NCBI RefSeq assembly: GCF_000143085.1 | Contig: NC_014315.1 | Coordinates: 929,001-993,000, forward strand | Source: Nitrosococcus watsonii C-113 | GTDB taxonomy: Bacteria > Pseudomonadota > Gammaproteobacteria > Nitrosococcales > Nitrosococcaceae | Length of the DNA: 64,000 nt | Direction of reading: 5' to 3' | Shown here: positions 1 through 64,000 of the stretch, one piece after another | Layout of the letters: every line of letters starts with the position of its first letter | How positions within the stretch are numbered: position 1 is the first letter of the stretch | The notes under the pieces: generated by a model | The model's database searches: none | Seen by the model: only the letters and a program-made list of their open reading frames with translations | What the model was told of the DNA's origin: nothing | Translations under genes and position numbers: made by a program

Positions 1-1
1 C

Positions 2-997
2 GCCAATAATTTGGTCGATTCAGTTTATTTTCGCCCCTCCCAGGCGACCGAGTTACGCCACCATTTAAGCCAACTCAAGGCTTCCGAGCGCCACTGGGTA
101 TTTTCAATGAATGAAAGCCAACAGCTTCCTTCTGAGAAAGCCACTGCCGATTTAGCGCCGGAGCGGTATGCGGCGGTTTTGGAAACAGCCTATGAACTGA
201 TGCGCTATCGGGCCCAAAAGGAGGAACTAGCCCGCGAGGCTACCGCTGATTGGTCTTATGAGTTGCTGCAAGCGCGCAGTAAGCTACCGGAATCATCTAG
301 CTTATCAACTGCGCCCAGACCCAAGGTGCGGGATGATCAAGGTCATCCGACCGGCCGCATGATGGCTATGGCGGGCCGCCAAGGCCACCGCCCTTATCTG
401 GGTTTGTCGCTGCGGCCCGCCTATCATGATTTTTCGGACCCAGCGCCAGGTTACCGACTTGGTTCTCAGCTTCAGTTTTTAAATGCGGAGTTGCGTTATT
501 ATTGGGAAAGCAATCAACTTGAGCTGGAACAACTCAATGTGGTGGATATTATTTCCTTGTCTGCCCGGGATCGCTTCTTCCGTCCCATTTCATGGCAAGC
601 GGGTTTTGGTGCGGATCGCCAGTTGACCAGTGAAGGGACGCGCCCCTTGGCCGCTTATCTTAAAGGCGGGGCAGGAGTGAGTTACGGTATTGCCCATGGA
701 TTGGCCTATGCTTTAGCTACCGGTACCGGTCGGGTAAGCACCCAGCTTGCGGATAGTTACCAACTATCGCCGGGCATCGCCCTGGGCTGGAATTTACAAC
801 GGTACTGGGGAAGTTTTCGGGTCGAAGCCCAGAGTCAGTTTTTCCCGGGCCAGAATGAAGATCCCTATTATCGGGGGAGCGCCAGTCTGAATTTATATTG
901 GCCGCCCGGCTGGGGGCTGACTTTCAATATAGGACGGGAGAAGAGCGGGGATTTTTATGCCACTATCCTCCAAGGCGGGGTTCGGATTTATTTCTGA
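2..997 (+). CDS. C-terminal part of a DUF4105-like outer-envelope protein (5' truncated by window edge)
   Basis: The reading frame is open from the first bases of the window, so the true start lies upstream and only about 330 C-terminal residues are visible. The visible part has an N-terminal helical, charged stretch, then a Gly/Tyr/Trp-rich half that alternates hydrophobic and polar residues (for example YLGLSLRPAYHD, GGAGVSYGIAHGLAYAL, the terminal GGVRIYF). It ends in Phe, as beta-barrel or beta-rich outer-membrane proteins often do. The overall look matches the C-terminal region of large DUF4105 ('Lnb N-terminal periplasmic domain') proteins of gammaproteobacteria, but the DUF4105 domain itself would lie outside the window. 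The family call is therefore a recollection-based inference. The next gene, a lipoprotein hydrolase, starts just after or inside the 3' end, suggesting co-transcription. Confidence 0.55.
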   Translation, partial: ANNLVDSVYFRPSQATELRHHLSQLKASERHWVFSMNESQQLPSEKATADLAPERYAAVLETAYELMRYRAQKEELAREATADWSYELLQARSKLPESSSLSTAPRPKVRDDQGHPTGRMMAMAGRQGHRPYLGLSLRPAYHDFSDPAPGYRLGSQLQFLNAELRYYWESNQLELEQLNVVDIISLSARDRFFRPISWQAGFGADRQLTSEGTRPLAAYLKGGAGVSYGIAHGLAYALATGTGRVSTQLADSYQLSPGIALGWNLQRYWGSFRVEAQSQFFPGQNEDPYYRGSASLNLYWPPGWGLTFNIGREKSGDFYATILQGGVRIYF

Positions 998-1034
998 GGG
1001 GAGCAGGTTACGGGTATCCGTCGCTAGGTCGTTA

Positions 1035-1910
1035 GTGGGGCGATTGAGTTTAGTCATCTTTTTTATTCATTTGAGTGGCTGCAGCCAGGTATTCTTTTTG
1101 CCGGGCAAGGAGGAGATGCTTACTCCCAAGCAGCTTGGCCTAGCCTATGAGGACGTTACGCTATCCACGCCGGATGGTTACTCCCTCCATGGCTGGTTGC
1201 TTCATGCGCAGGGGAAACTGTGCGGCTCGGTTTACTTCTTGCACGGCAATGCGGAGAATATCAGCACCCATATCGCTAGCGTCATGTGGCTTCCTGCCCA
1301 TGGCTATCAAGTGTTTCTGCTGGACTATCGGGGATATGGCCGCTCGACCGGTTCCCCGGATATTGCCGGTGCGTTGCAGGATATCGAAACGGGTTACCAG
1401 TGGTTGTTAGCACGGCCCGAAAGCGAGGAAAAACCCGTGTTCTTGTTGGGACAAAGTTTGGGGGCGGCTCTTTTGGTTGCTTTTGGCGCCGCTATTCCGG
1501 ATTTACACGAACGAGTGGATGGCGTCATTGTGGATGCCGCTTTTACCCGTTATCGGGGCATTGCCCGGGAAAAGCTTGGTAGCTTTTGGTTGACCTGGCC
1601 ATTTCAGTATCCCCTGTCCTGGTTGCTGCCAGGGTCGTATGATCCCATCGATTACATTGCCCAGCTTTCACCCACACCGTTGCTCCTTATTCACAGCAAG
1701 GAGGATGAGATTATTCCCTATCATCATGGCGAGGAGCTTTTTGCCGCCGCTCGCTCCCCCAAATTCTTTCTATCTACCGATACCCGTCATATTGGTACCT
1801 TCAACGTCCGCGAATACCGCCATGCGTTGCTTCATTTTTTAGACGCTCCCCTGGAATCGACAGGAGTTTCGGAGACAGCTTCGGTCCCGTCAAGCCAGTG
1901 CTCCGGTTAA
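1035..1910 (+). CDS. alpha/beta hydrolase lipoprotein (BEM46/YfhR-like)
   Basis: Serine hydrolase of the alpha/beta fold, probably an esterase or peptidase of unknown substrate. The oxyanion-loop motif FLHGNAENIS, the nucleophile elbow LLGQSLGAAL (Ser in GxSxG), an acid in HSKEDEII and a late His in DTRHIGT make a complete catalytic set in the right order. I chose the GTG at 1035 because it gives a short, typical lipoprotein signal (MGRLSLVIFFIHLSGC, lipobox LSGC). An in-frame ATG at 957 would overlap the upstream gene by 41 bases and bury the signal. The protein should be lipid-anchored in the periplasm. It follows the DUF4105-like gene directly and meets the convergent sulfotransferase gene with a 4-base stop overlap. 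The start is moderately certain; the fold is clear. Confidence 0.8.
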   Translation: MGRLSLVIFFIHLSGCSQVFFLPGKEEMLTPKQLGLAYEDVTLSTPDGYSLHGWLLHAQGKLCGSVYFLHGNAENISTHIASVMWLPAHGYQVFLLDYRGYGRSTGSPDIAGALQDIETGYQWLLARPESEEKPVFLLGQSLGAALLVAFGAAIPDLHERVDGVIVDAAFTRYRGIAREKLGSFWLTWPFQYPLSWLLPGSYDPIDYIAQLSPTPLLLIHSKEDEIIPYHHGEELFAAARSPKFFLSTDTRHIGTFNVREYRHALLHFLDAPLESTGVSETASVPSSQCSG

Positions 1911-2797
1911 TTATCAAAGGTATAATCAGCGAGGAAGGGGTAGCTGGCGATGTGTTTCCGTACGCGCTCTATCAAACTCGGGGGCCAGTCAATTTTGTGA
2001 CGGCTCCGATGGGGTTGGGTGTAGACAATGCTGGCGCAATCTTGGAGATAATCGTGGGAAGCTTCGATCTGGAGAAATTCGCAGACTTTTTCAAGTTGTG
2101 CCTGGGGATCTTGAATAAAGTCTTCGTGCCTCATATCGAGAATGTCCAGGCGCCGTCTATTTTTTATTTGCTGGATAGTTTCCATTCTACGGAAATATGA
2201 GCTTATAGCCCGTGCTAGGTCAGTGGAGTTTACGGTGCCCATGGCCTTTTTTCTCCTGGCCATGGTGGTAATGTTATCGTAGGGATTTCGCATGAAATGA
2301 AGGCATTTGATTTTCACTTTGATGACATGGTGAAGTTTATCTAGCAATGCAGGGTTTTTTCTTATCGATTCGACGCTTCCGCCGCCTTTTTTATCACCGA
2401 TAATCTTGAGCTGCGTGAATTTTCCTTGCCATTGGTTGGGAACCCGATAATCATAGCCCGAGGCGATGCGCCCCCGTTTAGCCAACTTTTGTGAATACCT
2501 CATCAGGAGGTAAAAAAGCTGGGTTTGATGATAGCCAAATTTAAGACGCTTCATCAGATTGAATTCATTGGCAATGAGTACGTTGGGATGGGCATCGAGC
2601 AGGGCCCCAAGCATACTGTGCCCGCTCCGTCCAGAGCCCAGAAACATGCAGTAAGCTTCAACATGCTGGAAATACTTCCGCCGGGAGGCGCTGAAGGCGT
2701 GGGCGCTGAAGTAATCCCGGACCTCGGCAAGCCCGTGGTAGATTTTTCTTCGGGATTGTTTTTTTAGACGTGCCGTCGGCCTTTTGTAATGAATCAT
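1907..2797 (-). CDS. sulfotransferase family protein
   Basis: Probable PAPS-dependent sulfotransferase (296 aa, normal family size). The 5'-phosphosulfate-binding loop is visible as FLGSGRSGHSMLGALLDAHPN around residues 52-72, with the usual Arg-Ser-Gly. A 3'-phosphate-binding segment is seen in CLHFMRNPYDN near residue 165, followed by a Ser-rich helix. The N-terminus is basic and has no signal peptide, so it should act in the cytoplasm or at the inner face of the membrane. The acceptor cannot be read from the sequence; a glycan or small metabolite is likely, given the polysaccharide region 10 kb away, but that link is speculative. It is encoded convergently to the hydrolase and 48 bases downstream of the Kef antiporter on the same strand, so it could share that transcript. 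Confidence 0.8.
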   Translation of the reverse strand: MIHYKRPTARLKKQSRRKIYHGLAEVRDYFSAHAFSASRRKYFQHVEAYCMFLGSGRSGHSMLGALLDAHPNVLIANEFNLMKRLKFGYHQTQLFYLLMRYSQKLAKRGRIASGYDYRVPNQWQGKFTQLKIIGDKKGGGSVESIRKNPALLDKLHHVIKVKIKCLHFMRNPYDNITTMARRKKAMGTVNSTDLARAISSYFRRMETIQQIKNRRRLDILDMRHEDFIQDPQAQLEKVCEFLQIEASHDYLQDCASIVYTQPHRSRHKIDWPPSLIERVRKHIASYPFLADYTFDN

Positions 2798-2845
2798 GGG
2801 GCAAATATCCCTAGGGGAAGAAGGAGATAACCATAACTGGCTTTT

Positions 2846-4573
2846 TCATTTGTCTGTTGCTTTTCGCCGTTTGGCGAGCAAGGCCACAATGGGGGCATAG
2901 TCTTCGCGGCGTATTTCCTCTAAAGCCTGTTCCACGGCTTCCGGCGGAATCCCCCAGCATTTTAAGGTCAGGCTAGAAAGCTGCAAGCTGGCTTCTAGGG
3001 CTTCGGGAATTACCGCGGCGGCGCCGGCTTGGCGCAATTGCTTGCTCTGGATTTGATCCCGTCCCCGCACCAGAATTTCCAAATCGGGATAGGAACGGTG
3101 CAAGTCGCTGATTAAATACTGAGTCCTTTCCGGATGGTGATCCAGGGTCATCACCAACAAATGAGCCCATTCTAAACCTGCCGCTTTGAGCACATCAATC
3201 TGGGCGGCGCTGCCATAATAGACGCTATAGCCCTGTGCTTGTCCTTGGGCAACCTTAAAAGGGTCCACATCAAGGGCAATATAAGGCACATTATAGTTTT
3301 GCAGCAGCCGGGCTACCGTTTGTCCTACCCGTCCAAACCCTCCCACGATGACATGATTACGCAAATCCTCGCTAGCGGTTTGAATGCGCTCCTCTTGATT
3401 GGCTAGAGGCGGAGTCAGCCGGCGGGAGAGGTAGGCTCCCAGGCTTGCCAACCAGGGAGTCAGCACCATGCTGAGGCTGACAGTGACTAAGAGAAGCTGG
3501 CCGATCTCCGTAGGGATAATACCTAGAACCATGGCGAAGCCAAAGAGCACGAAAGCAAACTCGCCCCCTTGGGCTAGCAATAACCCAATATGAACGGCAG
3601 TAGCCATGGGAAAGCCAAACAACCGGCAGAAGAGGACAAGCACCGTGCATTTCAGGCTTAACAGGCTGAGCAGCAATAGTAGCACTGTGCCGATCTGGGT
3701 CCATACTAGCTGCAAGTCAATGGTCATCCCTACTGACATGAAGAAAAGCCCCAGGAATAGTCCTTTAAAGGGTTTGATATCGCCTTCCACCTGATGGCGG
3801 TATTGGGTTTCGGCTAGCAGCAGACCCGCTAGGAAAGCGCCTAGTTCCAGTGACAATCCCATGCGGCCAGTGGCCCAACTGGTGCCCAATACGATAAGCA
3901 AGGTGGTAGCGACGAAGAGTTCACGATTATGGGTGCGGGCCACCAGGTCATAGAGGGGGCTGAGCAGGAAACGGCCAATGAGAAAAATGACCAAAAGGGC
4001 GAGTATCGCCTTGATTCCCGCCAGTGCCATGGCTTTTCCAATATCGCTGCCATCACTCGCCAAGAGGGGCAATAGGGCCATAAAGGGCACCACCGCCAAA
4101 TCTTGAAACAACAGCACGGAAAAGGCGCCACGGCCGGTGCGGCTGGCGCTTTCGCCCCGCTCGGCCAGTAACTGCATTACCATGGCGGTGGAGGAAAAGG
4201 CCAAGCCGCCACCAATTAGAATCGCGACTTCCATGGAACTGCCTAGCTGGTGAGCTCCATAGCCGATAAGCAAGGCGGTTACTAATACTTGAACGGTACC
4301 CAGGCCCAGTACCTCTCGGCGCATGTTCATTAACCGGAGAATGGATAATTCCAGGCCAATGGTAAACAAGAGAAAAATGACCCCAAATTCCGCCACATGG
4401 CCGATGTTTTCCACTTCCTTGATTAACCCCAGGACATGGGGGCCGATGATGGCGCCAGCGGCCAAATAGGCAAGGATGGGACTGACCCCCAGGGCTTGAA
4501 ACAGGGGCACCAGTGCCACCGCGGCCGTCAGGAAAATCAGTACCGGGGTGAAATCAAAGCCGTGTTCCATCAT
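2846..4573 (-). CDS. Kef/CPA2-type cation:proton antiporter with RCK domain
   Basis: Monovalent cation/proton antiporter of the CPA2 family (575 aa). The N-terminal two thirds is a run of about 12 hydrophobic segments with the family motifs LFTIGLELS, GGGLAFSSTAMVMQLL and ELGAFLAGLLLAE. A TrkA-N/RCK nucleotide-binding domain begins near residue 405 with VIVGGFGRVGQTVARLL, a Rossmann GxGxxG loop followed by ALDVDP. This architecture matches KefB/KefC/YbaL/RosB relatives; glutathione-gated KefC identity cannot be claimed. The start is well supported: AGGAG lies 7 bases before tandem ATGs. An almost perfect palindrome lies about 60 bases upstream (4632-4651). Role: inner-membrane K+ or Na+ efflux and pH control. 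The sulfotransferase gene follows closely. Confidence 0.88.
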   Translation of the reverse strand: MMEHGFDFTPVLIFLTAAVALVPLFQALGVSPILAYLAAGAIIGPHVLGLIKEVENIGHVAEFGVIFLLFTIGLELSILRLMNMRREVLGLGTVQVLVTALLIGYGAHQLGSSMEVAILIGGGLAFSSTAMVMQLLAERGESASRTGRGAFSVLLFQDLAVVPFMALLPLLASDGSDIGKAMALAGIKAILALLVIFLIGRFLLSPLYDLVARTHNRELFVATTLLIVLGTSWATGRMGLSLELGAFLAGLLLAETQYRHQVEGDIKPFKGLFLGLFFMSVGMTIDLQLVWTQIGTVLLLLLSLLSLKCTVLVLFCRLFGFPMATAVHIGLLLAQGGEFAFVLFGFAMVLGIIPTEIGQLLLVTVSLSMVLTPWLASLGAYLSRRLTPPLANQEERIQTASEDLRNHVIVGGFGRVGQTVARLLQNYNVPYIALDVDPFKVAQGQAQGYSVYYGSAAQIDVLKAAGLEWAHLLVMTLDHHPERTQYLISDLHRSYPDLEILVRGRDQIQSKQLRQAGAAAVIPEALEASLQLSSLTLKCWGIPPEAVEQALEEIRREDYAPIVALLAKRRKATDK

Positions 4574-5083
4574 GGAGATGCTCCTGGGTGTCTTTGTTGC
4601 GGGCCATGGGCAGGCAAGAGCATGAGCATAGCCTTTTCCCAGGGGAAAAGGTGGCAGCCTACGCTTAGCGCCATGGTCTATATATAAGTGGATGTTAGAA
4701 CCGAGGCTGATTTTAGCAGATTACGGGCTTGAATCCGGTTTATCAGAGAATGCCCATGGAAAGACCCCTGGGGAAACCCTTCAGCGCCCAGATAGCGGGA
4801 GCCCTCATAATCCGGCTTTGCACGCTGTTTAGGAACAATATTCGGCTAAGGTGGTTGATTATCCCGTTCCCTGCGCCTGATCGCTCCAGCAACCCGTGGA
4901 GTTTTGGCGTTTCTGCAAATAAAGGTTCCCCAATCCTGGGAGAGCGTGCTGGAAAACAGCGGCCAGAGGCACGCTGGTTTATGGGCAGGCGGTTGGATTC
5001 TGCGGGGATTTGCCGTGTTACTAGAGAATTTTTCAAGGTACTTACCTAGCCGCCACACCATGATCTAAATGATCTAAGGAAAG
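4574..5083. other. gap without a supported gene between Kef antiporter and IS630 elements
   Basis: About 510 bases. Besides the palindrome at 4632-4651 I found no gene I trust. Open frames of roughly 100 codons exist on both strands over the same bases (about 4730-5060) but have no family resemblance or convincing ribosome binding site. The right end (about 5060-5083) seems to be the flank or remnant left end of the older IS630 relative that continues at 5941. Confidence 0.4.
4632..4651. promoter_or_regulatory. perfect 9-bp palindrome upstream of the Kef antiporter
   Basis: CCTTTTCCC and GGGAAAAGG are separated by only two bases, 59 bases before the antiporter start codon. It may be an operator-like site or a hairpin in the leader RNA. 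No T run follows on the minus strand, so it is not a convincing terminator. Function is unknown; only the symmetry is seen. Confidence 0.4.
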
Positions 5084-5085
5084 TA

Positions 5086-5105
5086 TAGTATATCTTATTA
5101 AGAAT
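5086..5105 (+). repeat. left terminal inverted repeat of IS630 element
   Basis: Matches the inverted right end at 5919-5938 in 18 of 20 positions; preceded by a TA that is repeated after the right end. Confidence 0.75.
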
Positions 5106-5898
5106 AGGAGATTATGAGTTCTTCAACGGTTGTTTCTACGGGCATGCCTTCGCGGCATTTTTTCATGGCGCTAAAGGATTGTTCGATGGGATTAAAATCT
5201 GGAGAATAAGGTGGCAAAGCCAGCATGGCATGGCCATGTTTTTTGAGAAGTGAGCGCATTGTCTTTTTGTTGTGCACGGGCGCATTATCTATGACCACAA
5301 TGCTGGGGAGATCCAGCTCTTTGAGCAGAAATTTCTCTATCCACGCATTCACCGTTTTTCCTGTACAAGAGCCTGTAAAAACAAACGGTGCCAGCCATTC
5401 TTTGCCGCGCTGAGCCATAAGTAAATTGGTTCGCTTTTCCCGCTTTCCTTTGACATCAGCGTAGAGTTTTTGCCCGGCTGGCGCCCAGCCGCTCAAAAGT
5501 AAACAACGTTTTCAGAGCCATATTTCTTAATCATCTTGCGCAGGCGGCGTAAAAACCTCTGCCTTTTCATAAAGCTTCGCTCTAAATAACGGCGCTCTTT
5601 TTTTACTGATTTTTATCTTTGATAAAGCATGCCCCATTGAACTCGTGTGGACACCAAATACAGCCGCACGTTCACGTAAGAACATATCAGGATACTTCTT
5701 AACATGGGCACATAAGGCATCCTTGTCGATCTTGCGATGACGCATTTTTGGCGGTGGTTTCGGAGCAATCTCATCAAGCCTAAGCCAACGATAAATCGTG
5801 TCACGGGATACTTTGAAAATTCTGGCAGCTTCAACCTTGCCACCACCGTCTTCGATAAAGGATAAGACAGCTATCCTATGGGGCGTTTGATAAGTCAT
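5098..5898 (-). pseudogene. IS630-family transposase, frameshifted and missing the first catalytic Asp region
   Basis: The N-terminal part (5898 back to about 5527, starting MTYQTPHRIAVLSFIEDGG) is the helix-turn-helix half of an IS630 transposase, with VSRDTIYRWLR and GVHTSSMGHAL. After the stop near 5527 the next frame continues KKYGSENVVYF, where the family expects the first catalytic Asp (VYxDExGF). That segment is absent: the sequence jumps at about 5497 to SGWAPAGQKLYADVKGKR. The rest holds the second Asp (IVVIDNAPVH) and the Glu (YSPDFNPIEQ). A frameshift between the two halves can be natural in IS630 elements, but the deletion of the first Asp is not, so this copy is dead. Upstream, on the plus side, begins the older relative it interrupted. 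Confidence 0.8.
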
Positions 5899-5918
5899 CC
5901 CTAATGATAACATGTCTG

Positions 5919-5938
5919 ATTCTTATTAAGAAATACTA
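5919..5938 (-). repeat. right terminal inverted repeat of IS630 element
   Basis: Inverted partner of 5086-5105; followed by TA at 5939-5940, the presumed target duplication. Confidence 0.75.
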
Positions 5939-5940
5939 TA

Positions 5941-6752
5941 TTTCTTAGACTTTCGTAAAAATGTGGTGAGCTTTATCGAAGAGGGCGGAAGCCGGAGAGA
6001 AGCCGGGCGCCTATTCAAAATATCCCGTAACACACTATATCGCTGGTGGACGAGTGAAGGTTTATGCCCTAAGCGGCATGGGCCTCGTTATCGAAAGCTG
6101 GATAAGGCGGCATTAAAGGGCCATGTTCAGGATTATCCTGATGCTAAACTTTCAGAGCGCGGCGCTCACTTTGGCGTTCATACCCGTGCAATTGGGTCCA
6201 GTCTGCGCCAGAAAAAAAGCGCGTAGATATGCCGAAAACTGCCCTATGCAAAGGGCGAATTATCTTGCCCGATGGCGCTTCAAAAGTCACGGTCAGGAGA
6301 ACAGTGTTTATTGTGATGAAAGCGGCTTTGAAAAACACAGCTATCGCCCGCATGGAGGGCACCAGGGGGCCAAAAAATTTAGGGAGATGTAGCGGGAAAC
6401 AACCGCAAGGAGGTGAACTTCATCATCGCCCAGCGCAGAGAACAAGGGCTGGCACCGGTTATATTCAAAGGCTCTTGCAACACAGCTTGGGTTAATATGT
6501 GGCTAAAGGATTTTTTGCTTAAAGAATTAACAAAACCAAGCGTTATTGTGATGGATAATGCCCGCTTTCACAAAAAATCTGATATCAAAGCCATTTTTGA
6601 GAAAGCCGGGCATACCTCACTTCCACTCCCAACCTACTCACCCGATGTCAACCCCATTGAACCATCCTTTGCTCTACTCAAAAAACAAAGGCAGTTCTCA
6701 GGAGAAAATATCGAAAAACTCATGATGTCACAAAGTTATTTAGTATAACTAT
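5941..6752 (+). pseudogene. second IS630-family transposase remnant, interrupted and frameshifted
   Basis: A different IS630 relative on the plus strand. Reading from 5942 gives FLDFRKNVVSFIEEGGSRREAGRLFKISRNTLYRWW, the usual N-terminal HTH half (to 6226). A second frame near 6300-6390 gives VYCDESGFEKHSYRPHG with the first catalytic Asp. A third frame from about 6413 gives NFIIAQRREQGLAPVIFKG, VIVMDNARFH (second Asp) and YSPDVNPIEPSF (Glu), ending at 6748. All three catalytic residues are present but in different frames, so it is broken by at least two indels. The N-terminus is cut by the IS630 copy at 5086-5938. The right end CTATAGTTATAC (reverse sense, about 6742-6753) resembles the TIR start of the other element; the left end is not recognisable. 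Confidence 0.75.
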
Positions 6753-6870
6753 AGCAAGTTCATAACCTTACGACTCTACCATCGAGAGAGCCTTAAGACC
6801 GAGATGGTCTGCTTCAAGGTGAAGGGCGCGGTCTGCAAGCGTCCCGCTCGCTAAGGCACAATTAAAACTG

Positions 6871-6906
6871 AAAAAGGGGCCAGCCTTTTTGGGATGGTCC
6901 CTTTTT
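6871..6906 (-). terminator. rho-independent terminator of the 6918-7520 gene
   Basis: The arm AAAAAGGGGCCA (6871-6882) pairs with TGGTCCCTTTTT (6895-6906) around a 12-base loop, giving a 12-bp stem with one G-T pair and A/T tracts on both sides. It begins 12 bases after the stop of the minus-strand gene and would also work in the plus direction against read-through from the IS remnants. Confidence 0.75.
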
Positions 6907-6917
6907 TCTATTTAAGA

Positions 6918-7520
6918 TTAATCGCGGCTGCGGTTATGGGGCGAGATCTCAAACCTTCTATGCAGGTACAGGCCAAGGGTTATAATTCCGATTGCAATCA
7001 GCATCAACAGCCATATATAGGCCTCCAAATAGGAAACCACTATCAGGGCGATCGCGAGAAAGGCGCCGAGCACATAAAATCGCCAATCCACGTATATACC
7101 CATAAGAAAGGTGGTTTGCGCTACTAAAAGGAGAATTACTTGACCGATGCTTTGCTTGTTTAACGTGCCAAAATCCAAAAGCATATAGGCCAATTGCACG
7201 GCAACCAAAAGCGAGCCCCAATGAATGAGCTGAGTCTTCAGTAAGGCTTTCCACCTAACGCCTGTTCCTAGTTGGGCATGGGACCATTCCACGTAGAGGG
7301 AAGCAACTGCGAGCAAGGGTACCATCGCCAGCCAATATAAGTGGCCCGTCCCCCAAGAAGACTGCGAAATAGCAACTCCGATAAGGGAAAATATAATTAA
7401 TCCATAAAACAGGTATTCATCCAGGGTTAACCGATTGAAGCTCTTTTTTTCGGCTTTTTCGGTTATCTCCGAAAGTCCGGATTCTTCTAATTCCTGCGTC
7501 TCGTTCTGTTTTGTTTTCAT
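6918..7520 (-). CDS. membrane protein of unknown function, about six helices
   Basis: Predicted 200-residue integral membrane protein. A charged cytoplasmic N-terminus of about 40 residues (rich in Glu, Lys and Thr) precedes roughly six hydrophobic segments: LFYGLIIFSLIGVAIS, LYWLAMVPLLAVASLYV, LIHWGSLLVAVQLAYMLL, VILLLVAQTTFLMGIYV, FYVLGAFLAIALIVVSYL and IWLLMLIAIGIITLGLYL. A short basic tail with HRR and RSRD follows. I do not recognise a named family with certainty. The ATG at 7520 is chosen because GGAG precedes it by about 8 bases; a GTG 15 bases upstream overlaps that site. It stands alone, ends at a strong terminator, and faces a non-coding stretch upstream, so it is probably a monocistronic gene. 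Confidence 0.7.
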   Translation of the reverse strand: MKTKQNETQELEESGLSEITEKAEKKSFNRLTLDEYLFYGLIIFSLIGVAISQSSWGTGHLYWLAMVPLLAVASLYVEWSHAQLGTGVRWKALLKTQLIHWGSLLVAVQLAYMLLDFGTLNKQSIGQVILLLVAQTTFLMGIYVDWRFYVLGAFLAIALIVVSYLEAYIWLLMLIAIGIITLGLYLHRRFEISPHNRSRD

Positions 7521-7904
7521 GAAGTATTTCTCCACGCAATGAAAATAAATGCTTTTATACAGTATTGGGTGGTAAGCGCCGGGTATCGTTGCTTGAAACT
7601 CATTATGAATGAGTCTTGGGTTTTTTGCAGAGGAATCTAGTTAAAAAATGTCTATGAATAGGCGTTGTTGAACTGCTTGTGAGATATTTAAGTATAGGTA
7701 AGCTGACTGGTTCTGGGTAGCCTAATAGTATTTCGCTCTTCCTAGATAGTGTCGTCACATATAATTAAGGTTAATGGCCTCCTTACTAAGCTTATAGCTG
7801 GGAGATGGATTTGTTTAGAGCAAATATATTTCCGCTTGCAATCCTGTACCCAAAAGCTGGTAGCTTGTGTTTCATGCCATACTTTGGGTTGGGGGGGGAG
7901 CAGT
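7521..7904. other. intergenic region between divergent genes (membrane protein and L,D-transpeptidase unit)
   Basis: About 380 bases that must contain the promoters of both the minus-strand membrane gene and the plus-strand L,D-transpeptidase/permease/nagZ unit. An open frame continues upstream of the chosen L,D-transpeptidase start to 7749, but its codons give no signal peptide or domain. I saw no clear operator. A run of eight G at 7891-7898 immediately precedes the predicted start. Confidence 0.4.
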
Positions 7905-8402
7905 TTGGAAACGATCATAAAACCAGAGGCTTATATTTGTATCTATTTCTTGGAACAGCGGCTTATTCTAAGGAGGAGACGGAAAGTATTGTTTGAGTCG
8001 CCTGTCTCCCTGGCAAAAAACGGTTTAGGTGAGGAAATAGGGAGCGAGTGCACGCCTCGGGGGTGGCACCAGATCCGCGCTAAAGTTGGTGCCGGTTGTC
8101 CCGTGAATACCGTATTCCGGGGGCGGCGGCCAACAGGTGAGATTTATACTCCTGAGCTGGGGCGAGCCTATCCGGAGCGGGATTGGATATTAACGCGAAT
8201 TTTATGGCTAGGTGGTTTGGAAGCGGGTAAAAATCGTTTCGGCAGGGTAGACACTCTGCGCCGGTATATTTATATCCATGGGGTTCCGGATGCAGCGGTT
8301 ATGGGCCTGCCGGGTTCCCATGGCTGTATTCGCATCCATAACGGACCCGTGCTTGAATTGTTTAAGCAGGTAAGGCCGGGAATGCGGGTATTCATTAGCT
8401 AA
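7905..8402 (+). CDS. L,D-transpeptidase (YkuD-like) domain protein
   Basis: Short L,D-transpeptidase-family protein (about 165 aa from the chosen start). The sequence SLAKNGLGEEIGSECTPRGWHQIRAK is the usual early part of the domain. TRILWLGGLEAGKNRFG and YIYIHG lead to the catalytic block GSHGCIRI, with the active Cys and the preceding His. No signal peptide is visible, as in the small YkuD proteins of many proteobacteria, so location is uncertain; L,D-transpeptidases cross-link or edit peptidoglycan stem peptides. I chose TTG at 7905 because GGGGAG lies just before it and the resulting length fits the small family. A longer frame to 7749 adds 52 residues of no recognisable kind. It leads a tight unit with two ABC permeases and nagZ (gap 11 bases), suggesting a role in peptidoglycan turnover. 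Confidence 0.8.
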   Translation: METIIKPEAYICIYFLEQRLILRRRRKVLFESPVSLAKNGLGEEIGSECTPRGWHQIRAKVGAGCPVNTVFRGRRPTGEIYTPELGRAYPERDWILTRILWLGGLEAGKNRFGRVDTLRRYIYIHGVPDAAVMGLPGSHGCIRIHNGPVLELFKQVRPGMRVFIS

Positions 8403-8413
8403 GCGGTTTTCCA

Positions 8414-9343
8414 ATGCAATATTTTTTCCTAAGCCGGCTGCTAAGCGCGGTGGTCGTGGTGCTTGGCGTGGCTTGCCTCGTTTTTTTGCTCATCCATTTT
8501 ATTCCGGGTGATCCCGTGGAGGTTATGTTAGGGGAGGGCGCGCAGCCTGCTGATCGGCAAGCATTACGCCAAGTTTTAGGGCTGGATCGTCCCTTGCTGG
8601 TGCAATTGGGGCAATTTCTCCAAGGGTTAGCCCAATTGGATTTAGGGACTTCACTTTATTCTCAGCGGCCAGTGATGGAATTGCTGGCCGAACGTTTACC
8701 AGCAACCGTGGAACTGGCTCTAGCGGCGCTGTTAGTGGCGATACTGATTGCTTTTCCTCTGGGGGTATTGGCGGCGGTGCGCCGGGGGACCATTTGGGAT
8801 CGGGCGGCGAGCGCCTTTGCCTTGCTCGGAGTTTCAGTGCCCAATTTCTGGCTGGGACCCATGCTGATCCTGGTTTTCTCCATCGGCTTAGGCTGGTTTC
8901 CAGTCAGCGGGCGGGCCGGGCTGAGTTCTTTGGTGTTGCCGGCCCTAACCCTGGGGAGCGCCCTGGCCGCCATTCTTTCCCGGATGGTGCGTGCTGCTCT
9001 GCTGGAAGTTTTGGGAGAAGACTATATCCGCACGGCAAAGGCCAAGGGTTTGTCGGCAAGGCGGGTAATATGGTGGCATGGGCTGCGCAATGCCTTGCTT
9101 CCGCTCATTACGGTGCTGGGTCTGCAACTAGGCGCTTTACTAGGAGGGGCCGTTATTACCGAAGTGGTATTTTCCTGGCCGGGAATCGGTCAACTTACGA
9201 TAGAGTCTATTCAACGGCGGGATTATCCTGTGGTGCAAGGGTGCGTGCTGTTGATTAGCCTGTCTTATGTGGCCATCAATACCTTAACGGATCTTATTTA
9301 TGGCTGGGCCGATCCGCGGGTGCGATTAGGCATTGGAGAATGA
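8414..9343 (+). CDS. ABC transporter permease, DppB/OppB family
   Basis: Inner-membrane permease of a peptide/nickel-type ABC importer (309 aa, normal for DppB). The N-terminus RLLSAVVVVLGVACLVFLLIHFIPGDPVEVMLG is the hallmark of this family (first helix followed by the HxxPGDP motif). The EAA-type loop is seen near YIRTAKAKGLSARRVIWWHGLRNALLPLI. About six membrane helices are present. It overlaps the next gene by four bases (ATGA), so the two permeases form a heterodimer made by coupled translation. No binding protein or ATPase gene is encoded in the unit; the ATPase subunits must come from elsewhere. With NagZ and an L,D-transpeptidase next door, muropeptides or murein peptides are reasonable substrates, but this is inference. 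Confidence 0.9.
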   Translation: MQYFFLSRLLSAVVVVLGVACLVFLLIHFIPGDPVEVMLGEGAQPADRQALRQVLGLDRPLLVQLGQFLQGLAQLDLGTSLYSQRPVMELLAERLPATVELALAALLVAILIAFPLGVLAAVRRGTIWDRAASAFALLGVSVPNFWLGPMLILVFSIGLGWFPVSGRAGLSSLVLPALTLGSALAAILSRMVRAALLEVLGEDYIRTAKAKGLSARRVIWWHGLRNALLPLITVLGLQLGALLGGAVITEVVFSWPGIGQLTIESIQRRDYPVVQGCVLLISLSYVAINTLTDLIYGWADPRVRLGIGE

Positions 9344-10143
9344 AGGGCGCGTGGTTGCCCACGGGAATCCTGCTGGTATGGGCGGCACTTGCCTTACTAG
9401 GACCTTGGTGGGGGCTACAACCTAATGCTATCCATTTAGAATGGATATTAAAACCTCCCTGTCCGGAATCCTGGTTGGGTTTCGATGATTTGGGCCGGCC
9501 CTTGTGGGATCGCTTGGTCGTTGGCGCCCGGACCTCTTTTCTAGTAGCGGTGGGTGTGGTGGCTACCGCCGGATTTCTTGGCACCTTAGTAGGAACCCTA
9601 AGTGGCTATCTGGGAGGTTGGTGGGATCATGGGATCGCCCGGATAATGGATATTTTTCTAGCGTTCCCCGGTATCTTGCTGGCTATTGCCCTGGCAGGCA
9701 TTCTAGGGCCGGGGATTGACAATGTGGTATTTGCTTTGGCCGCGGTGGGATGGGTTGGCTATGCGCGCCTGGCACGGGCGCAGGTCCTGAGTCTTCGGCA
9801 CTATGAACATATACAAGCGGCCATTGCCCTGGGAAGCGGAACCCTGCATATTGTGGGGCGGCATTTGTTGCCTTTGATTCTGGCGCCGTTGATTGTGGAG
9901 GCCACCTTTGGGGTGGCAGGGGTAGTCGTGGCGGAAGCGGGACTGTCTTTCCTTGGACTGGGAGTACAGCCGCCAGCGGCTTCTTGGGGCAGCATGATCC
10001 GGGATGGAACCCGTTATCTTCTGGTCGCACCCCATATGGTATTAGTCCCAGGAGTAGCGCTGATGTTGGTGGTATTGGCCATCAATCTCTTGGGAGATTG
10101 GCTGCGGGATCGGCTGGATGTAAGGCGGCCAAGAGGAAAATAG
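9340..10143 (+). CDS. ABC transporter permease, DppC/OppC family
   Basis: Second permease of the pair (267 aa). It carries the DppC-type early motif SWLGFDDLGRPLWDRLVVGARTSFLVAVGVV, an EAA loop in YEHIQAAIALGSGTLHIVGRHLLP, and the typical LGVQPPAASWGSMIRDG near the C-terminus. About six membrane helices. The start overlaps the stop of the DppB-like gene. The usual long cytoplasmic N-terminus of DppC is shortened here. nagZ follows after 12 bases. The partner ATPase and substrate-binding protein are not in this window. Confidence 0.9.
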   Translation: MKGAWLPTGILLVWAALALLGPWWGLQPNAIHLEWILKPPCPESWLGFDDLGRPLWDRLVVGARTSFLVAVGVVATAGFLGTLVGTLSGYLGGWWDHGIARIMDIFLAFPGILLAIALAGILGPGIDNVVFALAAVGWVGYARLARAQVLSLRHYEHIQAAIALGSGTLHIVGRHLLPLILAPLIVEATFGVAGVVVAEAGLSFLGLGVQPPAASWGSMIRDGTRYLLVAPHMVLVPGVALMLVVLAINLLGDWLRDRLDVRRPRGK

Positions 10144-10155
10144 GGGAATTAAGCG

Positions 10156-11181
10156 ATGACTCTAGGCCCTTTGATGGTTGATTTAAAAGGCGTAACCCTG
10201 GACTCGGAGGAACGGGCGTGGTTAGGGCATCCTTGGGTGGGCGGAGTCATTTTATTTAGCCGTAACTATGAATCGCCGGAACAAATCGCAGCGTTGATCA
10301 AGGCGATTCACGCACTCAAGAAACCTCGTCTATTGGTAGCTGTGGATCATGAAGGAGGACGTGTACAGCGTTTCCGGGATGGTTTTACCCTTTTACCGTC
10401 GGCCTCTCTCCTGGGTAAGCTTTATGATCGGGATCAGCGCCAAGCCCAGCGTTTAGCAATGACAACCGGCTGGCTAATGGCGGTTGAGTTGCGAGCAATT
10501 GGCGTTGATGTTAGTTTTGCCCCCGTCTTGGATTTAGCTCAGGGAGTCAGCGCGGTGATAGGGGATCGAGCCTTTCACGCAGAGCCTGACGCCGTGATAG
10601 CCTTAGCTAGAGCTTATATCCGAGGGATGGCCTGGGCGGGCATGGCTGCGGTGGGTAAACACTTTCCGGGACATGGGTCAGTGGTGGCCGACTCCCATAC
10701 GGTGCTCCCCGTGGATGAACGTCCCTGGCGGCAGATTCGGGAGAGGGATCTCTTGCCCTTTGAATATCTGGTGAAAGCCGGCTTACCAGCAGTCATGCCC
10801 GCCCACGTGTGCTATGCTTCAGTGGATGCCCGCCCCGCCGGTTTTTCCCCTTTCTGGCTGGAGACCGTCTTGCGTGGGCAACTGGGCTTTCAAGGCGCCA
10901 TTATTAGCGATGATTTGAGCATGGCTGGCGCAGCGGAAGTAGGGAATATGAGCGCGCGGGTACGGACGGTTTTAGGTGCCGGCTGCGATATGGCCTTAGT
11001 CTGTAATGATCCTGACGGTTATGCTCTCTTATTGGATGAGCTGAACGGGGACCCTTACCCTCAGATTCCCGCCCGCCTGCTTCGGCTCTATGGCCGCTAT
11101 CCGCTAACCCGCTCCCGGTTATACCGTAGCCCCGCCTGGCAAAAAGCGGTGCGGACGCTTGCTGCCTACGGCAAGTTTTAG
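10156..11181 (+). CDS. nagZ: beta-N-acetylhexosaminidase NagZ
   Basis: Glycoside hydrolase family 3 enzyme (341 aa, typical NagZ length) that removes GlcNAc from the non-reducing end of anhydro-muropeptides during cytoplasmic peptidoglycan recycling. Diagnostic blocks are [15 protein letters not shown] (substrate loop), [16 protein letters not shown] (containing the mobile loop Asp-His pair used as the general acid) and [11 protein letters not shown] (catalytic nucleophile Asp). No signal peptide, consistent with a cytosolic enzyme. It is the last gene of the unit that includes the L,D-transpeptidase-like gene and the two permeases, which supports a wall-recycling theme. In many gammaproteobacteria released GlcNAc-anhMurNAc products feed beta-lactamase regulation; no ampR-type gene is visible here. 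Confidence 0.93.
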
Positions 11182-11245
11182 GAGGGATGGTCGCGAAGCT
11201 TGATTGGACTGCTAGCGACTTCAATTAAGGCCAGATCATTACTAA

Positions 11246-11401
11246 ATAGCGCGTAAAGCATCGCCCAATGCGGGCGGTGATATAAGCGCCTTGCAGAACT
11301 ATGGGCATCATCGTAAAATTCATCTTCTTAAAACCACCGGACGGGCGGGGTTAGCCTGTGGAGCGACCGGAACGGGGACAGCGGCCAGCGCCGATGTCTA
11401 G
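11246..11401 (+). pseudogene. 3' remnant of tnpB (IS200/IS605 family)
   Basis: An open stretch without its own start encodes DISALQNYGHHRKIHLLKTT followed by GRAGLACGATGTGTAASADV and a stop. The GRAGLACG-type tail and the preceding Asp-x-x-Ala-xx-Asn block correspond to the extreme C-terminus of TnpB proteins (after the last zinc ribbon and RuvC Asp). The rest of the protein, including all catalytic domains, is gone, and the D/N block looks partly eroded. What follows is a double hairpin resembling the element's right end. The stretch sits between nagZ and the polysaccharide export genes. Confidence 0.65.
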
Positions 11402-11470
11402 GGAAGGCGCGTTGAAGCAGGAAGGTTCCTGGGGCGACCCAAGAACCTCCGCCCAATCGGGCGGAGAGTG
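11402..11470 (+). ncRNA. IS200/IS605 right-end hairpins, possible omega RNA remnant
   Basis: Directly after the tnpB tail lie two adjacent strong hairpins. AGGTTCCTGGG/CCCAAGAACCT (11423-11448) has a GCGA loop and one mismatch. CTCCGCCC/GGGCGGAG (11447-11466) is perfect, with a 4-base loop. The position (overlapping and following the 3' end of tnpB) and the hairpin ending match the right end of IS605-type elements, which encodes the scaffold of the TnpB guide RNA (omega RNA). A related hairpin, ATCGCCC/GGGCGGT, occurs at about 11260-11278. Whether RNA is still made is unknown; with tnpB lost, this is probably a fossil unless another TnpB uses it. Confidence 0.4.
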
Positions 11471-11612
11471 TCAGCGTGTATAGCTCGCACTTTGGATTGC
11501 GCAGTATTCTGCGGAACATGTTTCCCCATTATTTTCTTTTAGCCGCGGTCATGGGCTTGATGTCTTGTGAAGCATCGACATGCTGGCGGGAGCTGATCGG
11601 TGAGTCGCCGGT
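11467..11612. other. leader region of the polysaccharide export operon
   Basis: About 145 bases between the tnpB/right-end remnant and the Wzm-like gene; the promoter for the export genes probably lies here. No clear sigma-70 boxes or operator were recognised. Confidence 0.3.
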
Positions 11613-12392
11613 ATGTTAATATGGCGACATCGTGCCCTTTTCCGGCGTTTTCTGGCGCGGGAAATTAAAAGCCGGTATCTTGGCAGTATCAGCGGTTATT
11701 TCTGGGTTCTGGTTCAGCCGCTGGCCCAGCTCGCTTTGTATTCCCTGGTTTTTACCACTATTTTTAAGGTTCGCTTTCCGGAGCTCGAGCAGCACAGCTT
11801 TGTGGAGTTTGTCGCCATTGCCCTATGGCCTTGGGTCGCCTTTCATGAGGGGGTTATGCGGGCAACGACGGCGATCACTAATAATGCGGGGCTGATTAGA
11901 AAAATTGCCCTGCCCCATGAGCTGCTGGTGTATGCGGCGGTGGGCGGCAGCTATATCGTCCATGGAGTAGGCTTTTTGCTGGTGTTAGGGGTGCTCACGA
12001 TGCTTAGTGCCGAGTTGTTTCTGAATACTTTGCCGCTGGTGTTGGGGTTGTGGGGGCTACTTTTGTTGCTGACCCTGGGGATAGCCCTGATTCTGTCGGC
12101 GCTGCAAGTTTTTTTGAAAGATATTGAACATCTGCTTGCCCCGGTGTTCATGCTTTTATTTTACGCTTCGCCGATTTTATATCCCCTCTCGTTAGTGCCA
12201 GACCCTTTCCATACCTTGATTATGGCTAATCCCTTGAGCTATTTCCTCGACCGTTTACGGGCCTTGCTGATGTTTGGGGAGTGGGTTCCCAGTGGAGCCG
12301 ATATCCTGGCATTGCTGGGCAGTGGGCTGATCTTTATAGTGGGATTGCGATTGTTCCGGCGTTGTGCCGGCCGGTTCGAGGAATTTTTATAG
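11613..12392 (+). CDS. wzm: ABC-2 type polysaccharide/O-antigen exporter permease (Wzm-like)
   Basis: Inner-membrane half of an ABC exporter (259 aa, typical for Wzm/TagG). It starts with the interfacial segment ALFRRFLAREIKSRYLGSISGYFWVLVQPLAQLALYSLVFTTIF, the hallmark of polysaccharide ABC-2 permeases. About six membrane helices follow, with the conserved YASPILYPLSLVP block near residue 190 and a late NPLSYFLDRLRALL. With the ATPase encoded directly downstream it should move an undecaprenyl-linked glycan across the inner membrane. It heads the large glycan gene region; a gap of one base separates its stop from the GTG start of the ATPase gene. Confidence 0.9.
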   Translation: MLIWRHRALFRRFLAREIKSRYLGSISGYFWVLVQPLAQLALYSLVFTTIFKVRFPELEQHSFVEFVAIALWPWVAFHEGVMRATTAITNNAGLIRKIALPHELLVYAAVGGSYIVHGVGFLLVLGVLTMLSAELFLNTLPLVLGLWGLLLLLTLGIALILSALQVFLKDIEHLLAPVFMLLFYASPILYPLSLVPDPFHTLIMANPLSYFLDRLRALLMFGEWVPSGADILALLGSGLIFIVGLRLFRRCAGRFEEFL

Positions 12393-12393
12393 C

Positions 12394-13584
12394 GTGGCCC
12401 CGCAACTTCTGGTAAAGCTGGACAACGTCAATAAGTGTTACCCGAAGCTGACCTCATCCCGGGAGCGATTGCAGGCGCTATGGGCCGTATTGCGGGGAAA
12501 GGGGGAATATGCCAGTCATCCCGTACTCCAGGATATCTCCCTGGAAGTTTATCAAGGGGAAACCCTGGGGATTATCGGTGAGAACGGCGCGGGTAAATCC
12601 ACTTTGCTCAAGCATATTGCCGGCGTGGTTAAACCTTCTTCCGGCAAGGTGTGGGTCTCTGGCCGGATTGGCGCTTTGCTGGAGTTGGGCGCAGGCTTTC
12701 ATCCCGAGTACACAGGGCGAGAAAATCTACAGCTTTCCGGCGCCTTGATGGGCATGAGCGATGCCGAACTGCAGGATAAATTGGCGGGAATTATCGAGTT
12801 TGCGGATATCGGCGATTATATTGACGAGCCTATTAAACACTACTCCTCCGGCATGGTGGTACGGCTTGGGTTTGCCTTGATTACCGCGTCACGACCTGAT
12901 TTGCTCATTACTGATGAAGTCCTGGCGGTGGGCGATGAGTCGTTTCAGAAAAAATGCACCCGCTGGATGGAAGACTACCTTGGTAATGGCGGAACCTTGC
13001 TGCTGTGTTCCCATAGCATGTTCCATGTCCAGAAACTTTGCCAGAAAGCGTGCTGGATAAAGGAAGGGCGTATGGTGTCCTATGGCGAAGCGTTTCAGGT
13101 GACCCAAGCATACCTGGCTTACCATGAGGAGAAGTCCCGCCAGGAAGTTCGCCCCCAGGCCGCTTTATCGGCTGCGGCTTACCAGGTAAAGGTTGTATGG
13201 CTGCAAGGGGAAAAAGAGGGAGGGCTGGCGGTGATTCCCATGGGGGAAGATCTTGAGGTTAGAGGTGAGGTCTATTCTCCCGATGATAGGGCACCGACTG
13301 TGGCGGTGGGGATTATACGGATCAATGGCACCGAAATTTATGGCTTTACCTCCGATGTGGATGGGGTTGTGCTGAAACGTCAACAGCCCACCTGTTTTGC
13401 TTTTGCGCTGACTTTTCCCCGGCTGGCGCTTTTGCCGGGTAGGTACAAACTTTGCACCCATGCCATGGACCCCGAGGGAATGCGGTTGTTCGATGTGGTG
13501 GAAAGGGAGTTTCAGGTGGTGGGCCAGACTCGCGAGCTGGGGGTGTGCCGCCTGGCGCATGAGTGGCGAGAAAATCCACCTTAG
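12394..13584 (+). CDS. wzt: ABC exporter ATPase with C-terminal glycan-binding domain (Wzt-like)
   Basis: ATPase subunit of the exporter (about 396 aa). It has Walker A (GENGAGKSTLLKHIAG), the teichoic-acid/O-antigen type signature (HYSSGMVVRLGFAL) and Walker B (DLLITDEVLAVGDESF). The N-terminal 240 residues form the nucleotide-binding domain. Residues from about 255 on form a beta-rich extension like the Wzt C-terminal domain, which in E. coli O9a-type systems recognises the modified non-reducing end of the finished glycan. The GTG at 12394 is preferred; an in-frame ATG at 12364 would overlap wzm. Presence of this extension suggests that chain termination by a methyl or other cap is read before export, which fits the methyltransferase-coiled-coil protein encoded four genes later (15200). 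Confidence 0.9.
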   Translation: MAPQLLVKLDNVNKCYPKLTSSRERLQALWAVLRGKGEYASHPVLQDISLEVYQGETLGIIGENGAGKSTLLKHIAGVVKPSSGKVWVSGRIGALLELGAGFHPEYTGRENLQLSGALMGMSDAELQDKLAGIIEFADIGDYIDEPIKHYSSGMVVRLGFALITASRPDLLITDEVLAVGDESFQKKCTRWMEDYLGNGGTLLLCSHSMFHVQKLCQKACWIKEGRMVSYGEAFQVTQAYLAYHEEKSRQEVRPQAALSAAAYQVKVVWLQGEKEGGLAVIPMGEDLEVRGEVYSPDDRAPTVAVGIIRINGTEIYGFTSDVDGVVLKRQQPTCFAFALTFPRLALLPGRYKLCTHAMDPEGMRLFDVVEREFQVVGQTRELGVCRLAHEWRENPP

Positions 13585-13593
13585 AAACGCGCT

Positions 13594-14487
13594 GTGGGAT
13601 TATTAAGTAGGCTGCGGCGGGAATTCAAGGATCTGCTGGAATTGGTAGTGTTGCCAGGAACCGCCATTTTTCTTCCTTGGCCTTGGTGTTTCCGATTCTA
13701 CCGCTATTGTAGCCAGCAATCCTGGTTGTATCGGGCGTTGACGGAGCAGTCCCTGGCGGCGGCCCGGAAAATCATCCCTATAGATGATCCCGCCCGCTGG
13801 TGCGCAACTTACCGGTTAACCCAGTTAGTGGATCATGGCGATTTGTATCTTTCCCGTTTTCGCTCGGATCGCTGGTTGAGAAAATATCTCGACCTTACTG
13901 GAGCGAATTGGCCTAAGCACCCCTCCTTCTTGGCCATTACCTTCCATTGGGGAACGGGATTGTGGTCGCTGCGCCATCTGCGCAGCCACGGGATAGCTAC
14001 GGCCTTTTTATCCGCCCGCTTTGATAAAAGCAGCTTTGTTAAACGGCGGATAGCATATTATTATTCCCGCTTGCGGACGAGGGAAGTGGAAAGAGCGGGG
14101 TTAACCAAAGTGATTTATAAAGGGGGCAGCGTGCCTCGTCTTCTGGAAGCTTTTCGCCAGGGGAAAGCGGTGGCGGCGCTGATTGATGTGCCTCCCCGCG
14201 AAGTGGGGACGTGTTTGCCTGTTACCCTTTTTCAACGCCGGGCTTGGTGGCCCAGCGGGTTGATAGGGCTAGCGGTAAGAGAGCATATCCCGGTAGTGGC
14301 TTTCACGGTGGCTCTGGACCCGGAGACGGGACGGCGGTGTTTGCATATTACGGCGCCCCTACCCGCCCATGATCCCCAGCAACTCGCGGAAGTCTTGGCG
14401 GGCTACTTTTCTGAGGCAATGTCACGGGATTCCCCAGCTTGGCATTTTTGGTGGTTAGTGGAAGAATTTTTTAAATACGAAATTTAG
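13594..14487 (+). CDS. LpxL/HtrB-like acyltransferase
   Basis: Protein of 297 aa related to lysophospholipid/lipid A late acyltransferases. The HxxxxD/E-type motif lies in ITFHWGTGLWSLRHL. Further on, GGSVPRLLEAFRQGKAVAALIDVPPRE matches the substrate-binding block of LpxL relatives. No strong N-terminal transmembrane helix beyond a hydrophobic patch (LELVVLPGTAIFLPWPWCF). GTG start at 13594, nine bases after the wzt stop. In a polysaccharide export operon it may acylate the lipid carrier end or a sugar; the true acceptor is unknown. It is not one of the canonical lpxL/lpxM genes, judging by context and divergence. The next gene, a hexapeptide acyltransferase, starts 7 bases after its stop. 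Confidence 0.7.
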   Translation: MGLLSRLRREFKDLLELVVLPGTAIFLPWPWCFRFYRYCSQQSWLYRALTEQSLAAARKIIPIDDPARWCATYRLTQLVDHGDLYLSRFRSDRWLRKYLDLTGANWPKHPSFLAITFHWGTGLWSLRHLRSHGIATAFLSARFDKSSFVKRRIAYYYSRLRTREVERAGLTKVIYKGGSVPRLLEAFRQGKAVAALIDVPPREVGTCLPVTLFQRRAWWPSGLIGLAVREHIPVVAFTVALDPETGRRCLHITAPLPAHDPQQLAEVLAGYFSEAMSRDSPAWHFWWLVEEFFKYEI

Positions 14488-14494
14488 GGTAGGG

Positions 14495-15091
14495 ATGAGT
14501 GATTTTCAGGGCTTTCCTCCTTTTGCCGAGCATTACCCTGGGGTCGACAAACTCGGCAAAAATTGCCGGATTAGCCCCACTGTCAGTGTCATGCGAATAG
14601 GCCGTCCATGCCTGGATAGAGGGATTTTTCTTGGGGATGAGGTGGTTTTGTTTGATTATGTCCGCTTAGTGTTAGGTGATCTGGGATTATCACCGGAAAC
14701 TAAATTGATCCTAGGTAATCGGGCCATTATCAATGTGGGGAGCTATCTTTCTGGCGAAGGGGGCCTCATCATTGGGGATGAGGTGTTGGTGGGCCCCCAT
14801 GTGCGGATTTTATCCGCGGGTCATCAAATCCATGGGGGGAGCTCTTCCATTGCTCGTAACCCCATTACCCACCAACCCATTCATATTGGCAAAGGCGCCT
14901 GGATTGGGGCAGGCAGCACCCTCTTGCAAGGTATTACCGTCGGGGAGGGAGGCGTGGTGGGCGCTGGCAGCGTAGTGACCAAAAGTGTTCCTCCCCATGC
15001 CGTTGTTGTCGGTAATCCCGCGCGGATCAAGCGTTACCGGCGCGGCCATGGTGTTGGCAAGGGGTGGCGTTTTTGTTGGCGCAAGCAGTAA
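14495..15091 (+). CDS. acyltransferase of the left-handed beta-helix (hexapeptide repeat) family
   Basis: Likely O- or N-acetyltransferase acting on a sugar (198 aa). The hexapeptide-repeat region shows the periodic Ile/Val pattern: RAIINVGSYLSGEGGLIIGDEVLVGPHVRIL, then HIGKGAWIGAGSTLLQGITVGEGGVVGAGSVVTKSVPPHAVVVGNPAR. SAGHQIHGG holds the His typical of the active site of WcaF/Vat/MaaA relatives. The C-terminus is basic and short. Spaced 7 bases from the LpxL-like gene, it is part of the same operon. Role: decorating the exported glycan or its precursor in the cytoplasm. The exact sugar is unknown. Confidence 0.85.
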   Translation: MSDFQGFPPFAEHYPGVDKLGKNCRISPTVSVMRIGRPCLDRGIFLGDEVVLFDYVRLVLGDLGLSPETKLILGNRAIINVGSYLSGEGGLIIGDEVLVGPHVRILSAGHQIHGGSSSIARNPITHQPIHIGKGAWIGAGSTLLQGITVGEGGVVGAGSVVTKSVPPHAVVVGNPARIKRYRRGHGVGKGWRFCWRKQ

Positions 15092-15199
15092 AAATTAAGC
15101 CATATCTGTTGGTTAATAGTTAAAAAACGCGTCCCTGGCTAGCATAGTTAGTTACCATTGTTAAAATTTCTTTCAATTTCTCTTTTTTTTACCCGCACC

Positions 15200-18100
15200 A
15201 TGAATAGTAACGCCCCATTCAGCAAGTCAATGCCGGTTTCTTCTCCACCCTTAAAAGAACATTTATACATCCGAGAATTTGATCCCCAGGGAGAAGATTC
15301 CCTGGCTAAAATTGCTCGCCTTATCCGGCCCCATACTCAGGTATTGGATTTGGGCACGGGACCCGGCATTCTAGGGAAATATTTGTCTACGGCGTTAGGC
15401 TGCATCGTGGATGGCGTGGAAATGAGCGGGGACCAGGTACAACTTGCAAAACCCTTTTATCGGTATTTACGGATGGCTGATTTGGAGACAGCGCGGCTAG
15501 CGGCGCTTTTTCCGGGCCACGGAGCGGGAAATGAGACGGAATATTCAATAGATACTAGCAGCACCGACTCTAAGGAAGATACGCATCACCGCTACGACTA
15601 CATCGTCTGCGCCGATGTTCTTGAGCATCTGAAAAATCCTGGTGCCGTGGTCTCCCAATTGCCCACCTTGTTAAAACCAAATGGCCGGGTTTTGTTGTCT
15701 ATTCCCAATATCGCCCATGCGGGCGTGATTGCCGAGTTGCTAGTGGGGGAGTTTCGTTACCGTCCAGAGGGATTACTGGACTCGACCCATTTACGCTTTT
15801 TTACCCGCCAGTCCTTGCTGGAATTTCTGAACTGCCATGGCTTGGTGCCCCTGTCGATGGAAGGGATACCCTGTGATATCAGGGCGAGCGAATTTCGAAG
15901 CTACTATGTGGAGACACTGCCGCCTGCTATTTACCGTTTATTGCAAGCCTATCCCGATGCTTTAACCTATCAATTTATTGTTGAAGCAGCGCCGGGCGTC
16001 CAGGCTGCAAAAAAACTGGCGGCAGAACCCACGGCGCCTGAATTTCACTTTGCCTGCCGGCTTTATTGGCGTACGGGAGGAGCTGAATATCAGGAAGAAA
16101 ATAGTCGCTATGTGCTGGGTTGCATCGGTAAGGAGCACCAGACGATTCGGTTTTCTATGCCTGCCCTACCGGAAATTCCCATGGGGATACGGATCGCTCC
16201 CGCTGAGCGCCCAGGGTTTATGCAAATTCACCAAATTGCCCTCTACGATAAGGAAGAGCAGGGTATTTGGCAATGGCCAGGGAATACCGCTCATTTGCCG
16301 GTCGTTAATACCCACCAGATGGAATTTTCCCATGGCTGGAGCGCTCTTCTAGGAGTCAACGCGGTTTTAATGGGCAAGGACCCCTCTTTTGAATTGTCTC
16401 TTGAAGAATCGGCGCTAGCCTCTTTGCAAGCAGGTGGAACGCTAGAGTTGCAGATTTCATGGCCCTTGTCCGCTGATTTCATGGCGCTAACGCAACGCCT
16501 GGAGCAAAAAGATCGGGAGCTACAAGCGCGGGAGGAATTACTGCGGGAAAAAGAGCGTCTCCTGGTTCATCGTGACCGCCAATTAGAAGAAAAAGAGCGG
16601 CTACTAGAAGCTGGCAGGCAGGTTTTGCATGGGCTTCATGAACAACTGGCGGAGCAGCAGCGGGTGCTCACCGTCCATGAACAGCAGCTAGCGGAAACCA
16701 ATGCCTTGGCCGATTACTTAAAGGCTCGGTTAGACCATCAAGAGAGTTGGCGCGGTTGGGCGCGGCGTCCTTTCCGGCCTTTGAAGCGCTGGTATCTAAA
16801 ACGGCCCGAGGTTGAAACGGACGGCTCCCAACTTATTGACATCATCATTCCCGTTTATAATGCCTATGAGTATCTACGGGACTGCTTAGAGCGCCTGCGC
16901 CTCTGTACTCAGGAGCCTTACCGGCTGGTGCTTATCGATGATGCCTCAACGGACAGCCGTATTCAGACTCTATTTGAGGAGCTTGAGGCGGCGGGGGAGG
17001 AAGATATTCTGTTGCTGCGTAACGAATATAACCAGGGGTTTGTAGCTACCGCCAACCGGGGAATGTCCCTCGGCGCTAACGATGTGGTGCTGTTGAATTC
17101 CGATACCTTGGTAACCAGGAATTGGTTGGAAAAACTCAAACGTTGCGCCGCCTCGGACCCAAAAATAGGTACCATTACTCCTTTTACCAATCATGGGGAG
17201 ATTTGTTCTTTTCCGGAGTTTTGCCGGGAAAATCCTTTGCCCGACGATCCGGAATTGATCAACGAGGCCATGGATCGCCTGGATCTTGCCGTTTACCCGG
17301 ATATTCCCACCGGGGTTGGTTTTTGCCTTTATATTCGCCGAGCCCTTATCCAGCAGGTGGGTTTATTCGATGAAGCGGCATTTGGCCGGGGGTATGGAGA
17401 AGAAAATGACCTATGCTTGCGGGCGGCGCAAGCCGGTTTCCGGAATGTGCTCTGTAGCGATGCCTATGTAGCCCATGTGGGGGGAGGCTCCTTTGGCCAG
17501 GAAAAAAGCGCCGTCGGGGAAAAGCAAATGGCGGTGCTACTCAATAAACACCCCACTTACCTGGAGCAAGTCGACGACTTTATAAAAGGAGATCCCCTTA
17601 AACCCCTTCGGCAGTTAATTCAAAGTCAGTTAGAAAAGGCCGCTCCTTCCAGAAAGCCCGCTGTCTTGCATGTGATGCATGGCCACGGCGGGCCCGCCGT
17701 TTCCCAGGGCCGGGGCGGAGGGATAGGGATGTATATCGAACATTTAACGGCCTGCCTTGCTGGTGAATTCCGGCATTATGGGTTGATTGCCCAGGGGCAA
17801 GCATGGACTCTAAAAGAGCTTTTTTCCGGGAAAGAGGGGCAAGGTTATTGCTTTCAGCGACAGGATAACGAAACCTGGACGGCTTTTTTGGAGGGGATTT
17901 GCGCTTGGCTGGACGTTAAGCTGTGTCATATTCATCAAATTGCCGGTTGCCGCGATGGTTTGCTGGAAGCTTTTGCCGGGACGGCGATTCCCTATGGGGT
18001 CAGTATTCACGATTTTCTTTTGGCGTGTCCAACGGTGAACCTTTTGGATAGCAAGGGACATTACTGCCATGGCGTCACCGATATTGACCAGTGCCAGCAA

Positions 18101-18970
18101 TGCCTCGGGGAACAGGCTTCCTTCGCTGCTATTAATATTGGAGAATGGCGGCGGCGGCATGAAAGTTTTTTAGCCAAGACCGCTTTCGTGCTTGCTCCCT
18201 CGGTCTGGGCTCAGCGCACTTTTAATAATTATTTTCCTGGGGTTCCGGTCACTTTCATCCCTAATTTTCAGCAGCCCAGGTTATCTAGGCACAGGGGAGG
18301 GAATATCCGTGGCTTCTTGCTCCCACAAGATGATATAAAGTCGATTGGTCTGCTGGGCGCTATCGGGCCGGTGAAAGGCGCTAGACAGTTGGAACAGTTA
18401 GTGGAAAGAACCCGGGAGCGGCAATTGCCCTTGCGCTGGGTAGTGATTGGCTACACGGATCGGCAGGGGGACCCCCCTGTGCCTTACCAGAGCGAGGATC
18501 AGATAGTAACGCTCCATGGCCCTTATAGGCAGGCAGATCTGCCAGTCCTGCTGGATCATTACGCTATCTCTTTGGTGGTCTTTCCTTCGGCGGGTCCAGA
18601 AACTTTTTCTTATACGCTCTCAGAAGCTTGGGCAGCCGGCCGACCGGTGTTGGTGCCTCCTATTGGGGCGTTGCAAGAACGGGTGGCAGAGTCTGGCGCT
18701 GGCTGGATCATGGAGGATTGGCAAGATATGGACAGGATTTTGGACCGGGTAATGGCTTTGGTTTATCCGGAAGTGGCGGAATCCCTGCTGTCAATTCAGG
18801 AACGTGTGGAACAGGCTAATCGCCAGCAGGCGGATCAATCGTGTTCTGCAAGCCTTTTGATTGCTGAAATCTACCGGCGCGCTTTTACCGCTTCTCCGCC
18901 GCCTGGGTTAATTAGCCTGAGCTCCTTGCGGGTTTATGAGGCAGCGTGCCAGGAGCATGATAGGGATTGA
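15200..18970 (+). CDS. multi-domain glycan protein: methyltransferase, coiled coil, GT2, GT4
   Basis: A 1256-residue cytoplasmic fusion. Domain 1 (about 30-220) is a class I SAM methyltransferase, with motif I VLDLGTGPG and the following DYIVCADVLEHL. A beta-rich linker follows. A coiled coil (about 430-515) is built from Glu/Arg/Leu heptads such as REELLREKERLLVHRDRQLE. Domain 3 (about 543-785) is a GT2 glycosyltransferase: IDIIIPVYNAYEYLRDCL, LIDDAS, LLNSDTLV (metal-binding Asp motif) and GYGEENDLCLRAAQAG. Domain 4 (about 820-1230) is a GT4-like unit ending with ETFSYTLSEAWAAGRPVLVPP. The ATG at 15200 is preferred over an upstream TTG at 15158, although its ribosome site is weak. The methyltransferase plus coiled-coil plan resembles WbdD-type chain-length regulators, here joined to polymerising domains; that parallel is inference. 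Confidence 0.85.
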   Translation: MNSNAPFSKSMPVSSPPLKEHLYIREFDPQGEDSLAKIARLIRPHTQVLDLGTGPGILGKYLSTALGCIVDGVEMSGDQVQLAKPFYRYLRMADLETARLAALFPGHGAGNETEYSIDTSSTDSKEDTHHRYDYIVCADVLEHLKNPGAVVSQLPTLLKPNGRVLLSIPNIAHAGVIAELLVGEFRYRPEGLLDSTHLRFFTRQSLLEFLNCHGLVPLSMEGIPCDIRASEFRSYYVETLPPAIYRLLQAYPDALTYQFIVEAAPGVQAAKKLAAEPTAPEFHFACRLYWRTGGAEYQEENSRYVLGCIGKEHQTIRFSMPALPEIPMGIRIAPAERPGFMQIHQIALYDKEEQGIWQWPGNTAHLPVVNTHQMEFSHGWSALLGVNAVLMGKDPSFELSLEESALASLQAGGTLELQISWPLSADFMALTQRLEQKDRELQAREELLREKERLLVHRDRQLEEKERLLEAGRQVLHGLHEQLAEQQRVLTVHEQQLAETNALADYLKARLDHQESWRGWARRPFRPLKRWYLKRPEVETDGSQLIDIIIPVYNAYEYLRDCLERLRLCTQEPYRLVLIDDASTDSRIQTLFEELEAAGEEDILLLRNEYNQGFVATANRGMSLGANDVVLLNSDTLVTRNWLEKLKRCAASDPKIGTITPFTNHGEICSFPEFCRENPLPDDPELINEAMDRLDLAVYPDIPTGVGFCLYIRRALIQQVGLFDEAAFGRGYGEENDLCLRAAQAGFRNVLCSDAYVAHVGGGSFGQEKSAVGEKQMAVLLNKHPTYLEQVDDFIKGDPLKPLRQLIQSQLEKAAPSRKPAVLHVMHGHGGPAVSQGRGGGIGMYIEHLTACLAGEFRHYGLIAQGQAWTLKELFSGKEGQGYCFQRQDNETWTAFLEGICAWLDVKLCHIHQIAGCRDGLLEAFAGTAIPYGVSIHDFLLACPTVNLLDSKGHYCHGVTDIDQCQQCLGEQASFAAINIGEWRRRHESFLAKTAFVLAPSVWAQRTFNNYFPGVPVTFIPNFQQPRLSRHRGGNIRGFLLPQDDIKSIGLLGAIGPVKGARQLEQLVERTRERQLPLRWVVIGYTDRQGDPPVPYQSEDQIVTLHGPYRQADLPVLLDHYAISLVVFPSAGPETFSYTLSEAWAAGRPVLVPPIGALQERVAESGAGWIMEDWQDMDRILDRVMALVYPEVAESLLSIQERVEQANRQQADQSCSASLLIAEIYRRAFTASPPPGLISLSSLRVYEAACQEHDRD

Positions 18971-19001
18971 AAAAGAGAGCGGAACTGGAGAAAGTCTTAT
19001 C

Positions 19002-19931
19002 ATGGGTGGGTTAGCAAGGGCGGTGATTGAATGTCCCAGCATTATTGCGATCATTGTCACTTACGAACCGGACCTTGAGGCGCTGGAGCGGCTGCTCCTT
19101 GCCCTGTTTTCCCAAGTCGAAGCGGTGGTGGTAGTCGACAATGGTTCAAGTGAAGATATGCGCCAATGGCTCAAGCGATTGAATATTGCTAGCCTCCATT
19201 GTGCGGCGTTACCCGAAAACCAGGGAGTCGCTGCGGCTCAGAATGAGGGCATCGCTTGGGCGAAAGAGCAGGGCGCTACCCATGTGGTCCTGTTTGACCA
19301 GGACAGTGTGCCCGCTCCCGATATGGTTGCCCGGTTGTACGGGGCATGGCGGCAACTGGAGCAGGACGGGCTATCCGTGTGCGCCGTGGGTCCTAATTAC
19401 CAGGATTTAAGGCGACCTAAAACGTCGCCGTTTGTTCGGGTGCGGGGATTAATGATTAGCCGCTGCCAGTGCCGAAAGGAGGGCGATGTGCTGGAAGTAG
19501 ATCATTTAATTTCCTCCGGGAGCCTGATCCCGATGATGGTGTTGGATGCCGTGGGAGGTATGGTGGAGGGGTTGTTTATTGATTACATTGATACCGAGTG
19601 GGTATTGCGCGCCCAGCGCAGGGGTTATCGGGCTTATGGTATTTGCGGCGCCAGAATGAGCCATGTTCTAGGAAATAAGTCAATTCGCTTTCTGGGCCGT
19701 GAAGTTGTAGCGCGTAGCCCCTTGAGGCATTATTATCTGTTCCGTAATGCGCTTTGGCTTTACCGGCAAAGCTGGGTGCCTTGGGGGTGGAAACTGGCGG
19801 ACGGGTTCCGTTTGCTACAACGTTTTTGTTTCTATGCTTTATTTGCTCCACCCCGGTTGCAGCAGGTGAAAATGATGACCCTGGGGCTTTGCCATGGCCT
19901 GTGGGGCCGTCAAGGGAAATATCCTGCCTGA
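19002..19931 (+). CDS. GT2 glycosyltransferase, rhamnosyltransferase-like (RfbF/WbbL type)
   Basis: GT-A fold glycosyltransferase of about 309 aa. It contains IIAIIVTYEPDLEALERLLLAL, VVVVDNGSSED, a DxD-like site in VVLFDQDSVPAPDMV, and the acceptor-side pattern GLFIDYIDTEWVLRAQRRGY that is typical of dTDP-rhamnosyl transferases of the RfbF group. A C-terminal hydrophobic and Trp-rich stretch may associate with the membrane. The ATG at 19002 follows GGAG by about 12 bases; longer starts at 18936 or 18957 would overlap the upstream gene. Its role is to add one sugar, possibly rhamnose, to the lipid-linked glycan. The donor cannot be proven from sequence. Confidence 0.82.
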   Translation: MGGLARAVIECPSIIAIIVTYEPDLEALERLLLALFSQVEAVVVVDNGSSEDMRQWLKRLNIASLHCAALPENQGVAAAQNEGIAWAKEQGATHVVLFDQDSVPAPDMVARLYGAWRQLEQDGLSVCAVGPNYQDLRRPKTSPFVRVRGLMISRCQCRKEGDVLEVDHLISSGSLIPMMVLDAVGGMVEGLFIDYIDTEWVLRAQRRGYRAYGICGARMSHVLGNKSIRFLGREVVARSPLRHYYLFRNALWLYRQSWVPWGWKLADGFRLLQRFCFYALFAPPRLQQVKMMTLGLCHGLWGRQGKYPA

Positions 19932-19943
19932 GAGAAAACGATC

Positions 19944-21299
19944 ATGCCTCTAGTGAGCGTGCTTATGCCCGCCTATAACCACGAAGAATATGTGTCCTCG
20001 GCAGTGGAAAGCGTCCTCGGCCAGACTCATAAAAATCTGGAGCTGATTGTGATTGATGACGCCTCCTCGGATGGCACCTGGGCGGTTTTACAATCTTTCC
20101 AGGATCATCGCCTGCGGCGGTACCGGCATGACCGCAACCAAGGCGCCCATGCCACGCTAAACGAGGCGATGGCTCTGGCGCAAGGGGAATACATTGCCAT
20201 CTTGGATTCGGATGATAGGTATGACCCCCGCCGGCTTGAACGGCTGTTGTCGGAAGTCGGGCGCGCTAGCGGCAACGATGTTTTTATTTTTAGCGATGTG
20301 GATTTCATTGGGCCAACGGGAGGCGGTATTGCCGATCATCCCCGCGCCCAAGGCTATAAAACGCAGCGCAAGCGCTGGGAAACGTTAAGTCCGGCAAGCT
20401 GGTTTTTTGCCAGCAATCTTGCCATGACTACTTCTAATTTCTTTTTTTCCCGTTCCCTGGCAAATCGGGTTGGCGATTTTTCCCCCCTGCGCTATACCCA
20501 TGATTGGGATTGGGCATTACGGGCTACCTTGCAGGGAACTATTCCTCTCTGGGTTCGGGAGGATCTGCTTGCCTATCGGGTCCATGGTGCCAATACCCTC
20601 TCCGAGGGTGATCTCTGGCGGCACATTCACGAAAACTCCTATGTGCAGGCCAGGGCGCTGCTCTCATTGGGGAAACAGTTAGGGGAGGGGAGCCCGGAGG
20701 GAAAAGCCCATGGGGAAGACATTCTCTTGGCCTTGATGGGTAATGAGAGCCTGCATCCCATTTCCCTTTTATGTTATTTGGTTTATGGTCTTGCGGGGAC
20801 AGAAAATCTGTGCTTGCTAGATTGTGCGGGCGGGGGTAGTACCGGTTGGCGGTTACAGCGGCTAGCGGAGGCAGTTGCTTGCCCCCCGGGGGTCTTTCGT
20901 TCCATGGCTCACCTGGCGGAGCGGGAGAGAGCGATTGTCGTCCAAGCAGCTATGCTGGATGAGCGCTGGCAAGCCATGGAACAGATGAGACGAGAAATTG
21001 CAGGACAGAAGGCCATGGTTGAAGATCGCTGGGCTACCATCCAGCAGATGAGCGGCGAAATTGCTAGTCGGAATCAATGGATTGACGATCTGAGCACCGT
21101 GGTAAAAGAAAAGGAACATTGTATTAGCGCTCAGGGGACCATGCTAGATGAGCGCTGGCAGGCCATGGAACAGATGGGCAAGGAAATTGCGCAGCGGGAT
21201 GCCCAGCTTGAAACAGCGCGGGCGGAAATACAGAAGCTCAATAGAAATCTTTTCATCCGGGCAGGGCGCTATCTCAGGCGGATGTTGGCGGCCCTTTAG
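19944..21299 (+). CDS. GT2 glycosyltransferase with C-terminal repetitive coiled coil
   Basis: The N-terminal 230 residues are a classic GT2 domain: VSVLMPAYNHEEYVSSAVESVL, LIVIDDASSDGTW, AILDSDDRY (metal-binding DxDD) and YTHDWDWALRATLQG. The C-terminal part (about residues 325-430) is helical and repetitive, with three related units beginning MLDERWQAMEQM, MVEDRWATIQQM and MLDERWQAMEQM, likely a coiled coil for oligomerisation. The corresponding DNA units are at 20952, 21015 and 21141. The short basic tail (LFIRAGRYLRRMLAAL) may bind the membrane surface. Spaced 12 bases after the preceding glycosyltransferase gene. The sugar donor is unknown. Confidence 0.85.
   Translation: MPLVSVLMPAYNHEEYVSSAVESVLGQTHKNLELIVIDDASSDGTWAVLQSFQDHRLRRYRHDRNQGAHATLNEAMALAQGEYIAILDSDDRYDPRRLERLLSEVGRASGNDVFIFSDVDFIGPTGGGIADHPRAQGYKTQRKRWETLSPASWFFASNLAMTTSNFFFSRSLANRVGDFSPLRYTHDWDWALRATLQGTIPLWVREDLLAYRVHGANTLSEGDLWRHIHENSYVQARALLSLGKQLGEGSPEGKAHGEDILLALMGNESLHPISLLCYLVYGLAGTENLCLLDCAGGGSTGWRLQRLAEAVACPPGVFRSMAHLAERERAIVVQAAMLDERWQAMEQMRREIAGQKAMVEDRWATIQQMSGEIASRNQWIDDLSTVVKEKEHCISAQGTMLDERWQAMEQMGKEIAQRDAQLETARAEIQKLNRNLFIRAGRYLRRMLAAL
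20952..21189 (+). repeat. three intragenic 49-base repeat units in a GT2 gene
   Basis: Units at 20952-21000, 21015-21063 and 21141-21189. The first and third agree in about 42 of 49 positions by my count; the middle one is more diverged. They encode the coiled-coil units of the glycosyltransferase and probably arose by internal duplication. Confidence 0.7.
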
Positions 21300-21318
21300 T
21301 AAGGGGGAGGCATAAGGT

Positions 21319-22389
21319 ATGGAAATAACCAATCTGGATTTGCCAGCGGATCTGGAAAGAGTGCTCCACGAGCACGTTTTTAGCAAATGGGATCAAGCCT
21401 TTCTTAAAACCCCCGAAGGAGAAGCAGGCAAACAGGAAGTACTGGTCCATCGTTTCAATAATGCGTTGCGCTTTACCGTGCCCTGGCTCAAACGCAGTCT
21501 CGATCTTTCTAATGCCTGTGTCGTCGAGATCGGTTGCGGATCGGGTTCGAGCACAGCCGCCCTTGCCCATCACTGCCGCGAGGTGGTGGGTTTCGATATC
21601 GACTCCGGTGCCATAAAGGCCGCCGAGGCGCGCTGCCAAGCCTACGGGCTTTCTAACGTCCGACTTCAGAGCGTGGCTCCGGAAGATTTGCTGCCAGCTA
21701 TTGGCAGCCTGCCGCAAAAGGCTGATGTTTATCTTCTCTATGCTGTCATTGAGCATCAAACTTACCTGGAGCGGATCGAGACGCTCTCCACTCTTTGGAA
21801 GTTGCTTGCACCAGGCGGAGCCTTAGTTGTTATCGAGACTCCCAACCGGTTTGCCTATATAGACAAGCACACCTCGGAGCTTGAATTTTATCATCTGCTG
21901 CCAGACGATTTGGCCTTTCGATATATTCAGCACGTGCCCAGGCGGGCTTTCAAGGATACGATTGAACCTTTGATACAGCAGCAAACATGGGCTCAGGCAA
22001 GTGAGCTGCGGGTGAGATGGGGTCTGGGGGCAAGCTATCATGAGTTTGATATCGCCCTGGGGGAACCCTTAGATGAGATTATCGTAGCCGATGGCTTCGA
22101 GCAGGAGATGGTGGATTTTTTCCCCATAGACATGGATGAGGAATTGCTCACCCGCTTCTTTCACGCCCGAGTGCCGAGCAAACCGATTGGCTTTTCCCGG
22201 GCCGTGCTCAATCTCATTCTGCGCAAGCCTGGGGGGGAATTAGACCGGCGTGGAGCGGCTGAATTTGCGCGTAGCCGGAGAACTCAGATTGGTCTGAGAC
22301 TGAACTCCGTGCCCGCGCCGCCGCAGACCCTAGCCCAACGCGCCTGGATGCGAGTCCGGACCTTTGTCGATCAAAAAGTTGGAATCTAA
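21319..22389 (+). CDS. class I SAM-dependent methyltransferase
   Basis: Protein of 356 aa with a Rossmann methyltransferase domain near residues 55-180. Motif I is VVEIGCGSGSSTAALAHHC, the acidic strand-2 end is VVGFDIDSGAIKAAEARC, and motif IV is ADVYLLYAVIEHQTYLERIETL, followed by LLAPGGALVVIETPNRFAYID. The remaining C-terminal half is specific to this protein. A GGGGGAGG-like ribosome site precedes the ATG. Lying between glycosyltransferase genes, it probably methylates a sugar or the glycan end, or makes a methylated intermediate. The substrate cannot be read. Confidence 0.83.
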   Translation: MEITNLDLPADLERVLHEHVFSKWDQAFLKTPEGEAGKQEVLVHRFNNALRFTVPWLKRSLDLSNACVVEIGCGSGSSTAALAHHCREVVGFDIDSGAIKAAEARCQAYGLSNVRLQSVAPEDLLPAIGSLPQKADVYLLYAVIEHQTYLERIETLSTLWKLLAPGGALVVIETPNRFAYIDKHTSELEFYHLLPDDLAFRYIQHVPRRAFKDTIEPLIQQQTWAQASELRVRWGLGASYHEFDIALGEPLDEIIVADGFEQEMVDFFPIDMDEELLTRFFHARVPSKPIGFSRAVLNLILRKPGGELDRRGAAEFARSRRTQIGLRLNSVPAPPQTLAQRAWMRVRTFVDQKVGI

Positions 22390-22454
22390 ATCTGCTTCTT
22401 CAGTATTGCGAACATCGGCGATAAATAGAACTAAACATTCATTATAGATAAAAT

Positions 22455-23669
22455 ATGGCCACTATTGCCTGGCTTATTCCGAGTCTCCTTGAAGGTTCAG
22501 GAGGCCACCGCACTTTCCTTCAGCATGCGGATTATCTGCAACAACAGGGGCACCGCTGCTCCCTATACTTGGAAAATCCTGAGCAATTTTCTGGCCCCAA
22601 TCTGCGTAAGCGTATCAAGCGGATGTTTGGGTATGATTTCCGGGAAGTCCATTCGGGTTGGTCGAATATTCGGCCAGCGGAGCTGGTATTCGCCACCATA
22701 TGGTACTCTGCTAAGGTAGTTCGTGATTTGCCCTTTCCTTGTGTCAAAGCCTATTTCGTCCAGGATTTCGAGGCCCAGTTCAATTCCATGGGAGATGGTT
22801 ATCTTATGGCCGAGAATTCCTATCGCTACGGCCTTTATCCGGTGACTATCGGCCGTTGGTTGCCGGCCTTATTAGAGCGCCAGTTCGGGGTGGCGGCTAG
22901 TCATTTCGATTTTTGCGCTGATTTAGAGAAGTATCGCCCGCTATCAAGGGTAAGGCGGGAACGGGCGATCTGCTTCATTTATCAACCGGATAAGCCCCGA
23001 CGTTGCGTGGAGTTAGGGCTTGAGGCGTTGGGCCTCGTTAAACATTGGATGCCGGAGGTTAGGATTTATCTCTATGGTTCCAAGAGCAGCGCCCGGGCCT
23101 GGTTCGAACACGAAAACCTGGGCCTGTTGAGCTTAGAAGATTGCAATCGGCTTTACAACCGCTGTGCGGTGGGTCTATGTCTTAGCTCTACTAACCCCTC
23201 CCGGGTTCCCTTTGAGATGATGGCTGCTGGCCTGCCGGTAGTGGAGATGTATCGGGACAATACTTTATATGATTTTCCCGAGGAGGCGGTGTTGCTATGC
23301 GAGCCGACCCCGGAATCTCTGGCTCAGGGAATGAAGATTATTTTGGCTTCCTCTAAGCGGGCTGAAGCTATGAGTCAAGCTGGGATAGATTATATGGCTA
23401 ACCGGCCGTTGGAATATGGGTTGGCGCAATTTCACGCTACGGTCAGTAGCCTGTTAAAAGGCACGGAGCCTTTTCCGCAGGAGCCAGCCCCCATGTATCG
23501 GCGGCCCGCGCTCGTTGCCGAGTCTCGCCCGGCAGGCACTGGGGCCGTTGCTGTTCCAGAGCCCTTGGTGGACCGGGGTCGTCTGGCTTTTTTGCCGCCT
23601 TTGCCACGCAAGGTCATACGGTTTTTTTATTATCGGTTGCGGCGGGCGCTGGCGGCGGTGAAAATATGA
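22455..23669 (+). CDS. WsaF-like GT-B glycosyltransferase (rhamnosyltransferase type)
   Basis: A 404-residue GT-B glycosyltransferase. The start IAWLIPSLLEGSGGHRTFLQHADYLQQQGH and the middle YFVQDFEAQFNSMGDGYLMAENSYRYGL match the WsaF/RgpF-like group that builds rhamnose-containing S-layer or cell-wall glycans. The donor-binding half carries NPSRVPFEMMAAGLPVVEM, with the conserved Glu of retaining GT-B enzymes. The C-terminus is basic and rich in Arg and Tyr. The gene overlaps the following HAD-like gene by four bases (ATGA), so their products are likely made together. Confidence 0.8.
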   Translation: MATIAWLIPSLLEGSGGHRTFLQHADYLQQQGHRCSLYLENPEQFSGPNLRKRIKRMFGYDFREVHSGWSNIRPAELVFATIWYSAKVVRDLPFPCVKAYFVQDFEAQFNSMGDGYLMAENSYRYGLYPVTIGRWLPALLERQFGVAASHFDFCADLEKYRPLSRVRRERAICFIYQPDKPRRCVELGLEALGLVKHWMPEVRIYLYGSKSSARAWFEHENLGLLSLEDCNRLYNRCAVGLCLSSTNPSRVPFEMMAAGLPVVEMYRDNTLYDFPEEAVLLCEPTPESLAQGMKIILASSKRAEAMSQAGIDYMANRPLEYGLAQFHATVSSLLKGTEPFPQEPAPMYRRPALVAESRPAGTGAVAVPEPLVDRGRLAFLPPLPRKVIRFFYYRLRRALAAVKI

Positions 23670-25738
23670 ACAATGGCACGGGAAAGATAGCTGCTCAATC
23701 CTATGCGTTATTGACGATTGATGTTTGGGATACTTTGCTGCGCCGGCGCTGTCACCCCGATAGCGTGAAGTTGCAAGTGTGCCGGTATGTGGCGCTGAAT
23801 TACGCGCAACATCTGCATCCTGAGAACCAGGATATTTGGGTTTTGTTACGCCTGCGCCAACAGGCGGAAAAAGAATTGGGAGATAAGAGCAGACAAGCGG
23901 GGCAAGATGATGAATACCGCCATCGGGAAGTTTACCGGCGTTGGCTGGCATTGGCGGGACTAACTCCCTTTCCCCTAAACCGCGAAACTCAGGAGCAATT
24001 GCTCTTGACCCTGGAGCGGGTGGAAATGGCCCAGGAAAAATTTGTTTCCTATCCGGATCCCACCATTGCGGCAACCCTAGAGCATTATCCTGTCTCTAGG
24101 CGGTGTTTTCTTTCGGACTTTTATCTGCCGGCTGCGGCCATCCAGAAACTGCTAGCTCATCATGGTCTGTCCCATTGGGCTGCGGAGGGGGTGGTCTCTT
24201 GCGAGGTAGGTTTAAACAAACGCTCTGGGCGGCTTTATCAACATTTGCACCAACACTTTGGGGTGACCCCAGGCCAGCATCTGCATGTGGGTGACAATGC
24301 TGAGGCGGATGTGCGGGCGGCAAAAAGAATGGGTGTGGTGGCGCTCCATTTTCAACCCCGGGATGAGCACGAAAAACGTCGGCAGCGAGAGGCTTCCTTT
24401 CATGCTCGAGCGGATGCCCTCCAAACGGCATCCCGAGATTTACTTGCTATTCCGCCTCCCTTCCCGTGTGAACGGCAGGAGATTTATGACTATGGCCGGA
24501 AATGCTCCCTGCTGTTAATAGGCTTTACTACTTGGGTCATGGAACGGGCAGTAGCGGATCAGGTAAAAGAATTATATTTCTTTACTCGGGAAGGTGAATT
24601 TTTTATTGAAATTTACCGCCGGCTGGTGAAATGGGATTGGTTAGGTTTTTCACCGCCCCCCGCCAGTGTGCTCCCCGTCAGTCGACTTGCTACTTTTGCC
24701 GCCTCCCTAAAGAATTTATCCACGACGGAGCTGATGCGTTTGTGGAATCAATACAGTACTCAGTCTTTAGGCGCGTTGTTGAAATCCCTTGGTTTGGAGC
24801 CGGTAGAGTTCACTGAGCAGGCTGTTCGCCATGGGTTGGAGCTAACCCGGCCTATTACCTATCCCTGGCAGGATACCCGCATTCATGCTTTTCTCGGCGA
24901 TCCTGAGGTCAGCGCAGAAATTGAAGCCCATCTGAAGGCTAAGCAGGGCCAATTGTCTACTTACCTGGAATCCATGGGCCTGGAAAATGTCGCCGGTTCG
25001 GTGGGAATTGTTGATATCGGCTGGCGAGGGACCATCCAGGACAATTTGGCTCGTCTGCTGCCGTCAGTGGCGCTGCACGGTTATTATTTAGGTTTGAATC
25101 GGTTTCTTAATATCCAGCCAGAAAATATTCGGAAGGAGGCTTTTGGCCCCAATCTTAATAAGAATAACGAGAGGGGTTCTCTCTTGGATTTTGTGGCGCC
25201 TCTAGAAATGCTGTGCAATTCCCCTTCCGGTAGTGTGATGGGTTATGAGAAGGGTGAGCACAGTATTCAGGCTTATCGTCATACCGACGAGGAAGAAAAT
25301 CGGATATATGATGCGTATGTTCGTCATTTTCAGGCTGGAGTATTAGACGCAGTCCCCTTTTGGGTGGATTTTCTGCGCACCCATGCTTATTCGTCCAGCG
25401 AGTTTCGGCCACTTGCCATGGATATTTGGTCGGATATCATTCAACACCCCCCGCCTTTTTTGGCACAAGCCTATTTTCAGCTTAATCATAATGAGACTTT
25501 CGGAATGGGGGGATTCTCCAATAAGCAGCGTATGCTAACCACGGGAGAGGTAATGGGCGCCTTTGTTTCCAAAAAACAGCGGACAAAGCTTCATGAATTT
25601 TTACGGGAGAATGGTTGGGTGCCAGGATTGTTGGCTTGTCCCGATGTTGATTCGACCTTTCGCTGGGTGCTGGGTAAGTTTTTATGGGCCTTGAGTATTC
25701 GGCGCTGGGTCCGGCGCCGTTTCTTCTCAAGCCTATAA
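23666..25738 (+). CDS. HAD-superfamily protein of the COG5610 type
   Basis: A 690-residue protein whose N-terminal third is a HAD-type hydrolase fold. Motif I is LLTIDVWDTLLRRR, the next block is CFLSDFYLPAAAIQKLL, and the late motif is HVGDNAEADVRAAKRMGV with the paired acidic residues. The remaining 420 residues are specific to the family found in glycan gene clusters (for example ELYFFTREGEFFIEIYRRLV and VGIVDIGWRGTIQDNLARLL). The activity of these proteins is not established; phosphatase or phosphotransfer to a glycan is possible. It overlaps the WsaF-like gene by four bases and its stop lies two bases from the stop of the convergent minus-strand gene. Confidence 0.72.
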   Translation: MNNGTGKIAAQSYALLTIDVWDTLLRRRCHPDSVKLQVCRYVALNYAQHLHPENQDIWVLLRLRQQAEKELGDKSRQAGQDDEYRHREVYRRWLALAGLTPFPLNRETQEQLLLTLERVEMAQEKFVSYPDPTIAATLEHYPVSRRCFLSDFYLPAAAIQKLLAHHGLSHWAAEGVVSCEVGLNKRSGRLYQHLHQHFGVTPGQHLHVGDNAEADVRAAKRMGVVALHFQPRDEHEKRRQREASFHARADALQTASRDLLAIPPPFPCERQEIYDYGRKCSLLLIGFTTWVMERAVADQVKELYFFTREGEFFIEIYRRLVKWDWLGFSPPPASVLPVSRLATFAASLKNLSTTELMRLWNQYSTQSLGALLKSLGLEPVEFTEQAVRHGLELTRPITYPWQDTRIHAFLGDPEVSAEIEAHLKAKQGQLSTYLESMGLENVAGSVGIVDIGWRGTIQDNLARLLPSVALHGYYLGLNRFLNIQPENIRKEAFGPNLNKNNERGSLLDFVAPLEMLCNSPSGSVMGYEKGEHSIQAYRHTDEEENRIYDAYVRHFQAGVLDAVPFWVDFLRTHAYSSSEFRPLAMDIWSDIIQHPPPFLAQAYFQLNHNETFGMGGFSNKQRMLTTGEVMGAFVSKKQRTKLHEFLRENGWVPGLLACPDVDSTFRWVLGKFLWALSIRRWVRRRFFSSL

Positions 25739-25740
25739 GT

Positions 25741-27810
25741 TCAGAAAATATTATGGTTGCTTAGGGTTGTGATTAAAGCATGGTCGGTGAGAGTGCTAAT
25801 CACGGGTACGCGGAACTGCTTGATTTTAGTGAGGTGGGGCTGGCTTTTATCGCCTGCCATAGGCAGATAGATTAGATCTGCGGCTATGAGGTATTCTGGC
25901 AGCGAAGCGGCGGTGGCCTGTATGAAAAATAGTCGGCGGGGCGCCATCGCTAGCCCTCTTGCTTTCAGCCCGGCGGGGAGAGGAGAGATATCGTCTCCTT
26001 CGCACCATAAAAAATATAAATTCCGTTGGTTATCCATCTGTCTGCTAGCAGCGCTAATAAAATCTTGCACTGCCTCCGGTTGATCTGTCTGAGCAAGACC
26101 CAGCATGATACGGGCGGCGTCGGGTATTCCAAGACGCTCCCTTAGGTGGATACGGCCTGTGAGCCGTTGCGATAAATTAAGCGTATGGGCGCGTTCTTGG
26201 AGTAGGCTTCTGTTTTTAGAGATATTTTGAGTAGGTTGCAGGGTTGAGGTTTCTCTTCCGCTGGCAATAGGGGGGGGGTTCTGGTTTGCTGCCCAGGGTG
26301 GTTTGGGATGAAAATGAGTGCGCAAAGCCCGGAGGGGCGCGGTCATTCGCCAGGAATTCGAATGACGTAAGGCAATCAGCTCCCGCTCCAACGTTTTGGT
26401 GTGAGCCTGGTGGTAGCTGAGCATTTGGCTCATCTCATTAAGCTGATGACGGCTTTCTGCCAGTTCTGCGGCTTGGCGGCAGGTTTCCTGCTTCAGCCGG
26501 GTATGAGTCGAGTGGTTGCGGATTTGGGCATTTTCAATTCCCTGGGGTAGCCAATTTCCTTGGGTTAGGGAGTTGCTGAGGGTTGGCAACAGAGCTTGGT
26601 AATCCTGCACCATATCCCGTGCCTGGCGGATAGGATGAGTATCCAAGTGGTGGGCAACACGGCCAAGGGAGACTCGCTCCTTCGCTAGAGAAGTAACCAG
26701 GGCGATCAAATCTTGAGCGGTGGGTGGGTATAGGAAGCCGTTTATGCCGTGCTGGATGCGTTCCCTGAATGCGCCTAAGGCGGTGGCGAGGGTAGGGATA
26801 CCCAAGGCCCACATTTCGCTGAGGGTGTAGCTAAAAGTCTCCGGCAGAGTGGAGAGGAGCAGGGCGCAATCTGGCGAGAAATTCTGGATTAAGGTGCTGA
26901 GTTCAGCAAGGTTGTAGTCCGGAACGAGGGTGATACCCTTGATATCCGTGAAGGATTGAGCGAATAGGCCGCAGCCGAGGAGAAGGAATTCGGCCTGCTT
27001 AGTGAGTCGTGGGAGGGCCTCCTGCAGCAGGGGTAGCCCTTTGTGGAATTCTAGACGGCCAGGGACGACAATGCGTAATTTGCGGCTTTCGTGCTCCACA
27101 TCTCTAGCGTTGTTGCTAGGCGTGGTGTGGACCGGGCGACGTAGCCGCTCTAAATCGGTGCCATGGGGGATGAGGTGGCATGTTTTAGCAGCGATTTCAG
27201 GATAAAGTTGGTACAACCGGTCCCGCGCCGTGCGGCTAGGAGCCACCAGATAGACTTGGGGTTGCAGGATGGCAGCCGCATAAACTTGGCGTGTGGCTAG
27301 CCAGTGTTCAGCGGTGGAATTATGCCAGCATTCGTTATGGGGGTTGGACTCTAGGCAATGGGCTAAACTGTCTTGATTGCAGCGTTCGCAGGAAGCGCCA
27401 AAATAACCGAACATGGCCGGGCAGTAAGGATAGAGATCGTGCAGCACCCGCAGGGTAAGCCGTCCAGTGTCGAGGGCATCCAGGGAGTGTCCAATCAGAG
27501 AAGAGACCACCACGGTCTCCACGGCCAGGCCGGTGAGGAGATCCGAGAGGAGGGTTTTATACTGAGGATGGGTAAGGGCAGTCGTGGGAATGGGAGGGGT
27601 AAGTTCCCAGGTGGCAAGGGGCCTCTCCGGGTAGGCCGAGTCTACCAGCTCCAACCCCTGCCCAAAAATATTACGGTTACTGACGGAATAAAGAATGAGG
27701 TGTCGCCGTTCCGGATAGTGCTGGATAAAGTCCTCGGTCCAACGGGCGATGCCGCCACCCCAGCTATGGAGAATATGGAGTAGGCTGGGCTTGGGATAAT
27801 TATCTGCCAT
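25741..27810 (-). CDS. GT4-like glycosyltransferase with coiled coil and extra C-terminal domain
   Basis: A 689-residue protein. The first 390 residues form a GT-B/GT4 unit: LLHILHSWGGGIARWTEDFI, a Cys-rich loop (CPAMFGYFGASCERCNQ), VPGRLEFHKGLPLLQEAL, and LPETFSYTLSEMWALGIPTLA with the GT4 Glu. A helical stretch near 420-480 (QAAELAESRHQLNEMSQML) looks like a coiled coil. The last 150 residues (RLGIPDAARIMLGLAQTDQ..., SLPEYLIAADLIYLPMAGD) resemble a second, partial GT-B half. It is paralogous to the GT4 domain of the 1256-residue fusion, sharing both the Cys-rich loop and the ETFSYTLSE motif. It is read opposite to its neighbours and shares a 99-base divergent promoter region with the next plus-strand gene. 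Confidence 0.8.
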   Translation of the reverse strand: MADNYPKPSLLHILHSWGGGIARWTEDFIQHYPERRHLILYSVSNRNIFGQGLELVDSAYPERPLATWELTPPIPTTALTHPQYKTLLSDLLTGLAVETVVVSSLIGHSLDALDTGRLTLRVLHDLYPYCPAMFGYFGASCERCNQDSLAHCLESNPHNECWHNSTAEHWLATRQVYAAAILQPQVYLVAPSRTARDRLYQLYPEIAAKTCHLIPHGTDLERLRRPVHTTPSNNARDVEHESRKLRIVVPGRLEFHKGLPLLQEALPRLTKQAEFLLLGCGLFAQSFTDIKGITLVPDYNLAELSTLIQNFSPDCALLLSTLPETFSYTLSEMWALGIPTLATALGAFRERIQHGINGFLYPPTAQDLIALVTSLAKERVSLGRVAHHLDTHPIRQARDMVQDYQALLPTLSNSLTQGNWLPQGIENAQIRNHSTHTRLKQETCRQAAELAESRHQLNEMSQMLSYHQAHTKTLERELIALRHSNSWRMTAPLRALRTHFHPKPPWAANQNPPPIASGRETSTLQPTQNISKNRSLLQERAHTLNLSQRLTGRIHLRERLGIPDAARIMLGLAQTDQPEAVQDFISAASRQMDNQRNLYFLWCEGDDISPLPAGLKARGLAMAPRRLFFIQATAASLPEYLIAADLIYLPMAGDKSQPHLTKIKQFRVPVISTLTDHALITTLSNHNIF

Positions 27811-27909
27811 TAGAAGCGATAAGGGATGAGCCTATTTTTTTAGCAATGAGTGAATTTTTAATGACGTTTTTAAATAAATTTTACGCTAACATTTTGAAGA
27901 GTCTGGATA

Positions 27910-29784
27910 ATGGCAATTGAGAAAAGAGGCAAGATAAATTATTCTTGGAATTTTAGCCAGGATTACAACACGGCGGCTACCGCTACCACCCATCAGGAGC
28001 GGGGATTATGGGCCTTTGATCATTGTGCCGTTTTTTCTCTACCACAGCGGCGGCTACTTTTAAAGAGCAGGCATACCGATAGCAGGTTAGTGGTCTCTTC
28101 AGAGGTCTTTCAAGTGCTCCAGTTTTGCCGGCAATTTAGAACACTGGAAGAACATATGGCCGTGGTGAAGAGAATGAATCCGGCGCTTGCGGAACGCCAG
28201 TCTGAAATAAGCCAAATTTTTAATAAATTCATTGAACAGGGCTTCATGATTTCGGCCAAAACATTAGTTACAAAGTTGCAGCATAAAGAGAGAAATTTTA
28301 GCCAGTCTCCTTTATTTGGAATTTTGGCACGCACTTGCGATAGGCCAAAGTCATTGGCCCGTTTAATCAAGAGTTTTGCTGAAAATGAGCACCATCATGG
28401 ACAACGCTACCGGTATTTTGTGGTGGATGATTCCAGAAGTCTGGAGAATATCACTAAAAACCAAGCTCTCATAGAGCAGGCCAAAAAGAAAGAAGGGCTA
28501 GAGATTTATTATCATGGCTGGAGTGAGCAGCAAAAACTTATTGCTGCTTTGCTCGGGGCTTTTCCAGAACATGAGGAGTCAATCCAGTGGTTGTTAGGTA
28601 AAAATACCGAGAATGGAAGATTTTCAGGGGGCAGGCTCTGGAATTACATGATGCTTCTAACCGCTGGGAAACGCTTCCTGGCGATAGACGATGATATGGT
28701 CTGTCAACCGCGCCTGGCGCCGGACCACCAGAATCGTTTGGAAGTCTCGGAGAGACCGCGAGAAGTCCGTTTCTTCCTGGATCGGGATGATCTATTAACA
28801 AACACCACCGTATCTCCTATCGATCCTATCGAGCAACATGCCGATGTGCTTGGGCGCTCGATGGGGGCAGCGGCCCATCATTTCTCTGCGGTTAAGTTGG
28901 AGGAGCAAAGCTTTAAGGATTTTAGAAGAGAGCAGATGGATGCGTTGCGGGCCGACTCTAAGATTCTTTTAACCCAATCCGGTATTTTGGGTGATCCTGG
29001 CACTGTTTCTACTGATTGGATATACGAGCTTGAGGGAGAAGCAAGATCGCAATTGGTGGAGAGCTTAGAAAGTTATCAAGTATTACGTGCTAGCCGGTAC
29101 TTGTGGCTGGGAACTTCTTCCTTTCATTTTTTACCTGACACTTCATTGCTCAGCACTCTGAGCGGGGTTGATAATCAACAGATGCTGCCTTGTACAAGCC
29201 CTTATTTCCGCAATGAGGATCACTTATTTGGGGGTTTGGTTAAAGCTTTGTATCCTACTTCCTTGGCGCTAGAATTCCCCTGGAGCCTGCTGCATTTTCC
29301 TGAATCTGAACGGGTTTGGAATCAAGCGGTTTTGGATAAGCCTGAGAATGTAGGTGCGCTTGGGTTTCTCACTGACATTACTAGTAATGCCATGAAAAAT
29401 TGCTATGCTAATCATGCATGGCAAAGATTAACTTTCTTGGCAGAAACTTACCTTGGCTTGGCGAACGGGGATGTCGCTGTGCTTGAGGCGGGAATTGAGG
29501 AAAATTTGCTTCATGCACGGGTAGGTAAGGTCAATCGCTTGCAAGCCCAGTTAGATGCTTATCAGGGTCAGCCTTCCTATTGGGCTGAGGACATAAAGCG
29601 TTTATTGCAAGCGGGGAGCAATGCTTTGGTCAGTCGTGAAAATCGACTCATTCCCGATGCTGCACCGGATAGTGGGCGGACAGATCAGGTAGTCCTCGTC
29701 AGAACGCTATTACGCCAGTTGGGGGGTGCGTTGAAGGTATGGCCGTTGCTATGGCGGTTCTGCCAAGAAAATACTTGGGATTAG
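27910..29784 (+). CDS. glycosyltransferase-like protein with possible PqqD-like N-terminal domain
   Basis: A 624-residue protein without a firm family name. Residues about 30-120 (HCAVFSLPQRRLLLKSRHTD through FNKFIEQGFMI) have the pattern of a PqqD/RRE winged helix: two or three short strands, then SSEVFQVLQFCRQFRTLEEH and a final helix ending in a GFM turn. Residues about 135 on look like a GT-A domain: FGILARTCDRPKSLARLIKSF, YFVVDDSRS, GRLWNYMMLLTAGKRFLAIDDDMVC with a DDD metal site. A later FRNEDHLFGGLVKALYP is compatible with the catalytic ED of GT2 enzymes. The remaining helices are unassigned. It starts a plus-strand set followed by a secreted protease gene. The RRE reading is inference from pattern only. 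Confidence 0.6.
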   Translation: MAIEKRGKINYSWNFSQDYNTAATATTHQERGLWAFDHCAVFSLPQRRLLLKSRHTDSRLVVSSEVFQVLQFCRQFRTLEEHMAVVKRMNPALAERQSEISQIFNKFIEQGFMISAKTLVTKLQHKERNFSQSPLFGILARTCDRPKSLARLIKSFAENEHHHGQRYRYFVVDDSRSLENITKNQALIEQAKKKEGLEIYYHGWSEQQKLIAALLGAFPEHEESIQWLLGKNTENGRFSGGRLWNYMMLLTAGKRFLAIDDDMVCQPRLAPDHQNRLEVSERPREVRFFLDRDDLLTNTTVSPIDPIEQHADVLGRSMGAAAHHFSAVKLEEQSFKDFRREQMDALRADSKILLTQSGILGDPGTVSTDWIYELEGEARSQLVESLESYQVLRASRYLWLGTSSFHFLPDTSLLSTLSGVDNQQMLPCTSPYFRNEDHLFGGLVKALYPTSLALEFPWSLLHFPESERVWNQAVLDKPENVGALGFLTDITSNAMKNCYANHAWQRLTFLAETYLGLANGDVAVLEAGIEENLLHARVGKVNRLQAQLDAYQGQPSYWAEDIKRLLQAGSNALVSRENRLIPDAAPDSGRTDQVVLVRTLLRQLGGALKVWPLLWRFCQENTWD

Positions 29785-29818
29785 CTCTCTATCTAACCGC
29801 TTTAGACTCTAAGCCCAA

Positions 29819-32293
29819 GTGAACAAAGGAATTATCCGTCGAGTGATCCATTTAATGAAGGTCTGTATGATTTTTATGGGCCTAGCACTTATTTCGGCAT
29901 ACGGAGATGGCAGTAATGACCGCCGATTAGAAAGCAATGAAGTTTTTTCTCCCACCCCAGACGCACCCTCCTCCTCTCATCCCCGTATTGAGTATCGTTT
30001 GCAAAAGATGCTGGAAGCGGTGGCTAGCCCTAAGGGAACAGCCCAGGCTCGACCCGTGCAAGTCCATGTTCTTTTGGCTGGGCCTCTTACCGCCGAAACG
30101 CGCTTAGCCATCGAGGCGTTAGGAGGTAAGGTGGAAATCGAGCGCGGTGAGCATTTGCAAGTGTTATTGCCCCTGCCACGGGTTTCCGAGCTGGCGGCCT
30201 TATCCCAGGTCCAGTACGTGCGGCTGCCCCGCCGGGCCGAACCTCGTGAGGAGAATCGTCTTGTGCCGCAAAGCATCCGTAGTGAAGGTGTCCAGGCCAC
30301 GTTTGCTGATCAGCTCCACTCCCTAGGGGTGACGGGAAAGGGAGTGCGGGTTGCTGTCTTGGATAGGGGGTTCCAGGGCTATCAGGATCTTTTGGGGGTT
30401 GAATTACCCGCTGAGGTTACGACAAAAAACTTTAATCTAGGGGAAGGGTTCGAGGGGACTCGTCATGGCACCGCGGTAACTGAAATTCTATACGATATGG
30501 CCCCCGAGGTGGAGTTTACGCTGATTGCCGTGAGTACTGAATTAGAATACATGGCGGCGCTAGATTGGCTGCGGGCGCAAGGGGTTTCCATCGTTTCATT
30601 TTCCTTGGGCTTCGATAATCTCGGTCCGCTGGATGGCAGGAGTCCGGTTTCCGCGGCTGCAAGCCGGTTATTTGATGAAGCGGATATCTTATTTGTCGCT
30701 GCTGCGGGGAATGAGCAGCAAAACTACTGGAGCGGTCTCTTTAACGACCTAGATGGCAATGGTGCCCACGACTTTAATGCCCAAGACGAGGGTCTAGGCG
30801 TCCAGTTGCGTGGGGGAGATGGCGTTCGCGTTATCCTCAATTGGGACGATTGGGGCGAAGATCCGGCCTATCCCCATGCCGATCAGGATTATGACCTCTA
30901 TATTTTTTGCCCAGGCGCAGTCCGGTTTTCCCCCGATAATGCCTGTGCTTCATCTAGGAATTTCCAGACTGGGCAATTAGGCCAGGAGCCGCTAGAGCAG
31001 GTTTTTTTTGCTGCGCCAGAGACGGGCGAATATAATATTTTTGTTGTGCGCGGGAGTCCTGGAACCGGTGAGCGGTTACTGCGGCTATTTGTCGGCGGCA
31101 GCCAGGGAGAAGCTTTTCTCATGGAATATCAAAATACCGCCAGCACCTTGGTTTTACCTAGTGATGGCCGGAGTGTATTTGCGGTCGGCGCTATGGATAT
31201 AGGCACCCAGCAATTAGCGCCTGAGTCTTCCCTTGGCCCCACCTGGGATGACCGAATCAAGCCAGATATCGTTGCCCCCGATGGGGTCACTACCGCCGCT
31301 CTGGGCGCTTTTTTCGGTACTTCGGCGGCAACGCCTCATGTAGCGGGAGCAGGGACGCTGCTCAAGTCCCAAGATCCCAACCGTAGCGCTCAGGATCTTA
31401 AGCTGCTGCTACAACAGGCTAGTACAGATCGTGCCGTTGGGGGAAAAGATAATGAATATGGTTCCGGAACCTTGCTGCTTGAGAATTTTGTAGCCGATGA
31501 GCGACTCTCGCCCCTATCTGGTGTATGGTGGAATCCTTCGCAAGTTGGGCATGGCTTTTTTTTCGGTATTCGCAATAATAGGTTAGTAGCTACTTGGTAT
31601 ACCTATGATGGAGTGGGGAACCCATTTTGGCTGCTCTCCGCTGGCTCCATGGCTGCTGGGAGTCGCTATTCTGGTACACTACATGCTTTTCATGGCCCGC
31701 CATTAAAGTCGCCCTTGAATACATTGTTTGATAGTAGCGGTAGTACTGTGGCTACAAACGAAATAGGTAGCCTTGATATTGATTTTATCCATCCTGGCGA
31801 AGCTTCCATCAATATTCAACTGAATGGCGATTCTCTAATTTCTCCAAATACCTTGAGCCTTAAGGCGCAGCCTTTTTTGGCCTATCCAGCAGCTGCTCAA
31901 AGTCCCCAGGTTCCTTATATTTCAAAGTACAGTGGTCTATGGTGGAATGCAGAGCAGAGCGGACACGGTTTTTTTATTAATATTCAAGAGAGCGTGCTAA
32001 CCGCGGCATGGTATACCTACGATGATAGCCAGGGAGAGCCAGTCTGGATTCTGACGGCCGGTCCTATGGATTCCGCAGCTACCTATTCAGGAACAGCCTA
32101 TCGTTTTACAGGCCCAGCTCTTATGTCTGGCGCAAATCTTGCTGATTACTTTGATGAGACGGGAGCTACTGTCAATGGAGTGGCCAGTGGTGCTCTTTCC
32201 ATCACTTTTACCTCGAATACCACAGCGGTTGTGACTATCGGTAACGTGCTTTCGGTAAATGAAACCCTACAGTTAGAGCGTTTTAATTTTTAA
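29819..32293 (+). CDS. secreted subtilisin-like serine protease (S8) with duplicated C-terminal domains
   Basis: An 824-residue protein with a hydrophobic N-terminal signal (MKVCMIFMGLALISA after a short basic lead). The S8 catalytic triad is complete: Asp in VRVAVLDRGFQGY, His in GTRHGTAVTEIL and Ser in FFGTSAATPHVAGAG. The oxyanion Asn lies in LFVAAAGNEQQNYW. A jelly-roll-like insert with several Asp residues (FNDLDGNGAHDFNAQDEG) may bind calcium. After the catalytic domain come two homologous domains starting GVWWNPSQVGHGFFFGI and GLWWNAEQSGHGFFINI, each with TWYTYD or AWYTYD and a Trp-rich core. The GTG start at 29819 is used; an ATG at 29855 is an alternative. It should act outside the inner membrane; substrates are unknown. 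Confidence 0.88.
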   Translation: MNKGIIRRVIHLMKVCMIFMGLALISAYGDGSNDRRLESNEVFSPTPDAPSSSHPRIEYRLQKMLEAVASPKGTAQARPVQVHVLLAGPLTAETRLAIEALGGKVEIERGEHLQVLLPLPRVSELAALSQVQYVRLPRRAEPREENRLVPQSIRSEGVQATFADQLHSLGVTGKGVRVAVLDRGFQGYQDLLGVELPAEVTTKNFNLGEGFEGTRHGTAVTEILYDMAPEVEFTLIAVSTELEYMAALDWLRAQGVSIVSFSLGFDNLGPLDGRSPVSAAASRLFDEADILFVAAAGNEQQNYWSGLFNDLDGNGAHDFNAQDEGLGVQLRGGDGVRVILNWDDWGEDPAYPHADQDYDLYIFCPGAVRFSPDNACASSRNFQTGQLGQEPLEQVFFAAPETGEYNIFVVRGSPGTGERLLRLFVGGSQGEAFLMEYQNTASTLVLPSDGRSVFAVGAMDIGTQQLAPESSLGPTWDDRIKPDIVAPDGVTTAALGAFFGTSAATPHVAGAGTLLKSQDPNRSAQDLKLLLQQASTDRAVGGKDNEYGSGTLLLENFVADERLSPLSGVWWNPSQVGHGFFFGIRNNRLVATWYTYDGVGNPFWLLSAGSMAAGSRYSGTLHAFHGPPLKSPLNTLFDSSGSTVATNEIGSLDIDFIHPGEASINIQLNGDSLISPNTLSLKAQPFLAYPAAAQSPQVPYISKYSGLWWNAEQSGHGFFINIQESVLTAAWYTYDDSQGEPVWILTAGPMDSAATYSGTAYRFTGPALMSGANLADYFDETGATVNGVASGALSITFTSNTTAVVTIGNVLSVNETLQLERFNF

Positions 32294-32409
32294 AGCCTTT
32301 TAGAAATTTAACGGGATAATAGTATGTTTAGCATAGCGATTTGTTTGCTTTAGTCTGCTAAACTAATCACGGGTAATATAAAAGAAAACTATGCCGGGCA
32401 AGGCTATTC

Positions 32410-33495
32410 ATGAAAAGTATAAATGGAGAGGGTAGGAACAAGTTCAGCGGAGCGGAGCGCCATCCACTTGTTTCCGTCGTTATAGTCAACTTCAATGGCG
32501 GTTGGCTGCTAACCGAAGCGGTGCGCTCTGTGTTGGAGGTGGATATCCCTTTAGAGATAATCGTCGTGGATAATGGTTCCCACGATAGTAGTCTAGCGTG
32601 CTTGCGGAGTATCGTGGACGGGGATTCACGAGTGCGGGTGATTGAAAATAGCCGCAACCTAGGATTTGCCCGGGCAAATAATATTGCTCTCAGGCAGGTG
32701 TTAGGAGACTATGTTCTGTTGCTAAATCCAGACTGTGTTATCCGCCCAAATACGCTCTCAAGTATGCTTAAGGCCATGGCTAGGGAGCCGGAGGCAGGGA
32801 TGGCAGGTTGCCTGCTTCGTAATCCAGATGGAACCGAGCAAGCCGGTTGCCGCCGTAGTGTGCCTACACCATGGCGAACTTTTGTCCGGGTGCTTCATTT
32901 GAATAGGCTATTTCCCGATCACCCTAGATTTCAAGGGTTTGTCTTGAGCCGCCAGCCTTTACCTAGGGAGTCCTTCTCTCTCGAAGCTATCTCTGGTGCC
33001 TTTATGCTGGTTCGACGGGAGGGCCTCAAACATGTGGGTTTGCTGGATGAAAATTATTTTCTCCATTGCGAGGATTTAGATTGGTGCATGCGATTCCGGC
33101 AGGCGGGCTGGAAAATTTTATTCGTCCCGAGTGTGGAGGTGGTTCACTATAAGGGGACTTGCAGTAAGGATTGGCCTATCCAAGTGCTTTGGTACAAGCA
33201 CAAGGGCATGGTGTATTTTTATCGGAAATTCTTTCGCCACCAATATCCCTTATCGCTTATGGGGTTAGTAGTCGGTGCCGTGTGGGGCCGTTTTTGCGTG
33301 CTAGCCGGGTTGGCCTTACTACGGCGGCTTGCCGCTGAAGGCAGAGCTAAGGCTGGGTTTAGAATAAGGAATACTTTTTACTTGGCTGGGAGACCCCCGA
33401 AAATGGCGAGCACTTCAGCCACGACGGCCTATCGGGTTAAGCCGGACAGCACCAGCGTTTCACAGGGAATGGCAAAACGTGCCCATAGCCGCTAA
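32410..33495 (+). CDS. GT2 glycosyltransferase
   Basis: A 361-residue GT-A glycosyltransferase with the standard order of motifs: PLVSVVIVNFNGGWLLTEAV, IIVVDNGSHDSSL, NLGFARANNIAL, LLLNPDCVIRPNTL (metal site), SGAFMLVRREGLKHVGLLDENYFLHCEDLDWCMRFRQAGWKI. A C-terminal amphipathic/hydrophobic stretch (SLMGLVVGAVWGRFCVLAGLALL) may anchor it to the membrane. The pattern is closest to rhamnosyltransferase or galactosyltransferase-type GT2 proteins. It stands between the protease and the epimerase genes with its own upstream gap of 116 bases, which may hold a promoter. Confidence 0.87.
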   Translation: MKSINGEGRNKFSGAERHPLVSVVIVNFNGGWLLTEAVRSVLEVDIPLEIIVVDNGSHDSSLACLRSIVDGDSRVRVIENSRNLGFARANNIALRQVLGDYVLLLNPDCVIRPNTLSSMLKAMAREPEAGMAGCLLRNPDGTEQAGCRRSVPTPWRTFVRVLHLNRLFPDHPRFQGFVLSRQPLPRESFSLEAISGAFMLVRREGLKHVGLLDENYFLHCEDLDWCMRFRQAGWKILFVPSVEVVHYKGTCSKDWPIQVLWYKHKGMVYFYRKFFRHQYPLSLMGLVVGAVWGRFCVLAGLALLRRLAAEGRAKAGFRIRNTFYLAGRPPKMASTSATTAYRVKPDSTSVSQGMAKRAHSR

Positions 33496-33542
33496 TATTG
33501 TATTCATAGTCTCCGCTGTTTTCCTTGGTGTCTGATTTTAGA

Positions 33543-34586
33543 ATGAAGGTGCTTGTTACCGGCGCAACGGGTTTTATTGGTCGGCACTTGGTGGCAGCGT
33601 TACTATCGAGAAAAAAAGCTATCCGGATATTAGCAAGAAATGCGGAGCAGGCTGAGGCAATATGGAGTCCGGGTTCACTAGAGGTAGTCCAGGGAAATCT
33701 TGGCAATGCCTTAACGCTGGGGGATTTGTGTGAAGGGATTGATATTGTTTTTCACTTGGCTAGCGGCAGCTTTGCCGAAAACGATAAGACCGGCGAGGCA
33801 GAGCGGCTCCACCAAAAAGTAGGGGTGGAGGGGACGAAAGAACTTCTGAGACGAGCTGTAAGGGCTGGAGTTAAACGATTTATTTTTGTGAGTAGCGTCA
33901 AAGCCATGGGTGAGGGAGGAAGCAGTCATCTTGATGAGGCTAGTCCAGAACTCCCCCAAACTGCCTATGGTCGAGGGAAGCTAGCTGCTGAACGGGTGGT
34001 GCTAGAGGCAGGCCGTACCTACGGTATGCATGTTTGCAACTTGCGCCTTCCCATGGTTTATGGCAGTGATGGCAAGGGGAATCTCCCCCGGATGATGGCC
34101 GCGATTGAGCGAGGATGGTTTCCACCACTGCCGGAAGTGAAAAACCGCCGTTCCATGGTGCATGTCAATGATGTTGTGCAGGCGCTATTGCTCACAGCCG
34201 AAAATCCCAAGGCGAGCCACCAAACTTATATCGTGACGGATGGTTGTACTTATTCCTCTCGCCAAATTTATATATTGCTTTGCCAAGCATTAGGCCGTTC
34301 TATTCCGGGGTGGCGTTTTCCGGCCGGGTTGCTGCGAATGATTGCTAAAGCGGGGGATTTTGCCGGGTGGGTTCTCAAGAGGGAAGTACCTTTGAATTCC
34401 CACGTATTATACAAGTTAATGGGTTCGGCATGGTATAGCTGTGCCAAAATACAAAGAGAACTCGGTTATCGTCCTCGGTATTCCCTAGAAACGGCATTGC
34501 CTGAAATCCTTAAAGCTCTTTGCTTAGCAACCCTTCACCAAAGATCGTTGGCATTGACTCCTGATAGGAGGGAAGAGGGGAAGTGA
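33543..34586 (+). CDS. NAD(P)-dependent epimerase/dehydratase (extended SDR)
   Basis: A 347-residue extended short-chain dehydrogenase. The N-terminal Rossmann glycine motif is VLVTGATGFIGRHLVAALL. The strand-4 block is FHLASGSFAEND, Ser is in FIFVSSVKAMGEG, and the catalytic Tyr-Lys pair is in YGRGKLAAERV. The substrate half continues with LRLPMVYGSDGKGN and RRSMVHVNDVV. This matches nucleotide-sugar 4-epimerases, dehydratases and reductases of glycan pathways; the exact sugar is open. The ATG at 33543 is used; a GTG at 33525 in frame is possible. It closes the polysaccharide region and is followed by a hairpin before the flagellar operon. Confidence 0.83.
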   Translation: MKVLVTGATGFIGRHLVAALLSRKKAIRILARNAEQAEAIWSPGSLEVVQGNLGNALTLGDLCEGIDIVFHLASGSFAENDKTGEAERLHQKVGVEGTKELLRRAVRAGVKRFIFVSSVKAMGEGGSSHLDEASPELPQTAYGRGKLAAERVVLEAGRTYGMHVCNLRLPMVYGSDGKGNLPRMMAAIERGWFPPLPEVKNRRSMVHVNDVVQALLLTAENPKASHQTYIVTDGCTYSSRQIYILLCQALGRSIPGWRFPAGLLRMIAKAGDFAGWVLKREVPLNSHVLYKLMGSAWYSCAKIQRELGYRPRYSLETALPEILKALCLATLHQRSLALTPDRREEGK

Positions 34587-34609
34587 ACCTAGAAAGCAAT
34601 TTCCCGTAC

Positions 34610-34639
34610 TCTTCCACCTCCCGTATTAAGGTGGGAAGA
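34610..34639 (+). terminator. hairpin after the epimerase gene, weak terminator candidate
   Basis: TCTTCCACCT pairs with AGGTGGGAAGA with one bulged base around a 9-base loop. It lies 24 bases after the stop and separates the glycan genes from the flagellar operon, but lacks a clear T run. Confidence 0.4.
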
Positions 34640-34765
34640 TAGCCATTACTGAGCGTCAATTTTTTGCCAAACCGCTTTTGTCATTAATCGCCATTTATTT
34701 GGCGGCCACCAGGTACTTTACGGCAAGTTATTTAAATTAATACGTTTTTCTGCTATTGGAAGAGA

Positions 34766-34780
34766 TGGTATGGGGCTTGC
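34766..34780 (+). promoter_or_regulatory. sigma-54 type promoter of the fliL operon
   Basis: TGGTATGGGGCTTGC carries the -24 GG and -12 GC dinucleotides with the required ten bases between them and resembles TGGCAC-N5-TTGC. It ends 50 bases before the fliL start. In polar flagellates of the gammaproteobacteria the fliLMNOPQR-flhB region is typically controlled by RpoN and a FleQ/FlrC type activator, which agrees with the position. Confidence 0.55.
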
Positions 34781-34829
34781 TTACATTAAGAATAAATAAT
34801 TCTTAGTTGTAAGCAGAGGAATAAACCCC

Positions 34830-35345
34830 ATGGCTGAAAGCGATACCTTGGATGCGGAAACCGGGAATGGTGGAGGCTCCAAAAAATCCCTGATTATTCT
34901 CATTTGCGCCTTGCTTATCCTCCTGATAATAGCGGTGGCGGGGGCTTTGTACCTAACTGGCGTGATAGGCCCGCAGGTGGCTACTAACGAGGTTTCCGCA
35001 GCCGCTAAGGTATCTAGCCAGCCCGCTATCTATCATTCTCTAGACCCTGTTTTCGTCGTTAATTTCCAGCACCAAAGCCAGCACCGGATACGCTTTCTCC
35101 AGACTAAAATGGAGGCTATGGCTCGCGATCAAGAAGTCATTGATGCGTTGAAAACGCACATGCCTGCTATTCGTAATACGCTGCTGCTTCTACTTAGCCA
35201 ACAGGACTACGAAACGGTGCGTACCCTGGAGGGTAAAGAACGGCTGCGGGAGGCAGCACGGGAGGAGATTAATCTAATTTTGGAGGCCCAAGCGGGCGTC
35301 TCCGGCGTGGAGGCCGTCTTTTTCACTGGCTTCGTAATGCAGTAA
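34830..35345 (+). CDS. fliL: flagellar basal body-associated protein FliL
   Basis: A 171-residue single-pass membrane protein. A short cytoplasmic N-terminus (acidic, Gly-rich) is followed by a helix (SLIILICALLILLIIAVAGALYL) and a periplasmic FliL domain: YHSLDPVFVVNF, IRFLQTKMEAMARD, MPAIRNTLLLLLSQQDYETVRTLEGKERLREAAREEIN, ending GVEAVFFTGFVMQ, the conserved FliL tail. FliL surrounds the stator-rotor interface and supports motor torque. It is the first gene of the late flagellar operon, behind a sigma-54-type promoter, and fliM follows after four bases. Confidence 0.95.
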   Translation: MAESDTLDAETGNGGGSKKSLIILICALLILLIIAVAGALYLTGVIGPQVATNEVSAAAKVSSQPAIYHSLDPVFVVNFQHQSQHRIRFLQTKMEAMARDQEVIDALKTHMPAIRNTLLLLLSQQDYETVRTLEGKERLREAAREEINLILEAQAGVSGVEAVFFTGFVMQ

Positions 35346-35349
35346 AGCC

Positions 35350-36360
35350 ATGGCTGCTACTGATATTCTTTCCCAAGATGAAGTGGATGCCTTGCTTTCC
35401 GGTATTGCCGGTGGTGGGGGTGAAGACGACCCACGGGTTCTGGGACATGAAAAGACGATTCGTCCTTACGATTTTAGCAGTGAAGACCGTATCGCTAGGG
35501 CTTATGTTCCCCTGTTGGAAATGATTAACGAGCGTTTTGCACGCCAATTTCGCCTCAGTTTATTTAACCTGTTGCGGCGGGCGACCGAGGTTACGGTGGG
35601 AGGAGTGCAGGTGCTCAAGTTTTCTGAGTATCTTCATACCCTCTTTATGCCTACCAGCTTAAATCTAGTGCAGATACATCCTCTCCGGGGGGCGGGCTTG
35701 TTCGTATTTGATCCTAAATTGGTATTTATGCTGGTAGATCGGTATTTCGGCGGTTCTGGGGAATTTTATAATCGCCTTGAAAACCGTGAATTTACCCCTA
35801 CCGAGATGCATATTATCCAGTTGGTTTTAGAAAGAACCTTTACTGATCTAAAGCAGGCTTGGGAGCCGGTGCTGGCAATAAATTTTGAGTATTTACAGAC
35901 GGAGTTTAATCCCCGGCTTGCCACCATTGCTAGCCCCAGTGAGATAGTAGTGGTTTCCACCTTTCATGTGGAGTTTGAGGGAGGGGGCGGAGAATTTCAC
36001 ATCGCCTTGCCCTATACCCTACTGGAGCCTGTGCGTGAACTACTAGATACTGGAAAAAAAGATGATTTCACTCAGGCAGATGGTGGCTGGAATCAGGCTC
36101 TAAGGAAAAATGTTTCGGATGCCGAAGTAGAATTGTCCTGTACCTTAACGGAAATCCGGCTTTCCTTAAAGGAGGTATTAGCGCTCAAGTCGGGAGATAT
36201 CTTACCCATTGAACTGCCGTCCACCGTCACCGCCCTTGCCGATGGTGTTCCCGTATTCCGGGTCCGCTATGGGATTCACAATAGTAGTCGCGCTCTAAAA
36301 GTAGTAGAGCGTCTACTTTCTCCTGAGTCGTTTACTGAAAAATTATCCACTGAATTATAG
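35350..36360 (+). CDS. fliM: flagellar motor switch protein FliM
   Basis: A 336-residue C-ring protein. The N-terminal ATDILSQDEVDALLSGI is the CheY-binding and start motif of FliM. The middle domain (CheC-like) contains FARQFRLSLFNLLRRATEVTV and GAGLFVFDPKLVFMLVDRYFGGSG. The C-terminal SpoA domain runs from about residue 255 (VELSCTLTEIRLSLKEVLALKSGDILPIELP) to the end. FliM binds phospho-CheY and sets the direction of rotation. The intact CheY-binding motif indicates a chemotaxis system somewhere in the genome, although none is encoded in this operon. Confidence 0.97.
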   Translation: MAATDILSQDEVDALLSGIAGGGGEDDPRVLGHEKTIRPYDFSSEDRIARAYVPLLEMINERFARQFRLSLFNLLRRATEVTVGGVQVLKFSEYLHTLFMPTSLNLVQIHPLRGAGLFVFDPKLVFMLVDRYFGGSGEFYNRLENREFTPTEMHIIQLVLERTFTDLKQAWEPVLAINFEYLQTEFNPRLATIASPSEIVVVSTFHVEFEGGGGEFHIALPYTLLEPVRELLDTGKKDDFTQADGGWNQALRKNVSDAEVELSCTLTEIRLSLKEVLALKSGDILPIELPSTVTALADGVPVFRVRYGIHNSSRALKVVERLLSPESFTEKLSTEL

Positions 36361-36379
36361 ATCCTTATAAGGTTTATCT

Positions 36380-36841
36380 ATGAGTTCCCATCATAAAAAT
36401 CAAGATTCCGTAGCAGTTGATGAATGGGCGGATGCGCCGTCCCAGTCACAAGTTGGCGAGTTGGACTCCGGGCAGGAGGAAAAGGTTACTTCCGAGGTCA
36501 AGAAAGAAGAAGTCGCCTCGATGTCGGGCCCCCAGGCGGTATTAGAAGAGCTGGAAGCCGATCCGGGAAATGTTACCAAGGATATCAATTTAGAACTTAT
36601 TTTGGATATCCCGGTAACCATGGCCATGGAGATTGGACGCACCAGAATTAGCATCCGGAATTTACTGCAATTAAACCAGGGTTCGGTGGTAGAGCTTGAT
36701 CGGCTTGCCGGAGAGCCTTTAGACGTTTTAGTCAACGGATGCTTGATTGCCCATGGTGAATTGGTGGTAGTGAATGAGAAATTTGGCATTCGCCTGACCG
36801 ATGTAATCAGCGCCCCAGAACGGGTTAAGAGGCTCAAATGA
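36380..36841 (+). CDS. fliN: flagellar motor switch protein FliN
   Basis: A 153-residue C-ring protein. The first 65 residues are a low-complexity acidic lead (SQSQVGELDSGQEEKVTSEVKKEE). The SpoA domain follows: LELILDIPVTMAMEIGRTRISIRNLLQLNQGSVVELDRLAGEPLDVLVNGCLIAHGELVVVNEKFGIRLTDVIS, highly conserved in FliN. AAGG stands seven bases before the ATG. FliN forms the lower ring of the switch complex and docks FliH. The fliO start overlaps its stop by four bases. Confidence 0.97.
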   Translation: MSSHHKNQDSVAVDEWADAPSQSQVGELDSGQEEKVTSEVKKEEVASMSGPQAVLEELEADPGNVTKDINLELILDIPVTMAMEIGRTRISIRNLLQLNQGSVVELDRLAGEPLDVLVNGCLIAHGELVVVNEKFGIRLTDVISAPERVKRLK

Positions 36842-37329
36842 ATAAGTCTCCTTATGCTTTTATGGCTGTTATTTTTTTGCTATCGGTGTTTTCCGGTCAG
36901 GTCGCTCTAGCTACGGGAAGCCCCGCCCAAACCCGGCCGCTCCAGGGGGAGGAAGTTCCGGGAGGGTTCGTTCAAGCCCCCAATATTCCTGCTTCAGCGA
37001 TTGCTACGGGAGAGGTACTCCAAATGATGATAGCCCTTGTCTTGGTGCTTGGCGCTATTGTTTTGGTGATGTGGCTGCTGCGCCGTGTCCAGGGTTTACA
37101 ACGTAACAATGGAACTGACTTGCGGATTCTGGGAGGCGTGTCCCTTGGAACGCGGGAGCGGGCGGTGCTTGTTCAGGTAGGGGAGCAACAACTACTTGTG
37201 GGGGTTTGTTCAGGGCAGATCCGGACTTTGCATGTGCTAGAGACACCGGTTGCCGTGCCCCAGAAGCCGTTAAAAAACCCTTTTTCTCAGCACTTGAGTA
37301 CTGTACTCAAACGGGGGGAGTCGCCATGA
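36838..37329 (+). CDS. fliO: flagellar biosynthesis protein FliO
   Basis: A 163-residue protein with an N-terminal signal-like hydrophobic segment ([18 protein letters not shown]), a periplasmic piece, a transmembrane helix ([26 protein letters not shown]) and a cytoplasmic domain with the FliO pattern [40 protein letters not shown]. FliO assists assembly of the FliP ring of the export gate. The gene overlaps fliN and fliP by four bases each, showing translational coupling. Confidence 0.93.
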
Positions 37330-38114
37330 GCAGGCTGATGCGGCGGCTAAAATTATCTTGCCACCAGGGAGCGTGGTATTGGCTATTGCCTGGCTTGCTC
37401 CTGCTGCCCGTAGCCACAGGCTGGGCCGCGCCAGGTGTTCCCGCGCTGGCGGTAACGGCGGATGGGAATGGCGAGCAAACCTATACCGTGACCTTGCAAA
37501 TCCTGGGGCTTATGACAGTTTTAACCTTGCTGCCGGCAGCAGTGATGGTTATGACCTCCTTCACGCGCATTATCGTGGTGTTTTCCATCCTGCGCCAAGC
37601 GCTGGGATTGGCCCAGACTCCCTCTAGTCAAATTTTGATTGGACTTGCCCTATTTTTGACCTTTTTTATTATGAGCCCAGTGTTGGATAAAGCCTATCAG
37701 GAAGGGGTAAAACCTTATTTTCAAGAAGAAATCTCCGTGGCCGATGCCCTGGCGCGAGTACGAGAGCCCTTTCACCACTTTATGATAGCCCAGACCCGGG
37801 AAACCGACCTTAAACTTTTTGCGGAGATCTCTGGACGGGAAGCGTTCGAGTCTCCTGAGCAGGTACCCTTTTCTTTATTGGTGCCCGCCTTTATTACCAG
37901 CGAGCTTAAAACAGCTTTTCAGATTGGCTTCTTATTATTTATCCCCTTTCTCATTATTGATCTTGTGGTGGCAAGTGTATTAATGGCGATGGGTATGATG
38001 ATGCTTTCTCCCATGCTGGTATCGCTCCCCTTTAAACTCCTTCTTTTTGTTCTCATCGACGGTTGGTCCCTGCTGATGGGTACCTTAGCCTCAAGCTTTT
38101 ATGTAGCCTCATGA
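37326..38114 (+). CDS. fliP: flagellar export gate protein FliP
   Basis: A 262-residue core protein of the flagellar type III export gate. A cleavable signal ([18 protein letters not shown]) is followed by [68 protein letters not shown], the signature of FliP, and the C-terminal helices ([30 protein letters not shown]). The ATG at 37326 is the start: it overlaps the fliO stop (ATGA) and gives the normal signal. An upstream start would run 120 bases into fliO. Confidence 0.97.
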
Positions 38115-38380
38115 CTGCAGATATCGTCCTTTCCCTTCTTCGCCATAGTCTAGAGTTGCTTGCCTTATTGCTGGCTGTTCTCTTATTGCCTTCCTTAGCC
38201 GTAGGCGTCTTGGTGAGCATGTTTCAGGCAGCTACCCAAATCAACGAAATGACTTTGAGTTTTATTCCTAAACTCTTAGCCGTGTTACTTACGCTTGGCC
38301 TCGCTGGTCCTTGGATGTTGCAGTTAGTGTTGGATCACAGCCGGCAAATTTTTGAGAATATTCCCACGCTTATCGGGTAA
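38111..38380 (+). CDS. fliQ: flagellar export gate protein FliQ
   Basis: A protein of 89 residues with two membrane helices, as expected for Fli[61 protein letters not shown]. The QAATQINE loop is the family signature. The ATG at 38111 overlaps the fliP stop. Part of the FliP5Q4R1 export gate. Confidence 0.96.
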
Positions 38381-38382
38381 GC

Positions 38383-39171
38383 ATGGATTTTACCAGCAGT
38401 GAGTTAAATCAACTGATCAGCGCTTATCTGTGGCCCTTTTGCCGTATCGGGGCACTATTGATGGCGATGCCACTCTTTGGCAGCAAGGTCGTCCCAGTGC
38501 GGATACGCTTAATGCTTGCCCTTGCGCTCACCGTTGTGATTGCACCTGTAATCCCGGCCACTTCAGTAGCTGCTTTAAGCGTGGAGGGAGGGTTGTTGGT
38601 GATGCAACAGTTCCTAATTGGGCTTGCCATGACCTTGGTCTTACAGATGGTATTTCAGGCTTTTGCCATAGGGGGGCAAATCGTGGCTACCCAGATGGGA
38701 TTGGGCTTCGCTTCCTTGATGGATCCTCAGAATGGAGTGGCGGTTTCCATGATCTCGCAACTTTATACTATTCTTATTACCTTGGTTTTTCTGGGATTAA
38801 ATGGCCATTTAGTGGTCATTCAAGTGTTAGCGGAGAGTTTTTATATCCTTCCTTTGGGTGTGGAGGGGGCAAGTCTAGGGAGCTTTTGGCAATTGGCGGG
38901 AGGGGGAAGCTGGATGCTTGCCGGGAGCGTGTTAATCGCTTTGCCAGCCATTGGAGCGTTGTCGTTAGTTAATTTGACTTTCGGTGTGATGTCCCGTGCC
39001 GCGCCTCAACTTAATCCCTTTTCCATTGGTTTTCCCCTCACCCTCCTTTTGGGATTTTGGGTGCTTTTATTTACCTTGCCCAATGCTCCAAGTCATTTAG
39101 TCAATCTCACCGATACCGCTTTAACGCTTATCCGCGCTTGGTTAGAGGAAGGGAATAATGGCCGACTCTAG
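38383..39171 (+). CDS. fliR: flagellar export gate protein FliR
   Basis: A 262-residue membrane protein with about six helices. Family motifs include LMAMPLFGSKVVPVRIRLMLALALTVVIAPVIP, FQAFAIGGQIVATQMGLGFASLMDPQNGV and NLTFGVMSRAAPQLNPFSIGFPLTLLLGFWVL. It completes the export gate core with FliP and FliQ. The gene starts two bases after fliQ, and flhB begins within its last 14 bases. Confidence 0.96.
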   Translation: MDFTSSELNQLISAYLWPFCRIGALLMAMPLFGSKVVPVRIRLMLALALTVVIAPVIPATSVAALSVEGGLLVMQQFLIGLAMTLVLQMVFQAFAIGGQIVATQMGLGFASLMDPQNGVAVSMISQLYTILITLVFLGLNGHLVVIQVLAESFYILPLGVEGASLGSFWQLAGGGSWMLAGSVLIALPAIGALSLVNLTFGVMSRAAPQLNPFSIGFPLTLLLGFWVLLFTLPNAPSHLVNLTDTALTLIRAWLEEGNNGRL

Positions 39172-40291
39172 CGCCCAGGAGCGCACAGAACAGCCGACTG
39201 CAAAGCGCCAGGAGGATGCTCGAAAAAAAGGCCAGGTTCCCCGTTCACGGGAACTTAGCACCACAGTTTTGCTGCTGAGTTCTGCTCTAGGGCTGGTGTT
39301 GGTAGGGGAGTCTTTGTTGCAGGGGTTAGCTGATCTGATGCGGCAAGGTTTGCAGTTGGAGCGCGCCCAAATTTTCGAGCCGAAGGCTGTTATTTTACAA
39401 TTCCAGTGGGGAGTAGGGGAAGCGGTCAAAATAATAACGCCTTTTTTGGCTTTAACACTGATAGCGGCGTTGGCCGCCCCTCTTTTAATGGGGGGTTGGA
39501 GTGTTAGTGCTCAGTCCTTGGGTTTTAAGTGGGAGAAATTAAATCCGGCCAAGGGCATGAAGCGAATTTTCGGCCCTCAAGGCGGCATGGAGCTACTCAA
39601 GGCACTGATTAAATTCCTGCTTCTAAGTGGTGTGGCTTGTCTGCTGTTTTGGCTTTTTAGTTCCGATTTGATGGCCTTGGGAAGGCAACCGTTTGTTCCC
39701 GCCGTATTTCAACTAGCCCACTTGATGGGATGGAGTTTAGTGGGCCTTTCAGCCAGTCTTGCGCTTATCGCGGTGATCGATGCTCCCTTCCAAAGCTGGA
39801 ATCATATCCGTCAGCTTAAGATGACCCGGCAGGAGGTCAAGGAGGAACATAAAGAAACCGATGGCAACCCGGAGCTCAAGGGACGGATTCGCCGTGTTCA
39901 GCGGGAAATAGCAAGCCGCCGCATGATGGCAGCGGTGCCCCAGGCCGATGTGGTGGTGGTCAACCCTACCCATTACGCGGTAGCCCTGAATTATGAGCAA
40001 GATAAACAGGGTGCTCCACGAGTAGTTGCTAAAGGGGTTGATCAGGTGGCCCTTAAAATTCGAACGGTAGCGGCAGGTAATAACGTACCCGTACTCTCCG
40101 CACCGGCTTTAAGCCGCGCCATTTACCACAGTACCGAGCTAGACCAAGAAATTCCTGCCGGACTTTACCGTGCTGTGGCGCAGGTGCTGGCTTACGTCTT
40201 GCAACTGCGCCAGTACCAACGCCGGGGTGGTCCCCGACCCCAACCTATTCCAAATGAACTTCCGATTCCTGAAGACTTGAGGCGGGATTGA
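39158..40291 (+). CDS. flhB: flagellar export substrate-switch protein FlhB
   Basis: A 377-residue protein. The conserved lead SSAQERTEQPTAKRQEDARKKGQVPRSREL is followed by four membrane helices and a cytoplasmic domain. The self-cleavage site NPTH lies at residues 269-272 (VVVVNPTHYAVALNYE), so the autocleaving substrate switch from hook to filament export should work. The start overlaps fliR by 14 bases. flhA follows after four bases. The basic tail (residues 350-377, Arg/Pro-rich) is short but normal. Confidence 0.97.
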   Translation: MADSSAQERTEQPTAKRQEDARKKGQVPRSRELSTTVLLLSSALGLVLVGESLLQGLADLMRQGLQLERAQIFEPKAVILQFQWGVGEAVKIITPFLALTLIAALAAPLLMGGWSVSAQSLGFKWEKLNPAKGMKRIFGPQGGMELLKALIKFLLLSGVACLLFWLFSSDLMALGRQPFVPAVFQLAHLMGWSLVGLSASLALIAVIDAPFQSWNHIRQLKMTRQEVKEEHKETDGNPELKGRIRRVQREIASRRMMAAVPQADVVVVNPTHYAVALNYEQDKQGAPRVVAKGVDQVALKIRTVAAGNNVPVLSAPALSRAIYHSTELDQEIPAGLYRAVAQVLAYVLQLRQYQRRGGPRPQPIPNELPIPEDLRRD

Positions 40292-40295
40292 TATT

Positions 40296-42368
40296 ATGAA
40301 TACTGCTGCTGTTCGCGGACACCTGCGCGAGGCGGGCCGTAATGGTCTAGGCGCGCCCATATTATTGCTTCTGATGCTTGCCATGATGGTGTTGCCGTTA
40401 CCGGCGGCGCTCCTTGATCTGCTGTTTACTTTCAACATCTCGCTGGCTTTGGTGGTTCTGTTAGCCGGAGTTTATGCTCGCCGGCCCCTGGATTTTTCTT
40501 CTTTTCCCACGATACTTTTGCTTGCCACTTTAATGCGGTTGGCCCTGAACGTGGCCTCCACCCGGGTGGTATTGCTAGAAGGACATACAGGTTCGGATGC
40601 GGCTGGTAAGGTTATTCAAGCCTTTGGCGAATTCGTAATTGGCGGGAATTACGCCGTTGGCTTGGTGGTCTTTTTGATCTTGGTCATTATCAATTTTGTG
40701 GTGGTGACCAAAGGGGCAACCCGTATCTCCGAGGTGAGCGCCCGGTTTACCTTGGACGCCATGCCTGGCAAGCAGATGGCCATCGATGCGGATTTGAATG
40801 CCGGCCTGATCGATCAAGAAGAAGCCCGCCTTCGGCGCGAGGAAGTTGTGCAGGAGGCGGATTTTTATGGCTCCATGGATGGCGCCGGCAAGTTTGTTCG
40901 CGGCGATGCCGTTGCTGGCATTTTGATTTTGCTGATTAATGTTGTGGGAGGGCTTGCGGTGGGCCTCTTGCAGCATGATCTTTCTTTTAGCGAAGCCGCC
41001 CGGAATTATACTCTACTGGCCATTGGCGACGGCTTGGTTGCCCAGATTCCTTCCTTGGTGTTATCTACTGCCGCGGGTATTCTGGTGACCCGGGTTTCCC
41101 ATGCGCAAGATATGGGCAACCAAATCTTGGCCCAATTATTCAAGAATCCTAAATCATTGGCGGTGGTCACCGTTGTGCTGGGAAGCATGGGACTTATTCC
41201 TGGAATGCCTAATCTGGCTTTCCTGGGGTTGGCTTTGCTCTGCGGCTTTGGAGTTTGGTGGTTGAGCAAGCGGCAGAAAGCGGAAGCGGCTCCCCCTCCT
41301 CCTATGGTTGCTCCCTCGGAAACGCCGGAACTGTCCTGGGAGGATATTCCGCCCGTGGATCCCATCGGCCTTGAAGTTGGCTATCGCTTGATTCCCTTGG
41401 TAGACAAGGCTCAAGGGGGGCAGTTGATGGGACGTATCAAAGGGGTGCGGAAAAAGCTCTCCCAGGATTGGGGTTTTCTGATTCCGCCCGTCCATATTCG
41501 CGACAATTTGAATATAGCGCCTATTGCCTATCGAATAACCTTATTTGGGGTCACGGTGGGGGAGGCAGAAGTTTTTCCCGAACGGGAGATGGCGATTAAC
41601 CCGGGTCAGGTTTTTGGCAAGGTGGAGGGAACCCCGGCCCAGGACCCAGCATTTGGCCTAGAAGCCCTATGGATTGAACTAGCCCAGCGGGAACAGGCTC
41701 AGATGCATGGCTATACGGTCGTGGATGCCGGTACGGTAATCGCTACCCACTTAAGTCAAATTCTGCAAACCCATGCTCATGAATTATTGGGCCGGGAGGA
41801 AGTGCAGAAGCTGCTAGAAAATTTGGCTAAAACGGCACCCAAGCTGGTTGAAGGACTGGTTCCAGAGATCTTGCCATTGAGTATCGTGCAAAAGGTACTG
41901 CAACAGTTGCTGGAGGGGGGCGTTCCTATCCGTGATATGCGCACCATCGTCGAATCTTTGACGGAGCATGGACTGCGAAGTCAAGACCCCGCCATCTTGA
42001 CAGCCATGGTCCGCATTGCCCTAGGCCGATTTATTACCCAATGTTTCAATGGCTTAGAAAAAGAACTCCAGGTTATTTCCATATCTCCTGCCCTGGAACA
42101 ATTATTGCTTTCGTCTTTACAGACAGCTAATGAAGGGGGAGGACTGAATATGGAACCGGGTTTAGCAGAAAAATTGCACCTTACGCTGAGAGACAGCGCC
42201 CAGCGACAAGAGGCGGCTGGAAAGCCGGCTATTTTATTAGTTCAGGGCGTATTAAGGCCCTGGCTCGCACGCTTTGTCCGGCACGCTATCCCTGAGCTTA
42301 AAGTGTTGTCCTATAACGAGATACCGGAAGATAAACAGGTGCGTATCGTCGCCAGTGTGGGCAATTAA
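40296..42368 (+). CDS. flhA: flagellar export protein FlhA
   Basis: A 690-residue protein, typical length. The N-terminal half has about eight helices, with LPAALLDLLFTFNISLALVVLLAGVY, FSSFPTILLLATLMRLALNVASTRVVLLEGH and the FHIPEP region FVVVTKGATRISEVSARFTLDAMPGKQMAIDADLNAGLI. The cytoplasmic half (from about 325) binds export chaperones and forms the nonameric ring; it starts with a Pro-rich linker (APPPPMVAPSETPE). It overlaps flhF by one base. FlhA couples the proton motive force to export. Confidence 0.97.
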   Translation: MNTAAVRGHLREAGRNGLGAPILLLLMLAMMVLPLPAALLDLLFTFNISLALVVLLAGVYARRPLDFSSFPTILLLATLMRLALNVASTRVVLLEGHTGSDAAGKVIQAFGEFVIGGNYAVGLVVFLILVIINFVVVTKGATRISEVSARFTLDAMPGKQMAIDADLNAGLIDQEEARLRREEVVQEADFYGSMDGAGKFVRGDAVAGILILLINVVGGLAVGLLQHDLSFSEAARNYTLLAIGDGLVAQIPSLVLSTAAGILVTRVSHAQDMGNQILAQLFKNPKSLAVVTVVLGSMGLIPGMPNLAFLGLALLCGFGVWWLSKRQKAEAAPPPPMVAPSETPELSWEDIPPVDPIGLEVGYRLIPLVDKAQGGQLMGRIKGVRKKLSQDWGFLIPPVHIRDNLNIAPIAYRITLFGVTVGEAEVFPEREMAINPGQVFGKVEGTPAQDPAFGLEALWIELAQREQAQMHGYTVVDAGTVIATHLSQILQTHAHELLGREEVQKLLENLAKTAPKLVEGLVPEILPLSIVQKVLQQLLEGGVPIRDMRTIVESLTEHGLRSQDPAILTAMVRIALGRFITQCFNGLEKELQVISISPALEQLLLSSLQTANEGGGLNMEPGLAEKLHLTLRDSAQRQEAAGKPAILLVQGVLRPWLARFVRHAIPELKVLSYNEIPEDKQVRIVASVGN

Positions 42369-43549
42369 TGAAAATCAGGCGGTTTACGGCTCCGGATGTG
42401 CGTCAAGCTATCCGGCAGGTACGGGAGGCGATGGGAGCAGATGCCGTCATCTTATCCAATCGCCCGGTTGGAGAGGGTGTGGAGATTGTTGCTGCCACGG
42501 ATTATGAAGACACTGCGCCCAAGCAAGCTCTGGATGCTCAGCGCCACGATGGGGCGGAGCCTCTGCCAGAAAAAAGAACCTCTTTTGCAGCCCAGAACGG
42601 CGGGTCTCAGGAGCCAATTCTCCTCGAGATGCGCCAAGAGATGAAAAATTTACGCAATCTAGTAGAAACACAGTTATCGGATCTCGCATGGGGTGAAATG
42701 GGACGCCGCAATCCTTCTAAGGCGCAACTGCTCCGTCGATTAATGAACTTGGATCTAGCTTCCGATCTTTGCCAACAATTGGTTGCTCAGGTGAATAATG
42801 AAGGTGCTCCCCATCAAATTTGGCAGCAGGCATTGAAGGGATTGACTGACCTCATTCCTATTGCTAACGATGATATTTTGTCCGATGGCGGCATCATCGC
42901 CCTTGTGGGTCCGACGGGTGTGGGAAAAACTACCAGCGTGGCCAAGCTCGCGGCGCGCTTTGCCCTTTGCCATGGCCTCCATAGTGTTGCTCTGGTGACT
43001 ACTGATTGTTTCCGCATCGGCGCCCAGGAGCAGTTGCATACCTATGGCCGCATTCTAGGTATTCCAGTCAAGGTGGCCCATGACCGGCAGACATTACAGG
43101 AAACCTTGGAATATTTGGCGGATCGGCGATTAGTGCTTATTGACACGGCAGGTATGAGCCAGCGGGATATGCACCTTACCGAGCAATTTTCCATGCTTGC
43201 GGGCGGTACCCTAGCAATCAGGAACTACCTAGTGCTCTCCGCCGCTACCCAATTCTCGGTGCTAGATGAAGTAGTACGGAAATTCAATCGGATAGATCTT
43301 GCTGGCTGTATTCTTACCAAACTTGATGAGGCAGCCAGCCTCGGCGGAATGGTGTCCACTGCTATTCGTCATCATTTACCTTTAGCCTATGTCTGCAATG
43401 GACAGCGGGTGCCGGAGGATTTTGCTCCAGCTTGCGCCCAAAATGTTGTTCATTTACTCAGCGAATATGCTCATGAGAAGGAGAAGGGATTAGCAGATAA
43501 GGTTTTGGCTCAAACTTCTAGCAGGGCTGGCGCTTATGCTCATGTCTGA
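42368..43549 (+). CDS. flhF: SRP-like GTPase FlhF, polar flagellum placement
   Basis: A 393-residue SRP-type GTPase. The N-terminal basic stretch MKIRRFTAPDVRQAIRQVREAMGADAVILSNR is characteristic. The G domain carries the P loop GPTGVGKTTSVAKLAARFAL, the G2/G3 region TTDCFRIGAQEQLHTYGRILGIPV, LVLIDTAGMSQRD and the guanine-specificity TKLDEAASLGG. FlhF marks the cell pole for flagellum assembly, which indicates a polar arrangement. The adjacent flhG overlaps its 3' end by 14 bases; together they set flagellar number and place. Confidence 0.96.
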   Translation: MKIRRFTAPDVRQAIRQVREAMGADAVILSNRPVGEGVEIVAATDYEDTAPKQALDAQRHDGAEPLPEKRTSFAAQNGGSQEPILLEMRQEMKNLRNLVETQLSDLAWGEMGRRNPSKAQLLRRLMNLDLASDLCQQLVAQVNNEGAPHQIWQQALKGLTDLIPIANDDILSDGGIIALVGPTGVGKTTSVAKLAARFALCHGLHSVALVTTDCFRIGAQEQLHTYGRILGIPVKVAHDRQTLQETLEYLADRRLVLIDTAGMSQRDMHLTEQFSMLAGGTLAIRNYLVLSAATQFSVLDEVVRKFNRIDLAGCILTKLDEAASLGGMVSTAIRHHLPLAYVCNGQRVPEDFAPACAQNVVHLLSEYAHEKEKGLADKVLAQTSSRAGAYAHV

Positions 43550-44459
43550 AGCACGAATTGATCAGGCCAGCGGCTTGCGGCAGATGGCTCATCCCGTTCG
43601 GGTAGTGGCGATTACCGGCGGTAAAGGGGGCGTTGGTAAAACCAATGTTTCAGTCAATCTAGCAGTAGCCCTGGCTAATCAAGGCCGAAAAGTGATGTTG
43701 CTAGACGCTGATTTAGGGCTAGCGAATATCGATGTGTTATTAGGGTTACAACCTGCTTATAACTTGGCCCATGTGGTTAATGGGGAATGTTCGTTAGAGG
43801 ACATTATTCTCCTTGGGCCGGCGGGAATAAAGGTTGTGCCGGCGGTTTCAGGCGCACGGGCTATGGTGTGTCTTAGTCCGGCGGAACACGCGGGTCTCGT
43901 CCATGCTTTCAGTAAACTCGGTATGGCTCTGGACGTCTTGCTAATCGATACTGCCGCTGGCATTTCTGACAGTGTGATTAGTTTTTCTCGGGCGGCTCAA
44001 GAGGTGTTGATGGTCGTTTGTGACGAGCCCGCTTCTATTACCGATGCTTATGCCTTAATCAAGATATTGAGCAGGGATCATCGACTGTATCGGTTTCATA
44101 TTCTTGCCAATATGGCTCGCAGTATTCAGGAGGGTAGGGAATTGTATGACAAGCTTGTCAAAGTCACTAACCAGTTTTTGGATGTGACATTGGAGTTTTC
44201 GGGAGTAATACCTTATGACGATTGCCTTCGTAAAGCGGTGAAAAAACAAAGCGCGGTGGTGAGTAGTTATCCCAGAAGCAAATCGGCAGTAGCTTTCATG
44301 CATTTAGCCCAGAAGACGATTCGTTGGCCAATGCGGAGAGAACCTGGAGGACATCTAGAATTTTTTGTAGAGCGCCTAGTGCAATCTAGTCTGTATGCCG
44401 TGGATGGGCCGGCTAAAGCTTATGCCGGAGATTCTTATAGTAAAGGGGAATTATCATGA
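43536..44459 (+). CDS. flhG: MinD-like ATPase FlhG (FleN), flagellar number regulator
   Basis: A 307-residue ParA/MinD-family ATPase. The deviant Walker A is in VVAITGGKGGVGKTNVSVNLAVAL, followed by VMLLDADLGLANIDVLLGL, LLIDTAAGISDSVISFSRAA and VVCDEPASITDAYALIK. It antagonises FleQ-type activators and FlhF to limit flagella to one or few. Two in-frame ATGs (43536 and 43542) are possible starts. The C-terminal 50 residues are less conserved. fliA begins four bases before its stop. Confidence 0.95.
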   Translation: MLMSEARIDQASGLRQMAHPVRVVAITGGKGGVGKTNVSVNLAVALANQGRKVMLLDADLGLANIDVLLGLQPAYNLAHVVNGECSLEDIILLGPAGIKVVPAVSGARAMVCLSPAEHAGLVHAFSKLGMALDVLLIDTAAGISDSVISFSRAAQEVLMVVCDEPASITDAYALIKILSRDHRLYRFHILANMARSIQEGRELYDKLVKVTNQFLDVTLEFSGVIPYDDCLRKAVKKQSAVVSSYPRSKSAVAFMHLAQKTIRWPMRREPGGHLEFFVERLVQSSLYAVDGPAKAYAGDSYSKGELS

Positions 44460-45181
44460 ATGGGGTTGTTGCTTACGCTACTCGTACGCAAGAGAAGATG
44501 AGAGATGATGAGTTGGTTACTCAGTATGCACCGTTGGTTAAGCGTATTGCTTATCATTTGTTAACTAGGCTGCCGCCTAGTGTGCAATTGGATGACCTTA
44601 TTCAGGCGGGTATGATTGGCTTGTTAGAGGCCGTTCGCAATTACAATGCTTCCCAAGGGGCAAGTTTTGAGACGTATGCGGGAATCCGTATTCGGGGTGC
44701 CATCCTGGATGAGATCCGCCGTAATGATTGGGCGCCCCGCTCGGTCCATCGTAAGGCGAGACAGGTTGCCGAGGTCATGCGGGAAGTTGAAAACCGTGAA
44801 GGTCGGGACGCGCGGGATTATGAGGTCGTTGAAGAGCTGGGGTTGCCACTTAATGAATATCATCGACTATTGCAAGATGCAGGCGGTTATCGGGTATTTA
44901 GCCTGGACGAATTCAACGAAGGTGAGGAGGCGGAGCCTCTAAGCGCTCCCTTAAAGGGTCCCTACGAGGGATTGCAGGATCAAAACTTCCGTGGGGCATT
45001 AGTTGAGGCTATTGAGGGGTTGCCGGAGCGGGAGCGATTAGTGATGTCGCTCTATTATGTTGAGGATCTCAATCTCCGGGAAATTGGCGAGGTACTAGGG
45101 GTGAGCGAGTCACGAGTTAGCCAAATTCACAGTCAAGCCGTTTTGCGCCTGCGATCTCGCCTAAGTGGGTGGCTGAATTAA
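44456..45181 (+). CDS. fliA: flagellar sigma factor FliA (sigma-28)
   Basis: A 241-residue sigma-70 family factor. Region 2: LVTQYAPLVKRIAYHLLTRLPPSVQLDDLIQAGMIGLLEAVRNYN, ASFETYAGIRIRGAILDEIRRNDWAPRSVHRKAR. Region 3 has GYRVFSLDEF. Region 4: GLPERERLVMSLYYVEDLNLREIGEVLGVSESRVSQIHSQAVLRLRSRL. It transcribes late genes (filament, motor, often chemotaxis) after FlgM release. It ends the operon here; neither flgM nor cheY/cheZ follows. Confidence 0.97.
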   Translation: MNGVVAYATRTQEKMRDDELVTQYAPLVKRIAYHLLTRLPPSVQLDDLIQAGMIGLLEAVRNYNASQGASFETYAGIRIRGAILDEIRRNDWAPRSVHRKARQVAEVMREVENREGRDARDYEVVEELGLPLNEYHRLLQDAGGYRVFSLDEFNEGEEAEPLSAPLKGPYEGLQDQNFRGALVEAIEGLPERERLVMSLYYVEDLNLREIGEVLGVSESRVSQIHSQAVLRLRSRLSGWLN

Positions 45182-45498
45182 GCTGCTGATCGCTCTATTT
45201 TCCCTGGATATTGTTAGTGTGCGGGAGTTCTATGCACATTTGAGGGGCCTGTCACGAGTAAGCGGACATTGAAGCCATCACGCGGGACATCATCGGGGGA
45301 GGGAAGGCGTCGGGACCGGCCTGTATGTGACATAGTGGGGCAATCTTTTAGCCGGCGCACATTGGAGGTAGGGGTTCCCCTCGGAATTGGGTTCAGATCA
45401 ACAGTGGAGAGCGTGCCACCCTCCATGCTTGGTAAAAAGACAGATATGAAAAATTTCAAAATCATACTTAATCCGAGTATGTCAGAGTTGAGGTAGTG
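45182..45498. other. non-coding gap between fliA and the DUF2802-type gene
   Basis: About 315 bases, the place where chemotaxis genes often lie in related flagellar operons. Open frames of 75-83 codons on both strands (about 45214-45496) show no domain or convincing start, and the base composition with GC-rich Arg/Pro-coding patches is unlike the neighbours. It may be a deletion scar or dispersed-repeat fragment. The ribosome site of the next gene (GAGG) lies at its right end. Confidence 0.4.
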
Positions 45499-45924
45499 AT
45501 GGAATTAGATTGGTTGCTTTTGTCCGTGACGGGAATATTGCTTATCTTAGTGCTTTATTTGAACTTTATTTTGCACCGGACTGGCCGGGAACTGGAGGAA
45601 CAGACTACCCATCTTCAGCAATTACAGCGGGATTTCGAGGTTTTTTGCACTGCTGGGGACGAGTTGGGAAAGCAAGTCGTGCGATTGGAGCTGCGGGTAA
45701 AAAAGCTTGCTGAATGGCAAGATCAAATTAATTTACATACGCCTGAAGCACGCGCCTATAGTCAAGCAATAAAGATGGTGCGCAGCGGTGCCGATATTGA
45801 CCAATTAGTTGCCCGCTGTGGATTATCTCAAAATGAAGCAGAGTTAGTGTATTTATTACATAATGCAAGCTCGGAGTCAAATACTGTATCGGAACAGACT
45901 AAAGCAAAAATTTCTTCTTTGTAA
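45499..45924 (+). CDS. DUF2802-type membrane-anchored protein of flagellar loci
   Basis: A 141-residue protein. An N-terminal helix (WLLLSVTGILLILVLYLNFIL) is followed by a coiled coil (REELEEQTTHLQQLQRDF-like heptads, then GKQVVRLELRVKKLAEWQDQ) and a C-terminal helix-turn-helix-like end: YSQAIKMVRSGADIDQLVARCGLSQNEAELVYLLH. This is the plan of the DUF2802 proteins encoded at the end of the flagellar/chemotaxis operons of gammaproteobacteria; their function is not established. GAGG stands five bases before the ATG at 45499. It follows fliA after a 317-base gap. Confidence 0.75.
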   Translation: MELDWLLLSVTGILLILVLYLNFILHRTGRELEEQTTHLQQLQRDFEVFCTAGDELGKQVVRLELRVKKLAEWQDQINLHTPEARAYSQAIKMVRSGADIDQLVARCGLSQNEAELVYLLHNASSESNTVSEQTKAKISSL

Positions 45925-46312
45925 TATAATGCGTGTAAATACATATTTGTAATGGTTATCATTAAGGAAGCAGTAAGAGCGGTGTTGATTCTTGCCTAGA
46001 AATAGTCGTTTTGGGTCAACCCATTACCGGCTTTGTCGTTCGTCCTCACTCCATAGCAGGGTGAGCGGATAGGATTAACCCCTCCGATCATTATCAGGCA
46101 GTAGTTGCCTGATCAGCAGCGGCAGGTCAATTTTATTTTTTTCGCCTAGAGCTTATCCAAGCTTACATACATTATCCATCACCAGAATACCCTGATCACG
46201 CGCTACCTGAGCAGCGACTTTCTTTTACTGCCCTTCTCGCAACTCCAAGTCGGGTAAACCGGGTAACTTTTTATATTAAAAACTAATCTTTAGCTACTAT
46301 GTCTAATGTTCG
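45925..46312. other. non-coding region before the pentapeptide-repeat gene
   Basis: About 390 bases, AT-rich, with no supported gene. The minus strand near 46150-46250 reads KKVAAQVARDQGILVMDNVCKLG between stops, which vaguely recalls a CoA-binding-type protein fragment, but it is too short to call. A sequence at about 45949-45966 has partial symmetry like a Fur box. Neither is reliable. Confidence 0.3.
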
Positions 46313-47047
46313 GTGAAAGCAAAACATGATAAAAGTAAGACTGGGTTTTTTCCGGGCTTAGTGAAACAAGATGAAGCGGGGTACCTCTGGGATGACCGTC
46401 GCTCGGGGTATGATCGCCGTAAATTTAAGAAGCGGCGTTCTCGCTTTGAGCAGCGCGGGAAGAAAGATCGGCGCTCTCCTGAGCTTCCTGAAACCATTCG
46501 ATACCGCATAGCACGAACCCAGCTCAGAACTCAATTAGAAGCGTATCAGATTAGCCATGTTAAATACCGTTTCATTGGGGTAGTTGTCTTGGTGATCGCT
46601 GTTTTCCTGGGAGGAATAATTTCTTTATCGCCTATTAGAGCGGAGAAGGGCTGTGATGTGCTCCCACGTCCAGGTGTCAATTGGAGTAACTGCCTTCTTC
46701 CAGGGAAAGATTTGGTAGCGGCTAATCTGAGCGAAGCCAATCTTCACAACTCATCATTTACAGGTGCTGATTTGCGTCGAATTTCTCTAGCTTCAGCTAC
46801 TTTGACCTATGCTAATATGGCTTCCGCAAACCTGGCCTATGCTGACCTTTCTAATGCTGTGCTGCGAAGTGCTAATTTGCAAGATGCTAATCTGGGCTAT
46901 GCCAAATTAGATTATGCCGATCTTTCCTATGCTAATTTGCTAGGGGCTAATTTAGAGGGAGCTTCCTTACGAGGGGCAAAGTTAGATCATGCTGTATGGC
47001 CTGATCAACGTGAGTGTACGCCTGGCTCTGTCGGATTTTGCCGATAA
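46313..47047 (+). CDS. membrane-anchored pentapeptide-repeat protein
   Basis: A 244-residue protein. The first 85 residues are strongly basic and cytoplasmic (DDRRSGYDRRKFKKRRSRFEQRGKKDRR). One transmembrane helix follows (FIGVVVLVIAVFLGGIISL), then a Cys-containing segment and, from about residue 140, pentapeptide repeats of the A(D/N)Lxx type in continuous series: ANLSEANLHNSSFTGADLRR to ANLLGANLEGASLRGAKL. The repeats form a right-handed beta-helix and would face the periplasm. The end has two Cys (ECTPGSVGFC). The GTG start has no good ribosome site, so the start is uncertain. Function is unknown. Confidence 0.78.
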   Translation: MKAKHDKSKTGFFPGLVKQDEAGYLWDDRRSGYDRRKFKKRRSRFEQRGKKDRRSPELPETIRYRIARTQLRTQLEAYQISHVKYRFIGVVVLVIAVFLGGIISLSPIRAEKGCDVLPRPGVNWSNCLLPGKDLVAANLSEANLHNSSFTGADLRRISLASATLTYANMASANLAYADLSNAVLRSANLQDANLGYAKLDYADLSYANLLGANLEGASLRGAKLDHAVWPDQRECTPGSVGFCR

Positions 47048-47270
47048 AACCCTATATAAAGTAAATGCCGCCCCCCAGTCTCTGCCCCAAAGGAAATTTA
47101 AGAGTCCCTTCACTTTATTCTAACTTGTATTGAGAGAGATTCATATTAGTGCTATTGCCGTTCTCACTGATTAAATATCTCCCGTTAATACGGATCATCT
47201 AGTAACCACGTTTTTCCTAGGCACCCTTTCCTTCCGTCCGCTATGTCTTGTTTATGGCGATACACTATAC

Positions 47271-47549
47271 TTGGAGTTCCGCCATGACTGATTTCAATTT
47301 TGTGCCTACAAGACGTCATCCGCCTGGAGACTTCGCGTTTCTCGGCAGTCTTCGACGAAGGCATCATCTGGATCTTGGGTTCTTGGGCGCTCCACGTGCT
47401 TTCACTTCAGGTGTTCCCCACCCTGGGCTGGGCTCCGAGAGCGAGAAAATGATAGCGGGATTTCATGGCAGAACGCGAGGAATTTGGCCCTCGCGCGACC
47501 TGCGTCCTTTCGCTTCGCATCGTTGCTAGGGGAGAGTTCACCTTCCATG
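47271..47549 (+). repeat. dispersed repeat copy A (about 280 bases)
   Basis: Begins TTGGAGTTCCGCCATGACTG and is clearly related at both ends to the stretch at 57572-57863 (copy B). Both would encode a start MTDxxFVPTxxHxPGxFAxL, but the frames then diverge, so a decayed small gene or a non-coding mobile repeat is possible. The middle is less alike. It stands in an otherwise empty stretch between the pentapeptide gene and terC (47048-47663). Confidence 0.6.
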
Positions 47550-47663
47550 GAAGACACCAATGAGCGTTATTCTTTCTTCTCTTGATCTTAAGGGAGTGGT
47601 TTCGTGCGGCTTTTAGTTATGAAAGTTTTTCTGCGTTTAGCCGACTATGGGGGATAATCAGTA

Positions 47664-48881
47664 ATGACAGTCTCCATTTGGATCGGCGTTGTCGCGCTTA
47701 TTATTGGGTTATTGGCCTTAGATCTTGTTGTTCTAAATCGCGGGGCACGCATAGTTTGCGTCAAAGAATCCCTGGTGTGGACAGTTACCTGGGTGGCATT
47801 GGCGCTTTGTTTTAATGTATTTGTATATTTTCTGTATGAGAATAACTGGCTTGGATGGAGTGATCTGGCCTCCCACAATGTTAGCGGACGGGAAGCCGCA
47901 ATCCAATTCTTGACGGGCTTCCTGATGGAAAAATCCTTGTCGGTAGATAATATTTTTGTCATCGCCATGATATTTTCATATTTGAAAATTCCCGTAGTGG
48001 AGCAACAACGTATGCTGTTATGGGGGATTTTGGGGGCGGTTGGACTGCGTGTCATCATGATCACATTAGGCGTTGCATTGATGGCGCGTTTCCCCTGGAT
48101 AGCCTATTTGTTTGGGGGGTTGCTCCTGGCAACCGCCGTGAAAATGCTGATGACCCGCCAGGGCAATGTCAACATAAGCCGTAATCCCTTGCTGATCCTG
48201 GTTAGAAAATTCTATCCTGTTGTAGATGATTTTAAAGGGGGGTATTTTTTTAGCACCCTAAATGGAAGCCGTGCTGTAACGCCCTTGTTGCTTGCACTGA
48301 TTCTAGTGGTAAGCACTAATCTAATATTTGCCCTCGACTCTATTCCAGCTATTTTTGCCGTCACCCAAGATCCCTTTTTGGTCTTCACCTGTAATGTTTT
48401 TTCAGTGCTTGGCCTTCATGCCCTCTATTTTACAATTGCGGGCCATGTGGAGCGATTCCGCTACATTAAGTTGAGCCTGATTTTTATCTTGATCTATTTC
48501 GCCATAAAAATAACGTTAATTTATTATTACCCTATTCCAAATATTGTCTCCCTAGTCATTATTGGAAGTATTCTCACGCTGGGTATGCTTGCTTCTTTGT
48601 TGATTTCACCTCGGGATTCTGATGAGGGTGCCGCGCCGCTGTTTAACGACTTAGTTGTTTTAGCCGTTCTTAGTTATCGGCAAGCCCGGCGGATTGTGGT
48701 GCTTGTTCTCGGTACTTCGGTACTTTTAGTAGGGGTCGCAATGATTGTGCTGCCGGGACCCGCGGTAGTTGTGATCCCAATTGGTTTAGGCATTTTGGCC
48801 ATTGAATTTGCATGGGCGAGACGGTGGTTGCAAAAAATACGTCAAACGGCTGGAAAAATTAGACAGCGTATACGACATTAG
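47664..48881 (+). CDS. TerC-family membrane protein with C-terminal PGPGW-like extension
   Basis: A 405-residue integral membrane protein. Residues 1-315 are TerC/Alx-like, with about eight or nine helices and the diagnostic acidic motifs LMEKSLSVDNIFVIAMIF and STNLIFALDSIPAIFAVTQDPFLVFTCNVFSVLGLHALYF. Residues about 340-405 add another hydrophobic hairpin, LGTSVLLVGVAMIVLPGPAVVVIPIGLGILAIEFAWARRWL, like the PGPGW family, and a basic tail. TerC proteins are linked to metal (often Mn) efflux; the fusion may be a local invention or fused from adjacent genes. The upstream leader showed no clear manganese riboswitch. Confidence 0.85.
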   Translation: MTVSIWIGVVALIIGLLALDLVVLNRGARIVCVKESLVWTVTWVALALCFNVFVYFLYENNWLGWSDLASHNVSGREAAIQFLTGFLMEKSLSVDNIFVIAMIFSYLKIPVVEQQRMLLWGILGAVGLRVIMITLGVALMARFPWIAYLFGGLLLATAVKMLMTRQGNVNISRNPLLILVRKFYPVVDDFKGGYFFSTLNGSRAVTPLLLALILVVSTNLIFALDSIPAIFAVTQDPFLVFTCNVFSVLGLHALYFTIAGHVERFRYIKLSLIFILIYFAIKITLIYYYPIPNIVSLVIIGSILTLGMLASLLISPRDSDEGAAPLFNDLVVLAVLSYRQARRIVVLVLGTSVLLVGVAMIVLPGPAVVVIPIGLGILAIEFAWARRWLQKIRQTAGKIRQRIRH

Positions 48882-48918
48882 CTGGTTGGATTATGTGGGT
48901 ATGAGGAAGCTGATAGGA

Positions 48919-51900
48919 ATGCGAAATGATAAGGATATTCTTTTTGTCTTAAGGCTATTTTTAGCGCTTATTTTTCTCCTCCCTCCTGCTTTATTGGCAG
49001 AACTTGCTTCAGTGACATCGCCGGATGGATTAAATTCCTCCGTAGCCTTAGAGCAAGTCCGGAATAAGATGAGAGGGCTGGAAGAGGATCAAGGATTAGA
49101 TGAGGCACAAAAGAAAAAGCTACTGGATTTATACCAGTTAACTAAAGAGCGTTTGCAGGCAGCTCAGGACTATGGGGACAAGGCTAGGGTTTATCGGCAG
49201 GCTATTGAAGCGGCGCCGGCCAAACTAGAAGAAATTAATAGGCACCTCGCTTCTCCAGGCACCGATAAGGCAATGGCAGCCTTGGAACAGATACCTACGG
49301 GAACCCCTCTCGCCGAATTAGAACAACAGCTAGCGGCAGAGCAGACTGAACTCGCTGCCCTAGAAAGCTCCCTCTCTGGGTTAGACAAGCAATTGCAAGA
49401 GCAACAATCTCGACCTCGGCAGGCCCGAGATCAGCTCATAGAGGTCAAGCAGCAGCAGGAGCTTATAGAAAATGACCTTAAAGCATTACCGCCGGGGGAA
49501 ACGTCCCTTATTTCTGAAGCCCGTCAGCTAGCCTTGCGGGCACGGCTAGAGGTATGCCTCAATGAAATTGACATGCTTGAGCAGGAACTATCAAGTCACA
49601 ATATCCGGTTGCAGTTACTGAGGGCACAACGGGATTTGACGGCACAGCAGGTTTGGCAAACCCAGGCGCGGATCAAGCTTCTTGAAGCATTAATTAGACA
49701 GCGGCGACGAGAAGAAGTAGGACAAATTCAGGAAGCTGCTGCCCGGGCAGAGCAGGAAGCTATTGGTAAACATCCTGCTATTCAGGAGCTGGCTGCGCAG
49801 AATGGCCGCCTCAGTAAAGAGTTTGCCACGTTAGCTGCGCGCTTGAGCCGCATTACTGCTGAACGCGAAGCTGCGGAAACCCACTTAAAGCAGCTGGAGC
49901 AGGACTTTAAAAATGCCCGGCAAAGTTTAGAAATCGCTGGATTGAATAAAGCGTTACAGCAGTTTTTGCAGGATCAACGCCGTAGTCTACCGGACCTTAG
50001 CCATTACCGAGAGGAAACCGAACAGCACCGGGTGGAGATGGCTGAAGTTGGTCTTAGCCAACTTCGAGTAGATGGACAGCGCCGGCAACTCAGCAAGCTT
50101 GAAGATGCCGCCAACCAGGTAATGGCGGAACAAGTGGGGCCGGACTTAGCTCCTTCCTCGCGAGAAGAAATTAAGGTAGAGGTGCGTAATCTGCTGAAAG
50201 ACAGGCGGGCTTTATTGGATAAGCTTAGCGCTATTCAAGGTCAATACCTGCGCTCGGTGGGAAATTTGGAGTTTGTACAGCAGCAACTCGTGGAGAGGGC
50301 CAGGCAGTATGCAGCATTTTTAGATGAACATCTGCTATGGATTCCTAGCGCTGCTCCTTTAGATTTCCAAACGGGACAAGGTTTGCTAGCGGGAATGGCT
50401 TGGCTGTTATCTCTAGAGAGTTGGCGGGATACCGCCCAGGCATTGGGCTCTATTGCTATGGAAGAGCCCTTGTTGGTTATCGTGGTAATACTGATCTTTA
50501 TTGGGTTACTTCAGCTGCATTATAACCTAAGCAGGATTTTAAAAGTTGCTACAGAGAGAATAACCATGCCCTATGCGGATCGTTTCAGCTTTACTCTCAG
50601 AGCCTTCATAGCTACCCTGCTGGCTGCGGCGCCCTGGCCCCTGCTGGTAGGTTTTATAGGATGGCTGTTGCGAGTTTCTCCGGAAGCTCCAGGCTTTGCT
50701 AAAGCGGTAGGTGCTGGACTGGCCGCTATTTCCCTGCCCCTGTTTTTAATGCATGGATTTCGCCTCTTGTGCCGCAGCCATGGGGTTGCCAGCGATCATT
50801 TTGGTTGGCAAGAGCAAACCGTGACACTCTGGCGGAAAAATCTTACCTGGGCGATTCCGGTGATGCTGCCGGCCTTGTTCGTGGCAACAGTGGCGGGTGC
50901 CGAAGCGAATGAGATGTATGCTGAAAGTCTTGGCCGGGTAGGACTATTAGTGAGCATGGTGGCACTCGCGGTCTTTTTTCAACGGATATTAAGACCTAAA
51001 GGGGGGATTGCCGAACGGTATTTAGAAGAGCAACCGAGAAGCTGGCTGTCTCGTTTCCGTTATGTATGGTATCCGGCTATTGTCTTTCTTCCTATCTTTT
51101 TAGCGGGCTTGGCGGTGGTAGGGTATTTCTATACCGCGCTCCATCTTAAAAATGAGATGGTTGTTACCTTATATCTGATCATCGCCGCCGCGCTGGTGCA
51201 TGATTTAGCTATCCGCTGGCTTGAGGTGACGCAGCGTAAGCTGGCCTTGCTTAAAATGCGGGAGAGGCGGGAAATTGAACGAGTGACCCAATCTGCCAGA
51301 GAGGCGGCAGGCCGCTCTGGTGCGGGGGTCCCCACTAAACTGGACATTTACCAAGTGGACATTCAAACGGTTGATTCTCAAACCCGCCAGCTACTCCGGA
51401 CGGTGGTGGTTTTATCCGTTATTGTTGGCTTTTGGCTTATTTGGGCGCCTACTTTTCCTGCGCTGGGTATCCTTAATGACGTTACCTTGTGGCATCATAC
51501 CGTGGTTGTGGAAGGCGAAGAGGTGCAAAAACCTTTTACGCTTGCTAATCTGGCGCTAGCCCTGGTTTTGGCTTTGGTGGCCTTTGGCGCGGCCAGAAAT
51601 CTTCCCGGTGTTTTGGAAATACTGGTGCTGCGCCGGCTTTCTTTAGTGCCTGGCAGCCGTTATGCCATTACAACCTTATTGCGCTATGCCATCGGGAGTG
51701 CCGGTATTGTCTTGGTATTTGATGCTGTTGGGGGCAGCTGGTCCCAGATACAGTGGTTGGTGGCCGCCCTTACCGTGGGGTTAGGGTTTGGATTGCAGGA
51801 AATTTTTGCCAATTTTGTTTCGGGCCTGATTATTTTATTTGAACGGCCCATTCGGGTTGGCGATGTAGTGACGGTAGGTGATATTTCGGGCACGGTTTCT

Positions 51901-52395
51901 CGAATTCGAATCCGCGCTACTACGGTAACGGATTTTGATCGTAAAGAACTGATTGTTCCTAATAAGTCTTTTGTGACGGATAGGCTAGTAAACTGGACTC
52001 TTTCTGATCCTATTACCCGGATCACGCTGAAGTTGGGAGTTGCTTATGGGTCGGATACTACCCTCACGCATCAGATCATTCTAGGGGTTGTTAACGCTAA
52101 TCCCTTGGTATTGGAGGACCCTCCTCCTAGCGTTTATTTTGTGGGTTTTGGGGAAGGCACCTTAGACTTTATCGTTTGGGCCTTTGTGCGGGAACTAGGA
52201 AATCGTTATCCCTTAATGCACGAACTGAATACGGCTATCAATCGGGCCCTGGAAGAACAGGGGATTGAAATACCGTTCCCCCAACGAGACATTCATGTCC
52301 GTTCGATCAATATGCCACCACTAACTGGGTTAGATTCCCAGAGACCATCGGAGATGGATTATCCACCCTCACAACAGGAGGGTTCCGTTACCTAG
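48919..52395 (+). CDS. large mechanosensitive channel, MscK/MscM type
   Basis: A protein of about 1158 residues. A signal/first helix (ILFVLRLFLALIFLLPPALLA) is followed by a long periplasmic Gln/Glu/Arg-rich coiled-coil domain (to about residue 490), about eleven membrane helices, and a C-terminal MscS pore and beta domain: LVAALTVGLGFGLQEIFANFVSGLIILFERPIRVGDVVTVG, TDFDRKELIVPNKSFVTDRLVNWTLSD. This is the plan of KefA/MscK and YjeP/MscM. It opens under membrane tension and protects against hypo-osmotic shock. The ATG at 48919 has GAGGA about 11 bases upstream; a start at 48802 would overlap terC. The terC gene ends 38 bases before. Confidence 0.9.
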   Translation: MRNDKDILFVLRLFLALIFLLPPALLAELASVTSPDGLNSSVALEQVRNKMRGLEEDQGLDEAQKKKLLDLYQLTKERLQAAQDYGDKARVYRQAIEAAPAKLEEINRHLASPGTDKAMAALEQIPTGTPLAELEQQLAAEQTELAALESSLSGLDKQLQEQQSRPRQARDQLIEVKQQQELIENDLKALPPGETSLISEARQLALRARLEVCLNEIDMLEQELSSHNIRLQLLRAQRDLTAQQVWQTQARIKLLEALIRQRRREEVGQIQEAAARAEQEAIGKHPAIQELAAQNGRLSKEFATLAARLSRITAEREAAETHLKQLEQDFKNARQSLEIAGLNKALQQFLQDQRRSLPDLSHYREETEQHRVEMAEVGLSQLRVDGQRRQLSKLEDAANQVMAEQVGPDLAPSSREEIKVEVRNLLKDRRALLDKLSAIQGQYLRSVGNLEFVQQQLVERARQYAAFLDEHLLWIPSAAPLDFQTGQGLLAGMAWLLSLESWRDTAQALGSIAMEEPLLVIVVILIFIGLLQLHYNLSRILKVATERITMPYADRFSFTLRAFIATLLAAAPWPLLVGFIGWLLRVSPEAPGFAKAVGAGLAAISLPLFLMHGFRLLCRSHGVASDHFGWQEQTVTLWRKNLTWAIPVMLPALFVATVAGAEANEMYAESLGRVGLLVSMVALAVFFQRILRPKGGIAERYLEEQPRSWLSRFRYVWYPAIVFLPIFLAGLAVVGYFYTALHLKNEMVVTLYLIIAAALVHDLAIRWLEVTQRKLALLKMRERREIERVTQSAREAAGRSGAGVPTKLDIYQVDIQTVDSQTRQLLRTVVVLSVIVGFWLIWAPTFPALGILNDVTLWHHTVVVEGEEVQKPFTLANLALALVLALVAFGAARNLPGVLEILVLRRLSLVPGSRYAITTLLRYAIGSAGIVLVFDAVGGSWSQIQWLVAALTVGLGFGLQEIFANFVSGLIILFERPIRVGDVVTVGDISGTVSRIRIRATTVTDFDRKELIVPNKSFVTDRLVNWTLSDPITRITLKLGVAYGSDTTLTHQIILGVVNANPLVLEDPPPSVYFVGFGEGTLDFIVWAFVRELGNRYPLMHELNTAINRALEEQGIEIPFPQRDIHVRSINMPPLTGLDSQRPSEMDYPPSQQEGSVT

Positions 52396-52505
52396 CACGA
52401 GGGATGAGGATACCTCTTCGTACTGATTTTCAGTAATAATTATACCAATGCAGCCGGGTATAAAGTGATTCAATATAATTGGCGTCTCTAGCTATTGTGC
52501 AAAAA

Positions 52506-53402
52506 TCAAGTTCTGATTCTAGCCAAAAAATCCCGGTGAGGAACGTGCAAGGAAATTTCCTGCTGGTAAACCTGATATCGTTTTCCCCCTAGCCAGCGTT
52601 GAAATAAATCCCACTGCTGGCTGTGGGGGCGGATTGATTCCGCCATCGCTTTTTCAAAAAAATCGAGTTTTGCCAAGAGCGCTTCTTTCTGTAAAGGTAG
52701 TATGTTCCACGCCGAAGAAGCACTGTTCACATTAAACCCGTTTTCCAGAAACAATTTTTCCATCTCCCGTCCACAGTGAGCTGCCATGGCTTGGCCAAAA
52801 TGCTGGGGCCGGTGCATGAGGGATTCGTAACGGCAGCACCAGTGTTCTGTTTCCTTATCAGTAGGGTAAAATCGGATGCCTCGATCCAGATTGAGCGTAA
52901 ATAAAAACAAGGGAGATTTCTCCGCCCATGCTTGCCGAAATAACTGAAGCAGCCTTTGAAATTGGCTGGCGCTTAAGAGATCGAAAACAGCGTTGGCTAG
53001 CACTAGATCGAAGGAGCTTTTATAAATGGGGCAATCCGGCGCTAAAAAATCATCCGCCAGAGGATGAACGGTGTTTATTTCTTCTCCCAAAAAATCAATA
53101 ATGAATTGAGGGAATTGGCCTAAAAGCTCACTATCCCGTTCTACCAGCCACCACTGGGTTGAGGAAGGCAAAAGGTGGGCATAATAGCAAAGATTAGCTC
53201 CAGCACCTGCCCCCAGATCCAGGACCCGAAGCTGTTCCCCCTTTGACAGTTGGGTTAAAGCCTGAGCTTCAAGAGAGCGATCACGAGCAGCCCCATCCAA
53301 TTGATAGCGGAGTCGAAGCCAATCGAAATGGGCCTTTTGATAAGATCCCTTTGGGTTATTGGAATGTATGTGTGTGACACTATTGTCCCTAATAAATTTC
53401 AT
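52506..53402 (-). CDS. SAM-dependent methyltransferase, unknown substrate
   Basis: A 298-residue protein with a class I methyltransferase fold. Motif I is LRVLDLGAGAGANLCYYAHLLP, the next acidic strand end is WWLVERDSELLGQF, and motif IV is SFDLVLANAVFDLLSASQFQRLLQLF. The N-terminal 50 residues and the His/Trp-rich C-terminal part are lineage-specific. No signal peptide. Transcribed divergently from the VWA gene with about 80 bases between the two. The substrate is unknown. Confidence 0.78.
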   Translation of the reverse strand: MKFIRDNSVTHIHSNNPKGSYQKAHFDWLRLRYQLDGAARDRSLEAQALTQLSKGEQLRVLDLGAGAGANLCYYAHLLPSSTQWWLVERDSELLGQFPQFIIDFLGEEINTVHPLADDFLAPDCPIYKSSFDLVLANAVFDLLSASQFQRLLQLFRQAWAEKSPLFLFTLNLDRGIRFYPTDKETEHWCCRYESLMHRPQHFGQAMAAHCGREMEKLFLENGFNVNSASSAWNILPLQKEALLAKLDFFEKAMAESIRPHSQQWDLFQRWLGGKRYQVYQQEISLHVPHRDFLARIRT

Positions 53403-53481
53403 TATTGAAACCTACACTGTTATTTGGCGCCTAATGACAATAAGAGTTTCTCTTTTGTATACGATAAATAATTAAAGTCAG

Positions 53482-54198
53482 ATGACAGATAAAACCAGCA
53501 AATCACTCCGAAAACCATCCAGCAGCAGTGAGGTGGACGCCTTCCTCAAGAAAGTCGCTGCCATGCCCCAGATTAAATCTGGTAGCCGCCATGGCCGGCT
53601 AATCTTCGCCATGGATGCCACCGCCAGCCGGGAGCCAACCTGGGACCGAGCTTGCCATATTCAAGCCCAAATGTTCCAGGAAACAGCTGCCTTGGGTGGG
53701 CTGGAGGTACAGCTATGTTATTATCGCGGTTTTAAGGAATTCTCCGCCAGCCCTTGGCTCCGCCATTCCGATGCGCTTTTACGGCAAATGAACGCCGTTG
53801 CCTGCCGGGGCGGTCACACTCAAATTGAAAAAGTGTTGCAGCATACCCAGAATGAAACCCGGAAACAAAAGGTCAATGCCCTGGTTTTTGTAGGTGATTG
53901 CATGGAAGAAAGGGCAGACCGTCTCTGCCATATAGCGGGTGAGCTGGGCATCTTGGGTGTTCCCGTTTTTATCTTTCAGGAAGGCTATGATTTGGTAGCG
54001 GAACGAGCTTTTCGGCAGGTCGCTCAATTAACCCGAGGGGCCTATTGCCGCTTTGATGCTGCTAGCGCGGCTCAATTACGGGACTTATTAAATGCCGTGG
54101 CTGTCTATGCCACCGGAGGGCGGGCTGCCCTGGAAAATTTCAGCCAGCGCCAAGGGGGAGTCACGTTGCAGCTCATTCACCAAATCAAAAAAGACTAG
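53482..54198 (+). CDS. VWA domain-like protein
   Basis: A 238-residue soluble protein with a von Willebrand A-like fold. The metal-site motif is in GRLIFAMDATASREPTWDRA (D-x-T-x-S in place of DxSxS). Later pattern elements are GGHTQIEKVLQHTQ (metal-binding Thr) and VNALVFVGDCMEERADRL (strand with a final Asp). The C-terminus has FRQVAQLTRGAYCRFDAASAAQLRDLL. No signal peptide. A gap of five bases separates it from the J-domain gene, so the two are almost certainly co-transcribed and may work together; the function is unknown. Confidence 0.72.
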   Translation: MTDKTSKSLRKPSSSSEVDAFLKKVAAMPQIKSGSRHGRLIFAMDATASREPTWDRACHIQAQMFQETAALGGLEVQLCYYRGFKEFSASPWLRHSDALLRQMNAVACRGGHTQIEKVLQHTQNETRKQKVNALVFVGDCMEERADRLCHIAGELGILGVPVFIFQEGYDLVAERAFRQVAQLTRGAYCRFDAASAAQLRDLLNAVAVYATGGRAALENFSQRQGGVTLQLIHQIKKD

Positions 54199-54203
54199 CC
54201 TAG

Positions 54204-54962
54204 GTGCGTCCTATCGTTCTGCTTGCTTTACTTGGCCTCATCGGGGCTATTTTATTGCGCCGTTGGATCGCTAATACCCCCCGTCCAGTAGTGATACGGG
54301 CTATGCGCCGGACCGGTATCGCGCTAATCGTCGGCATCTTCCTGCTTCTTATGGCCACGGGCCGACTACCCTGGATCATAGCTCTATTAGGGGCTCTAGC
54401 AGCAGGGGTCACACGGTTGTTGCCTTTGCTTCGTTTTGTTCCTTTGCTGCAACGGCTATGGGCTCACCACCGCGCTAACGCGGGTTTTGGCAATCAGGGC
54501 GCTGGCAGCGCCGCCCCCCAGCAGTCCACTGCCGAGGCCCGGTTTGTGCGCATGACTCTGGATCACGAAACAGGGGAAATGAGCGGAGAAGTGCTGGCGG
54601 GCACTTTTGCTGGCCGATCAATGGATACGCTGGAATTGTCCGATTTAGCCCAATTGCTGTTGGAGTGTCAGGCCGCGGATGAAAAATCGGCCGCTCTCGT
54701 GCGAGCCTACCTAGAGCGGGTTTATGGAGAGGATTGGCAAGCTCAGGCCAGTGCTCAAAAACAGGGAAATACTTCCTCGGGGCAAACGGAAATGACCCGG
54801 GAAGAGGCCCATCAAATTCTGGGCTTAGCGGTGGGTGCCAGCGAGCAAGAAATTATGGCTGCCCACCGCCGACTCATGCAGAAAGTTCATCCGGATCGCG
54901 GCGGCTCCGATTATCTTGCCGCGAAAATTAACCAAGCTAAGGAAATATTGCTGGGAAAATAA
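54204..54962 (+). CDS. membrane J-domain protein (DnaJ/DjlA-like)
   Basis: A 252-residue protein. The N-terminus has two or three hydrophobic segments (VLLALLGLIGAILLRRWI, LIVGIFLLLMATG, WIIALLGALAAGVTRLL). A middle acidic region (EARFVRMTLDHETGEMSGEVLAGTF) follows. A C-terminal J domain comprises TREEAHQILGLAVGASEQEIMAAHRRLMQKVHPDRGGSDYLAAKINQAKEILL with the HPD motif intact. It should recruit DnaK-type chaperone to the inner membrane, like DjlA or Tim14. The start is GTG at 54204. Paired with the VWA gene; a similar gene pair is known in gammaproteobacteria from memory only. Confidence 0.85.
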   Translation: MRPIVLLALLGLIGAILLRRWIANTPRPVVIRAMRRTGIALIVGIFLLLMATGRLPWIIALLGALAAGVTRLLPLLRFVPLLQRLWAHHRANAGFGNQGAGSAAPQQSTAEARFVRMTLDHETGEMSGEVLAGTFAGRSMDTLELSDLAQLLLECQAADEKSAALVRAYLERVYGEDWQAQASAQKQGNTSSGQTEMTREEAHQILGLAVGASEQEIMAAHRRLMQKVHPDRGGSDYLAAKINQAKEILLGK

Positions 54963-54970
54963 GGAGATCG

Positions 54971-55510
54971 TTAATTTTTTTCTTGGTAAAGATCCGCGCC
55001 TAAAATTTCTAAGCCAGCGCGGGCGCAGTTCTCATCCAAAGCCCCGCCGGGAGCTCCCCCCACACCAATACCCCCGATGACTTCACCTTCCATCTTAATA
55101 GGTAGCCCTCCACCCAAAATCAGAATAGATTCGTTCATATCCCTTAGTGCTTGAATTTCGGGCTTTCGGGCAATAAGCAACGCCAGCTTTTGAGTCGATT
55201 CCCGTAGGCTCGCGGCTGTGTAAGCCTTACGCTGGCTGCTGTCGACGGTATGGGCGCCAGCTCCATCGGCCCTCAGTAGGGCTTTGATGACTCCCGCTCC
55301 GTCCACCACCGTTGCGCTCACCTGGTAGCCCTCTTTTTTGCAATGGTTCACCGCGGCAAGTACCGCTTTATTCGCTAAATCAAGGGGCAGTATGGATTGT
55401 TGTGGCAGCTCTTCCGCAAGCGCTAAACGATGAGCATTAATCAACAAACCCCACCCAAAAATCATTACATAGGAGAGGACTCTAACGTTTAATACCGCTT
55501 TATTCATCAT
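54971..55510 (-). CDS. GlcG/HbpS-like heme-binding family protein, exported
   Basis: A protein of about 179 residues with a signal peptide (VLSYVMIFGWGLLINAHRLALA) followed by the GlcG/HbpS domain: LDLANKAVLAAVNHCKKEGYQVSATVVDGAGVIKALLRADGAGAHTVDSSQRKAYTA, LILGGGLPIKMEGEVIGGIGVGGAPGGALDENCARAGLE. The family binds heme or cobalamin or is of unknown role; identity of the ligand is open. The ATG at 55510 has GGAAG nine bases upstream. It ends nine bases from the J-domain gene (convergent) and is divergent from the SRPBCC gene. Confidence 0.85.
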   Translation of the reverse strand: MMNKAVLNVRVLSYVMIFGWGLLINAHRLALAEELPQQSILPLDLANKAVLAAVNHCKKEGYQVSATVVDGAGVIKALLRADGAGAHTVDSSQRKAYTAASLRESTQKLALLIARKPEIQALRDMNESILILGGGLPIKMEGEVIGGIGVGGAPGGALDENCARAGLEILGADLYQEKN

Positions 55511-55631
55511 AGAATTTTCTTCCAAATTGCCTGCTGGATACCGCTATTTTAATAGCGTTGCTCGGATAAGGGGAATTTTCTTGAAACCAAACCCCCTTTT
55601 GCTAATCTTAAAATATAGAGGAGAGAAAGCA

Positions 55632-56105
55632 ATGATTAAAGTCCAATCAAGCATTCTCATTGATTGTCCAGTGGATGATGCTTTTCAGTACGTCTCTGCT
55701 GGTTTCTTTGAGAACTATCCCAAATGGTCCCCCGAAGTAGTGGAGCTAGAGAAGATAACCAACGGCCCCGTAAGGATGGGAACCATGGCCAGGCAAGTAC
55801 GTATAGATAAGGGGCGCCGAACAGAATCGATTTTCCAGGTAACCGAGCATCAGCCGCCGTGGCAGATAGAGTTTGGAAGTCTTTCAAGTCCCCGCTATCA
55901 GGCACGGTATAATTTAGAGCCAGTGGCTGCTGAAAAGACCCATATCCGGTTTACTTTCGAATTGAGGCTGGAATTCTTTATGAGGCCCTTTGAGAATGTG
56001 ATTGCTTCTGCTGTAAAGGCGGGGAGCCAAAACGTGGTTTGTAATCTAAAACAGTTACTCGAAGCGGAAAAACCCACCCAATCGATGACGGCATTGGTAT
56101 TCTGA
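55632..56105 (+). CDS. SRPBCC-fold (polyketide cyclase/START-like) protein
   Basis: A 157-residue protein with the SRPBCC pattern: an N-terminal strand and helix IKVQSSILIDCPVDDAFQYVSAGFFENYPKWSPEVVELEKI, GPVRMGTMARQVRI, and the C-terminal long helix NVIASAVKAGSQNVVCNLKQLLEAE. Such proteins hold a hydrophobic ligand in a deep cavity; the ligand is not evident. The ATG at 55632 follows GAGGAGAG by about 9 bases; longer frames upstream lack support. No partner gene is tightly linked. Confidence 0.8.
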   Translation: MIKVQSSILIDCPVDDAFQYVSAGFFENYPKWSPEVVELEKITNGPVRMGTMARQVRIDKGRRTESIFQVTEHQPPWQIEFGSLSSPRYQARYNLEPVAAEKTHIRFTFELRLEFFMRPFENVIASAVKAGSQNVVCNLKQLLEAEKPTQSMTALVF

Positions 56106-56239
56106 GGATACCGTGTCTGACTTCCTTCTCCCCTTGGAAGTGGCAATTTCTTGACTGTCGGCCTATTATTTTGTCTGGTTATCCATTATTAGCGTTATCT
56201 CAGCCGAATAATAGTGGAAGATATTCTTGGAGCAGACCT

Positions 56240-57511
56240 ATGGCGAAATCACGTAATAATACCCTGGCTTGGGGTGTATGGTTATTATTTTTCTGGCTTC
56301 CTTTCTCTTCCGTCACTCTGGCCCAGCCGGTTTGCGATCCAGACAATGGAGGGCTTACCCTGCCCCAGGGTTTTTGTGCCCTTGTGGTTGCGGATAAAGT
56401 AGGGAAAGCCCGTCATCTTACCGTAGCATCCAATGGGGATGTCTTGGTCGCTCTTGACGCGAACAAAACATCCTCGGGTGGAGTGCTGGCGCTACGGGAT
56501 ACCTCAGGTGATGGCGTCGCTGACTTAAAGAAGCGCTTTGGCAGCGGTTCCGGGGATGATGTGAAATTCCATGATGGTTATCTTTATTTTGCGACTCACG
56601 AAAAAATTGTGCGCTATCCTTGGCGCAATAAAGATTTAGAACCAGCGGGACCGGCGGAGACTATCGTTGAAAAGCTCCCTGCTACCGCCAGCCACCAGGC
56701 TAAAAGCATTGCTTTCGGTCCTGAAGGCAAGCTCTATGTCAATATCGGTTCGCCCTCCAACGCCTGTCAGAAACAGGACCGCACCGCCGGCTCACCAGGG
56801 AAGGAACCTTGCGATGAACTTGCCACCCGCGCTGGAATCTGGCGCTTTGAGGCCGGCCAACCCAACCAAAAGCAGCAAGATGGCAGCCGTTTTGCCACGG
56901 GGCTTCGTAATACGGTCGCGCTAGCCTTGCGTCCCCAGGATGGTCAGCTATACGGCGTGATTCATGGCCGCGATCAGCTGAGTCTGTGGCCTCAATTCAA
57001 TGATAGCCAGAATGCGGAAAAACCCTCGGAGGAACTGGTGCGCATCCAGGAAAACAACGATTTTGGCTGGCCCTACTGTTACCATGATCCCGCCCTTAAC
57101 CAGAAAGTCCTGGCCCCTGAATATGGCGGAGATGGGAAAACCGTGGATCGTTGCCAGAAAAAACAACCTCCACTCCTAGCCTTGCCTGCCCATTGGGCGC
57201 CCAATGGCTTGCTTTTTTATTCCAGTGAACACTTTCCGAAGCGGTATCGGGGCGGGGCTTTTATTGCTTTCCATGGTTCCTGGAATCGGGCACCCTTGCC
57301 CCAGGGGGGTTATAATATTGTCTTTGTCCCTTTTAAGGGAAAGGACCCCACAGGCGAATGGGAAGTGTTTGCCGAGGGTTTCGCCAGCCAGCACAAGACT
57401 CCCCGCGCCGCTGAGCATCGACCGGTGGGCGTTGCCGAAGGCCCGGATGGTTCCCTCTATATTAGTGATGATCAGGGAGGTCGGATCTACCGTATTCTCT
57501 ATAGACCATAG
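56240..57511 (+). CDS. periplasmic PQQ-type sugar/sorbosone dehydrogenase-like beta-propeller
   Basis: A 423-residue secreted protein with a signal peptide (WGVWLLFFWLPFSSVTLA). The beta-propeller carries PQGFCALVVADKVGKARHLTVASNGDVLVAL, HQAKSIAFGPEGKLYVNIGS, ENNDFGWPYCYHD, LFYSSEHFPKRYRGGAFIAFHGSWNRAPLPQGGYNIVFVPF and GVAEGPDGSLYISDDQGGRIYRI. This is the L-sorbosone/soluble glucose dehydrogenase fold of COG2133. The His and Trp of HGSWNR are typical. Whether it binds PQQ cannot be shown here. GGAG precedes the ATG at 56240 by about seven bases. It is followed by repeat copy B and then the convergent phoX gene. Confidence 0.83.
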   Translation: MAKSRNNTLAWGVWLLFFWLPFSSVTLAQPVCDPDNGGLTLPQGFCALVVADKVGKARHLTVASNGDVLVALDANKTSSGGVLALRDTSGDGVADLKKRFGSGSGDDVKFHDGYLYFATHEKIVRYPWRNKDLEPAGPAETIVEKLPATASHQAKSIAFGPEGKLYVNIGSPSNACQKQDRTAGSPGKEPCDELATRAGIWRFEAGQPNQKQQDGSRFATGLRNTVALALRPQDGQLYGVIHGRDQLSLWPQFNDSQNAEKPSEELVRIQENNDFGWPYCYHDPALNQKVLAPEYGGDGKTVDRCQKKQPPLLALPAHWAPNGLLFYSSEHFPKRYRGGAFIAFHGSWNRAPLPQGGYNIVFVPFKGKDPTGEWEVFAEGFASQHKTPRAAEHRPVGVAEGPDGSLYISDDQGGRIYRILYRP

Positions 57512-57571
57512 TTGTTTTGCATGCTTAATTTTAGCAGTGCCCGTCTTGGGGAATAGTTCTCTATATATTTT

Positions 57572-57863
57572 TTGGAGTTTCGCCATGACTGATGTCGATT
57601 TTGTTCCTACAAAACCTCATCAGCCTGGAGAATTCGCGCTTCTCAGGGTGCCGATAAGCTGGCTACGACTTAGCGCGCAAGGCTTATCAGTTGGGTACCA
57701 CCCTCCACGCGCATCACGTCCCCTCCTACCGAGGGTAGGTTGCGCTTGTGGCAACAGGGAAAATCATAGCGCCAATTCATGGCCAAAGGCAAGTTACTTG
57801 GCCCTCGTGCCTCTTGTGCCGTTTCACTTCGCAACTCGGCGAGGGGGTCATTCAACATCCATG
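57572..57863 (+). repeat. dispersed repeat copy B (about 290 bases)
   Basis: Diverged relative of 47271-47549, matching best at the first 70 bases (TTGGAGTTTCGCCATGACTG and on) and at the last 100 bases (the TTGGCCCTCG part and the CATCCATG end). An open frame would start at 57585 and run to 57896, but differs from copy A after about 20 residues. It lies between the dehydrogenase-like gene and phoX. Confidence 0.6.
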
Positions 57864-57892
57864 TTTAATTCCGAAGTTTTCCAGACGGATAT

Positions 57893-60010
57893 TTAGCCTC
57901 CAATCTTGCCCCCATCGGTTTTAGTCACTACGATAACGCTGGGCCGCGGCGGTTGGCCGTGGCCCTCCGGCCAGTCGCTAAGCCGCTGACTCAAGGTACC
58001 GCCCTCTCCTGGATGCTGGATGTTGACAAAAAGCGTCCGGTTATCCGGAGTAAATTCTGGTCCGCATACTTCGCACCCCTTGGGGCCGCTTAGGAACTGG
58101 CGTACCCGTCCTCTTTCCTTCCCTGCGGTTGGCACGGCATAAAGGCCATTATTAATAGGCTCCGCCAAATTCAATCCATGGGTTTCGCCATCCGTGGCAA
58201 TCCAGAGATTTCCCACCTGATCAAAGGCCAGGTTATCAGGAGAGGCGAGGGGACTAATCTTGGCAGCAGAAGCATACCCCCCAAAATAGGTATCCTGGGG
58301 GCCTACCACAGAGGAAGCGGTCAGGGAGGTCAAGAATTTAGCCGCTGGATCAGCTGGATTGCCGCAAAGAATGAAAACCTCCCAACTAAAGGTAAGGGCA
58401 GTGGGATCATCGGAATCCTCGGCCATTTCAAGAATATGGCCCATTTTATTGGGCCCGCGGGGATTTGCGCCATCCACTGCCCCCACTATCTGGCGGCCAT
58501 TAAGGGTTTCCAGCTCCAGGCCGCGCAAAATATTATTGGTCAGCGCTACATAAATTTTACTATTGACCGGACTAACCTCAATATCTTCAGGCCGGTCCAT
58601 GGGAGTCGCTCCAAGCAGATCGGCTGCCCGCCGCGTGTTAATCAAAACTTCCGCTTGGCTGGCAAAGCCATGGTCCTTATTGAGAGGGTTGCGCCCAAAC
58701 ACCAAGGGCAGCCATTCCCCTGAACCATTCTCCTTAAAGCGGGCGACATAGAGCGTTCCCTTATCCAGGAGGGTTAAATTATGGGCGCGATTGTTGGGAT
58801 CATAAGCCTCGGCGCTCACGAATTTATAGATATATTCAAATTGCGTATCATCGCCGGAGTAAACGGTAACCTGGCCTTCCGGTCCTACCATCATATTGGC
58901 CCCCTCGTGCTTAAACCGGCCTAGAGCGGTTCTTTTCTTGGGAGTGGATTTGGGGTGGTAAGGATCAATTTCAACGACCCAGCCAAAACGTAATGCTTCG
59001 GTGGGATTCTCAGCTATGTCAAAGCGCTTATCCACTAGCTCCCAACCCCGGGGACTCAGTTCTCTCGGAGGTGACAAACGCCCATGAAGCGCCGCGTATT
59101 TCTTTAATTTTGCCTGGTTTGGACTTTCTTCCGTCGCTAGGCTTTCCAAGCCCTCCAGATTGCCGAAGTATTGATCAAAATTTTCCTCGCAGGTCAGTAA
59201 AGTGCCCCATGGGGTTTTGCCGCCAGCGCAATTATTCAAGGTGCCTAAAACTTTTTTACCGGAAGGGTCAGCGGCAGTTTGCAGCAAATCATGCCCGGCG
59301 GCGGGACCCGTAAGCTCCATGGGAGTCTCCCCCGTAATCCGGCGATTAAAGGAGGAATTCTGCGCCAAATGCCATTGGCCATCACGCTTAATTACTTCGG
59401 CAATCGACACGCCGTGGGCGGCTTTCATGGCGGCGACCATTGCCGGGAATTTGCGCACAAAATTGGCTCGTTCGGGATTGTCATTACCTGGCCAGCCGGA
59501 GAAAATAAGCTCTTCGGAGGTGAATTCATGGTTGGTTGCCAATAATCCCCGCCGGGAGGAATTTTGCTGAAAGAGGGGAAAAAAACCGTTGAAATCGCAA
59601 TTATAGCCAAACCGCTTCGCCTGAAGATCCGCTCCCTTGGGAGTCAGCAGCGTTTCCAAGTGCTGGAGATCCAGATCCGGTACTTCCGGAAATAGGGCTT
59701 TCCCCCAGGAAAGAAGCACCTGGGCCTGGTAGCCCTTGGGCACAGTCACTCGATCAGCGCCGCTGCCGGTAATCGTTTCAAACCGTAACGCTGACTCAGA
59801 ATCTGCTGGAACCTGCTCTAAGGCCAAGAGGGGAGAGGCCCAGGTTAGCATGGGGGAGGCTGCTGCTAACCCGACACCTTTTAGCAGAGTGCGCCGCTTG
59901 AGACGGCGTGCCAGAATAGAAGTAAACGGATCACCTGCAGCAGTCAGCCTAACTTCATTGGAGGCAAGAGGAGCGGTTTTCTCTTTACATTTATTGCTCC
60001 TTATTTTCAT
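57893..60010 (-). CDS. phoX: PhoX-type (DUF839) alkaline phosphatase, Tat-exported
   Basis: A 705-residue secreted protein. The N-terminus carries a twin-arginine signal (KRRTLLKGVGLAAASPMLTWASPLLALE). The mature part is the DUF839/PhoX fold: RFGYNCDFNGFFPL, GLLATNHEFTSEELIF, NNCAGGKTPWGTLLTCEENFDQYF, ALGRFKHEGANMM, VYSGDDTQFEYIYKFVS, WIATDGETHG and FTPDNRTLFVNIQHPGEGG near the end, all typical calcium/iron-cofactor phosphatase motifs. It releases phosphate from organic esters in the periplasm or outside. AAGGAGG lies just before the ATG. Regulation by phosphate limitation is expected from the family; no clear Pho box was identified. Confidence 0.87.
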   Translation of the reverse strand: MKIRSNKCKEKTAPLASNEVRLTAAGDPFTSILARRLKRRTLLKGVGLAAASPMLTWASPLLALEQVPADSESALRFETITGSGADRVTVPKGYQAQVLLSWGKALFPEVPDLDLQHLETLLTPKGADLQAKRFGYNCDFNGFFPLFQQNSSRRGLLATNHEFTSEELIFSGWPGNDNPERANFVRKFPAMVAAMKAAHGVSIAEVIKRDGQWHLAQNSSFNRRITGETPMELTGPAAGHDLLQTAADPSGKKVLGTLNNCAGGKTPWGTLLTCEENFDQYFGNLEGLESLATEESPNQAKLKKYAALHGRLSPPRELSPRGWELVDKRFDIAENPTEALRFGWVVEIDPYHPKSTPKKRTALGRFKHEGANMMVGPEGQVTVYSGDDTQFEYIYKFVSAEAYDPNNRAHNLTLLDKGTLYVARFKENGSGEWLPLVFGRNPLNKDHGFASQAEVLINTRRAADLLGATPMDRPEDIEVSPVNSKIYVALTNNILRGLELETLNGRQIVGAVDGANPRGPNKMGHILEMAEDSDDPTALTFSWEVFILCGNPADPAAKFLTSLTASSVVGPQDTYFGGYASAAKISPLASPDNLAFDQVGNLWIATDGETHGLNLAEPINNGLYAVPTAGKERGRVRQFLSGPKGCEVCGPEFTPDNRTLFVNIQHPGEGGTLSQRLSDWPEGHGQPPRPSVIVVTKTDGGKIGG

Positions 60011-60605
60011 GTTGCCTCCTTAAATTCTTGGCCTTGATGCGCTGAGTTACCAGTATTCCGCAATATTAGACAGCTGTAGTAGTTATTATGAATTTTTTGC
60101 GTTTAGCTTTGCAGACTTTAGCAAAATTAAAGGCATCACTTCAGTATCCTTGAAAACTGATACTGCCAAGTAATGGGTTGAAGATCTTAGCACGGGAATG
60201 CCTTCCTCTACCCAGCCTTGGTCCCCAATGGCTTTAGTAATAAAGGTAGGGCGGGGAAGCGGAGCGCATCCCGCCCTATGTGCTTCCAACTTCAAGATAA
60301 GGTAGGGAAAATCCTACTACCTAACTCTTTCCTGGGAAGCTAGAAGCGAGTCTGATTGATAAATCGAGCGCTTAGCAATCTATCGTTTAAATTTGAGCCG
60401 CCCTAGAAACTTTGATGCGGTGGAGAATGTCAAACCCGTCGGCTGGCAGAGCCAGGCCCTGGGACGGGTGAGAAATAGCCGCCGATGGGGCGTATTCTGG
60501 TAGCGGGTCAGGTTCTATCAGGCTATTCCGTTGAGAAAGCCAGACCATCAGTTTAATCTTCCAAGCATTAATGTCCTAAGAAATAATATAAAGAGGAGCG
60601 CTTTG
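60011..60605. other. intergenic region between phoX and the Gld-type ABC genes
   Basis: About 595 bases holding both divergent promoters. Contains the palindrome at 60246-60279. Small open frames (for example 60086-60295 minus) have no domain or ribosome site. Several short palindromic pieces occur around 60430-60520 (for example CCAGGCCCTGG). No gene is supported. Confidence 0.4.
60246..60279. repeat. REP-like palindrome
   Basis: TAGGGCGGG (60247-60255 region) and its exact complement CCCGCCCTA (60270-60278) frame the core AAGCGGAGCGCAT. It has the form of the common GGGCGGGTTAGCGGAGCGTAACCCGCC-type dispersed palindromes of proteobacteria, recalled from memory. Function unknown. Confidence 0.55.
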
Positions 60606-61541
60606 ATGATCCGAGTAGAAGCGGTGACAAGAACTTATGGCGACTTGGTCGCGGTTGATCAAGTGTCCTTCCAGATTGGCCAGGGGGAAATCGTCGGCCT
60701 GCTGGGCCATAATGGGGCGGGTAAAACCACCATCATGAAAATGTTGACCGGCTATTTGGAGCCCACCAGCGGTTCCATCGAAATAGATGGTTTGGATATT
60801 GCTACCTGCCGGGAAGCTGTGCAAAGCCGCATTGGCTATCTGCCAGAAAACGATCCGCTTTATCCCGAGATGACGGTCATCGACTATCTGGATTATTCGG
60901 CTTCCCTGCACGGGGTTCCAACGGGAGAGCGGGACGGGAAAATCAGGGAAGCCATCGCCAGTACCGAACTATCCCTCAAGGCGGCGGATACTATCGGCAC
61001 CCTTTCCAGAGGTTATCGCCAGCGGGTCGGGGTGGCGCAAGCGATTTTGCATACTCCCCGCTTGCTTATTCTTGACGAGCCCACGAACGGCTTGGACCCT
61101 ACCCAGGTGCAGCATATGCGGGAGTTAATCCGTACCTTGGCGAAACGAGCCACGGTTATCCTCTCTACCCACATCCTCCAGGAAGTTCAAGCCATCTGCG
61201 ATCGGGTCATTATTATCCGTAATGGCCGTAAGGCGCTGGATGCCACCATGGATGAATTACAAGCGGGCAGGCGGTTACTGGTGGCCGTTGATGCGGAGCC
61301 AGAGCGAGCCCTCGATGTGCTCAAAGCAGTGAAGGGCATTCAATCGGTGGAGCGGATAGAGGAAAGAGGGCCAGGCCATCGCTACGCCCTGGATCTGGCT
61401 GGCCGGGACGAGTTGACTGTTACCGCACCCCGGGTAGCTAGCCAGATTGCGAACGCAGGCTGGAAGCTCTACGCTTTGCAACCCGAGAGTCGGAATTTGG
61501 AAACTCTCTTTGGTGAAATATCAGCCCAGGATGGGAGGTAA
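60606..61541 (+). CDS. ABC transporter ATPase, GldA-like
   Basis: A 311-residue ATPase. It has Walker A (GLLGHNGAGKTTIMKMLTG), Q-loop region (GYLPENDPLYPEMTV), signature (LSRGYRQRVGVAQAIL), Walker B (LLILDEPTNGLDP) and H-loop (STHILQEVQ). A C-terminal extension (residues about 220-311) is typical of GldA and copper/gliding-type exporters. GAGGAG stands eight bases before the ATG at 60606. The permease partner is encoded after a five-base gap. Role: powering the GldF/G-type membrane complex; in non-gliding gammaproteobacteria the cargo is unknown. Confidence 0.9.
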   Translation: MIRVEAVTRTYGDLVAVDQVSFQIGQGEIVGLLGHNGAGKTTIMKMLTGYLEPTSGSIEIDGLDIATCREAVQSRIGYLPENDPLYPEMTVIDYLDYSASLHGVPTGERDGKIREAIASTELSLKAADTIGTLSRGYRQRVGVAQAILHTPRLLILDEPTNGLDPTQVQHMRELIRTLAKRATVILSTHILQEVQAICDRVIIIRNGRKALDATMDELQAGRRLLVAVDAEPERALDVLKAVKGIQSVERIEERGPGHRYALDLAGRDELTVTAPRVASQIANAGWKLYALQPESRNLETLFGEISAQDGR

Positions 61542-61546
61542 CCAGG

Positions 61547-64000
61547 ATGGGAAATATATTGAGAATCGCCCGTAAGGAATTTGCCGGTTTCTTCTCCTCG
61601 CCCACTGCCTTTATTTTTCTCGGTGCTTTTCTGGCAGTGATCTTGTTTATTTTTTTCTGGGTGGAGACTTTCTTTGCCCGTAATATTGCTGATGTGCGGC
61701 CCCTTTTTGAATGGATGCCTTTATTGCTGATTTTCCTGGTGGCAGCCATCACCATGCGGATGTGGTCGGAAGAGCGGCGTACGGGTACGTTGGAATTTTT
61801 GTTGGCCACGCCGGTAAAAAGTTACCAGTTTGTGCTTGGTAAGTTTCTCGCCTGCCTAGGACTGGTGGCTGTGGCATTGCTGCTCACCCTGCCGTTGCCC
61901 TTGCCCGTAAGCTTCCTTGGTCCCCTGGATTGGGGACCGGTATTGGGGGGCTATGTAGCTACCCTGTTTCTAGCGGCAGCCTATGGGGCCATCGGATTAT
62001 TTGTGAGCGCCCGTTCGCCGAACCAGATCGTGAGCTTGATCCTAACCACGGTGGTCTGCGGCGTTTTTTATTTGTTGGGCTCTGATGCTTTAACGGGGTT
62101 GTTCGGCAATCGGGTCTCGGAGTTTCTTCAATTGCTGGGCTCCGGCTCGCGTTTTGACTCTATTACCCGGGGCGTGATTGACCTGCGGGATCTTTACTAT
62201 TATTTGAGCCTAGTCGGCATATTTCTCACCCTCAATGTTTTTGTCTTGGAGTGGCTGCGATGGGCGGGCAACCCTACTAACCCTACCCATCGGCGCTGGG
62301 GTCTTGTAACAGGGCTGTTCGTGGCTAATTTTCTGACCGCTAATTTGTGGCTCGCGCCCCTGGGTGGGGTCCGGGCCGATGTGACCCAAGGTAACGTCTA
62401 TTCTATCTCTGAAGCGACCCGGGGTTACCTAGCGCAATTGCAAGAGCCTATGTTGATTCGTGGCTATTTTAGCGCCCAAACCCATCCCTTGCTGGCGCCC
62501 TTGGTGCCGCGCCTGCGTGATTTGCTGGAAGAATATGCGGTGGCGGGTGAAGGCCGGTTGCGGGTGGAGTTTATCGATCCCCGGGAGCATCCGGAACTGG
62601 AACAGGAAGCCAACGAGAAGTACGGTATTAAGCCGGTACCCTTCCAGTTTGCAAGCAAATATCAATCCTCGGTAGTCAACTCTTACTTCGATATTTTGAT
62701 CCAGTACGGGGATCAGTATCAGGTGTTGGATTTTCGGGATCTCATCGAGATCAAGGTGCAGGGACAAACTGATCTCAGTGTGGATTTGGGTAATCCCGAG
62801 TATAGCTTGACTCAAGCTATCAAGAAGGTGCTCTATGCTTATCGAAGTGCAGGCAATCTATTCGGAAATATCCCCTATCCAGTGCGCTTCAAGGGGTATA
62901 TCTCAGGGAATAAAAAACTACCAGAAGTGCTCCAGACGCTCCGTCAGGATTTGGATGCAGTACTGGATGAATTGCAACGGGAGTCAGGAGGCAAGTTAAC
63001 CGTTGATATTCGCGATCCAGAGGCTGATGGGGGCGCTCTTGCCCAGCAAATTGAGAGCGAGTTTGGTTTTCGTCCCATGGCTGCTAGTTTGCTTGATAGC
63101 AATACCTTTTGGTTTTATATGACCCTTGAAGGAGGGAAGCGCATCATCCAGGTACCTCTGCCGGAAGAATTTAAAAAGGCCGGGCTTGAACGCAGTCTCA
63201 ATGCCGCGCTCAAGCGTTTTTCCCAAGGTTTTCTGAAGACCGTAGCTTTGCATACACCGCCCGCAACGCCCTCTCTGCCCCAGCTTGGTATGATGGGTGG
63301 AGGCGGTAAGCGCTTCAATTTGTTGCGGGACACCCTAGCGGAAGAACACAATGTTATTGCCGCCGATCTTAAGGATGGACAGGTGCCTTTGGATGCCGAT
63401 TTATTACTGCTGGCGGCTCCGGAGACGCTGGATGAGAAACAATTGTTTGCCGTGGATCAGTTCTTAATGCGAGGCGGCACCGTGGTAATGGCTACAGCGC
63501 CCTTTACAGTCGATACCCAACAGGCATTGGCCGCCAAGCCCCACAGCTCAGGGCTGAAAGACTGGTTAGCCCATCAGGGCTTAGTATTTGAAGAACAAAT
63601 GGTGCTTGACCCACAAAACGCGGCCTTTCCTATTCCGGTAGATCGGAATATTGGAGGCTTTGTGGTGAAGGAGACACAGTTGGTGGATTATCCCTACTTT
63701 GTGGATATCCGCAGTGACGGTATGCCTCAGGATAATGCCATCACAGCCGGTCTTAATCAGGTCACGCTAACCTGGGCTTCTCCCATTGCTGTCGATTCGC
63801 AGAAAAATGAGGGACGTAAGGTCATCCCCTTGTTGGAGAGTTCGGAACGATCCTGGACCTCCGATAGCCTTAATATCCAGCCTGATTTCCGTGCCCACGG
63901 CCAACTGGGCTTTCCCGTTGGTGAAAACCCGGGCAGGCGGTTGTTGGGGGTGGCGGTGGAAGGCCGTTTTGATTCCTTTTTTAAGGATAAACCTTCGCCT
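61547..64000 (+). CDS. GldF-GldG type ABC-2 permease fusion, 3' truncated by window end
   Basis: An open frame from ATG 61547 (behind CCAGG; five bases after the ATPase stop) runs without a stop to the window end, 818 codons. The first 240 residues are an ABC-2 permease with about six helices (RIARKEFAGFFSSPTAFIFLGAFLAVILFIFFW, MRMWSEERRTGTLEFLLATPVKSYQFVLGKFLACL). A further helix near residue 260 leads into the GldG domain: VTQGNVYSISEATRGYLAQLQEPMLIRGYFSAQTHPLLAPLVPRLRDLLEEYAV and the later DADLLLLAAPETLDEKQLFAVDQFLMRGGTVVMATAPF. The end of the protein, probably with a final helix, is outside. The fusion of the F and G parts is one continuous frame. Confidence 0.88.
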   Translation, partial: MGNILRIARKEFAGFFSSPTAFIFLGAFLAVILFIFFWVETFFARNIADVRPLFEWMPLLLIFLVAAITMRMWSEERRTGTLEFLLATPVKSYQFVLGKFLACLGLVAVALLLTLPLPLPVSFLGPLDWGPVLGGYVATLFLAAAYGAIGLFVSARSPNQIVSLILTTVVCGVFYLLGSDALTGLFGNRVSEFLQLLGSGSRFDSITRGVIDLRDLYYYLSLVGIFLTLNVFVLEWLRWAGNPTNPTHRRWGLVTGLFVANFLTANLWLAPLGGVRADVTQGNVYSISEATRGYLAQLQEPMLIRGYFSAQTHPLLAPLVPRLRDLLEEYAVAGEGRLRVEFIDPREHPELEQEANEKYGIKPVPFQFASKYQSSVVNSYFDILIQYGDQYQVLDFRDLIEIKVQGQTDLSVDLGNPEYSLTQAIKKVLYAYRSAGNLFGNIPYPVRFKGYISGNKKLPEVLQTLRQDLDAVLDELQRESGGKLTVDIRDPEADGGALAQQIESEFGFRPMAASLLDSNTFWFYMTLEGGKRIIQVPLPEEFKKAGLERSLNAALKRFSQGFLKTVALHTPPATPSLPQLGMMGGGGKRFNLLRDTLAEEHNVIAADLKDGQVPLDADLLLLAAPETLDEKQLFAVDQFLMRGGTVVMATAPFTVDTQQALAAKPHSSGLKDWLAHQGLVFEEQMVLDPQNAAFPIPVDRNIGGFVVKETQLVDYPYFVDIRSDGMPQDNAITAGLNQVTLTWASPIAVDSQKNEGRKVIPLLESSERSWTSDSLNIQPDFRAHGQLGFPVGENPGRRLLGVAVEGRFDSFFKDKPSP

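Follow-up and report, generated by a model that had tools for sequence, protein, structure and literature searches.

We think it likely that a single protein of Nitrosococcus watsonii C-113 acts as the terminator, the length ruler and the polymerase for an O-polysaccharide of the ABC-transporter pathway. Its gene lies in a 64,000-nucleotide stretch of contig NC_014315.1 (the window). Single proteins that unite terminator, ruler and polymerase have been described before, namely Klebsiella O12 WbbB and O7 ORF6, and for ORF6 the activities were demonstrated in vitro (PMC11231755); what is new is a broad family sharing the full domain order found here. An earlier, sequence-only reading had proposed that this fusion combines polymerisation and termination. 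The domain architecture, the pattern of coil lengths and the linkage with Wzt speak in part for that proposal. Its one-chain idea is not new.

The reading frame (15158-18970, forward strand) would encode 1270 aa if started at TTG 15158. The ATG at 15200, codon 15 of this frame, coincides with the start of the ORF of the closest congener; hence, the gene likely spans 15200-18970 and encodes 1256 aa (Table 1). Residue numbers refer to the 1270-aa frame. From the N- to the C-terminus, the protein consists of a methyltransferase, a beta-sandwich, a coiled coil, a basic/aromatic linker, a GT2 domain and a GT4 domain. The enzymes match Pfam families Methyltransf_23 (residues 49-230, E 5.9e-19), Glycos_transf_2 (562-734, E 4.8e-17) and Glyco_trans_1_4 (1062-1191, E 5e-9). 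These domains, together with a helix predicted by AlphaFold2, bear out the methyltransferase-coiled coil-GT2-GT4 order that had been read from the sequence. In NCBIfam, the protein had no match above any curated cut-off. Neither Pfam nor NCBIfam places a kinase domain in it, and there is no room for one, since the methyltransferase ends at about residue 277 and the beta-sandwich, which occupies the interval before the coil, starts at about 290.

Table 1. Features of the fusion gene and its neighbours in the window.
Feature	Position	Strand	Evidence
Wzm-type ABC-2 permease	11613..12392	+	Pfam ABC2_membrane
Wzt-type ATPase, C-terminal Wzt_C-like domain (280-396)	12364..13584	+	Pfam, aligned Wzt proteins
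Fusion-protein gene, 1256 aa	15200..18970	+	reading frame from TTG 15158, congener start
SAM-dependent methyltransferase domain, residues 36-277, motif I DLGTGPG	15263..15988	+	Pfam, family profile, model vs 3cc8
Beta-sandwich domain, residues 290-440, without Pfam family	16025..16477	+	Pfam, family profile, AlphaFold2 pLDDT
Coiled coil, 90 residues (440-529), proposed ruler	16475..16744	+	AlphaFold2, periodicity
Basic/aromatic linker, residues 530-551, SWRGWARRPFRPLKRW...	16745..16810	+	sequence
GT2 domain, NSD (NXD-type) motif, putative polymerase module 1	16826..17527	+	Pfam, family profile
GT4 domain, EX7E intact (ETFSYTLSE), putative polymerase module 2	17660..18799	+	Pfam, family profile
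GT2 glycosyltransferase, kept beside fusion gene across genus	18936..19931	+	Pfam, genus comparison
GT2 glycosyltransferase with C-terminal coiled coil of its own	19944..21299	+	Pfam
Second methyltransferase gene, same cluster	21319-22389		Pfam
WsaF-like glycosyltransferase	22455..23669	+	Pfam WsaF_C E 1.1e-19; 2x0d E 2.1e-9
PRPP-dependent ribofuranosyltransferase homologue (HAD phosphatase + transferase)	23666..25738	+	7shg, Bcs3

We propose the methyltransferase domain as the chain terminator. Among the best 50 matches listed, its model comes nearest to 3cc8 (203 residues aligned with Z 25.2 and rmsd 2.4). The methyltransferase matches listed (11; the best 60 of 233; the best 50) did not include WbdD, an absence that carries no weight against homology. 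Those listed from a viral structure library included methyltransferases and mRNA-capping enzymes, with nothing telling. The beta-sandwich had been overlooked in the sequence-only reading. Folded alone (residues about 290-440), it reached a mean pLDDT of 90.1, and it is possibly a glycan-binding module. Foldseek against the PDB returned no match for it below E 0.06. With VIA-align, the top match was a circularly permuted beta-glucanase (Z 6.4, 134 aligned, rmsd 4.7), followed by the phage PRD1 coat protein (Z 6.0) and concanavalin-type lectins (Z 4.8-5.5); since these values lie within the tool's stated noise, 'carbohydrate-binding' stays a guess. A tblastn search of a plasmid collection with the beta-sandwich of one relative (L088) matched a single record, itself a member of the fusion family.

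Structure prediction, which had been suggested as a check on the proposed architecture, gave a methyltransferase, a beta domain and one helix: in the single-chain AlphaFold2 model, residues 439-547 form one unbroken helix, the final ~24 residues of which have a pLDDT of 51-60. Counted from where the beta domain ends up to the SWR motif, the coil has 90 residues, close to the roughly 85 first estimated, and lies within this longer predicted helix. The heptad period is exact, and hydrophobic power at periods of 3.5 (p=0.0005) and 7.0 (p=0.00025) relative to 4000 shuffles indicates that the periodicity is not due to chance. By eye, heptads in the first half of the coil have Leu regularly at only one position and a charged residue at the second core position; the coil may therefore be a stable single helix. 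The linker that follows may contact the membrane. Of the 103 distinct family members, 92 (including one that is mis-anchored) carry an S..[FYW]R motif, related to that of the linker, behind the coil.

Coil length is constant at 90 residues across four Nitrosococcus species, even though the coil sequences are only 60-86% identical to that of the window. We measured coil lengths across the family from the end of the beta domain to the S..[FYW]R motif, anchors that were picked after inspecting the sequences. The set comprised 91 of the 103 distinct proteins and left out ten without the coil-end motif, L093 (mis-anchored) and L097 (atypical motif). The coils of Vandammella NML 00-0135 and NML 03-0146 differ by 7 residues, and those of Delftia tsuruhatensis NBRC 16741 and its close relative G501 by 11. 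The family mean spectrum of the coils peaks at 3.50, with p<0.05 in 37 of 42 non-redundant coils. Across 32 phylogenetically independent pairs, net differences in coil length favour a ladder of 3.6 residues (mean cosine 0.53; p=2e-5, the lowest value that 50,000 simulations can give, or 2e-4 after scan correction), with a poorer fit to a period of 3.5 (0.28, p 0.009). Quantisation by heptads only, with a period of 7, was ruled out over 32 pairs (mean cosine -0.05). Tail and core length differences, which are weak controls that mostly differ by 1-3 residues, showed no 3.6 ladder. We prefer the independent-pair test because plain resultant lengths are inflated by relatedness: the methyltransferase and beta core also gave an R of 0.31 at 3.6, and the coil gave 0.41 (p about 0.05, 18 representatives with <60% identity). 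The seam periodicity of the coil, at 3.5, differs from the length quantum of 3.6, which counts against the ruler model. Moreover, a quantised length is no proof of a ruler, since it is expected in any coiled coil that must hold register. Our literature search on coiled-coil indels in multiples of seven found no paper.

The full domain order is common to 57 of the 80 best named relatives. Two genomes from genera of the family other than Nitrosococcus, G001 and G005, have the gene in two parts that separate directly behind the coil (535+753 and 546+751 aa); in one of the two pairs, the ORFs overlap at ATGA. In L054 and L067 (by Pfam) and L061 (by profile), the methyltransferase-beta-coil part is joined to GT modules of another or more distant kind. 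Among loci with full flanks, a Wzt-like ORF was found in 36 of 50 with the beta domain and in none of the six without it (Fisher p=0.0012). The other 14 had no Wzt-like ORF over 180 bits in the available flanking DNA; Wzt matches were weaker or cut in three of these (L064, L069 and L105). In the window, the Wzm and Wzt genes lie upstream of the fusion gene. The Wzt matches Wzt_C with 24.9 bits, under the Pfam cut-off of 30.4 bits, and is among the nine of ten aligned Wzt proteins that match at E<=0.001, confirming the extended C-terminal domain already noticed in the adjacent Wzt. Thus, a putative terminator sits at the distal end of the predicted coil, and its gene is linked to Wzm and to a Wzt whose C-terminal domain may bind a cap. 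The ribofuranosyltransferase homologue matches 7shg (E 4.6e-35 over residues 10-621) and Bcs3 (E 2.7e-6), and rmlC is present in the genome. We treat the domains, the predicted long helix, the heptad periodicity, the genus-constant length, the quantised differences, the fission at the joint and the Wzt linkage as observations.

The terminator of WbbB is a Kdo transferase, not a methyltransferase. As described in PMC11231755, WbbB resembles the window protein in holding polymerase, coiled-coil ruler and terminator in a single polypeptide, and differs in that its three modules belong to GT families GT99, GT102 and GT103. Klebsiella pneumoniae O7 ORF6, by its description in the same source, shares with the window protein a methyltransferase, an Ig-like (CBM-like) beta domain, a coiled coil and two C-terminal GTs, and its locus likewise combines an ABC-transporter O-antigen with a separate ribofuranosyltransferase. 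Unlike the window protein, ORF6 has a 223-residue kinase between methyltransferase and CBM, has a methylphosphate cap, and has two GT2 domains in place of GT2 and GT4. WbdD of E. coli O9a and O8, the only comparison drawn in the sequence-only reading, is described (PMC3482155, PMC5082667) with a distal methyltransferase, a coiled-coil ruler and a C-terminal contact to membrane and polymerase, as proposed here; the O9a cap is read by Wzt, and binding of a 3-O-methyl cap by a Wzt domain is described in PMC9445017. By the same descriptions, O9a WbdD has a kinase between methyltransferase and coil, which the window protein lacks, while O8 WbdD is methyltransferase-only, as is the window protein. 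WbdD further differs in that its polymerase (WbdA) is separate, the product is polymannose and no beta domain is described; this two-gene layout is that of the split relatives in G001 and G005.

We infer the activities, the cap chemistry, the oligomer and the effect on chain length. The GT2 and GT4 modules, with the WsaF-like and ribofuranosyltransferase-like enzymes, would lengthen a lipid-linked chain near the membrane, while the coiled coil would hold the N-terminal methyltransferase about 13 nm off (90 residues at about 0.15 nm each). A non-reducing end that arrives at the methyltransferase would receive an O-methyl cap without prior phosphorylation, as with E. coli O8 WbdD, and the cap would end chain growth. 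By analogy with homologues, the Wzt C-terminal domain would recognise the cap, and Wzm/Wzt would export the chain. The beta-sandwich probably helps to grip the glycan or to orient the methyltransferase. A literature search on Nitrosococcus and O-antigen, judged by titles and abstract starts, returned nothing on this locus and neither biochemical nor glycan data for the species.

Alternatively, and in our view with a clearly smaller probability, the fused methyltransferase caps and stops the chain while kinetics or another factor sets its length, the coil serving only to dimerise or trimerise the protein and to tether it to partners and membrane. The precedent is Geobacillus stearothermophilus WsaE of the S-layer polyrhamnan, in which an N-terminal capping O-methyltransferase (2-O-methyl cap) is fused to two rhamnosyltransferases, with wzm/wzt and a WsaF partner nearby (as described in PMC2943079, PMC3898925). 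The window likewise has a one-chain methyltransferase with two GT domains and a WsaF homologue. Methylation by WsaE is reported to be independent of chain length in vitro (PMC2943079), and in L109 a methyltransferase is joined directly to GT2-GT4, with no beta domain and no space for a coil, so a coil is not required for such a fusion to exist. The descriptions of WsaE (PMC2943079, PMC3898925) mention neither coiled coil nor beta domain. Coil length is constant in the genus despite diverging sequence and differs by whole turns elsewhere, and PMC11231755 describes the role of the coil as a ruler as established for both E. coli O9 and Klebsiella O12; both argue for the ruler. It is improbable that the methyltransferase modifies internal residues or a precursor, as part of a modifying polymerase with no role in termination. 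The second methyltransferase gene in the cluster does mean that methylation need not be capping, but the domain lies at the opposite end of the helix from the polymerase, the locus is linked with a Wzt bearing the C-terminal domain, and in 11 of the 80 best named relatives the methyltransferase-beta-coil protein has no GT fused to it. A spurious or decayed fusion, or a chance low-complexity helix, to which only the E/K/R/Q-rich composition of the helix points, is scarcely credible and already contradicted by conservation: all three enzymes have intact motifs, there are three full-length congeneric orthologues (70-87% identical), and the architecture is family-wide.

If a terminator, ruler and polymerase are indeed combined here, the chain length of surface polysaccharides could be predictable from the gene across many genera, the ruler model could be tested on natural series of rulers (for example, pairs exactly seven residues apart) with no need for engineered proteins, and a methyltransferase-only one-chain format would join the Klebsiella O12 and O7 set. 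If the beta domain binds glycan, the family would be the second among terminators to carry a glycan-binding module; PMC11231755 states that a CBM was absent from all other terminators found to date. More tentatively, and as a reading that we hold to be less likely than not, the family may form a graded set of natural rulers under one conserved capping head, such that the O-chain length of each species could be read from its gene. The head would be the methyltransferase together with a beta-sandwich of a new kind that grips the glycan, carried on coils ranging from about 60 to more than 200 residues; steps of whole helical turns would account for most of the evolution in length, and the head would thereby keep its angle to the polymerase. 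A terminator has also been proposed independently for Acidovorax oryzae RS-2, where orf1718.1, in a wzt/wzm cluster, is described as a methyltransferase with a coiled coil at its C-terminus, a likeness by description only (PMC11597636).

The open frame at 15158-18970 (+) begins with TTG and encodes 1270 amino acids, whose numbering is used here; translation of the fusion protein probably begins at the ATG at 15200, because the ORF of the closest congener starts at the equivalent methionine. The sequence-only reading had described a fusion of a methyltransferase (MT), a coiled coil of ~85 residues, GT2 and GT4, adjoining a Wzt with an extended C-terminal domain, and had proposed that it may be a ruler and polymerase in one. 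Its architecture was right: all four parts were located in one frame, with a coil of 90 residues, and a beta-sandwich without a Pfam family (the beta domain; with the MT, the core) lies between MT and coil. Read directly, the sequence contains DLGTGPG (motif I) in the methyltransferase, NSD in GT2, and ETFSYTLSE, an EX7E motif, in GT4. PMC11231755 describes an NXD motif for an O7 GT2.

Features of the window locus and domains of the fusion protein (residues in 1270-aa numbering)
Feature	Position	Strand	Remarks
Methyltransferase	residues 36-277		fusion protein
Beta domain	residues 290-440		fusion protein
Coiled coil	residues 440-529		fusion protein
Basic/aromatic linker	residues 530-551		fusion protein
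GT2	residues 557-790		fusion protein
GT4	residues 835-1214		fusion protein
GT2 with C-terminal coiled coil	19944-21299	+	internal repeat: MLDERWQAMEQM twice
Methyltransferase gene	21319-22389	+	in window; separate from fusion gene
Ribofuranosyltransferase homologue (PRPP-dependent type)	23666-25738	+	690 aa; 7shg, E 4.6e-35

According to published work, the coils of O9 WbdD and of the O12 protein are rulers, polymerase and terminator are joined in one chain in O12 and O7 (PMC11231755), O8 WbdD is methyltransferase-only (PMC3482155, PMC5082667), and an Aquifex Wzt domain binds a 3-O-methyl cap (PMC9445017); the sources used also include PMC2943079, PMC10433991, PMC3898925, PMC11597636 and PMC10299916. 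The outline of the one-chain terminator-ruler-polymerase reading is probably right, but its principle was already known from the one-chain O12 and O7 systems. What the fusion family adds is an MT-only one-chain format with a beta domain, the spread of that format, fission at the terminator/polymerase joint, and coil lengths that tend to differ by whole turns. At ~1.5 Å per residue, the window coil would span ~135 Å, against ~200 Å for the O9a ruler in the published work; with a similar geometry, its chains should therefore be shorter than the O9a ones.

Structure prediction had been proposed as a check. An AlphaFold2 model of residues 34-556, from an alignment of 51 sequences (mean pLDDT 84.9, pTM 0.69), predicts a methyltransferase, a beta-sandwich and then a single helix through the coil region (439-547), with pLDDT of 51-60 over its final ~24 residues. 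The structure closest to the methyltransferase model is 3cc8 (Z 25.2, rmsd 2.4, 203 aligned). Folded alone, the beta domain gave a confident prediction (pLDDT 90.1), and structure comparisons gave no confident fold match for it; its conserved core comprises LRLDPADRPGFLHLH..., LLTGDDPW.ELP and GWPMSADY (family consensus, 51 sequences).

The fusion protein was found in all six examined genomes of the taxonomic family, in two pieces in two of them (G001 and G005, from other genera). In G001, 12 bases separate the end of the terminator half (535 aa) from the polymerase half (753 aa). The G005 halves measure 546 and 751 aa, their stop and start overlapping as ATGA. Both breaks fall directly after the coil and basic linker, and thus the same protein occurs naturally in the WbdD/WbdA two-gene format. 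A quick tree was built from 103 distinct MT+beta cores, of which 86 are fused, 14 standalone and 3 linked to other GTs; these three states require six changes on it. It places the two split proteins as sisters (SH-aLRT 96) next to the four fused Nitrosococcus proteins.

Within the order, matches at E<=1e-40 come from 7 of 63 genomes, namely the six of the family and one that matches through its GT2 part alone; a sample of the class yields 4 matching genomes among 369 at E<=1e-25, and one of these 4 is the genome of the window. We also scanned named genomes, keeping the best 80 of 275 relatives; by recorded names, about half of these 80 are Comamonadaceae, 12 are Competibacteraceae and two are Acidithiobacillus. 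The order MT-beta-coil-GT2-GT4 occurs in 57 of the best 80, a beta domain without that GT2 in 15 (11 standalone, 3 joined to other or more distant GT modules, 1 ended by a contig edge), and no beta domain in 8. One of the latter, L109:7974-10733 from Candidatus Contendobacter odensis, joins MT straight to GT2-GT4, with neither beta domain nor coil space, and is, judged by its sequence, a natural ruler-less, WsaE-like form. GT2-less frames in the examined loci number 16 (two being the same protein), and for 6 of the 16 the locus encodes a GT2/GT4 homologue at another position.

A Wzt with a C-terminal domain does lie near the fusion gene, as proposed: the window locus encodes Wzm, this Wzt, an unassigned protein, a hexapeptide-repeat transferase and the fusion protein, together with a GT2, the coil-bearing GT2, the separate methyltransferase, a WsaF-like GT and the ribofuranosyltransferase homologue. 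Among named loci with full flanks (>5 kb before, >4 kb after), a Wzt-like ORF (>180 bits) is present in 36 of 50 with a beta domain vs 0 of 6 without (Fisher p 0.0012), a value that overstates the linkage because five of the six beta-less loci are Competibacteraceae by recorded names. The ORF has at least 380 aa in 33 of the 36. When the short loci are counted too, 80 in all, the figures become 40/72 and 0/8.

In their own loci, three congeners likewise carry the fusion gene, both GT2s, the WsaF-like GT and the ribofuranosyltransferase homologue, the last of these being a shorter, 483-aa ORF in congener G003. The separate methyltransferase was found only in the window and in none of these three loci; it is possibly a recent, glycan-modifying gain. 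rmlC lies outside the locus, elsewhere in the genome. The genome also has a 39-kb contig; 5000 bases of it were compared, and 79% of these match a Nitrosococcus oceani plasmid at 96% identity. Pfam sees the 690-aa ribofuranosyltransferase homologue as a HAD hydrolase only; its homology suggests that the Nitrosococcus glycan may contain ribofuranose, and in gene content the locus is like that of Klebsiella O7 (ORF6 and a ribofuranosyltransferase). Since the other loci scanned, G001 and G005 included, hold no WsaF-like homologue of at least 60 bits and no ribofuranosyltransferase-like one of at least 80 bits, partner proteins vary. The coil-bearing GT2 measures 451, 455, 511 and 511 aa across four species in which the fusion-protein coil is constant, and 775-786-aa proteins in three Contendobacter loci (L035, L036, L038) resemble the window's copy (122-134 bits).

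Leucines are spaced by seven in the window coil, with periodicity at 3.5 (p=0.0005) and 7 (p=0.00025) and not at 3.6 (p=0.90). Averaged over the family, the spectrum has its maximum at 3.50; of 42 representative coils, 37 give p<0.05 at period 3.5 (400 shuffles each). Within Nitrosococcus, coil length is constant at 90 though coil identity to the window is 60-86%; the G005 coil is 14 residues longer. Family coil lengths were taken alignment-free, as residues between two anchors, the end of the beta domain and the S..[FYW]R motif. The 32 pairs that are independent on the tree have length differences of 1, 3, 4, 4, 4, 4, 7, 7, 7, 10, 11, 12, 13, 14, 15, 18, 21, 21, 22, 24, 25, 25, 26, 28, 29, 30, 32, 36, 40, 43, 51 and 158 residues, with a mean cosine of 0.53 at 3.6 residues (p 2e-5, the floor, vs +/-3 jitter; 2e-4 once periods 3-5 are scanned). 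The controls, namely the tail that links coil to GT2 (-0.28) and the core (-0.20), show no such signal at 3.6 residues, and 5 of the 32 pairs (differences 1, 12, 13, 24 and 30) are contrary to the ladder. Another set, of 31 closest pairs chosen greedily at a core identity of at least 0.6, gave 0.60 at 3.6 residues. Clean 7-residue insertions separate the coils of Vandammella NML 00-0135 and NML 03-0146, and likewise those of genomes G440 and G439, both from the genus to which Paracidovorax citrulli belongs. We read these whole-turn differences as selection for an unbroken coil in kept register, a pattern that is compatible with a ruler function but is no proof of it.

Tandem 11-residue units (IAQLEQSSRDS) enlarge the coil of L144 (genome G544; apparently the L081 protein), which is 51 residues longer than that of its close relative L143. 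The longest stretch between beta domain and GT2 in the list, 388 residues in L093:8004-12644 from Lampropedia hyalina, is by eye coil-like over much of its length.
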